A DNA stretch of 64,000 nucleotides from Halococcus salsus (GTDB taxonomy: Archaea; Halobacteriota; Halobacteria; Halobacteriales; Halococcaceae), in contig NZ_JAAAJC010000001.1 of NCBI RefSeq assembly GCF_009900715.1, positions 1,167,216 through 1,231,215 on the forward strand, written 5' to 3'. The position numbers and the translations under genes were made by a program. The notes under the pieces are model-generated. The model ran no database searches, was not told the origin of the DNA, and saw only the letters and a list, made by a program, of their open reading frames with translations. Shown here piece after piece: positions 1 to 64,000 of the stretch; the first letter of the stretch is position 1, and every line of letters starts with the position of its first letter.

Positions 1-28
1 GCTTGCTGGCGCGGCTCCGGGCGCTGTT

Positions 29-1111
29 CTAGTCGCGCTCCGCGCCGACGCGTTCGGCTGGTGGATCGGCGGACGGGTCGCGCTTCGGTGACCGGTCCGG
101 CTCGTCGGCCGATCCGGCCCGCTCCATCGAACTGCCGGGCCGGCGGTAGTCCGTCCGCGGGCGGTCGGTCGCCTCCCGGTCGAGCAGCGCCTCGAACCGT
201 CGGGTCTGTTCGCGGTTGATCGCGAGGATCATGTCCGAGAGCACGCCGAAGATCACCAGTTGGACGCCGACGATGATGGCGAAGGCCGCCGCGACCGCGA
301 GCACCTCGTGGGAGACCCGGAGGGTGACCCACTCGACGAAGACGTAGGCCGCGACGGCGACCCCAGCGATCCCCGAGAGCACGCCTGCGCTCCCGAAGTA
401 GAAGAGCGGGTTGTTGGTTTTCGCCAGCCGGTAGAGCGTGAGGAGGATCTTCGCGCCGTCGCGGACGGGTCTGAGGTTGGTCTCGGAGTTCTCGGGGCGG
501 GCGTGATACTCTATCGGTACTACCGTGAGGGGAACCCCGTGTTTGACGCACTCGACGGCGAGTTCGGTCTCGATACCGAAGCCGTCCGAGCGCGGGTCAC
601 ACTGCTCGAACGACTCGCGAGTGAACGCGCGGTAGCCGCTCAGCACGTCGCCGACGTCGCGACCGTGGATCGAGCGGAACGCCCGGTTGATCAGCCGGTT
701 CCCGACGCCGTTGAACCGGGTCATCGCGCCGTCGGCCATGTCGGCGTAGCGGTCGCCGACGACGTGGTCGGCTTCCCCGGTGAGGAGGGGTTCGAGGAGC
801 GCGTCGGCGTCGGCCGGACGGTACGTGCCGTCGCCGTCGAGCATCAGGAGGTAGGGAGCCGTCGAGCGCGCGACGCCCTCGCGAACCGCCTGGCCCTTGC
901 CGGTGCCCCGCCCTTGTCCGGACTGCTCGACGACGCGCGCGCCGTTCTCGCGTGCGATCGCGACCGTGTCGTCGGTCGAGTGGCCGTCGACCACGAGCAC
1001 GTCCTCGAACCCCCGTTCGCGGAACTCGCCGACGACGTCGCCGATCGTCGCGGCCTCGTTGTAGGTCGGGATCAGCACGCAGACGTCGCCGCGGTCGACC
1101 ATTTCACCCAC
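29..1111 (-). CDS. aglJ: AglJ-like dolichyl-phosphate glycosyltransferase (GT2)
   Basis: Predicted to add the first sugar to dolichyl phosphate at the cytoplasmic face of the membrane, starting the lipid-linked glycan that AglB later transfers to protein. The N-terminal 220 residues are a GT-A family 2 domain with the opening strand CVLIPTYNEA and the DxD-type motif LDGDGTY at about residues 91-97. Two hydrophobic segments follow at about 238-258 and 268-293, then a charged, disordered tail, as in Haloferax AglJ. A second ATG three codons in (1102) is equally possible as a start. It lies at the edge of a glycosylation cluster ending in aglB, which supports the assignment. The exact sugar donor cannot be read from sequence. 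Confidence 0.82.
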   Translation of the reverse strand: MGEMVDRGDVCVLIPTYNEAATIGDVVGEFRERGFEDVLVVDGHSTDDTVAIARENGARVVEQSGQGRGTGKGQAVREGVARSTAPYLLMLDGDGTYRPADADALLEPLLTGEADHVVGDRYADMADGAMTRFNGVGNRLINRAFRSIHGRDVGDVLSGYRAFTRESFEQCDPRSDGFGIETELAVECVKHGVPLTVVPIEYHARPENSETNLRPVRDGAKILLTLYRLAKTNNPLFYFGSAGVLSGIAGVAVAAYVFVEWVTLRVSHEVLAVAAAFAIIVGVQLVIFGVLSDMILAINREQTRRFEALLDREATDRPRTDYRRPGSSMERAGSADEPDRSPKRDPSADPPAERVGAERD

Positions 1112-1236
1112 GTCGGCGACCCACGCGCAAAACCCTTCGGACTCGGTCGAACGCCGTCTCGAAGCCGCTTCCGACGGGGACCACCCCTGCCGACGAATGA
1201 CAGCGCGTTTAGGGGCCTGGCGACGAAGGGGCGGGT

Positions 1237-2109
1237 ATGAGCGACCCGACGGGGACCCTCGCCGACCTGGGTCTCACGGAGTACGAACGGCGGGCGCTGG
1301 CCGAGCTGTTCGAGCTCGGTCGGACCACCGCGCCGACGCTCGCGGGAGCGACCGGGGTGCCGAAGGCTCGTATCTACGGGGTGTTGGAATCGCTCTCCGA
1401 CCAGGGCTTCGTCGAGGTGATACCCGGACGGCCGAAGGAGTACCACGCCCGGTCGCCGGCGGAGGTGCTCGACCGGGCGACCGAGAATCGCCGTCGGGAG
1501 TACGAGGCCTTCCGCGAGGAGGTCGAGGGGTCGCGCGAGGCCTTCCTCGCGGAGTTCGGCCCGCGATACGACGACGCGGTCGAGAGCCGGGACGACGAGC
1601 TGTTCTCGGTCGTGGACGTCGGCGAGCCGAGCGAGGCCGAGGCGCGCCGGCTCTACCGTACCGCCGAGACGGAGGTCCACGTCATCACGACGAGCTTCGA
1701 GTACCTCCCGACCGTCGAGACCGCGCTCGAAGAGGCCCTCGACAGGGGGATCGCGGTCCGGGTGCTCATGCTCCACCCCGACCACGTCCCGGGCGGGGAG
1801 CGCTCGCCCGCGGAGAAACGCGAGGTACAGGCCGGGATCGTCGACCGCCTCGCGACGGCGTACCCGGCGGTCGAGATCCGCTTTTCGACCGGCAAACTCC
1901 CGTGGCGCGGCACGTTCCGCGACCCGAGCGTGGCCTACGACTCGGGCGAAGCGGTTCTGCTCGTCGAGGAGAACGACGTCCCGAACGCGATCCGACAGGC
2001 CGCCGTCACGAGCAACGGCTCGTTCGTCGCCGGTCTCGAACGCTACTTCGAACTGATCTGGGAGTACGAGAGCTTGGCCGAGTACCCGGACCCGTCGCCG
2101 TCGAACTGA
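1237..2109 (+). CDS. TrmB-family transcriptional regulator
   Basis: A sugar-type archaeal regulator. Residues 1-75 form a winged helix (LADLGLTEYERRAL, then a recognition region around GVPKARIYGVLESL) typical of TrmB/Sugar-specific regulators. A short helical linker (about 80-110) leads to a phospholipase-D-like regulatory domain (about 140-285), the arrangement seen in TrmB-like proteins that bind DNA as dimers. The gene is divergent from aglJ across 125 bp and convergent with the sulfatase-fold gene at 2119, so it may control the surface-glycan genes, but no operator was identified. The effector is unknown. Confidence 0.85.
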   Translation: MSDPTGTLADLGLTEYERRALAELFELGRTTAPTLAGATGVPKARIYGVLESLSDQGFVEVIPGRPKEYHARSPAEVLDRATENRRREYEAFREEVEGSREAFLAEFGPRYDDAVESRDDELFSVVDVGEPSEAEARRLYRTAETEVHVITTSFEYLPTVETALEEALDRGIAVRVLMLHPDHVPGGERSPAEKREVQAGIVDRLATAYPAVEIRFSTGKLPWRGTFRDPSVAYDSGEAVLLVEENDVPNAIRQAAVTSNGSFVAGLERYFELIWEYESLAEYPDPSPSN

Positions 2110-2118
2110 CCCGGGTGA

Positions 2119-3066
2119 CTACGTCCGTTCGTCCTCGGTGTAGCCGAGCGCCGCCAACCGCTCCTCGACCGCCGACGACGTTTCGCCCGACCCTTCATCC
2201 GCCGGTCGCGGGTCGGGCTCGCGGGTGTGGCGGTCGGTCGCGCTCGTCACGAACCACGGTACCTCGCGAAGAACGCTGAGAGGAACGTTCGGGTGGCCGT
2301 AGATACCCCACTCGCCCGCCGCGTTGCCGTGGTCGGCGGAGATAGCTACCCGGTCGGCATCGAGGTTCTCGAGGAGGACGGCCACGTCGTCGAGGACGTA
2401 TCGAAGGTTCGCGGCGTAGGCGCGCCAGACTTCTCGCCGCGTGAACTCGCCGCGCCGGAGACCCTGCCAGGCCATCTCGCGACCGTCGCGCCATTCGTCG
2501 AGGGTCGAGACGTCGCCGAGCGGCCGCGGCACGCTCGGGAAGTGCGGTTGCATGTAGTGGACGATGAGCCGACCATCCGAATCGAGGTGGTCACGGCCCG
2601 CCCGGATCGCCCGGTCGGTGACGGTTCGTGCGGGCACGATCCCGACCCCGTCGTCCCAGCCGTCGCGCCAGACCTCGTCGAGGACGCGGAACCAGTCGGC
2701 GTCGAGGTACTGGTGCGTGAACGGGTTCGCACTGACGTGGACGGTGTCCGCCATCTCCTCTTCGTACCCATCGGAGAACGTCCGCTCCAGCCACTCGTAG
2801 GAGGTCGACCCTGGCGAGCGGTGGATGCCGGGTGAATCGAGGAAGTCGTAGGCCGGCGCGACCCCGCGCATGAGGTCGGCCCGGCAACCGTCGAGGATCA
2901 GGAGGGCGTCCCAGTCGCGGTCGTAGACGTTCACGCCGGGCTCGACGAAGCGGTCCGCCCGCCGGAGCGCACCGACCCGGAGTTCGTAGGCGCTCTCGTG
3001 GACGCCGGCCATCCCATCGCGGGCGACTCGCGCCCGGGTTTCGTCGATCCAGTCGGCGAGCGTCAT
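2119..3066 (-). CDS. Sulfatase-fold (alkaline phosphatase superfamily) protein, short form
   Basis: A 315-residue member of the sulfatase/alkaline phosphatase superfamily. The first metal-binding strand is visible as ALLILDGCRADL (about residues 54-65) and a distal metal motif as ISADHGNAAGEWG near residue 245. No CxPSR formylglycine signature is present, so sulfate ester hydrolysis by the standard mechanism is unlikely. Haloarchaeal glycan clusters often carry such proteins, and a phosphodiesterase or phosphotransferase acting on a polyprenyl-linked or surface glycan is the likelier role. It runs in the same direction as 3127-4380, with a 60-bp gap, suggesting co-transcription. Confidence 0.7.
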   Translation of the reverse strand: MTLADWIDETRARVARDGMAGVHESAYELRVGALRRADRFVEPGVNVYDRDWDALLILDGCRADLMRGVAPAYDFLDSPGIHRSPGSTSYEWLERTFSDGYEEEMADTVHVSANPFTHQYLDADWFRVLDEVWRDGWDDGVGIVPARTVTDRAIRAGRDHLDSDGRLIVHYMQPHFPSVPRPLGDVSTLDEWRDGREMAWQGLRRGEFTRREVWRAYAANLRYVLDDVAVLLENLDADRVAISADHGNAAGEWGIYGHPNVPLSVLREVPWFVTSATDRHTREPDPRPADEGSGETSSAVEERLAALGYTEDERT

Positions 3067-3126
3067 CGTCTCGACAACCTCGATCCACTCCCAAAGGTCT
3101 GTCGGGGTCGGTTCAAGGGGACCAGT

Positions 3127-4380
3127 TCAGCGGTAGCCGAGCGCGCGGAGCCGGTCGTCGATCGCGAGGCGTTCGGTGGCGACGCCCTCGGACTCGGGGA
3201 GTCGGCTCGCGAGCGCGCGTAGACGATGGGGGTCGGGGTCGTCGGCCGGCGCGCGCTCGGCGGGGTCGGCGACGAGGTCGTAGAGTTCGGGGTCCCAGTC
3301 GCGGTTCGGGTACTCGACGTACTTCTCCGTCGAGGTTCGAAGGGCACGAACCCAGTTCTGCTTCCCGCGGAGCGCCGCGCCGCAGGCCCGGATGTAAGCC
3401 TCGCGGTCGTCGATTCCTTCGTCCGTCGGATCGCGCAGCGACTCGCCGTCGATACTCGCCTCCCAGTCGAACCCGAGCGCGTCGAGCAGCGTCGGGAAGG
3501 TGTCCACTTGGCGACAGACAGCGGTCTCGCGACCCGGTTCGATGTCGGGCCCCGAGAGGACGAGTGGGACGTTCGCGACGTGGTCGAAGACCGTCTCGCC
3601 GTGACCGTTCTCGACGAAGTGGTCGTGGATCGGTGCGGGTGCGAGGCTCTCCGTGAGGCGGTCGAGCCCCCGTTCCATCCTCCGAGTATCGACGCCGAAC
3701 TCGTAGCGGACCTTGTCACGAGCGCGCTTCGTGACCCGGCGGAGGGGGTTGTGCCGCCACGTGATGCTCTCGCCGTGGTCGCCACAGAGCGCGACCACCG
3801 TGTTCTCGGGAACCGATTCGAGGAGGCGTTCGAGATGCGAGTCGAGCGCCGAGAGCGCGCGTTCGTAGGGCCAGCGACCGTACTCCTCGCTGTCGAAGTT
3901 CGGTGGAACCGTGATGGGTTCGTGGAGCTCCCAGAGGTGGAGATAACAGAAGGCGGGCTCCTCGGCTGCGAGCCGCGTTTCGAGTCCGGTCGGCTCCCAG
4001 CCGTCGAACAACGACTCGGTGTTCTCGCGGTAGCGGTAGGTGTCGAACCCCCGGTCGAGGTCGGTGTCGGCCACCAGCGGGCCGGTGACGAACGCGGTGG
4101 TGTCGTAGCCCGCCGCGGAGAGTCGTTCGGCCAGCGTCGAGACGTCGGGCGCGAGTCGGGCCTCCCGGAGCGAGCGGACGCCGTTTCCCTCGGCGTAGCG
4201 GCCAGTCATCATGCTCGCGACACAGGGGGTCGTCGTGGTGGCCGACGCGAAACAGTTGGCGTACGAGCGCCCACGCGCGACGAACGAGTCGAGAAACGGG
4301 GTCTCACCCCAGCTGTCGTCGATCGCGTCGCCGCGCAGACAGTCGACACAGAGGAGAAGCAGGTTCGGCGTGTCGGGCAT
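3127..4380 (-). CDS. Sulfatase-fold hydrolase with Thr at the nucleophile position
   Basis: A 417-residue alkaline phosphatase superfamily enzyme. The start LLLLCVDCLRGD carries the first metal-binding Asp, and VVALCGDHGES (about residue 223) the second site. Where true sulfatases have CxPSR followed by A-S-x-x-T-G, this protein reads TTPCV then ASMMTG, so the nucleophile position is Thr instead of Cys/Ser. This points to phosphatase, phosphodiesterase or transferase chemistry and not FGly-dependent sulfatase activity. There is no clear signal peptide, so it probably acts in the cytoplasm on a glycan intermediate. It sits between the flippase gene and another sulfatase-fold gene in a minus-strand run. 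Confidence 0.75.
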   Translation of the reverse strand: MPDTPNLLLLCVDCLRGDAIDDSWGETPFLDSFVARGRSYANCFASATTTTPCVASMMTGRYAEGNGVRSLREARLAPDVSTLAERLSAAGYDTTAFVTGPLVADTDLDRGFDTYRYRENTESLFDGWEPTGLETRLAAEEPAFCYLHLWELHEPITVPPNFDSEEYGRWPYERALSALDSHLERLLESVPENTVVALCGDHGESITWRHNPLRRVTKRARDKVRYEFGVDTRRMERGLDRLTESLAPAPIHDHFVENGHGETVFDHVANVPLVLSGPDIEPGRETAVCRQVDTFPTLLDALGFDWEASIDGESLRDPTDEGIDDREAYIRACGAALRGKQNWVRALRTSTEKYVEYPNRDWDPELYDLVADPAERAPADDPDPHRLRALASRLPESEGVATERLAIDDRLRALGYR

Positions 4381-4434
4381 CGAGTTGGTGTGGGTTGCGG
4401 AGGGGCGGGCTTCAAAACATCGATGGAAGCGGGC

Positions 4435-5853
4435 TCAGGGGATGGGGAGGTTCCGCCGAACCGTGGCGCGAAACCGGTTCGAGAGCCCGACGAGCCCGAC
4501 GAAGTAGACCGCCCCGCCGAACGTGACTAGGCCGACCGTCCACGGCACGCCGGCGGGTGCGGGGCCGCGGGCCGCGAGAACCACGACGCCCATCGCGACG
4601 GCGGCGACGGCCTGGTTCGCGAGTTCGCGGGCGGGTATCGGAACGGCGATGACCTTTCGGAGTAGGGCGTAGCCGAGGACGAGTCCTACCGCCGCCGAGG
4701 TCGTGGTGGCGACCGCCGCGCCGAGCCAGCCGAAGGCGTAGACGAGACCGAGGTTGAGGACGAGGTTGGTGGCGACGAAGACCACGTTGACCCGGAAGGC
4801 GGCGTCGGGGCGGTCGACGGCCGCGAGGACGTTGGTGAGCTGGGACTCGTAGACGTAGAGCAAGCGCCCCACGACGAGCACGACGAGGACGGCGTAGCCC
4901 CGGGCGAACTCCCCGCCGTAGATCGCGAGCACCCGGTCGCCGACGACGAGACAGCCGACGAGGCCGGGCACCACGAACAGCCCCGAGAAGGCGATCGAGT
5001 CGTCGATCAGCCCACGGATCGCCTCCCGGTTCTCGGCGCTCGACAGCCGGCTGATAGCGGGAAAGAGCGTGGTGCTCACCGACGCGCCGAACACCGCGAG
5101 GATCGAGGCGAGGTTCCAGGCGACCTCGTAGATCCCGATCCGGCTCGAACTCACGGCAAAAATTGGAATCGCGAGCACGAGGGTGTCCATCGAGGCGAAG
5201 GTCCGTGATTCGAGCCCCGAGAACCACGAGTACTTGGCGTAGTCGAGCATGCTCGCGACCTGTGCGCGGGTCGGGAGCCGCGGTCGGAGACCGAGCAGTG
5301 CGATACCCACCATGCCCGTGACGAATTCCGCCGCCGCGAATCCCGTCAGGAGCCACTTGACCGTGCCGAGGCCAACGACCACGACCCCGATCTGGAGGAG
5401 GCCGCGAAGCAGGCGGTCGAACGGCCCGAGGAGCGAGGAGAGGTCTACTCGATGGCGGCCTTCGAGCGCGGCCCGGACCTGCCAGACGAGGAGTCCAGTG
5501 AAGAGGAGGACGACCAGGAGAATCGCGGCGTCGGTCCGGAGATAGTCGTTGACCGGGCCGCGGAAGATCAGGATCGCCGCCGCGAGGAGGACGAACGCGA
5601 ACGTCTGCAGCGAGAGCCCGCCGCCGAAGAAGTTCGCCTCGTCGGAGCCCTCGCTGATGCGCTTTCGGGTCGCCATCTGGATGCCCTGGCCGCCGAGGAC
5701 CTTCCCCCAGACCACGACGGCCGCGACGAGGTAGTACTCCCCGAGCACCGCGCTCCCGAGTTCGCGCGCGAGGTAGATCGTCACCACGAAGCCGAAGACC
5801 GAGGTCGCGACCTCCGAGACGAAGTTGACGACGGAGGTCTGGCCGATCCGCAT
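4435..5853 (-). CDS. Oligosaccharide flippase (MOP/Wzx superfamily)
   Basis: A polytopic membrane protein of about 472 residues with 12-14 hydrophobic segments, beginning with an amphipathic helix and the segment ATSVFGFVVTIYLAREL, typical of Wzx/polysaccharide-export flippases and of haloarchaeal AglR. It is expected to move the lipid-linked glycan, or assist its movement, across the cytoplasmic membrane before AglB transfer. The ATG at 5853 (MRIGQTS) is preferred; a GTG at 5877 would add eight residues. It is transcribed with the sulfatase-fold genes on either side. Confidence 0.8.
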   Translation of the reverse strand: MRIGQTSVVNFVSEVATSVFGFVVTIYLARELGSAVLGEYYLVAAVVVWGKVLGGQGIQMATRKRISEGSDEANFFGGGLSLQTFAFVLLAAAILIFRGPVNDYLRTDAAILLVVLLFTGLLVWQVRAALEGRHRVDLSSLLGPFDRLLRGLLQIGVVVVGLGTVKWLLTGFAAAEFVTGMVGIALLGLRPRLPTRAQVASMLDYAKYSWFSGLESRTFASMDTLVLAIPIFAVSSSRIGIYEVAWNLASILAVFGASVSTTLFPAISRLSSAENREAIRGLIDDSIAFSGLFVVPGLVGCLVVGDRVLAIYGGEFARGYAVLVVLVVGRLLYVYESQLTNVLAAVDRPDAAFRVNVVFVATNLVLNLGLVYAFGWLGAAVATTTSAAVGLVLGYALLRKVIAVPIPARELANQAVAAVAMGVVVLAARGPAPAGVPWTVGLVTFGGAVYFVGLVGLSNRFRATVRRNLPIP

Positions 5854-5919
5854 CAGCGACTCACGGGACCCACCCACGCGTCCCTGGGTTGGAGGATCGC
5901 GGGGGAGACACGCGCGTCA

Positions 5920-7290
5920 TCACTCCGCGTAGCCGAGGTCGCGGAGGCGCTGTTTCGTGGTCTCGTCCATCGCCACGGTCGAGAGGTCGTCGTCGGTCGC
6001 GACTATCGTCCGGCGGTGGTCGTCGAGGATCGCCTCGATGCGCTCGCACTCGTCGGGGTGGTCGGCCGCGACGTCCGCCTCTTCGTCGGGATCACTCCGA
6101 AGATCGTAGAGCGCGCCCGTCCCGTCGCGCTCGACGTACTTCCAGCGACGGTCGCGGTAGGCGTAGCGGTGCTCGCCCTCGCCGGTGTTCTCGGCCGACC
6201 AATCCCCGACGACGTGCTCGCGCGGCCACTCCCCGGTTCCGTCGAGCAGCGGGCGAAGGCTGTGGCCGTGGAAGGCTTCGGACTGCGTCCCGCCCGCGTA
6301 GTCCACGATGGTCGGGGTCAGGTCGAGCAGTCCGACGAGTTCGTCGTGCGTCTTCGGCTCGTTGGCTCCGGTTCCGGGGTCGACCACCAGCGGGACGTGG
6401 AGCACCTCGTCGAAGAAGGTCTGTGAGTGGCCGAACTCTCCATGCTCGCCGAGCGCTTCACCGTGGTCGGCGGTGAGTACGATCATGGTGTCCTCGCCCC
6501 AGTTGCGGCGGACGGAATCGACGAGGCGACCGATCTCGGCATCGGCGAAGCGGGTCTCGGCGTCGTAGAGGTCGATCAGGGTCTCGCGTTCGTCGGGGGT
6601 CAGGTTTTCGGGGTCCTCAACCATCGTCCGACGGAGGCGCACCGCCTCGCGTTCGTCCACCGGGTCGAACCCCAGGGCGCGCTGGTGGCGCTCGGGTGGG
6701 AGGTAGGGGTGGTGGACGTCCATGTAGTGGACCCAACCGAATCGCGGCCCTTCGGACTGTTTTTCGGCCCACGCGAGTGCCTTGTCGGTGATCTCGTCGG
6801 CGCGGACGTAGGCCGAGCCGAAGGAGAGGCCGGCCTCCTTCTCGGCGGTGTCGACCGCGCCCGAGAGGAGTCGGTAGAGCGCGCCGTCCTCGTCGAGTCG
6901 GCTCTTGACGACCTGCTTGAGTCGTGCGAGCTGGGAGGGATCCGTTTTGGAATCGAAGAAGCGGTCGAAGCCGCGGTCGTAGCCGAACTCCGCCGAGAGA
7001 TAGAGGTTCGAGTGAAAGCCGGCGGTGCGATAGGCATCGGGGAGCGCCTCGGGGAGGAGGGTCTGGTTTTCGGAGACCCGCTCGTAACCGCCGTACATCA
7101 GCGCCGTCGCGGAGGTCAGGATCGAGGGGAAGGAGGCGCGGGTCGCGCACGCGTGGGCGAACGCGTTCTCGAAGCGGTGGCCGCCGGCCGCGAGCGCGTC
7201 GATGGCCGGGGTCGTCTCGCGGCCGTAGCCGTAGCAGGAGAGGTGGTCGGCCCGGAGCGAGTCGACGGTGATGAACAGCACGTCTCGCAT
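5920..7290 (-). CDS. Sulfatase-fold hydrolase with Thr at the nucleophile position
   Basis: A 456-residue sulfatase-superfamily protein. Landmarks are the first metal site FITVDSLRADHL near the N-terminus, the HxxD-type lid HYMDVHHPYLPP, the second metal strand VLTADHGEALGEHGEFGH, and a C-terminal region with YRDRRWKYV. The expected CxPSR element is replaced by TRASF before P-S-I-L-T, again Thr at the nucleophile site and no formylglycine cysteine. The ATG at 7290 is chosen because it starts directly at the conserved first strand; longer in-frame starts would add a basic, low-complexity stretch from the repeat-like intergenic region. Probably acts on the glycans made by neighbouring genes. 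Confidence 0.75.
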   Translation of the reverse strand: MRDVLFITVDSLRADHLSCYGYGRETTPAIDALAAGGHRFENAFAHACATRASFPSILTSATALMYGGYERVSENQTLLPEALPDAYRTAGFHSNLYLSAEFGYDRGFDRFFDSKTDPSQLARLKQVVKSRLDEDGALYRLLSGAVDTAEKEAGLSFGSAYVRADEITDKALAWAEKQSEGPRFGWVHYMDVHHPYLPPERHQRALGFDPVDEREAVRLRRTMVEDPENLTPDERETLIDLYDAETRFADAEIGRLVDSVRRNWGEDTMIVLTADHGEALGEHGEFGHSQTFFDEVLHVPLVVDPGTGANEPKTHDELVGLLDLTPTIVDYAGGTQSEAFHGHSLRPLLDGTGEWPREHVVGDWSAENTGEGEHRYAYRDRRWKYVERDGTGALYDLRSDPDEEADVAADHPDECERIEAILDDHRRTIVATDDDLSTVAMDETTKQRLRDLGYAE

Positions 7291-7768
7291 CGTTCGTTTC
7301 GAGTCCTCCCTACGGCTTTGAGTACCTTTCCCTCCGTCGTCGGTCGGGTTTTCGACGGACGAACTGGCTCGGTAGGAGGTCGGTGCGGTGGTGGTGTAGT
7401 GCGGGTGCGGTGGTGGTGCGGTTACGATACGGGATGCTGTGGCGCGCGCTCGCGACCGGTCCGAACGAGAGTGAGGGCCGGTCGCGGACACTGTGCGAGG
7501 GATGAGCACCGCAGGGAGCGGTGCGAGGTTCGACTGAAAGGAGAACCTCGATTGCGAACGGGGAACGAAGTGACCCGTGAGCGAAGCGAGCGAGGAGCGC
7601 AGTCGGCTGGGGAGGCGTGTGGCTGTCGTGGGGCGGTGCTGTGCGGTCTCTCGTTTGCGTCGGGTATTGCCATCGCCGCATCAGTCATCAACTATCCACC
7701 CGGTCGTCTGCGTCAAGCCCGAACGGAAAAGGCGTTAACCCACGCTCCTCGACAGCAAAACGAGAACC
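7291..7768. other. Gene-free divergent region with repeat-like sequence
   Basis: A 478-bp spacer between divergent genes. Short open frames are present on both strands but lack recognisable domains and show repetitive codon patterns (runs of GGTGCGGTGGTGG and GAGCGAAGCGAGCGAGG). The segment at 7641-7667 is nearly the same as 16532-16557, upstream of tyrA. It must hold the promoters for both flanking genes, but no convincing TATA box stands out. Confidence 0.6.
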
Positions 7769-8713
7769 GTGCCGAAGACCGTCTCGCTCCCGCGCTCGCT
7801 CCAAACAGGCGGCGGCCCGCTCGTCTCGGTTGTCGTCCCGACCTACGGCGACGCCGAGTACCTCCCCGAGGCGCTCGAATCCATCGCGAACCAGACCCAC
7901 CGAAATATCGAGATAATCGTCGTCGATAGTTCGGGCGTGGACTGGCTCCATGACCTCGCCGATCGGGTCGAGGGATTCGAGTACGTCGAACAGGAGCCGC
8001 GGGGGTTGGCGGCGGCGCGGAATCGAGGGCTCGACGCCGCGACGGGCGAGGTGGTCGGATTCCTCGATGCCGACGACCGGTGGTGTCCCGAGAAACTCGA
8101 AGCGCAGCTCGCGGCGCTCGACGCCGGTGCCGATATCGTCTACTCGGACGTCTCCCTCCTCGAAAGTGGGACGAAACGCTATCAGTCATCGTTGCCGATC
8201 GAGAACCCCGACACCCATCACATCGACTTCCTCTACGAGGGCGGCGTGCCGATGCCGACCGTCGTCGCCCGCCGGGAGTGCTTCGACGACCACCGTTTCG
8301 ACGAGCGCCTGCCGGCCGTCGAGGACCGTCACCTCTGGGCTCGACTGTTCGCCCGCTATCGACCCGCCCGGGTGGCCGAACCGCTCGCGTGCTACGCCGT
8401 GCGCGAGGATTCGATGAGTTCGGACGCGGCGGTCATGTACGAATCCGAACTCGAAGTGATCGCGGACCTCTGCGACCGACTGCCGGAGCTCGAACCCCAT
8501 CGCGCGGCACTCGAACGCAAGGCCGAGTACAAACACGGGAAACGGCTGCTTCGAGCCGGCGACGCCGCGGCTGCCCGTGCTCCGCTCCGGGCGGCGCTCT
8601 CGGGCGAGCGGTCCGATCCCCGGGTTCTCGCGCTGCTCGCGGTCTCGTACCTCCCGTTCGGTCACCACCGGGCGCTCCGCGCGCTCGAACACCTCCAGGA
8701 ACGACGCCAGTAG
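7769..8713 (+). CDS. Family 2 glycosyltransferase
   Basis: A 314-residue GT-A transferase. The Rossmann-like opening VSVVVPTYGDAEYL lies at residues 19-32 and the nucleotide-sugar/metal motif FLDADDRW at 98-105. Helix-rich sequence after about residue 230 forms a C-terminal extension. The start is a GTG at 7769, six residues before the family's usual charged lead-in; no other in-frame start is better. It is presumed to elongate a surface or lipid-linked glycan. The 3' end abuts the converging GT4 gene by only 3 bp. Donor and acceptor are unknown. Confidence 0.85.
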   Translation: MPKTVSLPRSLQTGGGPLVSVVVPTYGDAEYLPEALESIANQTHRNIEIIVVDSSGVDWLHDLADRVEGFEYVEQEPRGLAAARNRGLDAATGEVVGFLDADDRWCPEKLEAQLAALDAGADIVYSDVSLLESGTKRYQSSLPIENPDTHHIDFLYEGGVPMPTVVARRECFDDHRFDERLPAVEDRHLWARLFARYRPARVAEPLACYAVREDSMSSDAAVMYESELEVIADLCDRLPELEPHRAALERKAEYKHGKRLLRAGDAAAARAPLRAALSGERSDPRVLALLAVSYLPFGHHRALRALEHLQERRQ

Positions 8714-8716
8714 GTT

Positions 8717-9742
8717 CTATTGCGCCGGTTCCCCGCGACCGACGACGCGTCTGAGAGCCTGCGCGTAGCCTTCGGCGATCCGCGCGTAATCGAACGCCTT
8801 GACGTACTCTCGGAAGGCCTCGACGTCGCGGTCGGGCGCTCGCCCTACCGCGCGGGCGACGCTCTCCGGGGTCGGGTCGCAGGCTTCGACGAACTCGCCG
8901 AATCGCTCCTCGACGCGACCGTGGAGCCCGACGGTCGGTAGCCCCGCGGCGGCGTATTCGAGCACCTTCAGGGTGTGCGGGTCGTCGACCAGCGCGATTC
9001 CCACGTCCGCCGCGTGGAGGTAGCCCGGAACCCGTTCGTGCGCGACGCTCCCGAGGAAGACGACGTTCTCACGCTCGGCGGCGGTCCGTTCGACCAGCCC
9101 TTCGAGCGACCCCGTGCCGAGCACTACGAGGGTCCAGTCGTCGAGGTGAGCCATCGCGCCGAGGAGGGCTTCGACGTGATAGATGGGTTCGAGCCCGCCG
9201 ACGTAGACCGCGAGAGGTGTGTTCGGGTCGACGTCGGCATCCGCGAGGTGGCTCCGTGCGTCCGCGACGGCCTCTTCCTCGGGGTCGGCGAACGCGTCGA
9301 AGGACACCCCGAGGTTGGTCTCCGTCGCGGCGCGGGCGTACCGCTCGACGCGCGGGCGCTCCTCGTCGTAGACGTAGAGCGTGTGGTCCGCGACCCGGAA
9401 GGCGACGTTCTCGGCGAGGCGCACCCCGAGCGAGAGCGCGGTGTCGCGGGTTTCGGTGAACTGTCGGATCGGGTCGACGTGGTCGACGACCAACGGAACT
9501 CCCGCGAGCTTCAGCCCCGCCCCCGCGAACGCACCGGCCCGCGTCGTCCCGATAACCACGTCGTACGTGGCGCGTTCGCGGAACGAGGCCAGCGAAGTTC
9601 GCGGGGTCGTGCCCCGGAGCGTGACGCGAAACCCGCGTGCTTCGAGCTGCTCCGCGATCCGACGGCGACCCACGCTGATCGTCTCGGGTTTGTCCGGCGT
9701 GAGCCAGAGCACGCGAATCGGGTTCTCGATGTCCTCAGCCAT
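8717..9742 (-). CDS. Family 4 (GT-B) glycosyltransferase
   Basis: A 341-residue GT-B enzyme. The N-terminal half begins RVLWLTPDKPETISVGRRR, and the C-terminal half has the acceptor/donor cleft strands LAVYVGGLEPIYHVEALL and VVLGTGSLEGL, then the nucleotide-sugar loop DDPHTLKVLEYAAAGLP (position of the E-x7-E motif). There is no membrane segment. The start overlaps the 3' end of the upstream GT2 gene by 8 bp, so the two are probably translated from one message and act in one glycan pathway. Confidence 0.85.
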   Translation of the reverse strand: MAEDIENPIRVLWLTPDKPETISVGRRRIAEQLEARGFRVTLRGTTPRTSLASFRERATYDVVIGTTRAGAFAGAGLKLAGVPLVVDHVDPIRQFTETRDTALSLGVRLAENVAFRVADHTLYVYDEERPRVERYARAATETNLGVSFDAFADPEEEAVADARSHLADADVDPNTPLAVYVGGLEPIYHVEALLGAMAHLDDWTLVVLGTGSLEGLVERTAAERENVVFLGSVAHERVPGYLHAADVGIALVDDPHTLKVLEYAAAGLPTVGLHGRVEERFGEFVEACDPTPESVARAVGRAPDRDVEAFREYVKAFDYARIAEGYAQALRRVVGRGEPAQ

Positions 9743-10688
9743 CGTCGGGCTCCGCGGAGCGATACCGAAGGGTCGCGTAGACGTATCCGAACCCGACGAG
9801 GCCTGTGAGCACGAGGAGCGCGAGGAGTTGGCTCGCGCGCTCGCGTGAGGGATGTCGAACGAGGCCAGCGAGCCGCCGCGGGAGGGATCTCGTCAGAAGC
9901 AGCCCCAGAAACGCGCTCTCCTCGCCCGTCGAGTCGGGGACGAACGACTCCATCGCGCGCTTCGAGTAGCCCTGCCAGAACGCCCGCCCCGCGAGCCAGC
10001 GTGGCCTCGTCCGGTAGTCGAACACCTTGTGGCCGACGAGCGCGCCGGGATCGTACCACACCCGTTCGCCGTACTCGCGTTCGAGCCGGGCACAGAATTC
10101 GGTTTCACCGCCCTGGAGCTTGTTGTCCCCCTTCCGACCACCGATCTCGGTGTCGAAGCCACCCAGGTCGAGGAAGACCTCGCGGCGGAAGGAGAGGTTC
10201 GAACCGTTGGTGTTGCGGACCTCGCCCGCGTGGTGTTCGTCGCCAGCGGGACCGAACCCCCGGTGGGTGACGCCGACGAGCCAGTAGAACTCCGCCGGGA
10301 GGAATTTCGGCCTGCCGGCGACCCACTCGGGCGTCATCCGCCCGCCGACGGCGAGCGAATCGTGGTCCTCGTAGGCCGCGACGAGACGGGCTATCCACTC
10401 CGGGTCGGCCCGCGCGTCGTCGTCGAGGAAGGCCACCACGTCGCCGTCGGCGACCTCGGCCCCCGTGTTTCGGCTCTCGAGCAGTCCCGAGTTCTCGTCG
10501 TTTTCGTGGATCGTGACGTCGTCGTGACTGGCGTAGGTCCCCCGAACCCGGTCGGCGAGCGCGGGGTCGCCGTCGACCACCACGACGAGTTCGGCGGGGT
10601 GGGTGTTGGCGAGCACGCTGTCGGCGGCGGCGCGGAAGTCCGAGAACAGCGCCGGGTCGTAGGTACAGAGCACCACTGACACCCGCAT
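9735..10688 (-). CDS. AglG/AglI-type family 2 glycosyltransferase
   Basis: A 317-residue GT2 transferase. The opening strand is VSVVLCTYDP and the DxD-type motif FLDDDA lies at residues 87-92. A catalytic-domain stretch GGFDTEIGGRKGDNKLQGGETEF follows (shown in part; acidic base near 205), and one or two C-terminal hydrophobic segments would anchor it (LLALLVLTGLVGFGYVY). The layout resembles Haloferax AglG, which adds a hexuronic acid to the dolichyl-linked glycan, and the gene sits head to head with aglB. The ATG at 10688 is preferred because the GT2 strand begins there; a GTG at 10709 adds seven residues. Confidence 0.8.
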   Translation of the reverse strand: MRVSVVLCTYDPALFSDFRAAADSVLANTHPAELVVVVDGDPALADRVRGTYASHDDVTIHENDENSGLLESRNTGAEVADGDVVAFLDDDARADPEWIARLVAAYEDHDSLAVGGRMTPEWVAGRPKFLPAEFYWLVGVTHRGFGPAGDEHHAGEVRNTNGSNLSFRREVFLDLGGFDTEIGGRKGDNKLQGGETEFCARLEREYGERVWYDPGALVGHKVFDYRTRPRWLAGRAFWQGYSKRAMESFVPDSTGEESAFLGLLLTRSLPRRLAGLVRHPSRERASQLLALLVLTGLVGFGYVYATLRYRSAEPDDG

Positions 10689-10773
10689 GCGCTGGCTGGG
10701 ATCGGTCACGGCATAGCCCTTTTCGTTTCGGTCGTCGGGCGGGGAGAGGACTCACGTCGGGCGTTTCACAAGC

Positions 10774-10779
10774 TTTATG
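10774..10779 (+). promoter_or_regulatory. TATA-like box of aglB
   Basis: TTTATG at 10774-10779 is centred about 28 nt before the ATG at 10804. That spacing places transcription start at or next to the ATG, giving a leaderless message. It also argues against the upstream in-frame ATG at 10777, which lies inside the box. Confidence 0.55.
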
Positions 10780-10803
10780 CGCGTCTTCTTGCTGGGATGG
10801 ACA

Positions 10804-13731
10804 ATGAGCCAACGCCGGGAACGTCTCGCCGATTCGGTTCCCGACCCGGTTCTCGACGCGGTCGCGTCGTGGTATCACGTCCCGGTTCTCCTCCTCCTCG
10901 TCGCGTTCATGCTCTGGATACGGGTCCGCAACTGGCGGAACTTCATCGTCGAGGGCCAGGTCTACTTCAGCGGCAACGACGCCTGGTACCACCTCCGGCA
11001 GGTCCAGTACACCGTCCGAAACTGGCCCAGCACGATGCCGATGGACCCCTGGACCGGTTTCCCCGAGGGCGCGACGGTCGGCCAGTTCGGCACCCTCTAC
11101 GACCAGCTCGTCGCCACGGCGGCGCTGGTCGTCGGCGGCGGCAGTCCATCGGCCCAGACCACCGCGCTCACGTTGCTGTTCGCGCCGGCGGTGCTGGGAA
11201 CGCTGGTGGCGATCCCCGCTTACTTCCTCGGCAAGCGGTTCGGCGGGCGGCTCGGCGGACTGGTCGGCGTCGCGGTGCTCGCGTTCTCGCCCGGTTCCTT
11301 CCTCTCGCGTTCGATCGCCGGCTTCTCCGACCACCACGCCGCCGAGGTGTTCTTCCAGGTCCTCGCGGTCGCGCTCCTCGTCGTCGCCATCGTGGTCGGC
11401 GAGCGCGAGAAGCCGATCTACGAACAGTTCGTCGAGCGCGACGTCTCGAACCTCCGAAAGCCTGTCGGCTGGGCGGCGCTCGCCGGGCTCGGCTTCACGC
11501 TCTACGTCTGGTCCTGGCCACCCGGCGTGCTCCTCGTTGGGGTCTTCGGCGTCTTCCTGCTCGTGGCGCTCCCCCTCCAGTTCCTCCGGGACGAGAGCCC
11601 CGAACACCTCGCGATAGTGGGCGCGGTCTCGCTCGGCGTCGCCGGGGTACTGCTGCTCGCGACGTTCGACACCACCGAGGTCAGCGCGTCGAGCTTCTCG
11701 CTGCTCCAACCCCTGCTCGCGCTCGTCGGTGCCGTCGGCTGTGTCTTCCTCGCGTGGCTCGCGCGCGTCGTCGAACGGAGCGACTATCCCAGCTACGCCT
11801 ACCCCGGCACGATCCTCGGGCTGTTCGTCGCCGTCGTGGTCGTGATGGCGGTCGCCCTCCCGGACCTGCTCGGTTTCTTCGTGAATCAGATCGTCCGTAC
11901 GATCGGGCTGGGGTCGAACGCGACCGCCCTCACCGTCGGCGAGGCACAGCCGCCGTACAGCACGGGCGCTCCGTTCGGTCAGGCGGTGAGTCAGGCCGTC
12001 GGCTTCCTCTTCAACTCCTACGCGTTCGCGCTCGTCGGGGGTGCGGTGGGGGCGGTGTTGATGCTGTTCGCCCTCGCGCGTGGCCGACTGAAACACCGAA
12101 CGGCGGCCGGGTTCGTGCTGCTCTGGACCGGCTTCATGCTCGCCGCGACCCTCACCCAGTCGCGGTTCGATTACTACCTCGTGACGCCGGTCGCGGTGCT
12201 GAACGCGTACCTCGTCGGCTGGGTCGTCGACTACTTCGGTGAGACCGACACCCGCGCGACCCTCCGAAGCCTCCGCCTCCGTCAGGTCCTCACCGTGGTC
12301 GTGGTGGTGCTGTTCATCACCGCACCGCTCGCGGTCGGCGGGAGTGCGGGCACGGTGACCACCGCCGGGAGCTACGCCGACCAGGGCTCGACCCCCGGAT
12401 CGACCGTCCAGGGCTGGGACGGGGCGCTGGAGTGGCTCAACACCAGCACGCCCGCCGAGGGCACCTACGGCGGTGCGGACAACGAGATGGGCTACTACGA
12501 GCGCTACGACCGCACGGACGACTTCGAGTATCCGGACGGCTCCTACGGGGTCATGTCGTGGTGGGACTACGGCCACTGGATCACCGTGCTCGGCCATCGG
12601 ATCCCGGTGGCGAACCCGTTCCAGCAGAACGCCCACGAGGCCGCGAACTTCCTGCTCGCGCCGAACGAGTCCCGCGCCAACCAGATCGCGAGCACGCCCG
12701 AAGGGGAAGGCGACCGGTACGTGATGATCGACTGGCGGATGGGTGACGTCGCCGGCGGTGCGCTGTACACCGTACCGTACACCTGGTACAACGACGGCCC
12801 GATCTCGCTCGCCGACGACGTGTTCGTGGTCGCGAACCAGACCTCGGGGAGCCAGTTCGTCGGGTACAACCAGCGCCACTACGAGACGATGCGGACCCGG
12901 CTCTACGGCTTCCACGGCTCGGCGATCGAGCCCGAACCGGTCGTGATCGACTACGACACGACGCAGGCGACCTCCAGCGGCGTGCAGGCCAGGGTCACGA
13001 GCGGCAACCATCCCACGATCCGGGAGTTCGACACCATGAGCGACGCACGCGCCTACGTCAGAAACGACAGCACCGCCCAGATCGGTGGCGTCGGGAAGTA
13101 CTCCGAGGAGTACGTCCCCGCGCTCCAGCACTACCGGCTGGTCAACGCGACGGAGACGAGCGGTCTCCTGAGCTCGCAGTCGTTCTACCAGTCCCTGATC
13201 AATCAGAACCAATCGACGGGACTGAGCCCGAACGAGCTCTACGCCACCCCGCAGAGCTGGGTCAAGACCTTCGAGCGGGTCGACGGGGCGACCGTCGAGG
13301 GCCAGGGACCGCCGAACAGCACCGTCGAGGCCAGCGTCGAGCTACAGATGCCCCCCTCACCGGTGCTCGACGACACGTTCACCTACACCCAGCGGGCGAA
13401 CACCTCGGCCGACGGCTCGTTCACGATGACCCTGCCGTACTCCACGACGGGCTACGACCAGTGGGGCCCGGAGCAGGGCGCGACAAACGTCTCGATCCGG
13501 GCGACGGGCCCGTACACGTTCGAGACGACGGGCGCGAACGACACCGGCCCGAGCACGACCGTCGACGTCCCCGAGGGCGCGGTGATCGGCCGGACCGACG
13601 GCCCGGTGACCGTCGACCTCCAGCAGGGGTCGGCGTCGGATGCGAACGCCTCGAACGCAACGACGAACGCCTCGGCCAGCTCGAAACGCGCCCCCGTCGC
13701 TGAGGGGCCCGCTGGGAGCGTGGTACGATGA
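10804..13731 (+). CDS. aglB: Oligosaccharyltransferase AglB
   Basis: Transfers the dolichyl-linked glycan to Asn in N-x-S/T sequons of exported proteins on the outer face of the membrane. The 975-residue protein has an N-terminal block of 11-13 membrane segments, with the metal-binding GNDAWYH loop at about residues 57-63 (Asp59), and a large extracellular C-terminal domain carrying WWDYGHW at residues 586-592, the hallmark STT3/AglB motif. The Ser/Thr-Asn-rich C-terminus contains sequons of its own. The start at 10804 is chosen because the TATA-like box overlaps the upstream ATG. The gene runs directly into the DUF368 transporter with an ATGA overlap and is head to head with the AglG-like gene. 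Confidence 0.96.
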   Translation: MSQRRERLADSVPDPVLDAVASWYHVPVLLLLVAFMLWIRVRNWRNFIVEGQVYFSGNDAWYHLRQVQYTVRNWPSTMPMDPWTGFPEGATVGQFGTLYDQLVATAALVVGGGSPSAQTTALTLLFAPAVLGTLVAIPAYFLGKRFGGRLGGLVGVAVLAFSPGSFLSRSIAGFSDHHAAEVFFQVLAVALLVVAIVVGEREKPIYEQFVERDVSNLRKPVGWAALAGLGFTLYVWSWPPGVLLVGVFGVFLLVALPLQFLRDESPEHLAIVGAVSLGVAGVLLLATFDTTEVSASSFSLLQPLLALVGAVGCVFLAWLARVVERSDYPSYAYPGTILGLFVAVVVVMAVALPDLLGFFVNQIVRTIGLGSNATALTVGEAQPPYSTGAPFGQAVSQAVGFLFNSYAFALVGGAVGAVLMLFALARGRLKHRTAAGFVLLWTGFMLAATLTQSRFDYYLVTPVAVLNAYLVGWVVDYFGETDTRATLRSLRLRQVLTVVVVVLFITAPLAVGGSAGTVTTAGSYADQGSTPGSTVQGWDGALEWLNTSTPAEGTYGGADNEMGYYERYDRTDDFEYPDGSYGVMSWWDYGHWITVLGHRIPVANPFQQNAHEAANFLLAPNESRANQIASTPEGEGDRYVMIDWRMGDVAGGALYTVPYTWYNDGPISLADDVFVVANQTSGSQFVGYNQRHYETMRTRLYGFHGSAIEPEPVVIDYDTTQATSSGVQARVTSGNHPTIREFDTMSDARAYVRNDSTAQIGGVGKYSEEYVPALQHYRLVNATETSGLLSSQSFYQSLINQNQSTGLSPNELYATPQSWVKTFERVDGATVEGQGPPNSTVEASVELQMPPSPVLDDTFTYTQRANTSADGSFTMTLPYSTTGYDQWGPEQGATNVSIRATGPYTFETTGANDTGPSTTVDVPEGAVIGRTDGPVTVDLQQGSASDANASNATTNASASSKRAPVAEGPAGSVVR

Positions 13732-14678
13732 GCCGTCGGAGCTCCATGCGGGCGCTGGTCGTCGTCTACCTCAAGGGCATCTTCATGGGTGCGGCGGACG
13801 CGGTGCCGGGCGTCTCCGGCGGGACGATCGCGCTCATCACGGGGATCTACGAGCGGCTCATCGCCGCGATCACCGCCCTCGACCCGCGGGCGCTCCGCTA
13901 CCTCCCGCGACTCCACCGCCGGACCGGCCGCGCCGCCTTCCGCGACGCGCTGGTCGAGATGGACATCCCGTTCCTGATGGCGCTGGGGCTGGGTATCGCG
14001 ACGGCGCTCGTGACCGTCGCACGGCTCATGGCGTACGCCTTCGAGACGTATCCGGCCTACGTCGCCGCCCTGTTCTTCGGGTTGATCGCCGCTTCGGCGG
14101 TCGTCCTCTACGAGTACGTCTCGCTCGATACGCCGCGCCGCGTCGCGGTCGCGGTGTTCGGGTTCGCGCTGGCGTTCGTCGTCTCCGGTCCCGAGGTCGG
14201 GAGTTCGCTCCCGAACTCGCCGACGATCGTCCTCTTCGCGGGCGGGATCGCCATCGCCGGGATGATCCTCCCCGGGATCTCTGGGGCGTTCTTCCTCTAC
14301 GTTCTCGGCCAGTACGAGTACCTGAGCAACACCCTCACGACGTTCACGAACCGTCTCGCAGGTTTGCTCTCGGGAGGGTCGGTCGCCGGGTTGGTCGAAC
14401 CCGGGATCGTCATCGTCGCGTTCGGGGTCGGCGCGCTGGTCGGGCTGTTCTCGATCTCGTACGCCATCCGATGGGCGCTGGCGAACTACCGTGCCGCGAC
14501 CCTCACGTTCCTCGTGAGCCTGATGGTCGGCGCGCTTCGCCTTCCGGTGACCGATATCCTCGACCACACCTCGAACCCCGGTCCGACGGTGATCGGGACG
14601 ATCCTGGTCGTGGCCGTTCTCGGTGGCGTACTCGTGCTCGTCGTCGACCGGTTCACCGAGGACATCGAATTCTCCTGA
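13728..14678 (+). CDS. popT: DUF368 membrane protein, PopT-type polyprenyl-phosphate transporter
   Basis: A 316-residue integral membrane protein with about eight to ten hydrophobic segments. The family signature is GAADAVPGVSGGTIALITGIYERL near the N-terminus (in part) and its internal repeat GMILPGISGAFFLYVLGQYEY near residue 190, the two-fold P-G-[VI]-S-G pattern of DUF368. Bacterial DUF368 proteins (PopT) return undecaprenyl phosphate to the cytoplasmic side. Here the start codon overlaps the aglB stop (ATGA), so translation is coupled to the enzyme that releases dolichyl (pyro)phosphate outside. Recycling of the dolichyl carrier is the inferred role. Confidence 0.88.
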   Translation: MSRRSSMRALVVVYLKGIFMGAADAVPGVSGGTIALITGIYERLIAAITALDPRALRYLPRLHRRTGRAAFRDALVEMDIPFLMALGLGIATALVTVARLMAYAFETYPAYVAALFFGLIAASAVVLYEYVSLDTPRRVAVAVFGFALAFVVSGPEVGSSLPNSPTIVLFAGGIAIAGMILPGISGAFFLYVLGQYEYLSNTLTTFTNRLAGLLSGGSVAGLVEPGIVIVAFGVGALVGLFSISYAIRWALANYRAATLTFLVSLMVGALRLPVTDILDHTSNPGPTVIGTILVVAVLGGVLVLVVDRFTEDIEFS

Positions 14679-14809
14679 AACAAGGCCTAGAACGGCAATT
14701 TTCGCCACAATCTACGTGGGATTATGGATTGGGTTCGTCATAGCTGACCGGCAGTTGCAGGCTCAACCGGAAAGGAGTCGGCGAGTGTTCGAATAAATGG
14801 AGACAAATC

Positions 14810-15199
14810 ATGAATCCCCTTCCCGAGGACTTGCAGCTTCCGAGCGGCTGGATCTGCAAGCGAGCGTGCGCGGACGAGCTCGTTCTCGGTCGGTGCGCGG
14901 ACGAGTTCGAGGTCATCGCGGCGCGAACCAGCGACGCCGACCGGCTGCCGTTCGAGCCGTCGCGCGGGTGGGACCTGTCGTGTCGGATCCGGGCGGGCGA
15001 GTCGGTGAGCCAGCGGTCCATCGGTCGGGTGTCGACCCAACGCGCGGCGCTCGCCGCGCTGCGGTCGTGCATGGAGCGCGTGACGGAGCTCGCCGACGCG
15101 CGCTCGGCCGACGAACTCAGTCTCGCGGTCGTGGTTCAGGACATCCACAACCAGTGTGAGATCCCGTCGATGACCCACGGCCGCGCGGTCAGCGGCTAA
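14810..15199 (+). CDS. Hypothetical protein (129 aa)
   Basis: A short soluble protein with normal haloarchaeal codon use and no recognised family. It starts MNPLPEDLQLPSGW and contains five cysteines (for example WICKRACADEL and ELVLGRCADEF), a Trp-rich middle (SRGWDLSCRI) and a helix with RAALAALRSCM. The cysteines do not form an obvious CxxC pair arrangement. It is convergent with the HAD gene at 15206, with only a few bases between. An upstream out-of-frame ATG at 14797 is a shadow. Confidence 0.65.
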   Translation: MNPLPEDLQLPSGWICKRACADELVLGRCADEFEVIAARTSDADRLPFEPSRGWDLSCRIRAGESVSQRSIGRVSTQRAALAALRSCMERVTELADARSADELSLAVVVQDIHNQCEIPSMTHGRAVSG

Positions 15200-15205
15200 T
15201 TCGCT

Positions 15206-16447
15206 TCACCGGATCGTCGCCAGCCGGTTGAGCGCGTAGACGATCCGGAGCACCTCGGCTGCGTTTCCACGGTCGAAGACGAGTTCGTCGGTCCGGATGA
15301 CGTAATCGAGCACCGCGCGGGAGGCGTGTTCGGGGGCGGCGGCGAGGCCGGCGTCCCCGACCCACTCCATCACCCGGAGGTCGGACTTCGAATCGCCCAT
15401 CACCAGCGGGAAGGCCTCGTCGATACCGAGCACCTCGAAGGCAGCCTCGACGCCGACGACCTTGTTGAGTTCGAGACTCCCGATCTCGGCGGCGTCGGCC
15501 TCGTAGTAGGCGACGTCGATGCGCTCGAAGGTGTCCGTGACCGCCGATGGGATCTCTTGAATGTTGAGGTCGGGGAGCCCGTCGCGAGCTTCGAGCACGC
15601 CCTGGATCTCGGGGTCCGCATCGGCGTAGAACCCGCGGGCCCAGTCGGTTCCGGCTCGGTCCGCCGTGGTATCGGTACGGTCGGCGACGGTCTCGCCGAG
15701 GAGGTCGAGGAGGTGACACAGTGCGGTGTCGATGACCTCGGCCGCTGGGTCGCTGCCGACCTCGGCGTTCGGCTTGAGGGTGACGTTGAACTCGTTGCCC
15801 TGGAGGTGACAGCCCTGCCGGATCGCCTCGGGTGCGTCGGGGAGCACCCGCGAGCGGATCCGGTAGAAGACGTCCTGTATCTCCTCGTCCAAGTCCTCAT
15901 AGAGGAGTTCCTTCGTCCGCGGGCCGTGGCCGGGCGTGAACGCGCCGGTGCCGGCCTCGTAGACGATGCTCACGGTCCCCGAGTGGACGAGTTCGCTGCC
16001 GAGACCCTGGATCGTGAACCCCTTGACGTTCTCCAGGGTCTGTCCCGTGCAGATCACGATCGGGACGCCCGCCTCGTGAAACTCGGTGAGGTAGTGGAGG
16101 GTCTCCCTGGGGATCTCGTTGTCCGTGCTCCCCGCCGAACGGAGGGTCTCGTCGACGTCGAGCACGAGGGCGTTCACCCGACGGCCGTGTTTGGTACAGA
16201 GGTCGAGCGCGGTGAACGCCTCCTCGCGGGTGGCGTGGGCGGCGACGTCGGCGAGGGTCTCGCCGGCCTCGAAGGCGTCCCGGATCTCGTCCTTTCGGTC
16301 CGTGAGTTCGGCGTCGATCGTCTGGTAGTGTTCGAGCGCGACCCGCGAGTCCACCGGCGGGAAGACGTCGACGAAGCGCTGGTGGTCCCGAAGCGCGTCG
16401 GCGTCGAACTCGTCGTAGAGCTCGTAGAGGAGGTCGTAGCGGTCCAT
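15206..16447 (-). CDS. HAD-superfamily hydrolase
   Basis: A 413-residue haloacid dehalogenase fold protein. Motif I is LVLDVDETLR (about residues 95-103), with the two catalytic Asp residues; motif II is probably IVICTGQT (about 132-139), and motif IV is LVMGDSKSDLRVM near residue 355. A long cap lies between motifs II and IV, and an acidic helical N-terminal extension (about 90 residues) precedes the domain. Most members are phosphatases; the substrate here is not evident. The C-terminus is close to the convergent hypothetical gene. Confidence 0.82.
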   Translation of the reverse strand: MDRYDLLYELYDEFDADALRDHQRFVDVFPPVDSRVALEHYQTIDAELTDRKDEIRDAFEAGETLADVAAHATREEAFTALDLCTKHGRRVNALVLDVDETLRSAGSTDNEIPRETLHYLTEFHEAGVPIVICTGQTLENVKGFTIQGLGSELVHSGTVSIVYEAGTGAFTPGHGPRTKELLYEDLDEEIQDVFYRIRSRVLPDAPEAIRQGCHLQGNEFNVTLKPNAEVGSDPAAEVIDTALCHLLDLLGETVADRTDTTADRAGTDWARGFYADADPEIQGVLEARDGLPDLNIQEIPSAVTDTFERIDVAYYEADAAEIGSLELNKVVGVEAAFEVLGIDEAFPLVMGDSKSDLRVMEWVGDAGLAAAPEHASRAVLDYVIRTDELVFDRGNAAEVLRIVYALNRLATIR

Positions 16448-16675
16448 AACCGCAAGACAGCCCCCGTGGTGAAATACTGTCGGACGGGAGCGGTGTCGAG
16501 GTGGGTGGTCGGCGGCTGGCGCGCGGGAGCGGTGCGGTCCCTCGTTTGCAACGGGTTATCCGCGGTCGTCGCTGGTACATCGCCGTCACCAAAGGACAAG
16601 AATGAGAACCCGGAGACCAGTATCGTCGCGACCGCACTCGAACGGTTTTTTGCCGCCGCGGCGGAACCGTCGCCA

Positions 16676-17422
16676 ATGAACCTCCTCGTCGTTGGCGCGG
16701 GCGCGATGGGACGGTGGTTCGCCGACGTCGTCGGGTCGGCGGGCATCGAAATCGCCTTCGCCGACACCGACCCCGACGTGGCCGCCGCCGCCGCCGACGC
16801 GGTCGGGGGTCGTACGGTCGCGCTCGACACCACCGAGCGCTTCGATGGGGTCTGCCTCGCGGTGCCGATCTCGGCGGTCGAAAGCGCGGTCGCGACGTTC
16901 GCGCCGCGGGCCGACCGCGCGATGCTCGACGTCACCGGCACGATGACGACCCCGGTCGAAGCCATGCGAACCCACGCACCCGACCACGAGCGGCTGAGCC
17001 TCCACCCGCTGTTCGCCCCGGTGAACGCCCCCGGCCGGATCGCCGTCGTCGGCGACGCGACGGGCCCGGTGACCGACGCGGTCCGCGAAGCACTCGAACG
17101 GGAGAACGACCCCTTCGAGACGACTCCCGACGAACACGACCACGCGATGACCACGGTACAGGCCCGCACCCACGCCGCGCTGTTGGCCTACGCGCTCGCC
17201 GCCGACGACGTCCCGGACCGCTTTCACACGCCGGTCTCCGGGCCGCTCTCCGAGCTCGCCGACCAGATGCTCTCGGGCTCGCCGGGGGTCTACGCCGAGA
17301 TCCAGGCGGCCTTCGACGGCACGGAGGAGATCGCCGCCGCGGCCGAACGCATCGCCGCCGCGGATCCCGAGGAGTTCGAGGGGCTCTACCGCGAGGCACG
17401 CGATTCGGTGGGCGAGCGATGA
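16676..17422 (+). CDS. tyrA: Prephenate dehydrogenase (short archaeal form)
   Basis: Catalyses oxidative decarboxylation of prephenate for tyrosine synthesis. The 248-residue protein begins at the NAD(P)-binding motif LLVVGAGAMGRWF, followed by an acidic strand end (FADTDPD). LSLHPLFAPVN at about 105-115 is the substrate-binding region of TyrA-like proteins. The length matches haloarchaeal TyrA, which lacks the fused chorismate mutase and ACT domains. The ATG at 16676 is chosen because it starts two residues before the first strand. The stop overlaps the next start (ATGA), so the pair forms an operon. Confidence 0.88.
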   Translation: MNLLVVGAGAMGRWFADVVGSAGIEIAFADTDPDVAAAAADAVGGRTVALDTTERFDGVCLAVPISAVESAVATFAPRADRAMLDVTGTMTTPVEAMRTHAPDHERLSLHPLFAPVNAPGRIAVVGDATGPVTDAVREALERENDPFETTPDEHDHAMTTVQARTHAALLAYALAADDVPDRFHTPVSGPLSELADQMLSGSPGVYAEIQAAFDGTEEIAAAAERIAAADPEEFEGLYREARDSVGER

Positions 17423-18825
17423 GCGCCGACCAGCGTGAGCAGGTCCGGGCGAACGCGAAGTACCTCCGGGAGGTCCGACCGATCGACCCCGAGGAGATCT
17501 TCGAGTACGTCGACGGCCGACCTCACCCCGCGGTGGTTCGGGAGACGCTCCGCGACGAAGCCCCCGACCTCGGGCTCGTCGAACGGGCGGACGGCACGTT
17601 CGTTCCGGTCGCCGACGACCCGATCGCGGTCGAGTTCGACGACGTGTCGGCGTTCCCCGACGAACACGCCCGCGACCTCGAGAACCTACTGGTCGAAGCC
17701 TACGGACCGGGCTGGCCCGACGGCGAATCGGGAGACGGGCTCCGCGACCGGATCCGCCGGTTCAAGGAGTCCTACTTCGCGGGGCAGACGGTCGAGTACG
17801 ACCGCGACACCGCGCTGGCGTACGCCATCTACCACCTCGCGGACTACTACGCCGTCGCGCAGTACGTCCTCGCCGACCTCGCGCGCGATGGACTGCTCTC
17901 TCATCACCTCCGGGTGCTCGACGTCGGTGCCGGCGTCGGCGGCCCGGCGCTCGGCCTCGCCGACCTGCTCCCCGACGACGCGCTCTGTGAGTACCACGCG
18001 ATCGAGCCGAGTGCAGCAACCGAAATTCTCGATTCGCTGCTCGAAGCCACCGGGCGAAACGTCCACCCGACGATCCACCGCACCACCGCCGAGGACTTCG
18101 AACCCGAGGGCGAGTACGACCTGATCCTGTTCGCGAACTCCCTCAGCGAACTCGACGATCCAGCGGGAGTCGCTCGGCGGTACTTCGACGCCCTCGCTCC
18201 CGCCGGTTCGCTGGTCGGGATCGCTCCCGCCGACCGCGAGACCTCGATCGGGCTTCGACAGGTCGAGCGCACGCTGTGTGATTCGGGCCCCGCGACGTGC
18301 TACGGCCCCGCCGTTCGGCTCTGGCCGGGCCACGCGCCCACGGATCGGGGTTGGTCGTTCGACGTGAAACCCGACTTCGCCGTACCCGGATTCCAGCAGC
18401 GGCTGGCCGAGGCCGTCGAGGACCCGGACGACGACCCCGAGGCGTTCGTCAACGTCGACGTCCAGTTCTCCCACACGGTCCTCCGACGAGAGGGACCACG
18501 AAGGACCGAGTTCACCCCCAATCCCGACAGAACAGCGAAGATGGCCGAGAGCGAGGAGCACGTCTCGAACCGCGTCGACCTCGTGGCGGCGAAACTCAGC
18601 CACTCGCTCTCCGAGGGGAACCCGCTGTTCAAAGTCAGCGACGGCAGCGAGTCCGCCGACCACTACGCGGTGGTGACCCGCGAGACCGGGCTGAACCGCG
18701 CGCTGACGACGGCCGGCTACGGCGACCTCCTCGCGTTCGAGAACGTCCTCGTGCTCTGGAACGACGACGAGGACGCCTACAACCTCGTGGTCGACGACGA
18801 GACCATCGTGGATCGGCTGGCGTGA
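17419..18825 (+). CDS. Class I SAM-dependent methyltransferase, Rsm22-like
   Basis: A 468-residue protein with a class I methyltransferase core. Motif I is VLDVGAGVGGPALGLADLL (about residues 168-186), the acidic strand-2 end is HAIEPSAA, and motif IV is DLILFANSLSELDD (about 234-247). An N-terminal helical domain of about 150 residues and a C-terminal region resembling the Rsm22 arrangement suggest an rRNA or ribosome-linked target. The cysteines expected of an iron-sulfur Rsm22 are few, so the substrate is uncertain. Translation is probably coupled to tyrA by the ATGA overlap. Confidence 0.75.
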   Translation: MSADQREQVRANAKYLREVRPIDPEEIFEYVDGRPHPAVVRETLRDEAPDLGLVERADGTFVPVADDPIAVEFDDVSAFPDEHARDLENLLVEAYGPGWPDGESGDGLRDRIRRFKESYFAGQTVEYDRDTALAYAIYHLADYYAVAQYVLADLARDGLLSHHLRVLDVGAGVGGPALGLADLLPDDALCEYHAIEPSAATEILDSLLEATGRNVHPTIHRTTAEDFEPEGEYDLILFANSLSELDDPAGVARRYFDALAPAGSLVGIAPADRETSIGLRQVERTLCDSGPATCYGPAVRLWPGHAPTDRGWSFDVKPDFAVPGFQQRLAEAVEDPDDDPEAFVNVDVQFSHTVLRREGPRRTEFTPNPDRTAKMAESEEHVSNRVDLVAAKLSHSLSEGNPLFKVSDGSESADHYAVVTRETGLNRALTTAGYGDLLAFENVLVLWNDDEDAYNLVVDDETIVDRLA

Positions 18826-18940
18826 GGTCTAGGTCTTTCGGCAGCCTCATCCGAGCGTGGCGGCGTTCGCGGGGTGTCAGTGGTGATGCCCGCCGGCGTT
18901 ACGTTCATCACGTCGGGGGCCGTAGCGTGGACAGACCCGA

Positions 18941-19408
18941 ATGAGGCGCGAGTACTTCGACCTCCACGTCAGCAACACCGATTGGGTGTCGACCGAGGAC
19001 GAGCCTCGAAAACCCACGATCGTCATCGCGTTCGACGGTCCGCGCGAGGTGCTCGAGACCAGCCTCGCGGGGGCCGACGAGGGCCTCGTCGAGGCGAGCG
19101 AGACCGACGTCAACTACCGATTTCACGCCGACGGGCCCGCGGGCGACGGCGTGCTCTCGGTCACCAACCGTATCACGGGCGACTTCGTGCTCGAACTCAA
19201 CGCGACCGCCGACGGCGTGCTCGAATTCATCCGGGCCGCCCGAGCCTACGGCGAGCGCGCCGCCGACGGCGACGGCCGCTACCGGCTCGTGGTTCGTTTC
19301 GAGAACGACGAACTCCTCGCACACGAGAAGTCCACCTTCCTCGTCTACAACCACGAGGGCAACCTCGTTCGCCAGCACAGCCTCATTCCCGGTGGCGTCG
19401 AGCTCTGA
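18941..19408 (+). CDS. Conserved haloarchaeal protein, DUF5793-like
   Basis: A 155-residue acidic soluble protein beginning MRREYFDLHVSNTDW, with a beta-rich pattern throughout and a C-terminal stretch YNHEGNLVRQHSL. The N-terminal R-R-x-Y-F signature is one I associate with the haloarchaeal DUF5793 family, but this is from memory. No catalytic motif is visible. It lies between the methyltransferase and the hexose mutase in the same direction, with 50-115 bp gaps on either side. Confidence 0.72.
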   Translation: MRREYFDLHVSNTDWVSTEDEPRKPTIVIAFDGPREVLETSLAGADEGLVEASETDVNYRFHADGPAGDGVLSVTNRITGDFVLELNATADGVLEFIRAARAYGERAADGDGRYRLVVRFENDELLAHEKSTFLVYNHEGNLVRQHSLIPGGVEL

Positions 19409-19459
19409 GTTCGGCCGCTATCCTCCCAGACTAAGTAGCCCCGCGACCCGAGACTGGGT

Positions 19460-20836
19460 ATGACACTCTTCGGTACCGCGGGTATCCGCGGTCCGGCAAT
19501 ATCTCGGGTGACGCCCGAACTCGCGCTCGCGGTCGGCCGGGCGGCGGGGCTCGACGCCCGCGCGACCGACGGCGTGGACCCGACGTTCGTCGTCGCACGT
19601 GACGGTCGCGAGACGGGGTCCGGGCTCGCCGCCGCCCTCGAAGCGGGACTCGAAAGCGCCGGTGTGGCCGTGCGCCGTGCAGGCGTGCTTCCGACGCCGG
19701 CGCTCGCGTTCGCCTCACGGGGGCGACGCGGCGTGATGGTCACCGCGAGCCACAACCCACCAGCCGACAACGGTCTGAAGTTCTTTCACGACGGTCAGGA
19801 GTACGACGACGACGCCGAGGCCCGCATCGAGAGCCGAGTAGAGGAAGACCCCGACCCGGTGGCATGGAACGAGTGGGGAACCGCGGAGCGACTGCACCCG
19901 CTCGGGGCGTACCGCGAGGCGGTCACGGACTACGCGGAGGAGTACGGCGCGGCGCTCGACGGCCTCACCGTCGTCGTCGACTGTGGCAACGGAATGGCGG
20001 GCCGGGCGACCCCGCAGGTACTCGACGAACTCGGTGCGGACGTCACGGCGCTGAACGCGAACGTCGACGGGTCGTTCCCCGCTCGTGGGTCGAAACCCAC
20101 ACCCGCCACCCTCGGGGACGTTCGGGCGTTCCTCGCGGACGGGGATGCCGACCTCGGGTTCGCCCACGACGGCGACGCCGACCGGATCGTCGTCCTCGAT
20201 TCGACTGGTGAGATCGTCCACGAGGACACGATCGTCGCTGTGCTCGCCGAACGGTACACCCGTGCGAGCGACGCCGCAGACCCGGTCGTGGTGACGACGC
20301 CGAACGCCTCCTCCCGGATCGACGACCGCGTCACCGCGGCGGGTGGGCGGGTCGAACGGGTGCGTCTGGGGGCGCTCCACGAGGGGGTCACGGCGGCATA
20401 CGCGGCGGGGACGGACGACACGCGCGTGGTGTTCGCGGCCGAGCCCTGGAAACACGTCCACCCCGAACACGGCCCCTGGATAGACGGCGTGGCGAGCGCC
20501 GCGGTCCTGGCACGGTTAGTCGCCGAGAGCGGTCTCGATGCGCTTCGTGAACCCGTTCGGGAACTCCCCTACCGAAAGGTGAGTCTCGACTGTCCCGACG
20601 ACCGGAAGGAACCGGTGATGGAGCAGCTCGCGACGACCCTCTCGGACGAGTTCCCCGACGGCGAAGTCGCGACCGAACACGGGGTCCGCATCGAGCGCGA
20701 CGACGGCTGGGTACTGGTGCGCCAGAGTGGTACCGAACCGAAGGTCAGGATCTACGCCGAGAGCGAACAGGTAGACGCACTCATCGACCGAACCCGCCGG
20801 GTCATCGAGACCGCCGTCGACCGACCGACCTCCTGA
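19460..20836 (+). CDS. glmM: Phosphoglucosamine/phosphohexose mutase
   Basis: Alpha-D-phosphohexomutase superfamily, 458 residues. The phosphoserine loop TASHNP is at residues 95-100 (Ser97), the Mg-binding loop DGDADR at 237-242, the sugar loop region EPWKHVHP near 332, and the phosphate-binding loop RQSGTEPKVR near 423. A GlmM-type enzyme interconverts glucosamine-6-P and glucosamine-1-P for UDP-GlcNAc, but phosphomannomutase/phosphoglucomutase activity cannot be excluded in archaea. The start MTLFGTAGIRG is the family N-terminus. The product could supply the glycosylation genes nearby. Confidence 0.85.
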   Translation: MTLFGTAGIRGPAISRVTPELALAVGRAAGLDARATDGVDPTFVVARDGRETGSGLAAALEAGLESAGVAVRRAGVLPTPALAFASRGRRGVMVTASHNPPADNGLKFFHDGQEYDDDAEARIESRVEEDPDPVAWNEWGTAERLHPLGAYREAVTDYAEEYGAALDGLTVVVDCGNGMAGRATPQVLDELGADVTALNANVDGSFPARGSKPTPATLGDVRAFLADGDADLGFAHDGDADRIVVLDSTGEIVHEDTIVAVLAERYTRASDAADPVVVTTPNASSRIDDRVTAAGGRVERVRLGALHEGVTAAYAAGTDDTRVVFAAEPWKHVHPEHGPWIDGVASAAVLARLVAESGLDALREPVRELPYRKVSLDCPDDRKEPVMEQLATTLSDEFPDGEVATEHGVRIERDDGWVLVRQSGTEPKVRIYAESEQVDALIDRTRRVIETAVDRPTS

Positions 20837-21883
20837 ACCGACCGATCTCGGGTTCTCTTCGAGTGAACGTATTCGGCGAGACGAGGGCAGATTGTGTATC
20901 GCAACATGCAGTTCATACGTCGCAGGCCCGACAGGGATGTAGACGAGAATATATAAAATTAATTACAATTGATCTGCTAATCTGCGGAAAATCGTCTGAG
21001 GGGATCGAAAGTGGTTCGGACGGGACAACGAAGCCTCACGGGTTCCGTAGCGAACAACCACCGCGAACGGGTCTAGTTCGTATAGTAGGACCCGATATAT
21101 TCGGTCGGAGTGGTCGAGGAAGTACCAAGCAGAAGTGGTGTATCGCGCGACCGTACGGTCCCCTCATCCTCGCTTTGGGGTGATTCGACGGTTTCTCGCG
21201 GCTTCACGGCGACTGACGACCGCAGCGCTGGTTGAGCGATTTCAGAGCTTGGGTTGTGGACAACCGCCAGGGATGCTGAATGCCCGATATCCCCTCGTTC
21301 GGGCCATCACGAGGGACGAGCGGTCTTTCGACCACCGGGGCCAGCATGCCGTGATTCGACATCGACCCGGTTCGGTGGTGCTTCCCCACACCGTTCGCCG
21401 ACCTCCAGAAGGTGATATTCACCGCGTGCAGGAGGTGTCGGAGTTCGTTCGATCGTTCTGTGTACGTGCGTAGCCATACCACGTCTGATGCCGTGAGATG
21501 TGCCCGCAGAGTGCCGATATGGCGCGACTCAGGCGGTTACAAAGGCCACGGTCCGAGCTCACGACGCCGTATTCCTATCCTCGAAACGCTTCGCGTTTTC
21601 GGTGTAAGAAAGCACGTCGCGTCTTTCCATGCCCTACAGAACGGGGTTTCATGCCGTTTCTTCCGCTGGGCCACGATCCGGATGTCGCAGAGCAGTTCCC
21701 TCCGACTCAATCGCATCGAAATACCCGATGGCCCGCTGTGATGCTCGACCCGTCTCTGCTCCGAAAAGCGCTCTACCTGCCGTATGACGGCTGTTCGAGC
21801 GAACGCGTACACATCGTCCTCTAAGGGGGGACCTAGAAGCTAAACCGAGATGAGGGTTCGAGACGTCGAGAGACGACGAGCGG
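20837..21883. other. 1-kb gene-poor region next to recombinase genes
   Basis: Base composition is lower in GC than the flanks, with an AT-rich stretch around 20950-20975 that could be a promoter. Several overlapping short frames (80-112 codons) exist on both strands, but none shows haloarchaeal codon bias, an acidic composition or a known domain. An imperfect inverted repeat lies at about 21580-21600 (CGAAACGC TTC GCGTTTTCG). It looks like decayed or non-coding DNA at the edge of the recombinase region. No tRNA or known structured RNA was recognised. Confidence 0.5.
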
Positions 21884-22141
21884 TCACTCGTCCCTCGCCT
21901 CCCGCCGGTCCTGCTCGATGAGAGCCTGCTGGACTTGGTGGCGAAGCGGCGCGCCGTCGATATCGTACGGGAACTCCGCGACGGTCTCCTCGACGGCGAT
22001 GGCGAGACGCATCGCTTCCTTGATCGCCTCCGAGCGCGAGCCAGCGTGGTTGGGCCCGCAGCCGAGCGTCTCGTCGAACTCCCGAAGCACGTCGTCGTCC
22101 GCGCCGATCCAGATACCGATCGTAGTGCCGTCCGAAGCCAT
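21884..22141 (-). CDS. Ribbon-helix-helix-like DNA-binding protein (85 aa)
   Basis: A small acidic protein with the layout of a ribbon-helix-helix (CopG/Arc-type) regulator: a beta-strand at the start (TIGIWIGADDDVLREFDE) and then the helix pair SRSEAIKEAMRLAIAVEETV, where S-R-S-E-A-I is the usual helix-A start. The C-terminal 25 residues are charged and helical. Such proteins repress their own or neighbouring genes, often on mobile or accessory DNA; its target is unknown. It is divergent from the DUF5805-recombinase pair across the repeat-bearing spacer. Confidence 0.7.
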   Translation of the reverse strand: MASDGTTIGIWIGADDDVLREFDETLGCGPNHAGSRSEAIKEAMRLAIAVEETVAEFPYDIDGAPLRHQVQQALIEQDRREARDE

Positions 22142-22533
22142 GTTCCGACCTGGTTCGCGGGGGACTAAACACGCGGGATGTCACCCTCGCGTGGTTCGTA
22201 GTGGTCCGCACGCGAGCCCTCGCATGCAGTCGAGTTTCTGGGCCGCTCCGAGGAGCCCACTGGCCACACGCTGGATCGCTCCAGTCGTTCCGAGGGTTTA
22301 TATCGGTCGAGACTCAGCGGGGAGTGACCACGCTGCCGAAACGAACTCGATTTCCGAGTTCTATCCTGCAAGGCTGCAAGGCTAATCTTGCAGGTCTGGT
22401 CGAACTGGCCTGCAAGGGCGCGCGAAAATCGCATGACTTAGAAGGGATAGTCGGAAACGCGCTGTGAAAATAAGAGACCTTATCCTGTGTGAGTGCCGAA
22501 GATTGATGCCGATGGCGTACGAGAGATCGATCG
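22142..22533. other. Divergent intergenic region with phased repeats
   Basis: A 392-bp spacer between the RHH gene and the DUF5805 gene. No gene is supported in it. It contains an AT-rich element TTTATATCGG (about 22297-22306), another near 22465-22480, and the inverted-repeat array described separately at 22365-22416. Confidence 0.55.
22365..22416. repeat. Three 8-bp sites in alternating orientation, 22-bp period
   Basis: CCTGCAAG at 22365-22372, its reverse complement CTTGCAGG at 22387-22394, and CCTGCAAG again at 22409-22416. Start-to-start spacing is exactly 22 bp each time, about two helical turns. A one-mismatch copy GCTGCAAG lies at 22373-22380. The array is 118 bp upstream of the DUF5805-recombinase operon, so it may be an operator for the RHH or DUF5805 protein, or accessory binding sites for the recombinase. 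Confidence 0.65.
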
Positions 22534-22920
22534 ATGGCCGACACCGAACGGACGACGGTCAGAACGCAGGTGCCGTCGTATCAGCAAGAGGAGTGGCGGG
22601 CGCACGCCGACGACCTGGGGATGAGCCAGAGCGAGTTCGTCAGGTCGATGGTCCAAGCCGGGCGTCACGGGTTCGACCTCGATACCGAATCCGGGGAACC
22701 CGGTTCTGACGGTGCGACCCCGGGGGTCGACGACCTCGAAACACGGCTCCTCGATGTTCTGGACGAGGAGCCCCATTCGTGGGAGGAGATCGTCGGCTCG
22801 CTCACCGAGGACCTCGAAGACCGGCTCGAAACCGCCCTTCAGCGTCTCCAGCGCGAGGGTCGGATCCAGTACAACGGCCGTCGGGGTGGCTACGCCGTGA
22901 CCGGGACGGATGTCGACTGA
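22534..22920 (+). CDS. DUF5805 protein, RHH plus winged-helix-like
   Basis: A 128-residue protein. The N-terminal part (TVRTQVPSYQQEEWRAHADDLGMSQSEFVRSMV, in part) has the strand-helix-helix pattern of a ribbon-helix-helix domain. After an acidic linker (about 50-65), the C-terminal part (LLDVLDEEPHSWEEIV to EGRIQYNGRRGGYAV) looks like a winged helix. I recall DUF5805 as the usual partner of haloarchaeal tyrosine recombinases. The stop overlaps the recombinase start by 11 bp, so the two are co-translated. It is probably a regulator or DNA-bending partner. Confidence 0.8.
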   Translation: MADTERTTVRTQVPSYQQEEWRAHADDLGMSQSEFVRSMVQAGRHGFDLDTESGEPGSDGATPGVDDLETRLLDVLDEEPHSWEEIVGSLTEDLEDRLETALQRLQREGRIQYNGRRGGYAVTGTDVD

Positions 22921-23935
22921 GACGGTCTCGCCGGACGACCCGGTCGCGTACTTCCTCCAGAACCTCGAATACCAGGGTCGGTCCGAACGCACCCGTGCGG
23001 CGTACGAACGCGTCCTCCGTCGATTCAAGCGATTTCTCGGCGATTCGGGGAAGGTGCTCGCCGAGGCCGGCGAACACGAGTGTATGGCCTGGGTGCACTC
23101 GTTGCGAACGGACCTGGCTCAGAGTACGGTGGCGACCTACGCGACGTATCTCCACCGTTTCTACACCTACATGGCCCGTGTCGGTGCCTTCGAGGCTAAC
23201 CCGATGGCGCTCGTGGTCGAGGGAATGGACGAGACGATCGACAAGAACCCCCACCGACGGGATATATCGGTATCCGCGATGCGGGCGTTCGTCGCCGATA
23301 TCCACCATCCACTCGACCGGGCCGTCGTGGTGGCGCTCCTGAAGACTGGAATACGCGTCGGTGAGCTCTGTAACCTCGATCTACGGGATCTCACGGTGGC
23401 CGACGACGAACTCGCCGCTCGGTTCCCCCTCGGTGGTGGAGCGCTCCGCGACCGCGAGAACGCGCTCCACGTCAGGAGCGACGTCTCGAAGGGGGCTGTC
23501 GTCAACGGCGAGGAACGGAGCGCCTCGAACAAACGAAAGCGGGCGACCGTGGTCCCGGTCGACGAGGAGCTCCGGTCGATCCTCCGGCGCTGGCTCGCCA
23601 TCCGCCCCGACGCGGTCTCACCCGCCGAACCGCTGTTCCTCAACACCGGCCGCAAGTGGGGTGAACGCCTCACACCTGCGATGGTGGGCCGGATCGTCCG
23701 GGATCACGCCCGAGAGAACGGCTGGTACCGAACGGGTGGCGGGGCGAGTGAGAACGTCACGCCCCACTACTTCCGACATTTCTTCACGACACATCTCCGT
23801 GACCGCACCGGCGACCGTGGCATCGTGAAGTACCTCCGTGGCGACGTCGCGAGCGACGTCATCGACACCTACACTCACGACTGGGGTGGCCGGGTTCGCG
23901 AACGATACATATCGAACATCTATCAATTACTTTGA
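22910..23935 (+). CDS. Tyrosine recombinase (phage integrase/XerC-D family)
   Basis: A 341-residue site-specific recombinase. The N-terminal SAM-like core-binding domain spans about 12-105 (YFLQNLEYQGRSERTRAAYER in part). In the catalytic domain Arg149 is in TGIRVGEL, His286 and Arg289 in HYFRHFF, and His323 in THDWGG; Tyr333 (RYIS) or Tyr338 (NIY) is the nucleophile. All expected residues are present, so it should be active. It follows DUF5805 with an 11-bp overlap. Target site and whether it resolves chromosome dimers or moves an element are not evident; no attL/attR pair was found. Confidence 0.9.
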   Translation: MSTETVSPDDPVAYFLQNLEYQGRSERTRAAYERVLRRFKRFLGDSGKVLAEAGEHECMAWVHSLRTDLAQSTVATYATYLHRFYTYMARVGAFEANPMALVVEGMDETIDKNPHRRDISVSAMRAFVADIHHPLDRAVVVALLKTGIRVGELCNLDLRDLTVADDELAARFPLGGGALRDRENALHVRSDVSKGAVVNGEERSASNKRKRATVVPVDEELRSILRRWLAIRPDAVSPAEPLFLNTGRKWGERLTPAMVGRIVRDHARENGWYRTGGGASENVTPHYFRHFFTTHLRDRTGDRGIVKYLRGDVASDVIDTYTHDWGGRVRERYISNIYQLL

Positions 23936-23982
23936 CGAGCTGCGAAGCGAGTCGTGTCTCGTCTCGAACTCGTAAATCACAT

Positions 23983-24120
23983 GCTGTTATACAAATTTGC
24001 CACCGGGAAGTACGGAAGCTCGATCGGGCCGATCGCCTCGATATCGAGCGCGTTGTAGGCATTCGTCGGCGATTCGAGGAGCGGCTGCCGAGTTGCGTGG
24101 CAGGCTTTCAATCTCGACTC
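23983..24120 (-). pseudogene. Possible 3' remnant of a coding sequence
   Basis: Reading the minus strand, one frame without a start encodes a plausible C-terminus (…NALDIEAIGPIELPYFP…NLYNSM, then TGA) with haloarchaeal-like third positions. Upstream the frame has no start and the sequence runs into the promoter region of the amidohydrolase. It could be the tail of a gene lost by rearrangement near the recombinase. This is a weak call based on composition and frame only. Confidence 0.25.
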
Positions 24121-24168
24121 GGTATAGTTGCCCGAACATTAATGAGGAATACTGCCATCGGTCGTGAT

Positions 24169-25242
24169 ATGACATCACTTGACGACGTTTTCGTCGCCGA
24201 TGCGGTGTGTCACGCGTACAACCAGACCGAGGCGAACTATCGGGTGCCCGAATACGCAGCACAGGTCGTACAGATCGGTGTCGGGTTGGAGAACGCGATG
24301 CCGGAAGGCTACGCACGTACGGAGGAGACCTTTCTCAGTGACTGGGCCATCGAGAACACCGAAAACGCACTCTTCCGCGAGAGTCAGACGGATTTCAGCG
24401 TCATCCACCCACAGTCCATAGCGGCGTTCCACGACGGCCTCACCGCGCTCGACAAAGCGATCGCCTACCAGGAACGCAACCCGCACCGTGGCGCGGCCCT
24501 CGCCAGTATCGACGCTGTCGGGACGGACGACCCCGAGGCGGAACTGACGCGCCAGGTCGACGAGTTCGACCCCCACGGCGTGAAGGTGTATCCCTCCTAC
24601 TGGGAGGAAGACGGGACTCACCACCCGTTCAAGATGGACGACCCCGAGACCGCGTTCCCGCTCTGGGAACGCGCGAGCGACCTCGACCTCGACGTCGTCG
24701 CCGTCCACAAGGCCCTCCCGTTCGGCGCTGCCCCGATGGACTCCTACAAGGTCGGCGACGTCGAGGAAGCTGCCAACTGCTTCCCCGAGCTCAACTTCGA
24801 GATCGTTCACGGCGGATTGACGTTCGCTCGGGAGACCGGCTGGCAGATCGCCCGCCACCCGAACGTCTACGTCAACCTCGAACTCACCCTCGCGGAGGCC
24901 GTGACGACACCGAAAACGTTCACCGAGACGTTTCAGGACCTCCTCTACGCCGGCGGGAAACACGCGGTCGACAAGATCCTCTGGGGAACCGGCGCACCAC
25001 ACTTCCATCCCCAGCTCCTCTTGGAGCGGTTCTGGGCGTTCGACTTCCCCGAGATGGAGAGCTTCTCCGGGAGCTTCACCATAACGGAGGACGACAAACG
25101 GAAGATCCTCGGGGAGAACTTCGCGGCGGCACACGACTTCGACCTCGACGAACTGAAAGACCGAGCAGCGCGCGGCGAGTCCAGCACCGGAGGGACGGTG
25201 GCCGAGCCGTGGTCGACGACGGACTTCGAGGTGGCATCATGA
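24169..25242 (+). CDS. Amidohydrolase family 2 (TIM-barrel) protein
   Basis: A 357-residue amidohydrolase-2 type protein. Recognisable pieces are the N-terminal strand FVADAVCHAYNQ, the central HGVKVYPSYWEEDG, the metal-site region VVAVHKALPFG and FEIVHGGLTF, and the late strand DKILWGTGAPHFHP, in the order of ACMSD/amidohydrolase-2 barrels. The ATG at 24169 is preferred: an AT-rich box (CATTAATG at 24137-24144) lies about 28 nt upstream. It overlaps the MIP18-type gene by ATGA. In bacteria a similar pair accompanies binuclear-iron monooxygenases, but no monooxygenase is present here. Confidence 0.82.
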   Translation: MTSLDDVFVADAVCHAYNQTEANYRVPEYAAQVVQIGVGLENAMPEGYARTEETFLSDWAIENTENALFRESQTDFSVIHPQSIAAFHDGLTALDKAIAYQERNPHRGAALASIDAVGTDDPEAELTRQVDEFDPHGVKVYPSYWEEDGTHHPFKMDDPETAFPLWERASDLDLDVVAVHKALPFGAAPMDSYKVGDVEEAANCFPELNFEIVHGGLTFARETGWQIARHPNVYVNLELTLAEAVTTPKTFTETFQDLLYAGGKHAVDKILWGTGAPHFHPQLLLERFWAFDFPEMESFSGSFTITEDDKRKILGENFAAAHDFDLDELKDRAARGESSTGGTVAEPWSTTDFEVAS

Positions 25243-25619
25243 CACCAACGGCGACCGTCCGCGACGCGCTTCGGGGGATCGTGGACCCGTGCAGCGCGGC
25301 GACGGGGTCCAACCTCGACATCGTCGAGATGGGTCTCGTCAAATCGATCGAGGTCTCCGACGGGCACGCCCGTATCGGGATGCGACTCACGACGCCTGCG
25401 TGTCACATGGGTCCGTACTTCATCAAGGAGACCAGGGAACGCGTTGGCGCGCTTCGCGATGTAGAGTCGGTGTCGCTCGAAACGGACGGTGGCTTCGAGT
25501 GGTCCGAGAAGATGATGACCGACGACGCCAAGCAACGCCGTCAGGCGGTCCTCGACGAACAGGAACGACGCTACCGCGAGGAGATCGAGGGCGAGAGTCG
25601 TTCGGCTGTCCAGGAGTAG
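25239..25619 (+). CDS. MIP18/DUF59 metal-sulfur cluster assembly factor
   Basis: A 126-residue DUF59 protein related to SufT/MIP18/PaaD. The fold is clear from LDIVEMGLVKSIEV followed by the conserved Thr-x-x-x-Cys element LTTPACHMG (Cys at about residue 52), and the helix after it. A charged C-terminal helix is extra. These factors help build or deliver iron-sulfur or other metal centres. The ATG at 25239 overlaps the amidohydrolase stop (ATGA), so the pair is one operon and probably one function. Confidence 0.85.
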   Translation: MTPTATVRDALRGIVDPCSAATGSNLDIVEMGLVKSIEVSDGHARIGMRLTTPACHMGPYFIKETRERVGALRDVESVSLETDGGFEWSEKMMTDDAKQRRQAVLDEQERRYREEIEGESRSAVQE

Positions 25620-25818
25620 CTACGGGACGACCGCGACCCGTCGCCCTCCCATCGAGCAGCGTCCTGCCGGGTTCCCGACTGTCGCTGAACGAACGCGGCG
25701 TGTGTCAGTGTTCAGAACGGGTTGTCCTCGACGCGGATCGGGGCTTGCAACGAGCGCATAGTTGCCACACCAATTCCCGCACCTTGATTATCAAAACTCC
25801 ACTACAAGATAGCATCTC

Positions 25819-25826
25819 TTATTAAG
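25819..25826 (+). promoter_or_regulatory. TATA-like box of the TauA-type operon
   Basis: TTATTAAG at 25819-25826 lies about 30 nt before the ATG at 25853, consistent with leaderless transcription of the ABC importer separately from the amidohydrolase pair. Confidence 0.45.
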
Positions 25827-25852
25827 ACAGAGAATATAGATAACAACATACG

Positions 25853-26947
25853 ATGCACGAACGCACTCGGCGACGGGTTCTCACGGCGAGCGGGGCGGCC
25901 GCCGTCTCCGTGATGGGGCTGTCCGGCTGCGTCGGTCAGAGTAGTCCGAGCGGCAACGACAGTGCCAACGGCACCAACAACGAGGTGGAGAACAGCAGTG
26001 CCGGCGGTGGGAGCAGCAGCGGCGGGGAACTCACGGTCGCCTACGTGCCGATCTACCCGAACATGCAGCACTACATCATGCAGGAGGAGGGCTATTACGA
26101 CGCCCTCGATACCGAGGTGACGGCCAAGCGCTTCTCCGACGGTCCGAGCGTGGTCAAGGCGTTCGCGAGCGACGAGGTCGACGTCGCGCTGTTCGGTGTC
26201 ACGCCGGCGATGGTGCTCACGGACAAGGGCAAACAGGCCGACGTCCTGGCGGCGAACAGCCGAAACGGTTTCCGGGTGATGGCGACGAACGCCTTCGGCG
26301 ACTTGTACGCGGACCAGCATGGTGACGCGTTCTCGGCGTTCGAAAAGCGGGAGGGTCGGAAGGTGACGTTCGGGGTCCCGCCCGACGGCAGCGTTCCCGA
26401 CATCGCCCTCCGATACTGGATCGAACGGGACCTCGGTCTCGGGGAGCTAGAATCGGTCGTGGACAAGGTGACGGTCTCCCCGGCGAAGGCCCCACAGACG
26501 ATGGGGAGCGGCGGGGTCGACGCGACGATGATCCAGGAGCCGTTCGCGACGGTGATCGAGAACGAGCAGGGCTTCGGGGAGGTCGCCTGGTCGGGCGATA
26601 TCCTGCCGGGCCACCCGGTCACGGTGACGTTCGTCCAGAACAGCGTTCCGAGGGATATCGCCGAAGGGTTCGTCGAGCAGCACAGCAAGGCGACGAAATT
26701 CGTCCGGAAAAACCCGAAGAAGGCGGCCGAGGACGCCGCGGCGGTCATCGGTTCCGGTGTCAGTACCGACCTGGCACGGAAGGCGATCGACTCGCAGGCG
26801 TCCGACTTCCTCTCGGATCCCCACGAGGTACGAACCCAATCCAAGACGATGGCTCGACTCGTCGAGGAGATCGGGAACACGGAGTCGGTGGTGTCGCCGA
26901 AACAGCTGTTCGATTTCAGCGTCTACGACGCCGTCTCGAAGCGATGA
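25853..26947 (+). CDS. TauA/NMT1-type ABC substrate-binding lipoprotein
   Basis: A 364-residue secreted binding protein. The N-terminus has a twin-arginine motif (RRRVLTASGA), a hydrophobic stretch and a lipobox (LSGC), so Tat export and lipid anchoring are expected. A Ser/Gly/Asn linker follows to about residue 60. The mature domain has the NitT/TauT pattern: LTVAYVPIYPNMQHY, DVALFGVTPAMV, VTFGVPPDGSVPDIAL and DATMIQEPFATVI. The family takes up sulfonates, nitrate, aliphatic or pyrimidine-type compounds; the ligand is not clear. The stop overlaps the permease start by 4 bp. Confidence 0.9.
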   Translation: MHERTRRRVLTASGAAAVSVMGLSGCVGQSSPSGNDSANGTNNEVENSSAGGGSSSGGELTVAYVPIYPNMQHYIMQEEGYYDALDTEVTAKRFSDGPSVVKAFASDEVDVALFGVTPAMVLTDKGKQADVLAANSRNGFRVMATNAFGDLYADQHGDAFSAFEKREGRKVTFGVPPDGSVPDIALRYWIERDLGLGELESVVDKVTVSPAKAPQTMGSGGVDATMIQEPFATVIENEQGFGEVAWSGDILPGHPVTVTFVQNSVPRDIAEGFVEQHSKATKFVRKNPKKAAEDAAAVIGSGVSTDLARKAIDSQASDFLSDPHEVRTQSKTMARLVEEIGNTESVVSPKQLFDFSVYDAVSKR

Positions 26948-27792
26948 GCGTCGAAACCAGCGACGCCGACTCGGCTACGGAAGACGGGTTGTTTCCCGAC
27001 CTGAACCCGGGTCGGATCGTGAGAGGGACCCTCGGGACGGGGGGATTTCTCGTGCTCTGGTGGGTCGCGTCGTCGCTGATCGAGCCGGCGTACCTCCTCC
27101 CCGGACCGGCGGCGGCGGCGAGCGCCTTCGTCGAACAGTTCACGATGAGCGCGCGGTTCACCGTTCCGCTGGTCGGTGCCGAAGTTCAGACGTCGCGCAT
27201 GGTGGTGAAGCTCGCCCAGACCCTGCTCCACTACGTTCCGGGGCTGCTCGTCGGCGCTTCGTCCGGTATCGCGCTCGGGACCGCCCTCGGCTGGAGCGGG
27301 CGGCTCGACGACGCGCTGACCCCGGTCGTGCGGCTCCTCCGACCGATCCCGCCGCTGGCGTGGGTCGTCTTCGCGATCGTGTGGTTCGGGATCGGGCACG
27401 CCGGGGCGGCGTTCATCGTCTTCATCGGCGCGTTCTGGCTCAACTTCTACGGGGCGTACAGCGGCGTCGAGGACACGCCGGGGCGGCTCACGGAGGTCGC
27501 GTCGAGCCTCGGGGTGCGGGCGGACCTCGAGATGATCCGTCACGTCGTTCTGCCGAGCGCCGCCCCGCAGATCCTGACGAGCTTCCGGACGAGCATCGGC
27601 CGGTGTCTGATGATCGTCGTCGGCGCGGAGCTCTTCGGGGCTCCCGGGGTCGGCTACGAGATACTCAACGCCTCGAACAATCTCGCGATGGACACCAGCG
27701 TCGCGTACATGCTGGTGATAAGCCTCGTCTATCTCGTGATGGACGGGGCGTTCCGCGGTTTCGAACGGCGGGTGCTCGCGTGGCGCGAGTGA
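26944..27792 (+). CDS. TauC/SsuC-type ABC permease
   Basis: A 282-residue permease with about six membrane segments. The EAA loop that contacts the ATPase is visible as LTEVASSLGVRADLEMIRHVVLP near residue 180 (in part), before a final block of hydrophobic helices. An acidic N-terminal tail precedes the first helix. It lies between the binding protein (ATGA overlap) and the ATPase (GTGA overlap), so all three subunits are translated from one message. Confidence 0.92.
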   Translation: MSVETSDADSATEDGLFPDLNPGRIVRGTLGTGGFLVLWWVASSLIEPAYLLPGPAAAASAFVEQFTMSARFTVPLVGAEVQTSRMVVKLAQTLLHYVPGLLVGASSGIALGTALGWSGRLDDALTPVVRLLRPIPPLAWVVFAIVWFGIGHAGAAFIVFIGAFWLNFYGAYSGVEDTPGRLTEVASSLGVRADLEMIRHVVLPSAAPQILTSFRTSIGRCLMIVVGAELFGAPGVGYEILNASNNLAMDTSVAYMLVISLVYLVMDGAFRGFERRVLAWRE

Positions 27793-28637
27793 GCGACGGC
27801 GAGCCATCCGAACGGACCGACGACCGCACGACCGCCGCCGAACGTGCCGACGACGGGGACGAGGCCGACGAAACGCCGGCGATCCTCGTCGACGGGGTGA
27901 GCAAGCGTTACGAGTCCGATCGTCAGTCGATTCAAGCCCTCGACGACGTCCGCTTCAGCGTCGGGACCGGCGAGTTCGTCTGTCTCGTCGGCCCCTCGGG
28001 GTGTGGAAAGACGACGCTCCTCCGGGCGATCGCGGGGCTCGAACCCTCGATAAACGGGGCGGTCGTGATCGACGGCGAGCGGATCGACGGCCCGGGAACC
28101 GACCGTGGGATGGTGTTTCAGGAGTACGGTCTGTTCCCGTGGCTCACCGTTCAGGAGAACGTCTGTTTCGGGCTCGAACGCCAGGGGATGGCGCGGGAGG
28201 CCTGTGACGACCGGTGTTACGAGATGCTCGACCTCGTCGGGCTCGACGGGTTCGCCGACGCCTACCCGAAGGAGCTGAGCGGCGGCATGAAACAGCGGGT
28301 CGCCGTCGCCCGCGCGCTCGCCGTCGACCCCGGAATCCTCCTGCTGGACGAACCGTTCGGGAGCGTCGACGCGCGGACCCGCGAGCGGCTCCAGAACGAA
28401 CTCCTCGACATCTGGCGGGCGACCGAGAAGACGACGCTGTTCGTGACCCACGAGGTCGACGAGGCCGTCGTCCTCGGCGACCGGGTCCTCGTCATGGGTG
28501 CCGATCCCGGCCGGGTGGTGGAGGCGGTTGACATCGACCTCCCGCGGCCACGCTCCCGAACCGACGAGGCGTTCGTCGCGTACACCGAACGGGTCCGGTC
28601 GCTCATCGGTGACGGGGCGACCGGCCGACTTCGATGA
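27789..28637 (+). CDS. TauB/SsuB-type ABC ATPase
   Basis: A 282-residue nucleotide-binding subunit. After an acidic 30-residue lead come Walker A GPSGCGKTT, the Q-loop FQEYGLFPW, the signature LSGGMKQR, Walker B LLLDEPFG and the switch His in THEVDEA. The start is taken as the GTG at 27789, which overlaps the permease stop as GTGA; a GTG three codons earlier (27780) is possible. It powers uptake by the neighbouring permease. Confidence 0.92.
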   Translation: MSDGEPSERTDDRTTAAERADDGDEADETPAILVDGVSKRYESDRQSIQALDDVRFSVGTGEFVCLVGPSGCGKTTLLRAIAGLEPSINGAVVIDGERIDGPGTDRGMVFQEYGLFPWLTVQENVCFGLERQGMAREACDDRCYEMLDLVGLDGFADAYPKELSGGMKQRVAVARALAVDPGILLLDEPFGSVDARTRERLQNELLDIWRATEKTTLFVTHEVDEAVVLGDRVLVMGADPGRVVEAVDIDLPRPRSRTDEAFVAYTERVRSLIGDGATGRLR

Positions 28638-28831
28638 CCAAACGCCGAATATGCCGTGTAGAAGCCGCCAGCATCCTGACGACGTTCCTCTCGACCGGAT
28701 CGACGGGTTCGGTCCCCATCCGGGTTCACCGATGAGCGGTCGGCCCACGCCGACCGAAGTCGTGAATCAACGATGATCGGCTTCAGACGGCCGCAGACAC
28801 CCTTTTCCGACCGGCTCGACAAGAAAGCGCG

Positions 28832-29593
28832 ATGGCACTCGATACCGACCAGATAGACGGTTCGACGGCGATCGTCACCGGTGCGTCCTCGGGGATCGGC
28901 GAAGCGACGGCCAGTGCGCTCGCCGACCACGGCGCGAACGTCGTGCTCGCCGCGCGCCGCGAGGACGAACTCGAATCGCTCGCCGAGGCGATCGAAGCCG
29001 ACGGCGGCCGCGCGCTCGCCGTCCCCACCGACGTCACGAACGAGGCCGACCTCGACGCGCTCGTCGACACCACGCTCGACACCTTCGGGACGATCGACGT
29101 CCTCGTGAACAACGCCGGCGTGATGCTCCTCGAACCCGTCGAACGCGCCGACCGCGAGAACTTCCGGCAGATGGTCGAGGTCAACCTCCTCGGGTTGATG
29201 AACCTCACTCACGCCGTCCTGCCGGTGATGCAGGACCAGGGGAGCGGCCACATCGTCAACGTCTCCTCGACGGCCGGTCGACAGGCCAACGCGAACTCCT
29301 CGGGCTACAACGCGACGAAGTTCGGTGTCAACGGCTTCACCGAGGCACTCCGCCAGGAGGTCACGGGGGAGGGGATCCGCACCACGATAGTCGAACCCGG
29401 TGCGGTCGAGACCGAGCTTCCAGAGCACATCCCCGACGAGGAGGTCAAAGAGCAAATGGAGGAGGGCCTGTTCGATTCGATGACGCCGCTCCAGAGCGAG
29501 GACATCGCCCGAGCGGTCGCCTACGCCGTGACCCAGCCCCAGCACGTCAGCATCAACGAGATGCTGGTTCGACCGACCGACCAGGAGCGCTGA
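28832..29593 (+). CDS. Short-chain dehydrogenase/reductase
   Basis: A 253-residue classical SDR. The cofactor loop is TGASSGIGEATA (about residues 16-27), the structural motif NNAG is near 91, catalytic Ser is in NVSSTAG near 141, and YNATK near 154-158 carries the catalytic Tyr and Lys. All four tetrad elements are present. The basic R-R-E after strand 2 (LAARREDE) suggests NADP preference. Substrate unknown. A short promoter region of about 190 bp separates it from the ABC ATPase gene. Confidence 0.9.
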   Translation: MALDTDQIDGSTAIVTGASSGIGEATASALADHGANVVLAARREDELESLAEAIEADGGRALAVPTDVTNEADLDALVDTTLDTFGTIDVLVNNAGVMLLEPVERADRENFRQMVEVNLLGLMNLTHAVLPVMQDQGSGHIVNVSSTAGRQANANSSGYNATKFGVNGFTEALRQEVTGEGIRTTIVEPGAVETELPEHIPDEEVKEQMEEGLFDSMTPLQSEDIARAVAYAVTQPQHVSINEMLVRPTDQER

Positions 29594-29688
29594 CGGGAAC
29601 CGTCCCAAATGGGTAGGAACGGCCGCGGATCGGGGCGCGGGCTTCCGCGAGACGCAACTACTTGTCCGCCGATCGCGAACGGCCCGGC

Positions 29689-29921
29689 ATGGATTTCGAG
29701 GCGAGCGACGAGGGGAACGAGTCGTCGACCGGGAGGGGAACGTCATCGGCGAGATCACGGCCGTTCGGGACGGCAACGGCTACGTGAAGAAGACCGGTGA
29801 GGAGCGCGTCGTCGACGCGATCACGACGAGTCTCGGGTGGGACGACAGCGCAATTCAGGAGCTCGAAGGCGAACACGTGGACGCCATCGACGACACCGAA
29901 GTCCGACTCCGGGAGTTCTGA
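29689..29921 (+). pseudogene. Frameshifted small PRC-barrel-like protein
   Basis: The ATG at 29689 opens a frame encoding MDFEASDEGN, a typical start of small haloarchaeal PRC-barrel-like proteins, but that frame soon becomes Ser/Arg-rich nonsense and stops. From 29721 a neighbouring frame continues the expected protein (VVDREGNVIGEITAVRDG … LGWDD … DTEVRLREF, stop at 29919). One base appears to be missing near 29719-29721. It is either a real frameshift or a sequencing error. The combined product would be about 78 residues. Confidence 0.55.
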
Positions 29922-29974
29922 AGCGGTCCGAACGGCCGGCGAGGATTTATACCGACATCCATTATCCACCCACG

Positions 29975-30022
29975 ATGGCCCGATCGTTCGAAACCGTTCG
30001 TCGGCGGGGCGGGATAGCGTGA
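29975..30022 (+). CDS. Possible 15-codon leaderless micro-ORF
   Basis: A TATA-like TTTATA lies at 29946-29951, about 26 nt before this ATG. The 15-residue frame (MARSFETVRRRGGIA) ends in GCGTGA, whose GTG is the possible start of the next small membrane protein (GTGA overlap). It may act as a translational leader. There is no independent evidence of expression. Confidence 0.25.
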   Translation: MARSFETVRRRGGIA

Positions 30023-30213
30023 ACCTCGGTGTGAGCTCGGAGCACGTTCTGTCCGGTATGGAGCGTCTGGCGGCGCTCTGTATCGCCCTCGGGCTGATAC
30101 TGGGGCTCATGCGGCGGTTGGTCTTCCAGCTCCCGTCCCGACTGGGGGTCTGGATGATGTTCTTCGGGTTGTTCCTGTTGATCCTCACCGTTGCGCTCGA
30201 TCGAACGCTGTGA
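30019..30213 (+). CDS. Small membrane protein (51-64 aa)
   Basis: A very short protein with two hydrophobic stretches, LAALCIALGLILGL and VWMMFFGLFLLILTVAL, separated by a basic turn (MRRLVFQLPSR), suggesting a two-helix membrane hairpin. It can start at the GTG 30019, which overlaps the stop of the micro-ORF, or at the ATG 30058. No family recognised. It lies between the frameshifted PRC-like gene and the acidic lipoprotein gene. Confidence 0.45.
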   Translation: MNLGVSSEHVLSGMERLAALCIALGLILGLMRRLVFQLPSRLGVWMMFFGLFLLILTVALDRTL

Positions 30214-30251
30214 GACGCGTCTCCCCCGAACGACGTCACTGATGAGCGAGC

Positions 30252-30256
30252 TTTTA
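30252..30256 (+). promoter_or_regulatory. TATA-like box of the Ser/Asp lipoprotein gene
   Basis: TTTTA at 30252-30256 is about 30 nt before the ATG at 30284, which supports that leaderless start over the in-frame ATG at 30242. Confidence 0.4.
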
Positions 30257-30283
30257 CGGGACGGCGACGAACGACGGAGCGTC

Positions 30284-30772
30284 ATGCGCCGACGAAAATA
30301 TCTGATCACAGCCGGAGCGCTATCGGCCGGGCTCCTCGCGGGCTGTAGCAGCGGCGACGGCGGGAACAACAGTAGCGGCGGCGGAAGCGGCGGAAGCGGC
30401 GGTACCGAGGGCGACGACGGCGACAGCGACACGGCTGCCGGGTCGGGGAGCGAGAGCGATGCCGATTCGGGGACCGATTCCGACGACTCCGATTCGGACA
30501 CCGATATGGGTTCGAACGGGAGCGACGAGGGTACTGACTCGGATTCCGACAACGAATCGGATAGCGACGACGACGCCGACAACGGGACGGATTCGAACGA
30601 GAGCGACGACACGGACACCGACGTCGACTCGGACGGCGGCAACGAGTCGGACGACGATTCGGACAGCGATACCGAGACGGCTTCGGATGGCGGCGACGGT
30701 TCGGACGAGAGCGACGACAGCGACACCGACGCCGATTCGAACGCCAGCGATTCGGACAACGACTCCGGCTGA
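30284..30772 (+). CDS. Ser/Asp-repeat lipoprotein
   Basis: A 162-residue exported protein made of a signal and a low-complexity chain. The N-terminus MRRRKYLITAG has a twin-arginine-like motif, a short hydrophobic core and a lipobox LLAGC (Cys at about residue 20). After a Gly/Ser linker, residues 45-162 are almost entirely Asp, Ser, Glu, Thr, Gly and Asn in SD-type dipeptides, with many N-x-S/T sequons (NGS, NES, NAS). It resembles the stalk of bacterial SD-repeat surface proteins. No folded domain is evident. It is a likely substrate for N- or O-glycosylation at the cell surface. Confidence 0.72.
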   Translation: MRRRKYLITAGALSAGLLAGCSSGDGGNNSSGGGSGGSGGTEGDDGDSDTAAGSGSESDADSGTDSDDSDSDTDMGSNGSDEGTDSDSDNESDSDDDADNGTDSNESDDTDTDVDSDGGNESDDDSDSDTETASDGGDGSDESDDSDTDADSNASDSDNDSG

Positions 30773-30992
30773 CGAAAGCGGGCGGAGGTCACACCGGCCG
30801 ACGGCACGGACCGGCGCTCGAAAGCCGAATGGACAACCGGTGGACGGCGATACGACGACTCGGGGCGAAGGAGGATTCACCCCATTCCCCTTGCTGTCCT
30901 CCGATGGCCCCCTTCGCGCGCCAGTTCTCGACACCGAACGTCAGCGGCCAGGGAGCTGGACAGCCGGATCGACATGACCGTTTTTCACCCCG

Positions 30993-32051
30993 TCAATCGA
31001 GCGCCGCGAGGTCCGCTTCGAGCGCGTCGGCCGCGTCGAGTCGAAGCCGTTCGGCGGTCGTTTCGTCGAGACGGGCCGGTCCCGATATCGAGCCCGTGAG
31101 CGGTCGATAGTTCGCGGGATCGAAGCCCATCGTTTCGAGATAGTCACGGACGTCCGGCGCACCGATGCCGTCCTCGACGGCCGCGTCGGTCAGTTCGCGG
31201 AGTTCGGCGAAGGGCGGAACGCCGATCCGTTCGTCGCCGACCGCGGGGTCACCGACCTGCACTGGGGTGTCGTTCGTGCGCTCGACGAGGTCCGCGACCG
31301 TCCCGACGAGTTCGAGGACCTGACTCGGAAGCGCCGTGTCGGGTGCACGCCACTCGACCGTCGGCTGCGCCCCTCGAAGTCGGACCGGCGTCAGTACCGC
31401 GTTCTCGGGCTGGAAGTGTTCGTCGAACACCGCGTCGTCGATGCCCACCTCGTGTGCGATCGTTCGCAGCTCGCGGTAGCGGGCCTCGATGCGGCTCTCC
31501 CACTCCGCGACGTCGGTCGCGTACTCCCAGAGGTCACGATAGCGCTCGAATCGCGCGCCCGATTCGTGACGGTAGACGTGGGCCCGCGAGCAGTTCGCGA
31601 CCCGCTCGCCACGGTAGTACGGCGACGAGCTCACCAGCGCGAGCGCGGGGTCGAGCGCGGTCAGGAGGTTGAGCTGTCGTGTCACGCGCTCGCGCTCGAA
31701 GTGGACGTGTGTGCCGGCACAGTTCTTCGCGGGCTCGATGCCGTCGCCGTAGATGCGTTCGAGGAGCTTCCCGCGGGCCGACCGGACCGCTCCGGTCTGT
31801 GACGAGAGCGGCGTTCCGAGCGGCACGAGCCGCCGTCCATCGGACGCGGCGGCCCCCATCACCGCTTCGAGCACCTCGACGAGCGTCTCGCGGAGCGCCG
31901 GGATCGAACCGACCGGCGGGGTCTCGACCTCGATCATCGCGTCGACGAACTCGGGCGAGACACGGTCGTGTGCCTCGACGAGGTCACGCCCGTCGCACAA
32001 CCTCCCGTCCCCGTCGACCACCCAGTATTCGGCTTCCAGTCCTAATCGCAT
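30993..32051 (-). CDS. gshA: Glutamate-cysteine ligase family 2 enzyme (GshA-type)
   Basis: A 352-residue ATP-dependent carboxylate-amine ligase of the GCS2 family, which in haloarchaea makes gamma-glutamylcysteine, their main low-mass thiol. The start MRLGLEAEYWVVD is the family N-terminus with the metal-binding Glu residues. CAGTHVHFE (about residues 111-119) is the conserved H-x-H region, and VEWRAPDT near 238 a further active-site element. YRGERVANCSRAHVYRH sits between them. The C-terminal region may be a lid. Specificity could also be for other amines. Confidence 0.75.
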   Translation of the reverse strand: MRLGLEAEYWVVDGDGRLCDGRDLVEAHDRVSPEFVDAMIEVETPPVGSIPALRETLVEVLEAVMGAAASDGRRLVPLGTPLSSQTGAVRSARGKLLERIYGDGIEPAKNCAGTHVHFERERVTRQLNLLTALDPALALVSSSPYYRGERVANCSRAHVYRHESGARFERYRDLWEYATDVAEWESRIEARYRELRTIAHEVGIDDAVFDEHFQPENAVLTPVRLRGAQPTVEWRAPDTALPSQVLELVGTVADLVERTNDTPVQVGDPAVGDERIGVPPFAELRELTDAAVEDGIGAPDVRDYLETMGFDPANYRPLTGSISGPARLDETTAERLRLDAADALEADLAALD

Positions 32052-32515
32052 GACGTCCCTATCTGTATGGGGTATCTGTATCTGATGTTTTCCGTACTAC
32101 CCGACGATGCGCGCCGTGGCGCGGAAATGAGCGATTCGAGCCGTTACGGGGCTGAAATCCCGGACGAACCGGTGGTCGCCCGTTCCGCTCCACGACGACG
32201 ATCGTTCGGTCCACGACCGATTACGTGAGGGGTCGGGATGGGTCGATGGCTTGCGGGGGCCGGCACGTTATTCACGATAGAGAATAAAGAATACCCGTGC
32301 GCGGTCATCGAGACATCCTTGCCACTGGGCGAGTGCCCTCGCCGGCCGACCGAGACCTCGACCTCGAATAAAGAAGTCCGACTAGAGATCGGATCGAGAT
32401 CCCCGTACAGAATCCGTGTTACGATGGTTTGTTGCAGCTCATCTCGAATCGGAACACGACACGTCAGTGATCCGGTGGGCATAGAGTAAAGTATTCGGAG
32501 CCGAATCGTCACCTA
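32052..32515. other. Divergent promoter region between gshA and glpA
   Basis: A 464-bp spacer relatively rich in A+T, with no supported gene. Contents: a direct repeat TATCTGTAT at 32060-32068 and 32073-32081 next to the gshA start, an inverted repeat TTATTC/GAATAA (32268-32273 and 32282-32287, 8-bp spacer), and an AT-rich element AGAGTAAAGTATTC (about 32483-32496) shortly before glpA. These may be regulator sites. Short frames across it have poor codon bias and are rejected. Confidence 0.5.
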
Positions 32516-34279
32516 ATGGATGGAACAGTGGCGGTGATCGGCGGTGGCTCCACGGGGACGGGTATCGCCCGGGACTTGGCGATGCGCGGGTTCGACGTGA
32601 CGCTCGTCGAGAAGGGCAACCTCACCCACGGGACCACCGGCCGGATGCACGGCCTGCTTCACAGCGGGGGTCGCTATGCGGTCTCCGACCGGTCGAGCGC
32701 CCGTGAATGTATCGAGGAGAACCGGGTTCTCCGGGAGATCGCGACCCACTGTGTCGAGATGACCGGCGGGTTGTTCGTCCAGAAGGAGGGCGACGCCGAC
32801 GAGTACTTCGAGGAGAAGCTCGAGGGCTGTCGGGAGTGTGACATCCCGGCCGAGGTGGTTTCGGGGAAGGAAGCCCGAGAGATCGAGCCCTACCTCGCGA
32901 AGGACGTCAAGCGCGCGATCCGGGTACCCGACGGCGCGATCGACCCCTTCCGGTTGTGTGTCGCGAACGCCGCGAGCGCGATCGAACACGGCGCACGTAT
33001 CGAGACCCACGCCAAAGTCACCGACGTCCTCGTCGAGGACGGTGAAGTCGTGGGCGTCGAGGTCGAACACGAGAGCGGGCCGGGAAAGCGCGTTCACCGG
33101 AAACCTGGAACGACCGAGGAGATCCGCGCCGACTACGTCGTGAACGCCACGGGCGCGTGGGCGGGCCGCGTCGGCGCGATGGCGGGCGTCGACGTCGAAG
33201 TTCGGCCCTCGAAGGGTGTGATGGTCGTGATGAACACCCGACAGGTCGATACCGTCGTCAATCGGTGCCGACCGAAGGGCGACGCCGACATCATCGTGCC
33301 CCACGAGACCGCCGCGATCCTCGGCACGACGGACGAAGAGGTCGAGGACCCGGAGGACTACCCCGAGGAGGGCTGGGAGGTCGACCTGATGATCGACACG
33401 CTCTCCGAACTCGTGCCGATCCTGAAGGATGCGCGGACCATTCGCTCGTTCTGGGGCGTGCGGCCGCTCTACGAACCCCCAGGAACCGGGACGACCGATC
33501 CCACGGATATCACGCGGGACTTCTTCCTGCTCGACCACGAGGAGCGCGACGATTTGCCTGGGCTGACCAGCATCGTCGGCGGGAAGTTCACCACGTATCG
33601 ATTGATGGCCGAGAAGATCTCGGACCACGTCTGCGAACAGTTCGGGGTCGAGGCCGAGTGTCGCACCGCCGACGAACCCCTGCCAGGCAGTGAGGACATC
33701 GGAAACCTCGAAGAGTACATGGACGAGTTCGGGCTTCGATCACCGATCGCGAAGCGGAGCACGAAACGTCTCGGAAGCTTCTCGCCGCAGGTGCTCGGCG
33801 GAAGCAACCCCAACCCCGTCGTGTGTACCTGCGAGGCCGTGACCAGCGCCGAGATCGACAAGGCGATCGACGAATCGGGGACCGACCTCAACGCGGTTCG
33901 GCTCCGCACCAGGGCGTCGATGGGGAACTGTCAGGGGGCGTTTTGCTGTCAGGGGATCGCGAGCCAGCTCCACCCGACCTACGACGAGCCGACGGTGCGC
34001 GACGCCTACGACGAACTCTACCAGGAACGCTGGAAAGGCGAGCGCCACGGGCTCTGGGGCGAACAGCTCTCACAGGCCGCGCTGAAGTACGCCCTCCACG
34101 CCACGACGCTGAACCGCGACCGCGACCCCGCCGCCCGCGAGTCCGACCTCGACTTCGCGGCGTTCGACGACGGTCGATCGACGGACGACGTCGAACCGGA
34201 CACCTCGCGTGGCACGCGCGAGACCGCCGCCGACGGCGGCCGACTCCCACCGAACGAGGGGCCCGATGGCGATTCGTGA
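32516..34279 (+). CDS. glpA: Anaerobic-type glycerol-3-phosphate dehydrogenase subunit A
   Basis: The FAD-containing catalytic subunit that oxidises glycerol-3-phosphate to dihydroxyacetone phosphate. The 587-residue protein starts with the dinucleotide motif [17 protein letters not shown], then [17 protein letters not shown], a second FAD strand VNATGAWAG near 213, and a C-terminal BFD-like [2Fe-2S] domain with CTCE (about 439-442) and NCQGAFCC (about 473-480). The C-terminal 40 residues are acidic and disordered. No glycerol kinase gene is adjacent in this window. The 3' end overlaps glpB by 14 bp. Confidence 0.95.
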
Positions 34280-35546
34280 GGACGTCCTCGTCGTCGGCGG
34301 CGGTCTCGCCGGGATGAGCGCCGCGCTCTCGGCCGCCGAGACCGGAGCCACGGTCAGATTGCTCTCACACAAGAAGAGCACGCTCCGTCACGCCAGCGGC
34401 CTCGTGGACTGTCTGGGCTACACCGGCGACGACGGCCCGCTCGCGGACCCGTACACCGGGCTATCCGACCTCCCCAACGAGCATCCCTACCGGGTTGTCG
34501 GTGAATCGGCGATCCGCGAGGGATTCGACCGCTTCGATGGCGTGGTCGGCGACAGTTATCGGGGTGGTCACACCGACGCCAACGCGCTCGTCCCCACCCA
34601 GGCCGGCACGATCAAACCGACGGCGCGCTATCCGGCCTCGATGGCCGCGGGCCTCGCGAGCGACGCCCGCTCGACCTTGTTGGTTGGATTCGAGGGATTG
34701 AGCGACTTCGACGCGCCGCTCGCCGCCGACCGTCTCGCCGCGGCGGGCGTCCCGTTCGATGTCCGAGGTGTGACGCTCCGCTTCCCGAAGGAGTTCCGCG
34801 CCGACGCCAAACTCACGCGGTACGCGCGCGCGCTCGACCGCGACGAGGAACCCGACAGGGACCGCGCGCCGCGGTTCGACGGGGTTCGGCGGGCGCTGGC
34901 CGAACTCGTCAGACCGAAACTCGACGGGGCCGAGCGCGTCGGCTTTCCCTCGCTCGTCGGCGACGACGAGAACGACGTGGTGCGCGAGGACTTGGCGAAT
35001 CGTCTCGACGTCCCCGTGTTCGAACTCGCCGCGTCGCCGCCGAGCCTTCCAGGGGTTCGCCTCGAATCCCTCTTCCTCGCGGCGCTCGACGAGGCGGGCG
35101 TCCGACGAACCACGGGCAACCCCGTCGTCGACTACGAATCGGAGGACGGGGCCCTCACGACGGTCTACACGGACAAGAACGGCCAGCGCGTGCCGTACGG
35201 TGCCGACCAGTTCGTGCTCGCGACGGGCGGGCTGGTAGGGAAGGGGATCGGGAGTTCGCGCGATGGCGTTCGCGAGCCGGTCTTCGACTGTCACATCCCC
35301 CACCCCGAGGACCGATACGACTGGTCCGCGACCGACGCCTTCGGCGACCAGCCGTTCGCCCGCTTCGGTGTCGTCCCCGACGACGACCTCCGGCCGCTCG
35401 ACGCGGCCGGCGATGTCGAATTCTCGAACCTCCGTGCCGCCGGCAGCGTGCTCGGCGGTGCGGACTTCGCCGCCCAGAAGTGCGGGAGCGGCGTCTCGCT
35501 CGCGACCGGTCACGTGGCCGGCGAGCGTGCAGGAGCCCTGATCTGA
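34266..35546 (+). CDS. glpB: Anaerobic-type glycerol-3-phosphate dehydrogenase subunit B
   Basis: A 426-residue FAD/NAD-binding subunit of the GlpABC complex. It starts with [18 protein letters not shown] (about residues 8-25). [17 protein letters not shown] near 315 and [16 protein letters not shown] near 398 are the late FAD-binding elements. The ATG at 34266 is chosen because it opens three residues before the first strand; it lies within the end of glpA. It is separated from glpC by 7 bp. Confidence 0.92.
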
Positions 35547-35553
35547 CTTTCCA

Positions 35554-36861
35554 ATGAGCGACGCAGACACAACCCCGACCGACGCCAGCACCGACTCGTT
35601 CGAACCCGTCGACGTCTTCTCCGGGGAACCGATGGACCTCCGGCCCGGCGCGGACGACTGCTACAAGTGTACGACCTGCGATACGTCGTGCCCGGTGGCG
35701 GAGGTCGACGACGACTTCCCCGGCCCGAAGTTCCAGGGCCCCGAGCAGTGGCGGCTGAAACGCAAGGGCGACGACGACATCGACCCCTCGATCAACTCGT
35801 GTTCGAACTGCATGCGCTGTGACAACGCGTGTCCCTCGTCGGTGCCGCTCAGTCAGATGCACAACGAGGCACGCGGGGCGTTCGTCGAGCGCCAGATGGA
35901 GAAACTCTCGACCGAGTACGTCAGGAACCGTATCCTCGCCAACTACCGCACCTCGGCGTGGTTCGCCTCGAAAGTCCCACAGATCGCGAACTTCGCGATG
36001 AACTTCGGGCCGGCGCGGTGGGTGATGGAGAAGACCCTCGGCGTGACGGCCGAACGCGAGTTCCCCGCCTTCGCCCAGCAGACCTTCCGCGAGTGGTGGG
36101 CCGAGCGCGGCGGGGCCCACGTCGAGAACCCCGACAAACGGGTGGCCTACTTCCACGGCTGTTACTCGAATTATAACACTCCAGAGGTCGCGAAGGCGAT
36201 GGTCCATGTCTACGAGCACTTCGACTACGAGATCCTGGTGCCGCCCCAGAAGTGCTCGGGCACCCCGATGTTCGCCAACGGGATGCTCACGGACGCCCGC
36301 CGGCACGCCCGGACCAACGTCGAGGAACTCGCGGCGGCGATCAACGACGGTGCCGACGTCATCGCCTCCTGCACCTCGTGTTCGATGGCGCTCCGCCAGG
36401 AGTACCCCGAACTCTTCGACATCACCGACATCGAGACGGTCGCACAACACACCTACGAGGGCCTCGAATACCTCCGGATCAACGAGGACCTCCGCGGGGC
36501 GGTCGAGGAGAGCGAGGTCGATATGCCCGATATGGCCTACCACGCGCCGTGTCACGCCCGGAATCAGGGGCTCGACCGACAGGCGGTCGAGCTCTTCCGC
36601 GACCTCGACGGGGTCGACGTCGAGGACGTCGGGCCGTCGTGTTCCGGGATCTCCGGGACCTACGGCTGGAAGGAGGAGAAGTACGACAAATCGATGCAGA
36701 TCGGCGAGGAGATGTTCGAGCACATGGAGGCCGGCGCGGGCGAGGAGGGGATGACCGAGTGTCCGACGTGTGCGATGCAGATGGAACACGGCACCGGCTA
36801 CGAGATCACCCATCCCCTCGAAGTGCTCCAAGAGGCCCTGACCGAGACCTCGGCAGCCTGA
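35554..36861 (+). CDS. glpC: Anaerobic-type glycerol-3-phosphate dehydrogenase subunit C
   Basis: The iron-sulfur subunit that passes electrons from GlpAB to membrane quinone. The 435-residue protein has two [4Fe-4S] motifs, CYKCTTCDTSCP (about residues 30-41) and CSNCMRCDNACP (about 82-93), then two CCG-type domains: YFHGCYSNY…PQKCSGTP and YHAPCHARNQG…GPSCSGISGTYG, the heterodisulfide-reductase-like cysteine pattern. Last gene of the glpABC operon. Confidence 0.94.
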   Translation: MSDADTTPTDASTDSFEPVDVFSGEPMDLRPGADDCYKCTTCDTSCPVAEVDDDFPGPKFQGPEQWRLKRKGDDDIDPSINSCSNCMRCDNACPSSVPLSQMHNEARGAFVERQMEKLSTEYVRNRILANYRTSAWFASKVPQIANFAMNFGPARWVMEKTLGVTAEREFPAFAQQTFREWWAERGGAHVENPDKRVAYFHGCYSNYNTPEVAKAMVHVYEHFDYEILVPPQKCSGTPMFANGMLTDARRHARTNVEELAAAINDGADVIASCTSCSMALRQEYPELFDITDIETVAQHTYEGLEYLRINEDLRGAVEESEVDMPDMAYHAPCHARNQGLDRQAVELFRDLDGVDVEDVGPSCSGISGTYGWKEEKYDKSMQIGEEMFEHMEAGAGEEGMTECPTCAMQMEHGTGYEITHPLEVLQEALTETSAA

Positions 36862-36904
36862 GACCGAGCGAACTCGTCGGGCCTTGACCCCAGCGATCGG
36901 GTGG

Positions 36905-37411
36905 ATGTCGGGTGCGCAATCCGTAACTACCCGCGGTGACTATCGACGGGCATTGATCGAACCAACTGACCACGACGCCGTTCTCACCGGCGTCAGGGCG
37001 GCGCTCGAGGACAACGGGTTCGACGTCGAGTGGGTCGACTACGACGTCGACCACGAAGCGATAGTCGTCCAGTACGCGACCATCGTCGGCGGTGCCGACG
37101 AGATCAGGGACGTCCTCACGACGGACATCCCGAAGACGATGGGCGCGTTCCAGGGGCCCGTACTGGCGGCGACCGACCCGGACCCCTACACCGAACTGGT
37201 CGTGCTGGTCGTCAACTCACGAACGACCCCGGCCGAGCGGACCGGGAAACTCCGCTGGGAGATTGCCTGGGAGTGGGTCCCCGGCGAGGCGGGGGTCTCG
37301 CCCGAGGAGTACGAGGACCCCCTCCAACGGGTGCTCTCGACGGCCGTCGTGATAGACGACGAGGGGACCCACGACATCGACGCCGAGTTCGAGTTCACCG
37401 ATACGGAGTGA
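36905..37411 (+). CDS. Hypothetical acidic protein (168 aa)
   Basis: A soluble protein with no recognised family. It has a beta-strand-rich pattern: AIVVQYATIVGGADEIRDVL, TELVVLVVNSRTTPAERTGKLRWEIAWEWVP (in part) and STAVVIDDEGTHDIDAEFEF. This has the look of a single alpha/beta domain. The ATG at 36905 is preferred; a TTG at 36884 would add seven residues. It is 43 bp after glpC in the same direction and could be read with it, but a link to glycerol metabolism is not evident. Confidence 0.65.
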   Translation: MSGAQSVTTRGDYRRALIEPTDHDAVLTGVRAALEDNGFDVEWVDYDVDHEAIVVQYATIVGGADEIRDVLTTDIPKTMGAFQGPVLAATDPDPYTELVVLVVNSRTTPAERTGKLRWEIAWEWVPGEAGVSPEEYEDPLQRVLSTAVVIDDEGTHDIDAEFEFTDTE

Positions 37412-37453
37412 GGCCAGGGGAACTCCGCGGCGTGACGCGCGGTCTCCGGCTCC

Positions 37454-37597
37454 GGTCTATCCGCTCTTCCCGTTCTTCCCATTTTTCCCGGTCTATCCGC
37501 TCTTCCCGTTCTTCCCATTTTTCCCGGTCTATCCGCTCTTCCCGTTCTTCCCATTTTTCCCGGTCTATCCGCTCTTCCCGTTCTTCCCATTTTTCCC
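37454..37597. repeat. Perfect 36-bp tandem array, four copies
   Basis: Four identical 36-bp units start at 37454, 37490, 37526 and 37562. Each begins GGTCTATCCGCTCTTCCCGT on the + strand and ends CCCATTTTTCCC. The + strand is pyrimidine-rich throughout. The last copy (37562-37597) forms the 3' end of the minus-strand sulfatase gene. Every copy carries an in-frame TAG in the sulfatase reading frame, so only that copy is translated. Further degenerate Gly-Lys-Asn units continue into the coding sequence to about 37640. Confidence 0.95.
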
Positions 37598-39208
37598 ATT
37601 CTTCCCGCTCTTCCCGTTCCTGTTGTTCCTGTTGTTCCTCCCGCTTTCGCCGGCCAGGTCGTCCGGTGCGGTCTTCGGCGCGTTCTTCGGGCGTTGCTTA
37701 CGGTTGTCCCCGCGTCGTTCGCGCTGGAGCGGGATCGGGACGCCGCCGCCCGACTCGATCCAGTCGAAGAGCCGGTCGTGCATCGCCTTCCGGCGCTGTT
37801 CGTGGTTCCGGTCGTCGAACAGGTTGTTCGCCTCCGCGGGGTCGGCTTGGAGGTCGTAGAGCTCGTCCTGCATCGGCCCGTAGTACCAGATGTACTTGTA
37901 CCGACCCCGCCGCGTGCTGAACATGGTCGGGTGCTTCGGGAAGCCGCCCCAGAACGATTCGTAGTACGGGTCCTGGCTTCGGGCGGTTCCCTCGCCGGCC
38001 AGCGCGGGGAGGAAGGACTCCCCGCTCATGTAGCCCGGTCGAGAAATGTCGGCGACCTCCAGAAACGTCGGTGCGAGGTCGACGTTCGAGACCGCCCGGT
38101 CGATGGTCGTGCCGGACTCGACGAGCCCCGGTGCCCACGCGAGCAACGGAACCCGCATCGAGGGTTCGTAGGCGGTCTGCTTGCCGATGAGACCGTGTTC
38201 GCCGAGCGAGAAGCCGTTGTCGGACATGTAGAGCGTCAACGTCGAGTCGGCGACGCCGGACGTATCGAGCTGGTCCATCACCGCGCCGATGCTCTCGTCG
38301 AGCGAGAGCAGCGTCTCACAGTACTTCCGGTAGAGGGTGTCGAACCCGGATGGGCCGCCGAACCCGAAGTTGCCGCCGAAGACGTAGTCCACCCCGCGGA
38401 CGCTGTCGCGCTGTTCGCGCACCCAGTCCGGTTTGTCCCGGTAGTTCGCCGCGGAGTTGGCCATCGTCTCCGGGTACTCGATCGGCGCATCGGCGTATCG
38501 GCCCTGATGACGGGGCGCGGGGCGGAACCAGGCGTGTGGGGCCTTGTGGGAGAGATAGAGGAAGAACGGTTTGTCGCCGCTCCGGTTCCTGAGCCACCGG
38601 AGCGCGTACTTCGTCAGGATGTCGGTGATGTAGCCGTTGTGTTGTACCCAGTCGCCGTCGACGTTGAGCTGGGGGTCGATGTAGTTGCCCTGTTTCTCGA
38701 AGCTCACCCAGCGGTCGAACGCCGGCCGGGGTTCGGCGCTGTTGATCCGGAACGTGTCCCACTTCCCGATGAAGGCGGTCTCGTAGCCGGCGTCCTTGAG
38801 GTGGTCGACGAAGAACGGGTCGTGGTCGGACCGGGGATGCTGGTTGTCGATGACGCCGTGTTCGTGGGCGTACTGACCGGTGAGGATGGAGGCCCGGCTC
38901 GGCGCACACAGCGACGTGCTGACCGTCGTGTTCGGGAGGTGTGCGCCCCGGTTCGCCATCCGGTCCATGTTCGGCGTCTCCAGGAACTCGGGCGTTCCCG
39001 GTTCGTCCACGAAATCCATGAAATCGTACCGGTGGTCGTCGCTCAGAACGAAGACGATGTTGCGGGGCTGGGAGGTATCGGTGCTACCGAGAAGCGCAGC
39101 GTTGGACGAGCAGCCGCTGAGCAGCCCACCGACCCCGAGTCCACCGGCCGCCTTCATGGCCTTTCGCCGGTGAAGGTGACGGGGTCGCTCGGTGGTCCGG
39201 TCGGTCAT
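37565..39208 (-). CDS. Secreted type I sulfatase
   Basis: A 547-residue sulfatase. The N-terminus has a twin-arginine signal (HRRKAMKAAGG) and lipobox (LSGC), so export by Tat and lipid anchoring are predicted. The metal strand is FVLSDDHRYDF, and the FGly signature is SLCAPSRASILTG (Cys about 104), the only complete CxPSR in this window. FIGKWDTFR, LSHKAPHAWF and LYMSDNGFSLGEHG are further active-site elements. The C-terminal 45 residues are a basic Asn/Gly/Lys low-complexity tail encoded by the repeat array. It is the last gene of a sugar-transport operon, suggesting use of sulfated sugars. Confidence 0.9.
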   Translation of the reverse strand: MTDRTTERPRHLHRRKAMKAAGGLGVGGLLSGCSSNAALLGSTDTSQPRNIVFVLSDDHRYDFMDFVDEPGTPEFLETPNMDRMANRGAHLPNTTVSTSLCAPSRASILTGQYAHEHGVIDNQHPRSDHDPFFVDHLKDAGYETAFIGKWDTFRINSAEPRPAFDRWVSFEKQGNYIDPQLNVDGDWVQHNGYITDILTKYALRWLRNRSGDKPFFLYLSHKAPHAWFRPAPRHQGRYADAPIEYPETMANSAANYRDKPDWVREQRDSVRGVDYVFGGNFGFGGPSGFDTLYRKYCETLLSLDESIGAVMDQLDTSGVADSTLTLYMSDNGFSLGEHGLIGKQTAYEPSMRVPLLAWAPGLVESGTTIDRAVSNVDLAPTFLEVADISRPGYMSGESFLPALAGEGTARSQDPYYESFWGGFPKHPTMFSTRRGRYKYIWYYGPMQDELYDLQADPAEANNLFDDRNHEQRRKAMHDRLFDWIESGGGVPIPLQRERRGDNRKQRPKNAPKTAPDDLAGESGRNNRNNRNGKSGKNGKNGKNGKSG

Positions 39209-39243
39209 TGGACCCCCTCGCCGCGTCGAACTGAAAGCCGTTT

Positions 39244-39873
39244 CTATCGGGTCATCGAGGGCGAGTGTAGCGTCCCGTCTCGCACCACCCCCTCGTGGAG
39301 CGTGAAGAGGAGCGCCGGGACGATGATCACCAGCCCGATCACGGAGACCGCACCGAGCAACAACAGTCCGGCGTAGACGAAGATCAGGGTCGTCGAGTGC
39401 GTCGGGTTGCCCACCACCCAGGTGTAGCTCGCCGAGAGCGAATCGACGAACGAGCGCTCCCGCGAGAGAACCGCGAACGTCGTCAGCACGACGAGTGCTA
39501 AGAAGATGAATAGATAGGTGCCGGCGATGGCGATGGCGAGGTACTGGAACGAGTCGGTCCGAACGTATGTCAGGAAGTAGGTAGCCGTGGCGAACCCTAT
39601 GATGATTGGTACGTATATCAGGAGGGAGTCGTTCACGCCATGTCGCCGGATCGTCGCCGTTATTTCATCGAATCTCACCTCGTTGTTGGAACGAAGCGAA
39701 CGGATCGCCGCGTACGCACCAAGAGTCGAAATTCCGCAAGTGACGACCGGGAGCGAACTAACAACCCAGCAGACACTTACGACGACGAGAACGAGGCTGT
39801 GTCGGTACGCGAAGCCGAGGGCGTCCCTGAGCGCCCCGCCGAACGATCCCTCGTCCCCGTCGTCCGCCCTCAT
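39244..39873 (-). CDS. DUF624 membrane protein
   Basis: A 209-residue integral membrane protein with five or six hydrophobic segments (for example SLVLVVVSVCWVVSSLPVVT and TLIFVYAGLLLLGAVSVIGLVII in part). It belongs with the DUF624/YesL family, whose genes often follow carbohydrate ABC permeases; its role in transport is unknown. Its start overlaps the stop of the upstream permease by 4 bp (ATGA), and the sulfatase begins 35 bp downstream. Confidence 0.8.
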   Translation of the reverse strand: MRADDGDEGSFGGALRDALGFAYRHSLVLVVVSVCWVVSSLPVVTCGISTLGAYAAIRSLRSNNEVRFDEITATIRRHGVNDSLLIYVPIIIGFATATYFLTYVRTDSFQYLAIAIAGTYLFIFLALVVLTTFAVLSRERSFVDSLSASYTWVVGNPTHSTTLIFVYAGLLLLGAVSVIGLVIIVPALLFTLHEGVVRDGTLHSPSMTR

Positions 39874-40730
39874 CCGGTCGTACCCTGGAACTGCACCGCC
39901 TCGATGATCTGGTCCTGGAGGAGGAGGAACAGCACGAACAGCGGGAGGGACGCGATGATCCCGGAGGCCATGAAGAGACCCGGCCGGAACGTGAACGTAT
40001 CACGGAGGATCACCAGCCCCAGCGGCAGGGTGAACGAGGCCTGGTTCTGGAGCACGACGACCGGCCAGACGAACTGGTTCCAGTTGTAGACGAACATGAA
40101 GATGGCGAGCGCCGAGAGGATCGGCCGCGAGATCGGCAGGATGATCCGGGAGTAGATCTGGAAGTTCGAGAAGCCGTCGAGCCGGGCGGCTTCACCGTAC
40201 TCCTCCGGGATGTCCCGGAAGAACTGATAGAGCAGGAAGACCCCGAGCGGGTTCGCGACCGCAGGTAAGATCACGCCGAACAGGCTGCTGACGAGGCCCA
40301 GGTCAGAGACCGTGGTGAACAGCGGGACGAGGTTGACGTAGAAGGGGACCATAAAGCTCCCGATGATGATCGTGAGCAGTATCGACTGGCCGGGCCAGTT
40401 GAGCCGCGTGAGCGAGAACGCGATCATGGAGTCGACGATCAGAACGAGCACCGTCGCCGTCGTCGCGACGATGAACGTGTTGAGCACCCACTGGAGGATC
40501 AGGGTCCCCGAGAGCAGCTCGGTATAGTTCGCGAGCGTGAACTCCGGGGGGATGAGGTGCGGGACGGAGCTGATCGCGATCTCCTGGGGCTTTAGGGAGA
40601 GCGAGATCATGTAGAGGTAGGGGACCATGAAGAGTATCGCGACCGCGTACAGCCCGACGTGGACCGCGACCGTTCGTGTGGTGGCGTTGCTCAGGATACC
40701 TCGACGTCCGTTGGCGGTTGCTTCGCTCAT
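39870..40730 (-). CDS. Carbohydrate ABC permease, MalG type
   Basis: A 286-residue permease with six predicted membrane segments. The EAA loop reads EEYGEAARLDGFSNFQIYSRIILP (in part, about residues 178-200), typical of CUT1 family permeases. The N-terminal segment VHVGLYAVAILFMVPYLYMI and the C-terminal helix block fit MalG. It overlaps both neighbours by 4 bp, so translation of the operon is coupled. Confidence 0.92.
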   Translation of the reverse strand: MSEATANGRRGILSNATTRTVAVHVGLYAVAILFMVPYLYMISLSLKPQEIAISSVPHLIPPEFTLANYTELLSGTLILQWVLNTFIVATTATVLVLIVDSMIAFSLTRLNWPGQSILLTIIIGSFMVPFYVNLVPLFTTVSDLGLVSSLFGVILPAVANPLGVFLLYQFFRDIPEEYGEAARLDGFSNFQIYSRIILPISRPILSALAIFMFVYNWNQFVWPVVVLQNQASFTLPLGLVILRDTFTFRPGLFMASGIIASLPLFVLFLLLQDQIIEAVQFQGTTG

Positions 40731-41644
40731 GCTGAATCACTTCCGATGTACCGGTAGTTCACGTACGATACGACCACGAGGAGTCCGAAGAGGAGGTACC
40801 CCACCGCCGCGGCGTAGCCGAACCGCTGCTGGCTGAACGCCGCGTTGTAGAGGTAGTAGACGAGCGTCATCGTGGAGTTGTTCGGTCCGCCGTCGGTCAT
40901 CACGTAGGGCTGGCCGAACACCTGGAACTGCTGGATGAACTGGACGATCACGACGAACGCGATCGCGTTCCGCATCTGCGGGAGGGTGATGTCCCGAAAG
41001 GCGCGCCAGGTGCCCGCCCCGTCGAGCCGTGCGGCCTCGTACAGCCGTTCCGGGACGTTCTGGCGGGCGGCTAGCAGGATGACGAAGTTGAACCCGAGCA
41101 GCCACCAGTTGGTGACGACGGCGAGCACGGGCATCGCGAGGGCCGACGAACCCAACCAGTTCGGCGGCGTGTCCATGATGAACCCCAGGTAGTAGTTGAT
41201 CGGCCCGAACCCGGACGAGAGGAAGAGGCTCCAGACGATACCCACGATGGAGACCGTCAGGATGTACGGGCTGAAGTAGATCGTCCGCAGGTAGCGCCGG
41301 CCGATCACCTTCTTGTTGACACCCAGCGCGAGCGCCAACCCGAAGATCACCATCGCCGGCACGGTCAACACGACGAAGTAGACCGTGTTCACCAGTGCGT
41401 TCCAGAACGCGGGGTCCTGGAGCATCGAGGCGTAGTTCTGGATCCCGAGGAACTCCGACTGGGCGGGGAACAGCGGGTTCCACTCGAAGAGGCTCATGTA
41501 GAGCCCCTGCAACAGCGGATAGAGGAGGAACACACAGAAGAAGATCATGTAGGGGATCGCAAAGAGGACCCCGTCGACCGTCTCCCGCCGTTGGAGGCTC
41601 CCCTCGGTCGCTTCCGTGCGACTGAATCGGTCCCTAATTGACAT
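40727..41644 (-). CDS. Carbohydrate ABC permease, MalF type
   Basis: A 305-residue permease of the CUT1 sugar importer family. Six membrane segments start with LFAIPYMIFFCVFLLYPLLQGLYMSLF (in part). The EAA loop is ERLYEAARLDGAGTWRAFRDITLP (in part) near residue 210. It forms the membrane channel with the MalG-type protein. The start overlaps the 3' end of the truncated binding-protein gene by 11 bp. No cognate ATPase gene (MalK/MsmX type) lies in this window. Confidence 0.92.
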   Translation of the reverse strand: MSIRDRFSRTEATEGSLQRRETVDGVLFAIPYMIFFCVFLLYPLLQGLYMSLFEWNPLFPAQSEFLGIQNYASMLQDPAFWNALVNTVYFVVLTVPAMVIFGLALALGVNKKVIGRRYLRTIYFSPYILTVSIVGIVWSLFLSSGFGPINYYLGFIMDTPPNWLGSSALAMPVLAVVTNWWLLGFNFVILLAARQNVPERLYEAARLDGAGTWRAFRDITLPQMRNAIAFVVIVQFIQQFQVFGQPYVMTDGGPNNSTMTLVYYLYNAAFSQQRFGYAAAVGYLLFGLLVVVSYVNYRYIGSDSA

Positions 41645-42059
41645 CGTCGATCAACCCCTGGACGGTCTCCGCTCCCCGTCTGAGCCCGGCCTTTGGGGAG
41701 GTACTGTGCGAGTAGATGTCGAGCAGGAAGTCCCACGTCGACGCCTCGTTCACGTTGAACGGGGTCCGTGGGAGGTACGCGAACTGGTCCTTGCTCGCCA
41801 TCTCCGAGAACTTCGAGAGCGACTTCGGCCAGAGGGGCGACTCACGAAGCGCCGGGGAGTTCTGGAGCTTCGAGGCGGCGGGCAGGTGGCCGGCCTGCGT
41901 CCCCCAGATCGGGTTCTCCTGGGTTATCCACTCGGCCACCTCCACGGCCGTTTGGGTCTGCTCTCTGTCCCTGGAGTTCTTGCGGGGGAGCACGATCGTG
42001 TGGCTCCCCGACTCGGTCCAGTTCTGTTGCTTTCCGGGGGCGACGAACGGCTTGAACAT
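41634..42059 (-). pseudogene. 3' fragment of a sugar ABC substrate-binding protein
   Basis: About 141 residues survive, matching only the C-terminal third of a roughly 430-460-residue CUT1 binding protein: AVEVAEWITQ, HLPAASKLQNSPAL, and the final QGLIDDVN are the usual closing elements. The first two thirds, signal peptide and lipobox are absent. Upstream in the same frame is only antisense-like sequence from the symporter gene, which begins 26 bp away. The junction near 42060-42085 looks like a deletion. The importer in this operon therefore lacks a functional local binding protein unless one is supplied elsewhere. Confidence 0.75.
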
Positions 42060-42085
42060 GTTCCAGTCGCGTTCGCGGTGAGCGG

Positions 42086-43405
42086 TCAGTCGGTGGCGCT
42101 TTCGCTCGCCACCACGTCGCCCTCGCCGACCCCACCGGCCCACACACCGGCCGTGAGGTCGACCGCGTCGTTCCACTTCCCGACGACGGTGCTCACCGCG
42201 AGGTCGCCGGCGACGTTGTTCATCGTGCGAAGGCGGTCGAGGAGGGGGTCGATACCGGCTATCATCGCGATGACTTCGAGCGGGAGGCCGACCTGGGTCA
42301 GCACGGCGGTCATCATCACGAGGCTCGCGCTCGGGACCCCGGCGGTGCCGATGCTGGCGAGCAGTGCGGTGACGAGGATGGAGAACTGCTGGGCGAGGGT
42401 CAGCGAGACGCCGGCGATGTTCGCGGCGAAGATCGCGACGATACCGAGGTACATCGCGGTTCCGTCCATGTTGATCGTGGCTCCGAGCGGCAGCGAGAAG
42501 CTGTAGACACCCTCGTCGATCTTGAGGTTGTCCTCGGCGTTCGACATCGAGACCGGGAGGGTCCCGCTGGACGAGCGAATGCTGAGCGCCGTCACCAGCG
42601 CCTCCCGCGTGCCGCGGAGGAAGGAGATCGGGGAGACACCGACCACCCCGCGGAGGAGAACGAGCAGGTAGACGACCGTTATCTGGATCGCGACCGCGAC
42701 GAGGAGGGTCGCGGCCAGCATCGCGTAGGCCCTGATGGCCTCGACCCCGATCTCGCCGAAGAGCGCGGCCATCAGCGCGAAGACGCCGATCACGCCGTAC
42801 TCCATGATCCCCCAGACGACCTTGAACATCACCTCCGCACCCGCCTCGGCCGTCTCGAATATCGTGTCGATGCCGTTCCGGATCGACGAGTCGGCGTCGG
42901 ACTCCTCCCGTACCAACGTCATCCCGATACCGAACACCAGCACGAAGAAGATGATCGCGAGGATGTTGCCCTCCGCCATCGCGGAGATCGGGTTCGTCGG
43001 GACGATGTTGAGGAGCTGCTGGCCGAGCGACGGCGCTTGTTCCGTGTTGACGTTTCCGCCCGTGAGCGTCACGCCCGAGCCGGGGTTGACGAGGTTGCTG
43101 ACACCCAAACCGAGCGCGATGGCGACGGTGGTCGTGAGCAAGTAGAGCAGGACCGTCTGCGCCCCGATCTTGCCGAGATTGGTTGGCGAGAGCCGCCGGG
43201 CCGCCATCAGGAGGGTGAAGACGATGATCGGGATGATGATCATCTCGAGCAGCCGGACGAACAGGTCGCCGAGCGGCTGGAGGCGTTGGGCGGGTGGCCC
43301 GACGGCGAGCCCGACTATCGACCCCAGAACGAACGCGGCCGCGATACGGTAGACGATCGGTATCGACCGATATCGCCGCCAGACGCTGAGGAACTGGTTT
43401 GCCAT
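42086..43405 (-). CDS. Dicarboxylate/amino acid:cation symporter (DAACS)
   Basis: A 439-residue sodium- or proton-coupled carrier of the GltP/DctA family. HP1 is the serine-rich loop RSSSGTLPVS near residue 259, TM7 has NMDGTAMYLG near 293, HP2 is GTAGVPSASLVMM near 340, and TM8 has DRLRTMNNVAGD near 372, together the substrate/cation site. The ATG at 43405 (MANQFL) is preferred over 43426. The substrate is a C4-dicarboxylate, Glu or Asp. It sits directly upstream of the truncated binding-protein gene in the same direction. Confidence 0.92.
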   Translation of the reverse strand: MANQFLSVWRRYRSIPIVYRIAAAFVLGSIVGLAVGPPAQRLQPLGDLFVRLLEMIIIPIIVFTLLMAARRLSPTNLGKIGAQTVLLYLLTTTVAIALGLGVSNLVNPGSGVTLTGGNVNTEQAPSLGQQLLNIVPTNPISAMAEGNILAIIFFVLVFGIGMTLVREESDADSSIRNGIDTIFETAEAGAEVMFKVVWGIMEYGVIGVFALMAALFGEIGVEAIRAYAMLAATLLVAVAIQITVVYLLVLLRGVVGVSPISFLRGTREALVTALSIRSSSGTLPVSMSNAEDNLKIDEGVYSFSLPLGATINMDGTAMYLGIVAIFAANIAGVSLTLAQQFSILVTALLASIGTAGVPSASLVMMTAVLTQVGLPLEVIAMIAGIDPLLDRLRTMNNVAGDLAVSTVVGKWNDAVDLTAGVWAGGVGEGDVVASESATD

Positions 43406-43567
43406 AGCACTCGAATGTTGGAACACACCAAAAGCGCTTCGGCGGGGAAACGAACGTTCGGATATCCCCCGATCGGCGTTGGATCCTTTTCATACCGGGT
43501 CGTGAGCCCAGCAATGAGCGTCGGTTCCATCGAGCGGAGCAGTCGTCCCGTGTGACCCCGAAGCCGT

Positions 43568-44587
43568 TCACCGGTCGACGAGCACGGCCGCGACGCCGCC
43601 GCCCACCATCGTCGGAAGTACGTAGGTCGCCCCCCGGTGGATGAGGACGGCGGCGGCGATCGTGGCGACCGAGATACCGACCGTGGTCCCGTCGACGAGC
43701 GCCCCCAGAACGGCGGCCACGCCACCGAGCCCACCCGGGAGCGGGGTGATGCTCGCCATCGCCCCCGCCGGGATCGCGACCAACACGACGGCCAGCGGAA
43801 CGGTGTAACCCAGCGCGTAGAGCGAGAGCCACAGCGACGTCGCCAGCCCCACCCAGCCGACCGTCGAGAAGAGCAACGCCAGCGCCAGCTTCCGGGGACT
43901 CGTCGCGACCCGCTCGACGGCGGCGAAGAACGCCTCGATGCGAGCTTCGAGCGCGTCGGGCTCCGGCGGCGAGACGCGTGGGAGGGCGGCGGCGGCCCGT
44001 TGGATCAGCGGCGCGAGCGTCGCGACGACGCCGTGTTCGATCCGGTAGCGGTATCGCCACCCGAGAACGGCACCGACCACCAGCACCGCCGCGAACGCGA
44101 CCACGGCACCGGCGGCGAGCGGGAGGTCCGCCCCGAACGTGAGCGTCGTGGCGAAGTAGCCCAGTCCGACCAGGGCGAGCCCGATCGAGGGGACGAAGTT
44201 GAGCGCGTCGACGCTCGCGATCGCGGCGAGACCCGTCTCGTACTCCCGGTCGGAGGCGCGCGAGATGAGCAGCGCGCTCACGGGTTCACCGCCGGCCTGG
44301 CCGAACGGGGTGACGTTGTTGGCGAACGTGGCGCTAGCGAAGACCAGCACGGCCGTCGAGGCGGGAACGGGGGCGTCGAGCGCGTCCAACACGGTTCGTA
44401 GCGAGAGCCCCCACGCCGTGAGCCAGCACGCCGCGACGCCGACGATCGCAACGAGGATCGCCGGCCGGCTCATGACGAGCGCACCGTAGATCTCGTGTGG
44501 GCCGATGACCCAGATCGCGACGGCGAACGCGGCCACGGCCCCGAGGAACCCGAGCGCCGTGGTCCGAAGCCGCCCACTCTCGACCAT
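43568..44587 (-). CDS. LPG-synthase-like membrane protein (UPF0104/AglD C-terminal type)
   Basis: A 339-residue integral membrane protein with eight or so helices, matching the flippase-like/lysylphosphatidylglycerol synthase TM domain family. The conserved loop TFANNVTPFGQAGGEPV (about residues 86-102) and AGAMASITPLPGGLGGVAAVL near 285 (in part) carry its Gly/Pro signatures. The same domain occurs at the C-terminus of Haloferax AglD; here no glycosyltransferase domain is fused. Function probably concerns lipid or lipid-linked sugar movement. Confidence 0.82.
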   Translation of the reverse strand: MVESGRLRTTALGFLGAVAAFAVAIWVIGPHEIYGALVMSRPAILVAIVGVAACWLTAWGLSLRTVLDALDAPVPASTAVLVFASATFANNVTPFGQAGGEPVSALLISRASDREYETGLAAIASVDALNFVPSIGLALVGLGYFATTLTFGADLPLAAGAVVAFAAVLVVGAVLGWRYRYRIEHGVVATLAPLIQRAAAALPRVSPPEPDALEARIEAFFAAVERVATSPRKLALALLFSTVGWVGLATSLWLSLYALGYTVPLAVVLVAIPAGAMASITPLPGGLGGVAAVLGALVDGTTVGISVATIAAAVLIHRGATYVLPTMVGGGVAAVLVDR

Positions 44588-44735
44588 ATACGTACCAACT
44601 ACGCAACGGGAGTATGTACTTTGCGTATCGGTCGTGTGGCCCGCCGCCGGTCGTGTGGCCCTCTGCTGGTCCTATGCCCACTGAGTAGTGCTTGAACTGC
44701 GGAACTACCGTGCCTGGTCAGCGACGATCTGGTCG

Positions 44736-45524
44736 CTACTCCTCCCTTTCGTCGTCTCCGGGGGGATCCGGTTCGGTCCATCGATCCTCCGGATCGACCG
44801 GTGCGAGCGCGTGGTCGCGCTCCGCGTCGGTGTACTCACGGTCGTCGAGGTCGAGGCTCCGCCGTCGCCAGCGTTCGCCGAGCTCCGATTCGCCTTCCGG
44901 CCCGACGCGGGCACCATGGACGGTGAAGTAGCGGCCGTTGCGGTCCATCTTCGCCCCCTCGTAGGTGTGCTGGTCGAAGATCACGTCGAACTCGCCGCCG
45001 GGTTCGAGGTCGCCGACCGGGAAGTCCTCGGCGGGTTCGCGACCCGCACGCCGTGCCGCGGTGCGTTCCTGGGCGACCTTCTCGAAGTAGTCGTTCGCGT
45101 AGGTCGCCTCCCGCGTCGAGGTGGCGCGGGCGGCGGCGAGCGCGGCGTGGATCGCACAGAGGCGGCCCTCCCACTCCTCGGGGTTCCAGTGGTCGTTGGC
45201 GAGCCGCTCGTACCGATGGACGAGGAGTACGACCTCGTCGCCGGCACGGAGGTCCTCGACGACGTAGAGCGCGAGCCGGTCCCAGAGGTTCCAGGCGTAG
45301 CCCGAGCGCGCGAGCTCCCACGCGGCCCACGCCGCACACTCCTCGTCCGAACGCCGAACCGCCTTCTGGAGCAGGCTGGAGACGGTGTATCGACTGTACC
45401 CACCGCGGGTCTCGTGCTCCCCGAGCTCGTCGCCGAAGTCGTTCGTCCGGGGTTCGTCCTCGTCGTCTCCCTCGTCGATGGCCGCCTCCCCGCCGCCGAG
45501 CGTGGTCTGCGTGTCGTCGCTCAT
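44736..45524 (-). CDS. Hypothetical protein resembling the RarA/MgsA C-terminal helical domain
   Basis: A 262-residue acidic protein. Its core (about 40-160) is helical with a pattern like the region after the AAA+ domain of RarA/MgsA: LLQKAVRRSDEECAAWAAWEL, NLWDRLALYVVEDLRAGD and LCAIHAALAAARA, but there is no Walker A or B motif, so it is not an ATPase itself. The N- and C-terminal 35-60 residues are highly acidic. The start at 45524 (MSDDTQ) is preferred over 45530. Assignment is structural guesswork from pattern; a DNA-maintenance role is possible but unproven. Confidence 0.6.
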   Translation of the reverse strand: MSDDTQTTLGGGEAAIDEGDDEDEPRTNDFGDELGEHETRGGYSRYTVSSLLQKAVRRSDEECAAWAAWELARSGYAWNLWDRLALYVVEDLRAGDEVVLLVHRYERLANDHWNPEEWEGRLCAIHAALAAARATSTREATYANDYFEKVAQERTAARRAGREPAEDFPVGDLEPGGEFDVIFDQHTYEGAKMDRNGRYFTVHGARVGPEGESELGERWRRRSLDLDDREYTDAERDHALAPVDPEDRWTEPDPPGDDEREE

Positions 45525-45646
45525 ACACACGGAAGAGGAGCGCCATACATGTGCGTGACTATCCGAAATCGAGGGCAGGCTCGGGCTGTGCAGCTCCCAC
45601 TAGCCGTCCTTCCTCTCCATCCGTCACCGCTGTAGGGTGTACCGTT

Positions 45647-46699
45647 CTACACGAATCGGAGCGACCGTGTCTCGGGGACGACCTCGATCTCGGCCCCGAT
45701 CGGAAGCGGGCACGTCGGGTACGTGTGGCCGAACTCGCAGTCGAAGACGACCGGCGCGTTCGGGTTGTATTTTCGAAACACGTCCTCGATTGCGTTCCGC
45801 TGGCGCTCCCGGTAGTCAGCCCGCCACGCCGGCGGGTTGTCCACTGCGTGGGAGCGGGCGGCCGCCCGACCGACGAGCACCCCGTCGAACCGGTCGAGCA
45901 ACCCGCGCTCGCCGAGCGCGCGGAGGTTGGCACCCACGACCGCCGGGTCCGGGATCAGTTCGCTGGTCTCGATCGCGAGGACACACCCGTCCAGCAGCTC
46001 CTCGTCCGGCAGGTAGCGGTCGGCGAGGAACTGTTCGACGAGCACCGAGTAGTTGCCACCCCAGATCCGCCCCGAGACGGGCTCCTCGCCGCCGCACCAG
46101 AGCCGACCGTCCGACTCCTCGATCTCGCGTTTCGTCTTGATCGAGCTCGGGTCGTCCCAGTCGCCGGCCTGGTCGGTGAACACGTCCGCCTCGCGCCACT
46201 CGCCGAGCGAGTCCTCGAAGAGCGCGCGACCGAGGTACTCCTCCGTGTAGGCGAACAGCTCGCCGTCCATCGCGTACTCGGTCAGTGTCGAGCCCCCGTA
46301 GAACGAGACGATGCCCTCGTTCCAGAGGAAGAGCGCCAGACTCGTGTTGTCCGACCAGCCGTAGAACCGCGTCGGGTTCGCCCGGAGCACGTCGCCGTCG
46401 AGGTGTGGGAGGACCGTGATCTGGTCGTGACCACCGATGTTCGCGACGACGGCCGATATCTCGGGGTCGCGGAAGGCGTCCATGACGTCCGCGGCGCGGG
46501 CTGCGGGGTTCTCCGCGAGCCACTCCGGGTCGGCGGTGGCGGTCGGGTACGCGACCGGTTCGAGGCCGAACACCTCGCGCATGCGTTCGAGCCCCAACTC
46601 GTAGACGAACCGGGCGCTCTCGGGCGCGTTGGATGCCGGCGAGAGGACGGCCACGCTGTCGCCGGGTTCGACCGGCGGCGGAACGACGAACTCGGGCAT
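45647..46699 (-). CDS. S66-family peptidase (LD-carboxypeptidase/MccF-like)
   Basis: A 350-residue serine peptidase of family S66. Catalytic Ser116 is in RFYGWSDNTSL, with the acidic and His members expected in LAIETSE and FGHTYPTC near 245 and 320. The N-terminal fold VAVLSPASNAPESARFV is conserved. Because archaea lack murein, an MccF-like acyl-adenylate or small-peptide detoxifying function is more likely than cell-wall recycling. Divergent from the nitrilase gene with 44 bp between starts. Confidence 0.87.
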   Translation of the reverse strand: MPEFVVPPPVEPGDSVAVLSPASNAPESARFVYELGLERMREVFGLEPVAYPTATADPEWLAENPAARAADVMDAFRDPEISAVVANIGGHDQITVLPHLDGDVLRANPTRFYGWSDNTSLALFLWNEGIVSFYGGSTLTEYAMDGELFAYTEEYLGRALFEDSLGEWREADVFTDQAGDWDDPSSIKTKREIEESDGRLWCGGEEPVSGRIWGGNYSVLVEQFLADRYLPDEELLDGCVLAIETSELIPDPAVVGANLRALGERGLLDRFDGVLVGRAAARSHAVDNPPAWRADYRERQRNAIEDVFRKYNPNAPVVFDCEFGHTYPTCPLPIGAEIEVVPETRSLRFV

Positions 46700-46743
46700 G
46701 GAAGCCCCTTTCACGGTTCGGGTGATAGTCCTTCCCCACGCGT

Positions 46744-47532
46744 ATGGCGATAGACATAGCGCTCGTCCAGTTCGAAGCGGAGTCCAGCCCGGAGACGAAT
46801 CTGGCCACGGCGACGCGGTACATCGAACGGGCAGCGAACCGCGGTGCGGACCTGGTGCTGTTGCCCGAGATCTGGAACGTCGGCTACTTCGCGTTCGACG
46901 ACTATCGGGAGCACGCGGAACCAATCGACGGGCCGACGGCCACGCGCCTCGCCGACCTCGCCGACGAGCTGGGGATCCACCTCCACGCCGGCAGCATCGT
47001 CGAAGCCGATGGCGAGGATCGCTACAACACCAGTCTCCTCTTCGATCCGAGCGGCGAGCGGGTCGGGAGCTACCGCAAGATCCACCTCTTCGGGTACGAA
47101 TCGGAGGAGAGTCGGCTCCTCACGCCGGGCGAACGGATCGAGGTCGTCGACACGTCGATAGGCACCCTCGGGCTCACGACGTGCTATGACCTCCGGTTCC
47201 CGGAGCTGTATCGGGCGCTGTGTGACGCGGGCGCGGAGCTCTTCCTCGTCACCTCGGCGTGGCCACACCGGCGGCTCGACCACTGGACCCTCTTCGCGCG
47301 AACGAGGGCCGTCGAGGAACAGGTCTTCCTCGCGGCGGCCAACCTCACCGGGCGGAATCGCGAGGTCGACCTCGCCGGCAACAGCCTCGTGGTCGACCCA
47401 TGGGGCGTTCCGCGGGCGAACGCGGGTACCGACGCGGGCGTCACGCTCGCGAGGATCGACCTCGACGCCGTCGAGCGGACCCGAAACGAGTTTCCGGTTC
47501 TGGACGACCGGCGACTCGATACCGACGGCTAA
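46744..47532 (+). CDS. Carbon-nitrogen hydrolase (nitrilase superfamily)
   Basis: A 262-residue Nit/omega-amidase-like enzyme. The catalytic triad is Glu42 (LLPEIWN), Lys112 (YRKIHLF) and Cys147 (LTTCYDLRFPE). All the family core strands are present and the length is typical. It hydrolyses small amides such as omega-amides or deaminated glutathione analogues; the substrate is not defined. The gene starts at the ATG just before the first strand MAIDIALVQFE. Confidence 0.92.
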   Translation: MAIDIALVQFEAESSPETNLATATRYIERAANRGADLVLLPEIWNVGYFAFDDYREHAEPIDGPTATRLADLADELGIHLHAGSIVEADGEDRYNTSLLFDPSGERVGSYRKIHLFGYESEESRLLTPGERIEVVDTSIGTLGLTTCYDLRFPELYRALCDAGAELFLVTSAWPHRRLDHWTLFARTRAVEEQVFLAAANLTGRNREVDLAGNSLVVDPWGVPRANAGTDAGVTLARIDLDAVERTRNEFPVLDDRRLDTDG

Positions 47533-47604
47533 GGGGGGTGACGTCGCCACGACCACGTCGTATTCAGAGGGGGTCGTCCTGCTCTCGGGCTCGAACGGGA
47601 CACG

Positions 47605-47612
47605 AAGTATAG
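47605..47612 (+). promoter_or_regulatory. TATA-like box of the SHOCT membrane protein gene
   Basis: AAGTATAG at 47605-47612 lies about 30 nt before the ATG at 47639, the spacing expected for a leaderless haloarchaeal message. Confidence 0.4.
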
Positions 47613-47638
47613 GTAGTTGGCTCCCGAACGGACACCGT

Positions 47639-48154
47639 ATGGGCTGGTTTCGGGAGAACGCGTTCGCCATCGCCATCGGGACGCTGCTCGTCTCCGGGGG
47701 ATTGCTGGTCGTCGTTCTCGGCTACGTGAGCCTGGTCGTCTACGCCGCGCTCACGGCGGGGGTGTCGCTCGTCGGGGTGGTCACCGACCTCGCGGTTCCA
47801 TATCTCCCGATCGTCGCGGTGCTCGTCGTCCTCCTGACCGTCTCCACCGTCGGCGTCAGCTGGGGGCTACTGCGTCGACTCTCGCTCCCGAGGAGCGACC
47901 GTCTCGGCAGCGCGGCCGAACGCGCCGAAAAGCGCTATCCGGTCCTCGACGAACTCGGGATCGCGGACGCCCTCACGCCACCGGAGCCGACGACCGAGGA
48001 GAAACTCGAAGCCCTGAAACGACAATACGTTACGGGGGAGATAGACGAGACGACCTTCGAACGCGAGCTCGACCGGTTCGTCGCTGACGATTCGGTCGAC
48101 GACGAACGTGTGAGAACCGAGCGGGAAGCCGCGCTGAATCGGCGCACGTCGTGA
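47639..48154 (+). CDS. Two-helix membrane protein with C-terminal SHOCT-like domain
   Basis: A 171-residue protein. Two hydrophobic segments (about 9-50 and 56-76) are followed by a linker and a short C-terminal SHOCT-type motif: EEKLEALKRQYVTGEIDETTFERELDRFV (in part, about 119-147). SHOCT motifs are oligomerisation elements found at protein ends. The ATG at 47639 is chosen on account of the TATA-like box about 30 nt upstream. Function unknown. Confidence 0.78.
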   Translation: MGWFRENAFAIAIGTLLVSGGLLVVVLGYVSLVVYAALTAGVSLVGVVTDLAVPYLPIVAVLVVLLTVSTVGVSWGLLRRLSLPRSDRLGSAAERAEKRYPVLDELGIADALTPPEPTTEEKLEALKRQYVTGEIDETTFERELDRFVADDSVDDERVRTEREAALNRRTS

Positions 48155-48167
48155 GTCGCTCGCGACC

Positions 48168-49361
48168 TCAGTAGTCGATCGTGGCGAACACGACCAGCAC
48201 GACGACCAGCGCGAGCACGCCGGCACCCAGGAAAGCCTCGTCGAAGTAGCCCCGGTCGGCGACCGCTCCGAAGAGGATCGGGCTCAATCCCCCGAACCCG
48301 ACGTAGACCGTTCGAAGCGTCCCCAAGTTGGTGCCCTGTGCACCGTCCGGGAGGCGCTGGGTGAGGTCTGAGATGACGATCGTCTCGAAGCCGAGCAGCC
48401 CGCTGGCGAGCACGGTGACGAGGACGAGCACCCAGAGATCCCCGACGAACGGGAGCAGGCAGAGGGCCATCCCGGCCCCGCCCATGAACACGAGGAGCGG
48501 CGCGCGAACGCCGACCCGGTCGAACGCCCGCCCGGCGACCGGTTTCAACACGATCCCGAGCGCGAAGAAGAACCCGAAGAGAACGGTCGCGGCCTGTACC
48601 GAGAGCCCCTTCTCGTCGGTGAGGTACGTCGGGTAGAACCCGATCACCGCCTGCATCACCACGCTCCAGAGGACGAGCAGGAGCGTTCCGAGCAGCACGC
48701 TCGGTCGCGTGAGGGTCGAGACGACCCCGTCGAGGCCGAAGGACCCGGTCGGTGACCCCGTCGAGGAGCGCTCCGGAAGCGTCACCCAGAGCCCGACGGC
48801 GGCGACCAGGAACAGCGGGATGGCGAACCCGAAGCCGAGCTGCCAGGCCGCGACGACCGCGATCGAACCCGCGAGGGGTGGCATCACCGAGTTCCCGAGG
48901 TCGCCGGCGGCCATCGTGATCCCGGTCGCCGTCCCGAGGCGCTCCGGGTAGATCTTCTCCAGGATCGTGAACCGCGAAACGCCGTACAGCGCCGTCCCGA
49001 CGCCGAATAGGGCTGTGGCGACGAACAGAACGCTGGGCGAACCCGAGGTGACGACGAGCGTGAGCATCGTCGCCGCGAGAACGGAGCTGACGACCAACAA
49101 CAGCCGTTCGCCGACCCGGTCGGCGAGGACCCCGCCGGGTAGCTGGCCGCACGCGTACGAGACCCAGAGCACCGACAGCAGGAGACCGGCCGTGGAGAGC
49201 GAGAGCCCGTAGTCGGTACGGAGGTAGGGCAACAGCGCCGGGTAGACCATCCGGAGACTGATCGAGAGAAACCAGCCGAAGGCGACCGAGAAGAGCATCT
49301 TCTCGCGGCTGCCGCCCCAGAGGTCGGCAACCGTCCGTCTCGGTATCGAGAGCAGGTTCAC
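48168..49361 (-). CDS. Major facilitator superfamily transporter
   Basis: A 397-residue transporter with 12 predicted membrane segments in two halves. The loop after helix 2 is GQLPGGVLADRVGERLLL (about residues 73-90), the MFS motif-A equivalent, and its counterpart in the second half is KPVAGRAFDRVGVRAPLL near 275. No substrate can be inferred. Convergent with the SHOCT gene, with 13 bp between. Confidence 0.88.
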   Translation of the reverse strand: MNLLSIPRRTVADLWGGSREKMLFSVAFGWFLSISLRMVYPALLPYLRTDYGLSLSTAGLLLSVLWVSYACGQLPGGVLADRVGERLLLVVSSVLAATMLTLVVTSGSPSVLFVATALFGVGTALYGVSRFTILEKIYPERLGTATGITMAAGDLGNSVMPPLAGSIAVVAAWQLGFGFAIPLFLVAAVGLWVTLPERSSTGSPTGSFGLDGVVSTLTRPSVLLGTLLLVLWSVVMQAVIGFYPTYLTDEKGLSVQAATVLFGFFFALGIVLKPVAGRAFDRVGVRAPLLVFMGGAGMALCLLPFVGDLWVLVLVTVLASGLLGFETIVISDLTQRLPDGAQGTNLGTLRTVYVGFGGLSPILFGAVADRGYFDEAFLGAGVLALVVVLVVFATIDY

Positions 49362-49508
49362 GAGCGAGTTGATTCTCCTGTGTCCCCTTCTCGTCGCGCG
49401 TTTTTTACCCTTGCTACATCACCAACGATGGTGGTCAACGCTGCCGAGCACCGAGGGTCACGGTGCCAGCCACTCGACCGAACTTCCGTACCGGTCGTTC
49501 CAGCGACC

Positions 49509-49907
49509 TCACGCCGATTCGATCGCGGTCCGCCACGCCGTCGGGATCGGCCGCGAGCGTTCCGCCTCGGCGTCGTAGACCACCTGGACCGTCTCCGCGG
49601 TGGCGGCCACCGTCCCGTCTTCGAGGCGGATCTCGTACTCCATCGGGACCGAGGACTCCCCGAGGTCGGGAACCGAGAGACCGACCGTGACCGTCTGGTC
49701 CGGGGAGATGGGCTGTCGGAAGTCGACGGTCAGCGACGCGAGAACGGTCTCGACCGCCGTGAGTCCCACACCGACGACCTCGCGGAAGTAGTCGGCGCGC
49801 GCCTGTTCGAGGTAGGTCGCGAAGACGGCGTTGTTCACGTGGCCCATCGCGTCGATATCGCGGAACCGAACCGGGATCGTGGTCTCGAAATCGTGTTGGG
49901 TTGTCAT
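49509..49907 (-). CDS. Hotdog-fold thioesterase (4HBT/FadM type)
   Basis: A 132-residue single hotdog-domain thioesterase. The family active-site segment is VRFRDIDAMGHVNNAVFATYLEQAR (in part, about residues 13-37), with the catalytic Asp in R-D-I-D and the G-H-V-N-N turn. It most likely hydrolyses acyl-CoA or 4-hydroxybenzoyl-CoA-type esters. Not the same family arrangement as the YciA-like gene at 55546. Confidence 0.88.
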   Translation of the reverse strand: MTTQHDFETTIPVRFRDIDAMGHVNNAVFATYLEQARADYFREVVGVGLTAVETVLASLTVDFRQPISPDQTVTVGLSVPDLGESSVPMEYEIRLEDGTVAATAETVQVVYDAEAERSRPIPTAWRTAIESA

Positions 49908-50036
49908 ACCGATCGCTCGTCACGAGTCGTTTGTAACCCTGTCCATGTCCGCGAGCCCCGCATCGAGCTCGGCGACCGAAACAAGTGAACGAGTATCACC
50001 GAAAGGGAAATCGGGGCGCTCGCCCAACGGGGGACG

Positions 50037-50900
50037 ATGATCATCACCGAGGTCGGTGACGGCTATCGGTTCGTGACCCAGCCGGACCACGCAGCGCTCT
50101 CCGGGCGGTTGGCGAGCCACTGGGGCAACGAGCGATTCGACGAGCCCGCCCCGCGTTCGGCGGTGTGTCTCGCGGCGACGCACCACGACCACGGCTGGCA
50201 CGACTACGACCTGCGGCCGCACCGCGCCGACGACGGGACGCTCCGGGGCTTCACGAACGTTCCCGACGAGGAGTGGGTGTCGTTCTACACACGGGGGATC
50301 GAAGCCGTCGCGGCGGTCGACACGTACGCGGGTCTCCTGACGTCGATGCACGCGACCGGGCTCCATCGAGGTGGCTACGGCGTCCGCCCGTCGATCCCCG
50401 ACCAGTCGGACGAACCACCCTACGAGTCGTTCATCGCGGAGCAGGAGCGCTTTCAGCGCGAGTGCCTCGCGGGGCTACAGGACGGCCGCTACGGCCAGTA
50501 CGCCGGGGCGGACGAACGGGAGGTGCTCTCGAAGCTCCACGAGACCGGTACTATCGAGGAACTGGATGCGTCCGCGGCGGGGAGCCGACTCTGGCGGAAC
50601 TACCTCCTGTTGCAGACCGTCGACGTGCTCTCGCTCTACCTCTGTGGCTCGGCCTCGCTCGAACGAACGGCGGTCGGTCCCGCGCCGACGGTCGACTCCG
50701 AGACGGCTTCGCTCACGATCGAACCGCTCGGTCCGTCGACCGTTGGGGTGGAGCCATCGCCGTTCGATACCGCCCCGTTCACGGTGTCCGTGCCGACGCG
50801 AACCGTTCCCGAGTTGGACGGAGACTCGGCGGACGAGAACGAGTTGGTCGCGGCGTTCTACGGTGCGGAACAGCGATCGGTCGAGTTCACGCTTCGCTGA
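50037..50900 (+). CDS. DUF3891 family protein
   Basis: A 287-residue soluble protein with the DUF3891 signature: a start MIITEVGDGYRFVTQPDHAALSG (in part), then a metal-like motif CLAATHHDHGWHDYDL (about residues 44-59), and SMHATGLHRGGYG near 105. The clustered His and Asp residues suggest a metal-dependent HD-like enzyme. The C-terminal third is beta-rich. No substrate known. Confidence 0.82.
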   Translation: MIITEVGDGYRFVTQPDHAALSGRLASHWGNERFDEPAPRSAVCLAATHHDHGWHDYDLRPHRADDGTLRGFTNVPDEEWVSFYTRGIEAVAAVDTYAGLLTSMHATGLHRGGYGVRPSIPDQSDEPPYESFIAEQERFQRECLAGLQDGRYGQYAGADEREVLSKLHETGTIEELDASAAGSRLWRNYLLLQTVDVLSLYLCGSASLERTAVGPAPTVDSETASLTIEPLGPSTVGVEPSPFDTAPFTVSVPTRTVPELDGDSADENELVAAFYGAEQRSVEFTLR

Positions 50901-51042
50901 CCGCGGGAAAGACGGTCTTCGCGACGACAGCCGTCGATGTCGAACGACCCACGAACGACGGATTTCAGCGAAGCGGCGGAGACGAGGTGACCATCGAGTT
51001 CGAAGCGGTAGTCACTCCACCCCGGAGTCCCTCTCGCGACCG

Positions 51043-51378
51043 ATGAACACCGCATGGCTGTACCTCGTCGTCGCCGGGGTGTTCGAGACCGGCTGGGCGA
51101 TCGGCCTCGAACTCTCCGACGGGTTCACCGAACCGCTGCCGAGCGTCGCCACGGTCGTCTCGATGGCGATCAGCGTCGTCCTCCTCGCGAAGGCGGTCCA
51201 GTCGCTCCCGATCGGGACGGCGTACGCGGTCTGGACCGGCATCGGCGCGAGCGCGACGGCCCTCCTCGGGATCGTGCTCTTCGGCGAGTCGTCGAGCGTC
51301 GCCCGGCTCGGCTTCATCGCGCTGATCGTCGTCGGGGTGATCGGTTTGGAGATCACCGGGAGCGGAAACGGCGTCTGA
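51043..51378 (+). CDS. sugE: SMR-family exporter, SugE/Gdx type
   Basis: A 111-residue four-helix membrane protein. It starts MNTAWLYLVVAGVFETGWAIGLELSDGF (in part). Glu15 is the conserved proton/substrate residue of SMR proteins, and the following W-A-x-G-L-x-x-S-x-G-F-T pattern is that of SugE/Gdx proteins, which export guanidinium in bacteria, more than EmrE. Helix 4 has GVIGLEITGS. No guanidine riboswitch was recognised upstream. Dimer formation is expected. Confidence 0.85.
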   Translation: MNTAWLYLVVAGVFETGWAIGLELSDGFTEPLPSVATVVSMAISVVLLAKAVQSLPIGTAYAVWTGIGASATALLGIVLFGESSSVARLGFIALIVVGVIGLEITGSGNGV

Positions 51379-51425
51379 AGAACGGTTCGGTCTCCACGAT
51401 CGCACGACCGTCGGCGGACGGCCGC

Positions 51426-52397
51426 TTACCAGTCCAGGCTGCCGCCGCTCTGGTACTCCGTGACCTGAGTCTCGAAGAAGTTCTTCTCCTTGTTGAGGTC
51501 GACCTGCTCGGACATCCAGGGGAACGGGTTCTCGGTGCCGTACCGTTCGGGGAGGTTCAGCTGTTCGAGCCGCCGGTCGGCGATGTGCTCGACGTACTCG
51601 GCGAACTGGTCGGGGCTCATGCCCAGTATCTCGTCGGGACAGGCCTCGTAGGCGTAGATCTTTTCGAGGTCGACGGCGTCGGCGATGAGGTCTGCGACTT
51701 CCTCGCCGAACGCCTCGGTCCAGACGCCGGGATGCTCCGTCCGGATCTGGTTGATGAGGTCGACGCCGAACCCCACGTGGAGCGACTCGTCGCGCATGAT
51801 GTACTCGAACTGCTGGCCGATGCCGACCATCTTGTTCTGGCGTTTCAACCCCAGCATCATGGCGAAGCCGGCGTAGAAGAAGACGCCCTCCATGATGACG
51901 TAGAATCCAACCAGGTCCCGGAGGAAGTTCCGGAGGTCCTCGTCGGTCTCGATGGTGAAGTCGTCCTGATCTATCACCTGCGTGAGGTCGACGACGGATG
52001 GGACGCGGTCGTACATCCCGTAGAGGTACTCGGGGTCGAAGCCAAGCGAGTCACAGCAGTAGATGAACGTGTCCGTGTGGATGGCCTCCTCGTAGGCCTG
52101 TCGGAGCAGGTACTGGCGGCACTCCGGGGCGGTCACGTAGTCGTAGACCGCGAGCACGATGTTGTTGGCGGTGAGGGACTCGGCGGTCGAGAAGAACCCG
52201 AGGTTCCACTCGATGAGCTGGCGCTCCGCGTCCGAGAGCTCGCCGCCGTTCCACTGGGTGACGTCGTCCTGCATCGGGATCTCCTCGGGCACCCAGTTGT
52301 TGTTGACCCCGGCCTCGTAGTACTCGCGCGCCCAGTCGTAGTCGATCGGCAGGATCTTGTTCGGGTCGTGTTCGGCGTCGGTGTTGAGGATCGGCAT
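51426..52397 (-). CDS. nrdB: Ribonucleotide reductase R2 subunit, class Ic-like
   Basis: Generates the oxidant used by NrdA. The 323-residue protein has the R2 metal ligands Glu73 (TAESLTANN), Glu104 and His107 (YEEAIHTDTF), Glu170 (IMEGVFFY), Glu204 and His207 (RDESLH); the 34-residue spacing of 170 and 204 matches E. coli E204/E238. At the position of the E. coli radical Tyr122 there is Phe111, and the first ligand is Glu instead of Asp. Both are features of Chlamydia-type class Ic R2 with a Mn/Fe cofactor. The ATG at 52397 starts MPILNTDAEH. It follows nrdA by 25 bp in the operon. Confidence 0.93.
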   Translation of the reverse strand: MPILNTDAEHDPNKILPIDYDWAREYYEAGVNNNWVPEEIPMQDDVTQWNGGELSDAERQLIEWNLGFFSTAESLTANNIVLAVYDYVTAPECRQYLLRQAYEEAIHTDTFIYCCDSLGFDPEYLYGMYDRVPSVVDLTQVIDQDDFTIETDEDLRNFLRDLVGFYVIMEGVFFYAGFAMMLGLKRQNKMVGIGQQFEYIMRDESLHVGFGVDLINQIRTEHPGVWTEAFGEEVADLIADAVDLEKIYAYEACPDEILGMSPDQFAEYVEHIADRRLEQLNLPERYGTENPFPWMSEQVDLNKEKNFFETQVTEYQSGGSLDW

Positions 52398-52422
52398 TGG
52401 TGGAAGGAGGAAGTGATAGTTG

Positions 52423-54855
52423 TTACTGACAGGCTTCGCAGGTCGGGTCCTCGACGCGACAGAGGTCGTCACCCTCGTCTTCGGGCCGGCCACCGTCGGA
52501 GGCCATCCCCTCGGAGCCACCTCTGTGCTGGGTCTTACCGTACTCGGACATGTCCAGCGTGGACTTCTCGATCTGTGAGGCCCCGAGCGTGCGGAGGTAG
52601 TAGGTGGTCTTCAGCCCCAGCCGCCACGCCGTCTCGTAGACGTCCGTGAGGAGCGAGCCGTCGGTCGAGGGGAAGAAGACGTTGTGCGAGACCGACTGGT
52701 CGATCCACGTCTGGCGGTGGGCCGTCAGGTCGAGCTGGTGGCGCGGGTCGATCTCGAACGCCCCACGGTAGAGCTCCTTCAAGTCGTCGGGAACGGCGTC
52801 GATCTCCTGGATGGAGCCGTCGTGGTACTTGATCCGGTCGACCATCTCCTGGTCCCAGAGGTCGCGCTCTTTCAGGTCCGAGACCAGTTGGTCGTTGACG
52901 ATGGTGAAGTCCCCCGACATGTTCGACTTGACGTAGAGGTTCGAGTAGAGGGGCTCGATCGAGGGTGTCGTGCCGTTGATGGTCGAGACGGTCGCGGTGG
53001 GCGCGATCGCCATCGTGTTCGAGTTCCGCATCCCGTGGTCGTCGATCTGCTCGCGCACGACGTACCAGTCCAGCGTCTCCTCGCGTTCGGTCGGTATCGT
53101 CCGGCCGCGTTCGTCCTCGAGGAGGTCGACGGTGTCCTGCGGGAGGAGTCCACGGTCCCACTTCGAGCCCTCGTAACTCTCGTAGGCCCCGCGCTCCTCG
53201 GCGAGCTTCGAGGAGTTGTAGATCGCGTGATAGGAGACGAACTCCTGCCAGCGGTTGGCCTTCTCGATGGCCGCTTCCGAGTCCATCGGGACTTCGAGTT
53301 CCATCAGCGCGTCGTGAAAGCCCATCGTCCCGAGACCGACCGGCCGGTGTTTCATGTTGGAGTTCTCGGCCCGGTCAGTTGGGTAGAAACAGAGATCCAC
53401 GACGTTGTCGAGCATCCGCATCGCGGTCTCGATCGTCTCGGCGAGGTACTCGCGGTCGAGTTCGCCGTCTTCGATGTGAGTGGCGTAATTGATGCTGCCG
53501 AGGTTGCAGACGGCGGTCTCGTCCTGGCTCGTGTTGAGCGTGATCTCCGTACAGAGGTTCGAGGAGTGGACGGTTCCGACGTGGTCCTGCGGCGAACGGA
53601 TGTTACAGGGGTCCTTGAAGGTGAGCCACGGGTGACCGGTCTCGAACAGCCGGGTGAGCATCTGCCGCCAGAGCTCCTCAGCATCTAACCGTTCGTACTG
53701 GCGAAGTTCGCCGTCCTCGGCCATTCGCTCGTACTCCTCGTAGCGCTGCTCGAACGCGGACCCGGTGAGATCGTGGAGGTCGTCGACCTCGTCCGGCGAG
53801 AACAGGGTCCACTGTTCGCCGTCCTCGACGCGTTTCATGAACAGGTCGGGGATCCAGGTCGCGGTGTTCATGTCCGGCGTCCGGCGGCGCTCGTCGCCCG
53901 TGTTCCGCCGGAGGTCGGTGAACGCGGGGTAGTCGAGGTGCCAGCAGGCGAGATACGCACACGCCGCGCCGCGTCGCTTGCCCGAGCGATTGATCGCGGA
54001 GGTCACGTCGTTGCTGATCCGGAGGAAGGGGATCACGCCCGTGCTCTCGACACCGGTGGACTCGATGAGCGCGCCGCCCGCCCGGAGGTTGGTCCAGTCG
54101 TTGCCGAGGCCGCCCGACCACTTCGAGAGCTGTGCGTGGTGTTTGTAGGCGTCGAAGATACCCTCCAAATCGTCCTCGACGGTCGTCAAATAACACGACG
54201 AGAGCTGCGGGTGGGTCGACCCGCTGTGGAATAGGGTTGGAGTAGAGGGCGTGAACTCCAGCTTCGAGAGCACGTCGTAGAACTCCTTCGCCCGTGCCTG
54301 TGGGTCGTCCTCTTCTATCGCCAGTCCCATCGCGATCCGCATCCAGAAGGCCTGCGGGAGTTCGAGTTGTTCGCCGTTCTGCTCGGTCTTGAGGAAGTAG
54401 CGCTGGTAGAGCGTCGACATCGCCATGTACTCGAATTTGCCATCTCTATCGATCTCGAGGTAGTCGGCGAGGTCTTCGAGGTCGAAGCGCTCGACGAGCC
54501 GCTCGTCGAGGAGGTCGAGGTCGATGGCACGTTCGAGGTTCGCCGCGAACGTGTCGCGGTAGGCACGGTCGAGGTCGAAGCCGGTGAGGTCCTCGCCCAG
54601 GATCTCCCGATAGTATCGCTGGCGGAACACCTCGCCGGCGATACGTTTGAACGCCGGCTCGCGCTCGACGCGTCCGGAGAGGGCCTGGAGCGTCGCCTGG
54701 TAGACTTCGTCGGGGCTCGCCCCCTCGTAGATGCTGTGTTCGACCTCCGTGATGAGGTCGTCGCGTGCCGCTTCGGGGAGGGCTCCCTCGTACTCGCTTC
54801 GTGCTCTGTCGAGGATCGATGCAACGTCGACGGCGTTCGTGGTTTGCTGGCTCAT
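52423..54855 (-). CDS. nrdA: Ribonucleotide reductase R1 (catalytic) subunit
   Basis: Reduces ribonucleotides to deoxyribonucleotides. The 810-residue protein has Cys221 (SSCYLTT) and Cys450 (AVCNLGSIN) as the redox pair, and Cys435 with Glu437 in NLCTEITLN as the thiyl radical/active-site residues. The C-terminal tail ends in a Cys-x4-Cys… pair (PTCEACQ) for regeneration. The N-terminal 100 residues are helical but lack a clear full ATP-cone. The start overlaps the nrdR stop by 4 bp. With nrdB it forms a complete class I enzyme. Confidence 0.96.
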   Translation of the reverse strand: MSQQTTNAVDVASILDRARSEYEGALPEAARDDLITEVEHSIYEGASPDEVYQATLQALSGRVEREPAFKRIAGEVFRQRYYREILGEDLTGFDLDRAYRDTFAANLERAIDLDLLDERLVERFDLEDLADYLEIDRDGKFEYMAMSTLYQRYFLKTEQNGEQLELPQAFWMRIAMGLAIEEDDPQARAKEFYDVLSKLEFTPSTPTLFHSGSTHPQLSSCYLTTVEDDLEGIFDAYKHHAQLSKWSGGLGNDWTNLRAGGALIESTGVESTGVIPFLRISNDVTSAINRSGKRRGAACAYLACWHLDYPAFTDLRRNTGDERRRTPDMNTATWIPDLFMKRVEDGEQWTLFSPDEVDDLHDLTGSAFEQRYEEYERMAEDGELRQYERLDAEELWRQMLTRLFETGHPWLTFKDPCNIRSPQDHVGTVHSSNLCTEITLNTSQDETAVCNLGSINYATHIEDGELDREYLAETIETAMRMLDNVVDLCFYPTDRAENSNMKHRPVGLGTMGFHDALMELEVPMDSEAAIEKANRWQEFVSYHAIYNSSKLAEERGAYESYEGSKWDRGLLPQDTVDLLEDERGRTIPTEREETLDWYVVREQIDDHGMRNSNTMAIAPTATVSTINGTTPSIEPLYSNLYVKSNMSGDFTIVNDQLVSDLKERDLWDQEMVDRIKYHDGSIQEIDAVPDDLKELYRGAFEIDPRHQLDLTAHRQTWIDQSVSHNVFFPSTDGSLLTDVYETAWRLGLKTTYYLRTLGASQIEKSTLDMSEYGKTQHRGGSEGMASDGGRPEDEGDDLCRVEDPTCEACQ

Positions 54856-55343
54856 GTGTTTGGTCGGTCGGCTGGTTCGAAATCATCGACTTCCGCATCG
54901 AGAACGGCGTCGAGCTCCTGGAGGAACTCCTCGGGTTCGGAGAAGGCCTTGTAGACCGAGACGAATCGGATGTAGGCGACCTTGTCGACGTCGCGGAGGT
55001 GCTCCGAGACGAGTTCGCCGACCAGCCCCGACGAGACGATCCGCGTCTCGCGGTTCTGGAGGCCCGTCTCGACCGTGTCGACGAGGTCCGTCACGGTCTC
55101 GTCGGTGACACGGCGCTTCTCCACCGCCCGTTCGATGCCCGAACGGAGTTTGGAGCGGTCGAACGGCTCGATGGCCCCGTCGCGCTTTTTGACCTGGAGG
55201 GAATCCCACTCGGGCCGTTCGTAGGTCGTGAAGCGAAACGAACAGCGCTGACACTCCCGCCGACGGCGCACGGCCATCCGGTCGGCGCTCGTCTCGGTGT
55301 CGATGACGCGCGTTCGGTCGTCGCCGCAGTCCGGGCATTGCAT
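54852..55343 (-). CDS. nrdR: Transcriptional regulator NrdR
   Basis: The nucleotide-sensing repressor of ribonucleotide reductase genes. The 163-residue protein has a zinc ribbon with Cys3-x2-Cys6 and Cys31-x2-Cys34, basic DNA-binding residues between (MAVRRRREC), and an ATP-cone (about 50-140: VKKRDGAIEPFDRSKL to YIRFVSVYKAF). The ATG at 55343 (MQCPDCG) is the family start; a GTG at 55352 adds three residues. First gene of nrdR-nrdA-nrdB, so it probably regulates its own operon. Confidence 0.93.
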   Translation of the reverse strand: MQCPDCGDDRTRVIDTETSADRMAVRRRRECQRCSFRFTTYERPEWDSLQVKKRDGAIEPFDRSKLRSGIERAVEKRRVTDETVTDLVDTVETGLQNRETRIVSSGLVGELVSEHLRDVDKVAYIRFVSVYKAFSEPEEFLQELDAVLDAEVDDFEPADRPNT

Positions 55344-55372
55344 TGTTGTCACTCATTCCACAGGTCGTCGCC

Positions 55373-55436
55373 CCACATACCGGGTGTGGGCCCGCTCGAC
55401 CCCAACATCTGGTGTCCACCACGTACACATAAAACT
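55373..55436 (-). promoter_or_regulatory. Promoter of the nrd operon with two inverted-repeat elements
   Basis: A TATA-like GTTTTATGT reads on the minus strand at 55428-55436. Downstream of it, in the presumed start region, are two dyads: CCCACA…TGTGGG at 55372-55377 and 55385-55390, and ACA…TGT at 55405-55407 and 55413-55415, with centres about 29 bp apart. They could be NrdR binding sites, but they do not match the 16-bp bacterial NrdR-box spacing. Confidence 0.35.
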
Positions 55437-55545
55437 TCCCCAACTAGCTTGAAGAAAATCAATTTAATTTGTTCTCATCGGCTTCTGGACACGGTCCCAC
55501 GACGATGGAACGGCATCGCCGATGGGTGGATTCCGCTCGCCTGGA

Positions 55546-56043
55546 CTACTGTTCGACCGTGCTGGCGAGCGCCCGCCGTCGGTCCCGGCGTTCGGTCAAC
55601 GCGGCGTCACGGAGCCGTTCCTGCGCGGTCGTCGGACAGCGGAGTTCGGGAACCGGGTCCGGGCTCTCGTCCGCGTCGAGCGCGATGAAGGTGAAGAACG
55701 AACTCGCCGTCTCGTTGCGCTCGTCCTTGCTGGGTCGTTCCGCCCGGACGTCGATCTTGACGTCCATGCTCGTCCTCCCGGTGTCGTAGACGTAGCCCTC
55801 GACCGTCACCACGTCACCCAGCTCTATCGGTGCGAGGAAGTCGACGTGGTCCATCGAGGCCGTGACCACCTGGCGATGGGAGAACCGCCGTGCCGCGATC
55901 GCCCCGCAGATGTCCATCCAGTGGAGTATCGAGCCGCCGAGCGCTCGACCGAGGTTGTTGGTGTCGTTCGGCATCAGGATCTCGCTCATCTCCGTATAGG
56001 ATTCCTGCAAGGTCGTCGCGTCCGCCGAGTGAGATTCCGGCAT
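55546..56043 (-). CDS. Acyl-CoA thioesterase, YciA/hotdog type
   Basis: A 165-residue single hotdog-domain thioesterase. The family pattern is seen in ILMPNDTNNLGRALGGSILHWMD (in part, about residues 22-44), with the catalytic Asp in NDTN, then ASMDHVDFLAPIELGDVV, and GRTSMDVKIDVRAE. It probably removes CoA from medium- or long-chain acyl groups. The ATG at 56043 is preferred; the upstream frame is not conserved-looking. Close to the nrd promoter but divergent in function. Confidence 0.88.
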   Translation of the reverse strand: MPESHSADATTLQESYTEMSEILMPNDTNNLGRALGGSILHWMDICGAIAARRFSHRQVVTASMDHVDFLAPIELGDVVTVEGYVYDTGRTSMDVKIDVRAERPSKDERNETASSFFTFIALDADESPDPVPELRCPTTAQERLRDAALTERRDRRRALASTVEQ

Positions 56044-56150
56044 GAGCCGCGTTGTCGGAAGGGGTACAAAACACTGTTCAATTTGTCTTAGAACAACCAA
56101 AATTGTGTTTCGTTGCACCGATCACTCCGACTTCGCGAACCGGTGGCCCC

Positions 56151-56423
56151 TCAGCGCGGGTCGACGTGCCGGTGTTCGGGGATCGGTATCGTGCGACCGC
56201 TCGACGGCGAAACGACCACCGGCAACCCCTCGAATCCCGCCGACGACGAGAAGCCCACGATGGCCGCGTCGGTGACCTCGCCGCCGCGGAGGTAGGGCAC
56301 GAACCCCTCGGGGGCCTCGAAGGCGATCCGGTCACCGACCGCGTAGCGCCGAGCCCACGGCGGGATCGATTCCCGCATGTCGACGTACCCCATCACGCCC
56401 GCGAGCGTCCGATACGTTTCCAT
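56151..56423 (-). CDS. Hypothetical protein (90 aa)
   Basis: A short acidic-to-neutral protein with no recognised family. It starts METYRTLAGVMGYVDMRE at the ATG 56423; longer in-frame starts go back to 56570 but add sequence with a different composition. Features are a Trp-Ala-Arg-rich turn (PPWARRYAVGDRI) and a beta-strand stretch (EVTDAAIVGFSSSAG). Could be a small beta-barrel; purpose unknown. Confidence 0.5.
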   Translation of the reverse strand: METYRTLAGVMGYVDMRESIPPWARRYAVGDRIAFEAPEGFVPYLRGGEVTDAAIVGFSSSAGFEGLPVVVSPSSGRTIPIPEHRHVDPR

Positions 56424-56585
56424 GAGGACGAGTACTCCGGTCAAACCGAGGGACGGGAGACACTTAGCGCGTTCGCCGGAGAGAACCGTGCCGTCTGACG
56501 GGCCGGGGACGGGCATGCCCGACCGCTGAGCGGTGACGACCATAGTTGTCCTCGAATTGGAGGAGGTCACAGAGCCTGACCAAAC

Positions 56586-56592
56586 GTTATAG
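56586..56592 (+). promoter_or_regulatory. TATA-like box of the UspA gene
   Basis: GTTATAG at 56586-56592 lies about 26 nt before the ATG at 56615, which supports that start and a leaderless message. Confidence 0.45.
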
Positions 56593-56614
56593 TGGATCGG
56601 GACTCAGCTGGGGT

Positions 56615-57031
56615 ATGACGATCCTCGTCGCCTACGACGGGTCGGGTCCGGCACAGCAGGCCGTCGAGTACGCGGTTCGAAACGGCAGCACTGAGGAGAT
56701 CGTTCTCCTGCACGTCGTCGAAGTCCCCACGGGACTGATAGACGCAGGCATCGACTTCGTTCAAGAACAGCTCAAGGAGGAACGGGGCGAGACGACGGGA
56801 GCCGTCTCCGACGAACTCAAGGAGTTCCTCAGGGCCGAAGACGTCGAGTTCCGTTTCGAGACCGCTTTCGGGAAGCCGTCGCGGGAGATCGTCTCGTTCG
56901 CCGAGGAGCACGACATCGAGACGATCGTCGTCGGCAGTCACGGACGGGAGAGCGTCTCCCGGGTGCTGTTGGGAAGCGTCGCCGAGAACGTCGTTCGTCG
57001 GTCGCCGACGACGGTGACCGTCGTTCGGTGA
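56615..57031 (+). CDS. Universal stress protein UspA family
   Basis: A 138-residue single UspA domain. It starts with TILVAYDGSGPAQQAVEYAV (the ATP-binding Asp in YDGS). The Walker-like G-x2-G-x9-G-S loop is GSHGRESVSRVLLGS near residues 110-124, so ATP binding is likely. The last strand ends TTVTVVR. The start at 56615 is chosen on the TATA-like box 26 nt upstream and the family N-terminus. Probably a stress-response or housekeeping protein. Confidence 0.92.
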   Translation: MTILVAYDGSGPAQQAVEYAVRNGSTEEIVLLHVVEVPTGLIDAGIDFVQEQLKEERGETTGAVSDELKEFLRAEDVEFRFETAFGKPSREIVSFAEEHDIETIVVGSHGRESVSRVLLGSVAENVVRRSPTTVTVVR

Positions 57032-57669
57032 GCTTCGGGACCTCCCCCCGTGTCGTCGACCCCGTTTCGCCCCCGGAATCGAGGGCATGGTCCGCGATAG
57101 TCCCCCACCTGATTCCGACTTCGAACCGGGGCGACCTACGTCCCCGCGACACTCCGGTCGGAGTCCACCGCGGACGAACCGAACTACTCGAACGCTGATC
57201 GTGGACACAATATCTTGATCGTAGCACGATTCACCGGATGGAATATTCGAGAGTACGATTGTTGGATTTCTTTCCTCAATAAGGATTCGAGACGAGGGAC
57301 CTCCCTTCGAGAACGTTTCCGATGGACGGAAGAAGCTTACTTTGTTTTGTTTCGGCACTCTCCCCAAACTCCCGCGGGGATCTCGACTGAGGCACACACC
57401 GGACGAGAGGTCGAAGACGACGACTGCGGATACCGGAAAGCGACGGGTAGCAGGAGACCACTGTGTTTCCGTTTTCTACACCGCTCGAAACGACCGGTTG
57501 CTGTCGATCGAGTTCACGACCTGCCCTCCGCTGTCGTCCATCGTCGGTGTGTGAAATCCAGCGCCGATTCGGTGGCTGTGAGACGGGGGTTCGAGAGCCT
57601 CGATTAATTATTTGTGTCCGTGAATGGGTCGTGTATCGACGTCTTCGGCGGTCGATCTCGACTCAGCTA
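57032..57669. other. Gene-free region after uspA
   Basis: 638 bp of reduced GC (for example GGAATATTCGAGAGTACG near 57240) and no supported gene on either strand. Short frames present have no haloarchaeal codon bias. AT-rich spots near 57200-57290 and 57600-57615 (TTAATTATTTG) could be promoters. Confidence 0.5.
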
Positions 57670-57789
57670 TCAGTCGACGTACGGGATACCGACGCCGTAC
57701 CAGTCCGGTCCCTCGCCGACCCACTGGTGGCTGGTCGCCGGGCCGAGTTCGTCCTCCTGCCACTCGATCGTCTCCCTGTCGAGTGTCAT
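57670..57789 (-). CDS. Very small acidic protein (39 aa)
   Basis: A 39-residue frame from ATG 57789 beginning MTLDRETIEWQEDEL and ending in DWYGVGIPYVD, with Trp/Tyr residues and good third-position bias. It is too short for family assignment and could be extended upstream to 57918 in a less convincing reading. It looks like one of the small acidic proteins common in haloarchaea. Confidence 0.45.
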   Translation of the reverse strand: MTLDRETIEWQEDELGPATSHQWVGEGPDWYGVGIPYVD

Positions 57790-58064
57790 CGACTCTCGGC
57801 ATCGGTCCCTTGATGAAATACGTTCGTATTCCACACGGTTTTCTCTGGGGACACCCGCTCCGTCGTCGAATGGCGTAGTGGGTTCGGGCTGAGTGCTCGT
57901 CACGAATTTCGTTTTCAAAAGTAAAACTCGGCCGGTCTATCGTCGATGGTTCCGGATACCTCGGATGGATGTACTCGTTCGTTCCCGGCGAATCGTCGCG
58001 GTTCGGAACGGAGCGAACGACGAGTGGCTTCCGGTGATTTCCGGGATCGAAAAGCGTGCGCCCG

Positions 58065-60047
58065 TCAGATGGTCGTGATGCGCTCGTGGCGCTCGTCGAG
58101 GCCGGCGGCGTCCTCGGGGAGGAGGGCGACGACGAGGTACTCGGCGTAGTCGCTGAAGTACTCGACGAGTGCGGCGATCCGGTCCGAGTCCAGCGCTTCG
58201 AGCGAATCGAGTACGATAAACGGGAGGTTCTCGTGGAGTTCGTGAACCAGATAGCCCGCGAGCGCGAACACGAGCCCTGTGACCTCGCGTTCGCTCTCGG
58301 AGAGGTGGTCGATCGTGTCCTCGTAAGTCCGGCCGTCGTCGGTGCTCCGGACCACGTGGAGGTCGAAGACGCTTCGCTGGACCTTGCGCCGGCCCTCTCG
58401 CACGGTCCGCTCGGTTCGTTCGATCCAGATCCGGTCGATGTTCGCGTACTCGAGGATCCCGAGGATCGTCTCCATGTGGTCGTTGAACTCCTCGACCGCT
58501 TCGGATTCGAGCTGCTCGATCCGGGTTCGGAGGTCGGCGAGCTCGTCCTGGAGGTCGGCGCGCTCCCGTTTGAGCTCCTCGCGCTCGTCGAGCTGCTCCT
58601 CGACCGATTCGACCTCCTCGTCGACGTCCTCCAGGTCGTTTTCGAGCCGCCCGAGTTCGAACTCGAGCTGGTTCGCCTCCTTGTGGAGGTCGAGCAGTTC
58701 GCTGTGGTCCTGGTCTTCGAGTTCGTCGACGTCGGCTTCGAGCTCACCGATCTCGTCTTCGAGCCGGTCGCGTTCGCTCGTCAGGTCGTCGATCGTGTCC
58801 TCGCGCTCGTCGACCTCGCGGTCGATGTCGTCGAGTTTGCGCTGGAGGCGCTCGTGCTGGTCGCGCTCGTTGCGGAGCGCATCGCGCTGCGAGGTCAACT
58901 CGTTGAGTTCGGTGTTGAGTTCGTTGCGCTCGTGGGCCTTCTCCTCGCGGAGCGAACGGAGGCTTTCGAGGGTCTCGTCGATCGCCTCCCGGTCGACCTC
59001 GCTCCCACAGGTCCAACAGACGGTCGTCTCCTCCTCGTCGGCGAGCAGCTGGTCGGTGAGTGCACCGTCCTCGTCCCCGCCCCCGTTCGCGGCGGTTCGC
59101 GGGGCGGTCTCCTGCAGCGCGGTCTGGAGCTCGGGGTTGTCGCCGTCGAGCATCTGCTCGTTGAACTGGAGCACCCGCTGGAGCTGGGAGATCGTGGATT
59201 CGAGCGACTGCTTGTGGTTCCGGAGTCGCTCGATCTCCGAATCGAGTTCGGAGATGTCCCCGGCGGGTGTCCCCGAGAGGTCCGCTATCTCGGTTTCGAG
59301 GTCGTCGCGCTCGTCTTCGAGCGCCTGGATGCTCTCGCGCTGTGTGTCGATTCGATAGCGGACGTTGTCGAGCTCCGACCGGGTCGACTGGAGGTCGTCG
59401 AGCGCGTTCTCGAAGGCGGACTTCTGCTCGCGCGTGTCGTCGACGGTGCTGTCGGCGTTCTCGATCTCTGTGTTCTTCGCTTCGAGGTCGGCACGTTTGT
59501 CCTCGATCCGGTCTTCGAGCCGTGTGCGCCGTTGTTCGAGCTCCGGGAGTCGGTCGTCGAGCGAATCCAGCCTGTCGAGCCGGTCGTCGAGGTCGCGTTT
59601 GCGGGTTTCGAGCCGCGTGATCTCGGCCTGGATGGCGTCGGTGTCGACCGGACGCATGATCACTTCACGGAGGTCGTCGCCACGTGCGACCGCCTGGCGC
59701 GCCTCGTTGTTCTCGAGGAGGAAGGCGAAGAGGTCGGCCCCTTCGGGGTCGTCGAGATACGGCTCCCCACCCATCACGACCGTCCCCCGTTCGCGTTCGA
59801 GCGCCCGTCGATACACGTTCTCCCCGAGCGTGAGTTCGACGTATCCTTCGTCCGAGTCCCCCTTCAGCGAAGCGTGTTCGCTCCCGAGAGCAGCCATGAT
59901 AGCCTGGAGGAACGAGGTTCGATTGGTCGCGTTCCGCCCCGTGAGGATAGTCACACCTGGGGAGAACGAGATCTCCGTCTCGGAGATCCCCCCGATATTG
60001 CTTGCCTCTATCTCGGCGGGGTGTTCTGCAACACTTGTCTGGCTCAT
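58065..60047 (-). CDS. Archaea-specific SMC-related protein
   Basis: A 660-residue SMC/Rad50-like ABC ATPase. The N-terminal head has a Walker A-like loop TGRNATNRTS (about residues 36-45) in which the usual Lys is Arg43 and the second Gly is Asn42. Long coiled coils flank a hinge with CWTC (Cys344, Cys347), a Rad50 zinc-hook-like pair. The C-terminal head has a signature-like LSESEREV and Walker B FIVLDSLEALD. This matches the haloarchaeal SMC-related family related to Sulfolobus coalescin, implying a chromosome-organising role. A RdfA-type partner was not found beside it. Confidence 0.82.
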   Translation of the reverse strand: MSQTSVAEHPAEIEASNIGGISETEISFSPGVTILTGRNATNRTSFLQAIMAALGSEHASLKGDSDEGYVELTLGENVYRRALERERGTVVMGGEPYLDDPEGADLFAFLLENNEARQAVARGDDLREVIMRPVDTDAIQAEITRLETRKRDLDDRLDRLDSLDDRLPELEQRRTRLEDRIEDKRADLEAKNTEIENADSTVDDTREQKSAFENALDDLQSTRSELDNVRYRIDTQRESIQALEDERDDLETEIADLSGTPAGDISELDSEIERLRNHKQSLESTISQLQRVLQFNEQMLDGDNPELQTALQETAPRTAANGGGDEDGALTDQLLADEEETTVCWTCGSEVDREAIDETLESLRSLREEKAHERNELNTELNELTSQRDALRNERDQHERLQRKLDDIDREVDEREDTIDDLTSERDRLEDEIGELEADVDELEDQDHSELLDLHKEANQLEFELGRLENDLEDVDEEVESVEEQLDEREELKRERADLQDELADLRTRIEQLESEAVEEFNDHMETILGILEYANIDRIWIERTERTVREGRRKVQRSVFDLHVVRSTDDGRTYEDTIDHLSESEREVTGLVFALAGYLVHELHENLPFIVLDSLEALDSDRIAALVEYFSDYAEYLVVALLPEDAAGLDERHERITTI

Positions 60048-60678
60048 GTTATAGCACCCAACGCAACCCCGTTACTAAAGCATTGTCATCCGGAATGACC
60101 GAGAGACACATCGACACCGTACTGAAATCCGAAGTTCCGACAATACTTCGCACAATATTCCAAAAATGCGGACGATCTGGCGATGGTATCCGAAATACTG
60201 CTTCACTGCCCCGATCATCGGGCAGAACGACATTTTTGAGTGTCCTGAATCGATGCACGGAAGGCGGGCAGCGGACCTTCAGAGCTCGGACTGGCTAGCG
60301 AATATCGGTAGGTCCTGTAACAAGCATAGACCTGTTATGGTATCGCTGGAAAACGGTCGCGTGAGTGCTCACGTTGCCCTTCTCGCTCAGGAGTGACTAT
60401 CCGACTCATCGAGGGACGAACCCCAAGGGATTCGATCGTTTTCGTTCAAGAAAATCCAGTCACTTCGGAGTCCTTTCGATGGACTGATAGCCCCCGAGGA
60501 CGAGATCGACGGCGTCTCGTTCCCCACCTATCCCGAGGGCTACCCGAGCGAAAAACGCGACGACTTGACCGCCGAGGAGACACTCAAACCGCGCCGGAGA
60601 AAGCGACCGTCGTGGAGCGAGAGCTGATTCGTGCCGTCGGACCCGATAAGCCCCGCGACGGTGTGGAGGGACCACTCC
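60048..60678. other. Region between the SMC-related and acyl-CoA ligase genes
   Basis: 631 bp. It contains the presumed SMC gene promoter near 60060-60090 and, from 60397 to 60627 on the + strand, an open frame without a usual start codon (listed separately). Short frames on either strand between 60100 and 60390 have no bias or domains. No RNA gene seen. Confidence 0.45.
60397..60627 (+). pseudogene. Possible C-terminal coding remnant
   Basis: An open + frame with no ATG or GTG start ends at TGA 60625-60627. Its last 50 codons read like a haloarchaeal protein end (…GLIAPEDEIDGVSFP TYPEGYP SEKRDDLTAEE… RRRKRPSW) with a good G/C third-position bias, whereas the first part does not. It may be the tail of a gene whose body was lost. 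No family recognised. Confidence 0.28.
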
Positions 60679-61968
60679 TCATTCGAAGAAGCGCTCGATC
60701 GCCGCTGTGCGCTGGAGCGTTCCGGTATCGGTCCGTGGGAGGAGCTCCGTAGTGAGCGCGTACCGTCGAGGTCGCTTGAAATCCGCGAGGTCGTCGTGGT
60801 CGAGACAGAACCCATCGAGTTCGGCTTCGGTGACCGCTTCGGTCGTCGAAATCACCGCGCACAGGGCCTCGCCCCACTCCTCGTCCGGTCGGCCGAAGAC
60901 GACGGACTCGCGCACGGCGTCGTGGCCCTCAAAGATCCGCTCGATCTCCTGTGGGTAGACGTTCTCGCCGCCGGTGATCACCATGTTGTCTACCCGGTCG
61001 ACGACGTGGAGATAGCCCCCCTCGTCGACGTGAACGACGTCGTTGGTGCGGAGCCATCCATCGACGAACAGCGTCTCCGCGGCCGGTGGATCCCCGAGAT
61101 AGCCATCGGTCATCGCGGGGCCGCGTGCGAGGAGTTCGCCGGTTTCACCGGGATCGACCACCGATTCGGCGTCGGGAAGTTCGCCGGGCGAGGCCGCCTC
61201 CACGACTCTGAGTTCCCACATGAACGATTCCGTCCCGATGGTACCGGTGTGGTCGGTCTGTCGCGATGGATGGGCGAACGCGAGGTTCGGCCCACCTTCA
61301 GTGAGGCCGTAGGTGTTGTAGACGCCCTCGGTGAGGTGTTCCGACGCGCGCCGGATCAGCCGTGGCGTTACGACCGAACCGCCAGTACGGATATACGACA
61401 GTGTGTCGACGTCGTATTCCGCTTCGACCTGGGCGTCGATCATCGCGGTCAGCTGCGTTGGCACCGCGAGCAGTCCCGTGAGGTCGTGGTCGGCGATGTG
61501 TTCGAGCGCGGTCTCGGGGTCGAACGTGGGCTGGAGCACGAGCGTCGCGCCGGCCTGGAGGTGCGGAAGTATCCACGCGTCGGTCGTCACCATGTGGAAC
61601 CACGGCGTCGTGACCAGCGCACGGTCGGTCTCCTCGATGCTCATCTCCATGATGACCTGGGTGCTGCCGTGCCACAGCTGCTCTTGGTCGAACAACAACG
61701 CCTTCGGGTCGCTGGTGGTCCCACTGGTGAAGAACACACCGTACTCGTTTCCCGTTCGGTCCGGCTTTTCCTCAGGTGCCGTATCGAGAGCGGTTCCGTA
61801 GTCCTCGACCAGCGGGCGCTCGATAGAGCCGTCGCCCGTCCGGAGCGCACAGTCGAGGTCGGTCCGGTCGAGGACGGTCCGTGCGAGGTCGGCGTTTGCA
61901 TCGTCGAAGACGAGCCCTGACGCGTCCGCCGTGTCGAGCATGGCTTCGATCTCCGCCGGGGTGCTCAT
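60679..61968 (-). pseudogene. Truncated, probably inactive acyl-CoA ligase (ANL superfamily)
   Basis: A 429-residue ANL protein from ATG 61968 (MSTPAEIEAML), about 90-100 residues short of the normal N-terminus. The P-loop reads TSGTTSDPK (usual G replaced by S), the A5 motif NTYGLTEGG and A8 RVDNMVITGGENVYP are intact, A7 has TND instead of TGD, and A10 reads PRTDTGTLQR, with Thr in place of the adenylation Lys. Upstream frame sequence to 62166 includes a stretch like the family's start (LPTLPILAKRATAF), suggesting an internal deletion. It may be a decaying gene or a non-catalytic relative. Confidence 0.6.
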
Positions 61969-62143
61969 TGCGTCTTGGTCTTGCCGCCACACGACAAAAG
62001 CCCATCGCAACACGCACCTTTCGGGGACGTTCTCGTCGTGAAACGCGGTGGCCCGTTTCGCGAGGATGGGGAGGGTGGGAAGGGAAAAATAGCGCTGCTT
62101 TTGAACCGAAATCCTATTGGTCGCATTCCTGGTACCATGTAGC

Positions 62144-63730
62144 ATGCACGAAACGGACGTCGTCACGACCGAAGGCGGGTTCGAGGCGGTCGCCCACGGG
62201 GTGGCCGACGGAACCCGGGTTCCGGTCGAGGTTCGGGTCGCCGTCGACGACCCGTTCGACGCCTACCGCCGCGCTCGACGGGGCGGTGGGCAGTGGGACT
62301 TCTACCTCGAAACGACCGGCGGGCAGCCCGGCTGGGGCTACTTCGGGGTCGACCCGGTCGACCGGCTCGAAGTCACGACCGACGAGACGCCGACGCTCGC
62401 GGCGCTCGCGAACCGACTCGGCGAGGAGGAGCTCGCGCGTGGCTCCTGTGACGTCCCGTATCCCTGCGGCGCGGTCGGCTGGCTCTCCTACGACGTCGCC
62501 CGCGAGCTCGAAAGCCTCCCGACGAGCGCGACCGACGACCGCGAGCTGCCAACGCTTCAGCTCGGGGTCTACGACCGGGTCGCCGCCTGGGAACACGGCG
62601 GCGACCCGGACGACCGAACCACGCTCCGGGTCACTGCCTGCCCGCGGGTCGGTGGAGCCACGGCGACCGAGAGCGGCTCCGGGACGAACGGAGCCGATCG
62701 GGCTGCGACGGCGTACGAGCGCGGGCGTGAGCGAGCGCTCGACCTGGTTCGGCGGCTGGTCGACGGCGACCCCGCCGTCGGGGAACCGCCGGTCGCCACC
62801 CGAACGGCGCGGTTCGAGAGCGACTGCGGTCGAGCCGCGTTCGCCGACCGGGTTCGACGCGTCAAGGAACACGTTCGGGACGGGGACACGTTCCAAGCGA
62901 ACATCTCCCAGCGGCTCGTCGCCCCGGCCGCAGTCCACCCCGTCGAGGCGTTCGCCGCCCTCCGGGACGTCAACCCGGCACCCTACTCCGCCCTGCTCGA
63001 ATTCCCCGGCGTCGACCTGGTCAGCGCGAGCCCCGAACTCCTGTTCGCCCGGGACGGCGACCGCCTCTCGACCGAACCGATCGCGGGGACGCGACCACGC
63101 GGTGCGTCCCCCGAGGCCGACGCGGCGTACGAACGCGACCTCCTGACCGACGAGAAGGAACGCGCCGAGCACGCCATGCTCGTCGACCTCGAACGGAACG
63201 ACCTCGGGAAGGTCTCCGAATACGGCTCGGTCGACGTCACCGAGTACCGCCGCGTCGACCGCTACTCCGAGGTCATGCACCTCGTCTCTCAGGTCGACGG
63301 GACGCTTCGAGAGGATGCGGGCCTCGCCGAGGCGGTCGCCGCCCTCTTTCCCGGCGGCACGATCACCGGCGCGCCCAAACCCCGGACCATGGAGATCATC
63401 GAGGACGTCGAAGCCACCCGTCGCGGCCCGTACACGGGCTCGATCGGTATCTTCGGCTTCGACGACCGCGTGACCATGAACATCATCATCCGGACGCTGG
63501 TCCGCCACGGCGACGAGTACCACCTCCGTGCGGGAGCCGGGATCGTCCACGATTCGGTTCCCGAGCGGGAGTACGAGGAGACGCTCTCGAAAGCCCGTGC
63601 GCTCGTCTCGGCCGTCGACGAAGCGCTCGGTCGGACGGCGGACCTCTCGATCGAGCAGACGGACCCCGGAACCGAGCACGACGAAGCGGCGGGAGCGGAG
63701 AGCGAACGAGGGGGGCCGGCGGCGCGATGA
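62144..63730 (+). CDS. trpE: Anthranilate synthase component I
   Basis: Makes anthranilate from chorismate, the first step of tryptophan synthesis, with the TrpG glutaminase. The 528-residue protein has the chorismate-binding domain in its second half: [28 protein letters not shown] (about residue 309), [13 protein letters not shown], and the final [10 protein letters not shown] and [15 protein letters not shown] has Ala where aminodeoxychorismate synthase has the reactive Lys, favouring TrpE over PabB. The ATG at 62144 is preferred over two upstream ATGs. It overlaps trpG by ATGA. Confidence 0.9.
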
Positions 63731-64000
63731 CGATACTGGTCATCGACAACTACGACTCGTTCGCCTACAACCTCGTCCAGTACGTCGGCGTCCACACCGA
63801 CGTCGTGGTCCGGCGGAACGATGCGATCGACCTCGCCGGGATCGACGCGCTCGACCCCGACGGGATCGTCGTCTCCCCCGGTCCGGGGAGCCCGGAGTCG
63901 GCCGGCGTCTCCGTCCCGATCTTCAGGGACCTCGACTATCCGACGCTCGGGGTCTGCCTCGGTCACCAGGCACTCTGTGTCGCCAACGGCGCTCCCGTCG
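63727..64000 (+). CDS. trpG: Anthranilate synthase glutaminase component (5' part)
   Basis: The first 91 codons lie in the window; the gene continues beyond it. The glutamine amidotransferase class I opening is [33 protein letters not shown] holds the oxyanion region, and GVCLGHQ holds the catalytic Cys. The start overlaps the trpE stop (ATGA), so the two subunits are translated together. It supplies ammonia from glutamine to TrpE. Confidence 0.95.

Follow-up and report, generated by a model that had tools for sequence, protein, structure and literature searches.

Conserved pairing of aglB with a DUF368 (PopT-family) gene in Halobacteria and a proposed role in dolichyl-phosphate recycling

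Membrane proteins of the bacterial DUF368 (PopT) and DedA families return undecaprenyl phosphate (PMC9876793; PMC12826051), as the preliminary description of the present locus had stated for DUF368. The family PF04018, formerly DUF368, now carries the Pfam title "Undecaprenyl phosphate translocase-like". A DUF368 protein from the archaeon Haloferax volcanii (HVO_RS12060) at least partly complements a Vibrio vca0040 mutant, and an archaeal function for polyprenyl-phosphate translocases of this family has already been suggested (Sit et al. 2022, PMC9876793). Characterised archaeal N-glycans are built, with one exception, on a dolichyl monophosphate carrier (PMC4476749). In the accessible archaeal N-glycosylation papers, we found no description of how used dolichyl phosphate is returned to the cytoplasmic side, and the accessible literature yielded no assay of a DUF368 protein with dolichyl phosphate. 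Our search of openly accessible published papers found none joining "aglB" with "DUF368", or COG2035 with glycosylation. Here, we report an aglB-DUF368 gene pair from Halococcus salsus, its conservation among Halobacteria, and the role that it probably has in the dolichyl-phosphate cycle.

The window (the whole 64,000-nucleotide stretch of DNA analysed) carries an agl cluster in its first 15 kb. On the minus strand lie genes for AglJ, which puts the first sugar on dolichyl phosphate (29 to 1111; TIGR04182, 440.8 bits, cut-off 325); a sulfatase-family protein with weak NCBIfam sulfatase matches under cut-off (3127 to 4380); a Wzx/MurJ-type flippase (4435 to 5877; PF01943, PF03023), which may be what flips the charged carrier outward; another sulfatase-family protein (5920 to 7509; PF00884); a group 1 glycosyltransferase (8717 to 9742; PF13692); and AglG, a glucosyl-dolichyl phosphate glucuronosyltransferase (9735 to 10709; NF041394, 449.6 bits, cut-off 440). 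Divergent from aglG, on the plus strand, are aglB (10804 to 13731) and the DUF368 gene (13728 to 14678). AglJ, AglG, AglB, and a Wzx-type flippase are shared with the agl cluster of Haloferax (HVO_1517 to HVO_1531), but the published boundary of that cluster is HVO_1531 (PMC12852389), with no DUF368 member counted; the H. volcanii DUF368 gene would lie just beyond it. Together, the window's cluster, AglB, and the DUF368 protein could cover carrier charging, extension, outward flipping, transfer, and return.

AglB, the archaeal oligosaccharyltransferase of the STT3 family, matched the Pfam domains STT3, AglB_core-like, and AglB_L1 in profile searches and scored 868 bits against NCBIfam TIGR04154 (archaeo_STT3; cut-off 450), which places it in the AglB/archaeal STT3 group; its catalytic motif WWDYG occupies residues 586 to 590 (12559 to 12573, plus strand). 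A TATA-like TTTATG at 10774 to 10779 has a spacing that would suit a leaderless aglB start at 10804. An alternative start of the open reading frame is possible at 10777. The DUF368 start codon (ATG, 13728 to 13730) overlaps the aglB stop codon (TGA, 13729 to 13731), forming the plus-strand ATGA at 13728 to 13731 that had been described at the outset. Both genes are plus-strand coding, with codon-position GC of 0.65/0.48/0.92, and the long minus-strand open reading frames across the pair are a by-product of this codon bias.

The DUF368 protein matched PF04018 with 218 bits (E value, 2e-64; gathering cut-off, 26) over profile positions 1 to 226 of 246. Its two PG[VI]SG motifs, also as first described, are PGVSG at residues 27 to 31 (13806 to 13820, plus strand) and PGISG at residues 182 to 186 (14271 to 14285, plus strand). 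It has all 18 columns that are invariant across 140 bacterial and archaeal members, both motifs included (P27, G28, S30, G31, T33, P182, G183, S185, and G186). The predicted model is all-helical (pLDDT, 93.5; pTM, 0.87), and the N-terminal and C-terminal halves aligned to each other in hhalign (probability, 98.7%; E value, 1.3e-15), so that the protein consists of homologous membrane halves, matching what is expected of a two-repeat transporter. Against the NCBIfam equivalogs it scored 71 bits for PopT (NF052563) and 184 bits for the VIBCH type (NF052564), both under the cut-off of 400; by sequence, it is a relative within the family and an equivalog of neither bacterial transporter. It thus shares with VCA0040 and PopT the PF04018 family, the motifs, the other invariant residues, and a carrier-lipid pathway context, but differs from them in being archaeal, in scoring below those cut-offs, in its position beside an oligosaccharyltransferase gene, and in its expected substrate, which would be dolichyl phosphate rather than undecaprenyl phosphate. 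No PDB structure matched by sequence, and Foldseek gave no match to the model at an E value of ≤0.001; the best VIA-align fold score was to a zinc transporter (Z, 6.7). A solved relative was thus found neither by sequence nor, convincingly, by fold, and the absent match does not amount to a new fold.

Linkage was surveyed in 145 Halobacteria genomes (requested completeness, ≥90%). DUF368 was detected in 144 of these and the AglB core domain likewise in 144; one genome (G021) had AglB with no DUF368 match. Linkage was scored over the 140 genomes in which both genes could be placed, three more having a DUF368 match with no place listed. In 100 of the 140 genomes, DUF368 followed aglB within a few kilobases and in the same orientation; these genomes represent 41 of the 58 genera and 9 of the 10 families, a recurrence that is not due to chance. 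The survey genomes are related to one another, and these counts are not counts of independent events. The changing flanks of the pair are the better argument for linkage. Among 81 linked loci examined with a simple gene caller, the gene immediately 5' of DUF368 was aglB in 78, while the gene 3' of DUF368 came from many different families (the commonest in 12/81). In 33/81 loci, aglB was preceded by a glycosyltransferase gene from the same family as the window's aglG. With aglB so constant before DUF368 and the flanks changing, it is the pair that is the conserved unit and not its neighbourhood. In Haloferax, the genus of HVO_RS12060, DUF368 was present in 15/15 species and lay on the same strand, no more than 3.5 kb from aglB, in all 14 species with both genes on one contig. 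Gene-called examples of wider spacing in Haloferax (G078) and a neighbouring genus (G122) had a UDP-glucose dehydrogenase gene (the AglM enzyme type) between the two. The H. volcanii protein, likewise a haloarchaeal DUF368, was tested by Vibrio complementation only, and the link to aglB is absent from PMC9876793. The survey proposed in the preliminary description, of whether DUF368 follows aglB across haloarchaea, thus came out positive, contrary to the lack of conserved linkage that was named there as a refuting result, and the pairing is real, conserved, and apparently unreported, although the transporter family itself is known.

The junction itself is less uniform than the pairing. At 82 inspected aglB-DUF368 junctions, the DUF368 start codon was within 30 nucleotides of the aglB stop in 55, and the exact −4 overlap was found in 11. 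Shine-Dalgarno-like 4-mers preceded the DUF368 start in 13 of 55 (23.6%), the same as in the control (23.6%). A conserved ATGA junction with a Shine-Dalgarno sequence, tried as a mark of the pair, was given up on these figures, and the earlier claim that translational coupling makes AglB and the DUF368 protein in a fixed ratio was not borne out.

Linkage was missing in 40 of the 140 placed genomes (approximately 29%), mostly those with a divergent, unlinked DUF368 paralogue. When 118 haloarchaeal DUF368 proteins were placed in a tree, one side held 81 linked copies together with 8 unlinked ones, and the other held 29 copies, all of them unlinked and mostly from two families. The linked copies come close to forming one clade (6 label changes, against a mean of approximately 32 when labels were shuffled). 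A wider tree, made with a quick method, recovered all haloarchaeal DUF368 proteins as one clade (support, 100) with the unlinked type as a single group within it (support, 99); acquisition of the paralogue from outside Halobacteria was rejected on this ground. Only 3 of 27 sampled genomes with the unlinked type also had a linked copy. In several of the remaining genomes with the unlinked type, the genes immediately after aglB were ones that lie after DUF368 in other genomes (clusters 10, 5, 4, and 3), which indicates loss of the linked copy from its original position. No DUF368 remnants above background were seen after aglB in unlinked genomes, and no substitute conserved gene was seen there, the neighbours varying. 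The unlinked type adjoins unrelated genes, such as those for an M20 peptidase and a MutS-like protein. Loss of the linked copy, with a divergent DUF368 elsewhere, fits replacement by the paralogue, as would be expected if the function were needed and the paralogue took it over.

Outside Halobacteria, DUF368 was patchy, being found in 27 of approximately 163 genomes of the same phylum. A tblastn search with haloarchaeal AglB gave no match in the vicinity of 20 DUF368 loci taken from elsewhere in the phylum. An STT3 profile search there likewise found STT3 not adjacent to DUF368, with the two 12 to 14 kb apart in three genomes of one family; a linkage general to archaea was rejected on this absence of adjacency. 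In a Thermoplasmata class, DUF368 was present in 13 of 80 genomes, and 8 of the 13 had on one contig a string of genes for PRPP synthetase, AglB, AMMECR1, an amidohydrolase, DUF368, and an inositol phosphatase; two further genomes were consistent with the same string across contig ends. Since the intervening genes differ and the Thermoplasmata DUF368 protein falls outside the haloarchaeal clade, this suggests a second, separate linkage of STT3/AglB with DUF368. As evidence of linkage, a lone pair counts for more than a conserved string of housekeeping genes.

We consider it likely that the proteins encoded by the aglB-DUF368 pair complete the dolichyl-phosphate cycle of N-glycosylation by performing its last two steps. 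AglB, at the outer surface of the membrane, would transfer the glycan from dolichyl-monophosphate-glycan to asparagine, and dolichyl phosphate would remain in the outer leaflet. The carrier being a monophosphate, what AglB leaves would be dolichyl phosphate itself, with no phosphatase needed before return. The two-repeat DUF368 protein would then move it back to the inner leaflet, where AglJ would recharge it, and co-transcription would keep AglB and the DUF368 protein available together. Dolichyl phosphate as substrate, the inward direction, and co-transcription are all three what we infer. The reading with the best support is a recycling role, for which the conserved linkage, the surrounding agl cluster, a carrier that is a monophosphate (PMC4476749, PMC3871713), and the partial complementation (PMC9876793) all speak. 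What is added here to the suggestion of Sit et al. is the tie of DUF368 to the oligosaccharyltransferase. The preliminary description had gone further and taken DUF368 as the archaeal dolichyl-phosphate recycling step; recycling stands, but "the" is an overstatement, given the 27 of approximately 163 other genomes and the presence of DedA-family proteins throughout Halobacteria. In most other archaea of the phylum, which lack DUF368, DedA or something else must act.

How closely the protein is bound to N-glycosylation is a separate matter. DUF368 might return polyprenyl phosphate from several pathways (AglS mannosylation, exopolysaccharides, and lipid-linked sugars), without being dedicated to N-glycosylation, and owe its place near aglB only to AglB being the largest consumer. 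We put this general role at a little short of an even chance: DUF368 is nearly universal in Halobacteria, unlinked genomes included, its unlinked paralogue sits among genes with no part in glycosylation, and the final mannose of the H. volcanii glycan draws on a second pool of dolichyl phosphate (PMC3871713), whereas the repeated pairing with aglB alone, amid changing flanks, argues for a specific tie. At the other extreme, the two proteins might form a dedicated unit, physically or strictly coupled, in which dolichyl phosphate passes straight from AglB to the DUF368 protein and which arose separately in Halobacteria and Thermoplasmata; we regard so tight an arrangement as unlikely. Proteins of the DedA/UptA type (PF09335), carrier flippases with the same proposed job of polyprenyl-phosphate return but from a different Pfam family, were found in 145/145 Halobacteria genomes (1 to 6 copies; the window's genome has five), and DUF368 may therefore be redundant, as one of several recyclers. 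DedA would then account for most of the return, with DUF368 contributing extra capacity when salt or pH is high, as in Vibrio, which accords with the association that Sit et al. drew between DUF368 and sodium, alkaline conditions, and halophiles (PMC9876793). For many DedA proteins, however, the cargo is thought to be other lipids (PMC10127716), the DedA count here is at family level with subfamilies unsplit, and DUF368 has been retained in all but one of the genomes surveyed; on balance, we hold this conditional role possible but rather doubtful.

Two further explanations were considered. The pair might be an ancestral neighbourhood kept by descent with no functional tie, and the linkage does track the species tree, which makes its counts non-independent; yet the other neighbours of the pair were lost over the same span, and the separate linkage in Thermoplasmata also speaks against such inertia, which we judge improbable. 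Gene order by itself would be compatible with either side of the AglB reaction, and the DUF368 protein could accordingly be pictured as flipping the charged carrier, dolichyl-phosphate-glycan, outward to AglB instead of the empty carrier inward. The cluster, however, already has a Wzx/MurJ-type gene, and the bacterial DUF368 relatives return the bare carrier, which makes outward flipping very improbable.

With recycling of dolichyl phosphate as the probable role, the conserved pairing offers one candidate recycler gene per genome, in hosts that are genetically tractable (Haloferax and Halorubrum). It would thereby join a newly found bacterial family of carrier recyclers to protein N-glycosylation, a process held in common with eukaryotes.

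In the window, aglB (10804-13731, plus strand) is preceded by a TATA-like TTTATG (10774-10779), 25 to 30 nt upstream of the ATG at 10804, a position suggesting from sequence that aglB has a leaderless start at 10804 rather than at 10777. The agl cluster upstream includes two sulfatase-family genes (3127-4380 and 5920-7509) adjoining glycosyltransferases, and their products may act on sulfated or similar glycan groups. ARAGORN also made a doubtful tRNA call at 20033-20125 (minus strand), to which no anticodon could be assigned; it is probably false.

Among the sampled Halobacteria genomes, only one (G021, locus L270) had AglB with no DUF368 match; small uncharacterized open reading frames lie downstream of its aglB. 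A divergent haloarchaeal DUF368 paralogue, found mostly in genomes lacking the aglB-linked copy, was represented by 29 copies in the tree, none of them (0/29) beside aglB (loci L112-L118, L121-L125, L127, L129-L135, L137-L141, L144, L145, L147, and L148). Extra copies away from aglB were also seen in Haladaptatus pallidirubidus (plasmid borne; L190) and, as a second copy, in one Haloferax genome (L283; G309:C2).

Elsewhere in the phylum, three genomes from a single other family (G220, G236, and G212; loci L153, L154, and L162) carry DUF368 and STT3 on one strand, with DUF368 12 to 14 kb upstream; the two genes perhaps belong to one large glycan cluster there. In Thermoplasmata, genes for PRPP synthetase, STT3/AglB, AMMECR1, an amidohydrolase, DUF368, and an inositol phosphatase (in some cases followed by enolase) form a string running in one direction and kept across approximately 10 genomes (L197, 603-10221; also L294-L301), which suggests another, second linkage between an oligosaccharyltransferase and DUF368.
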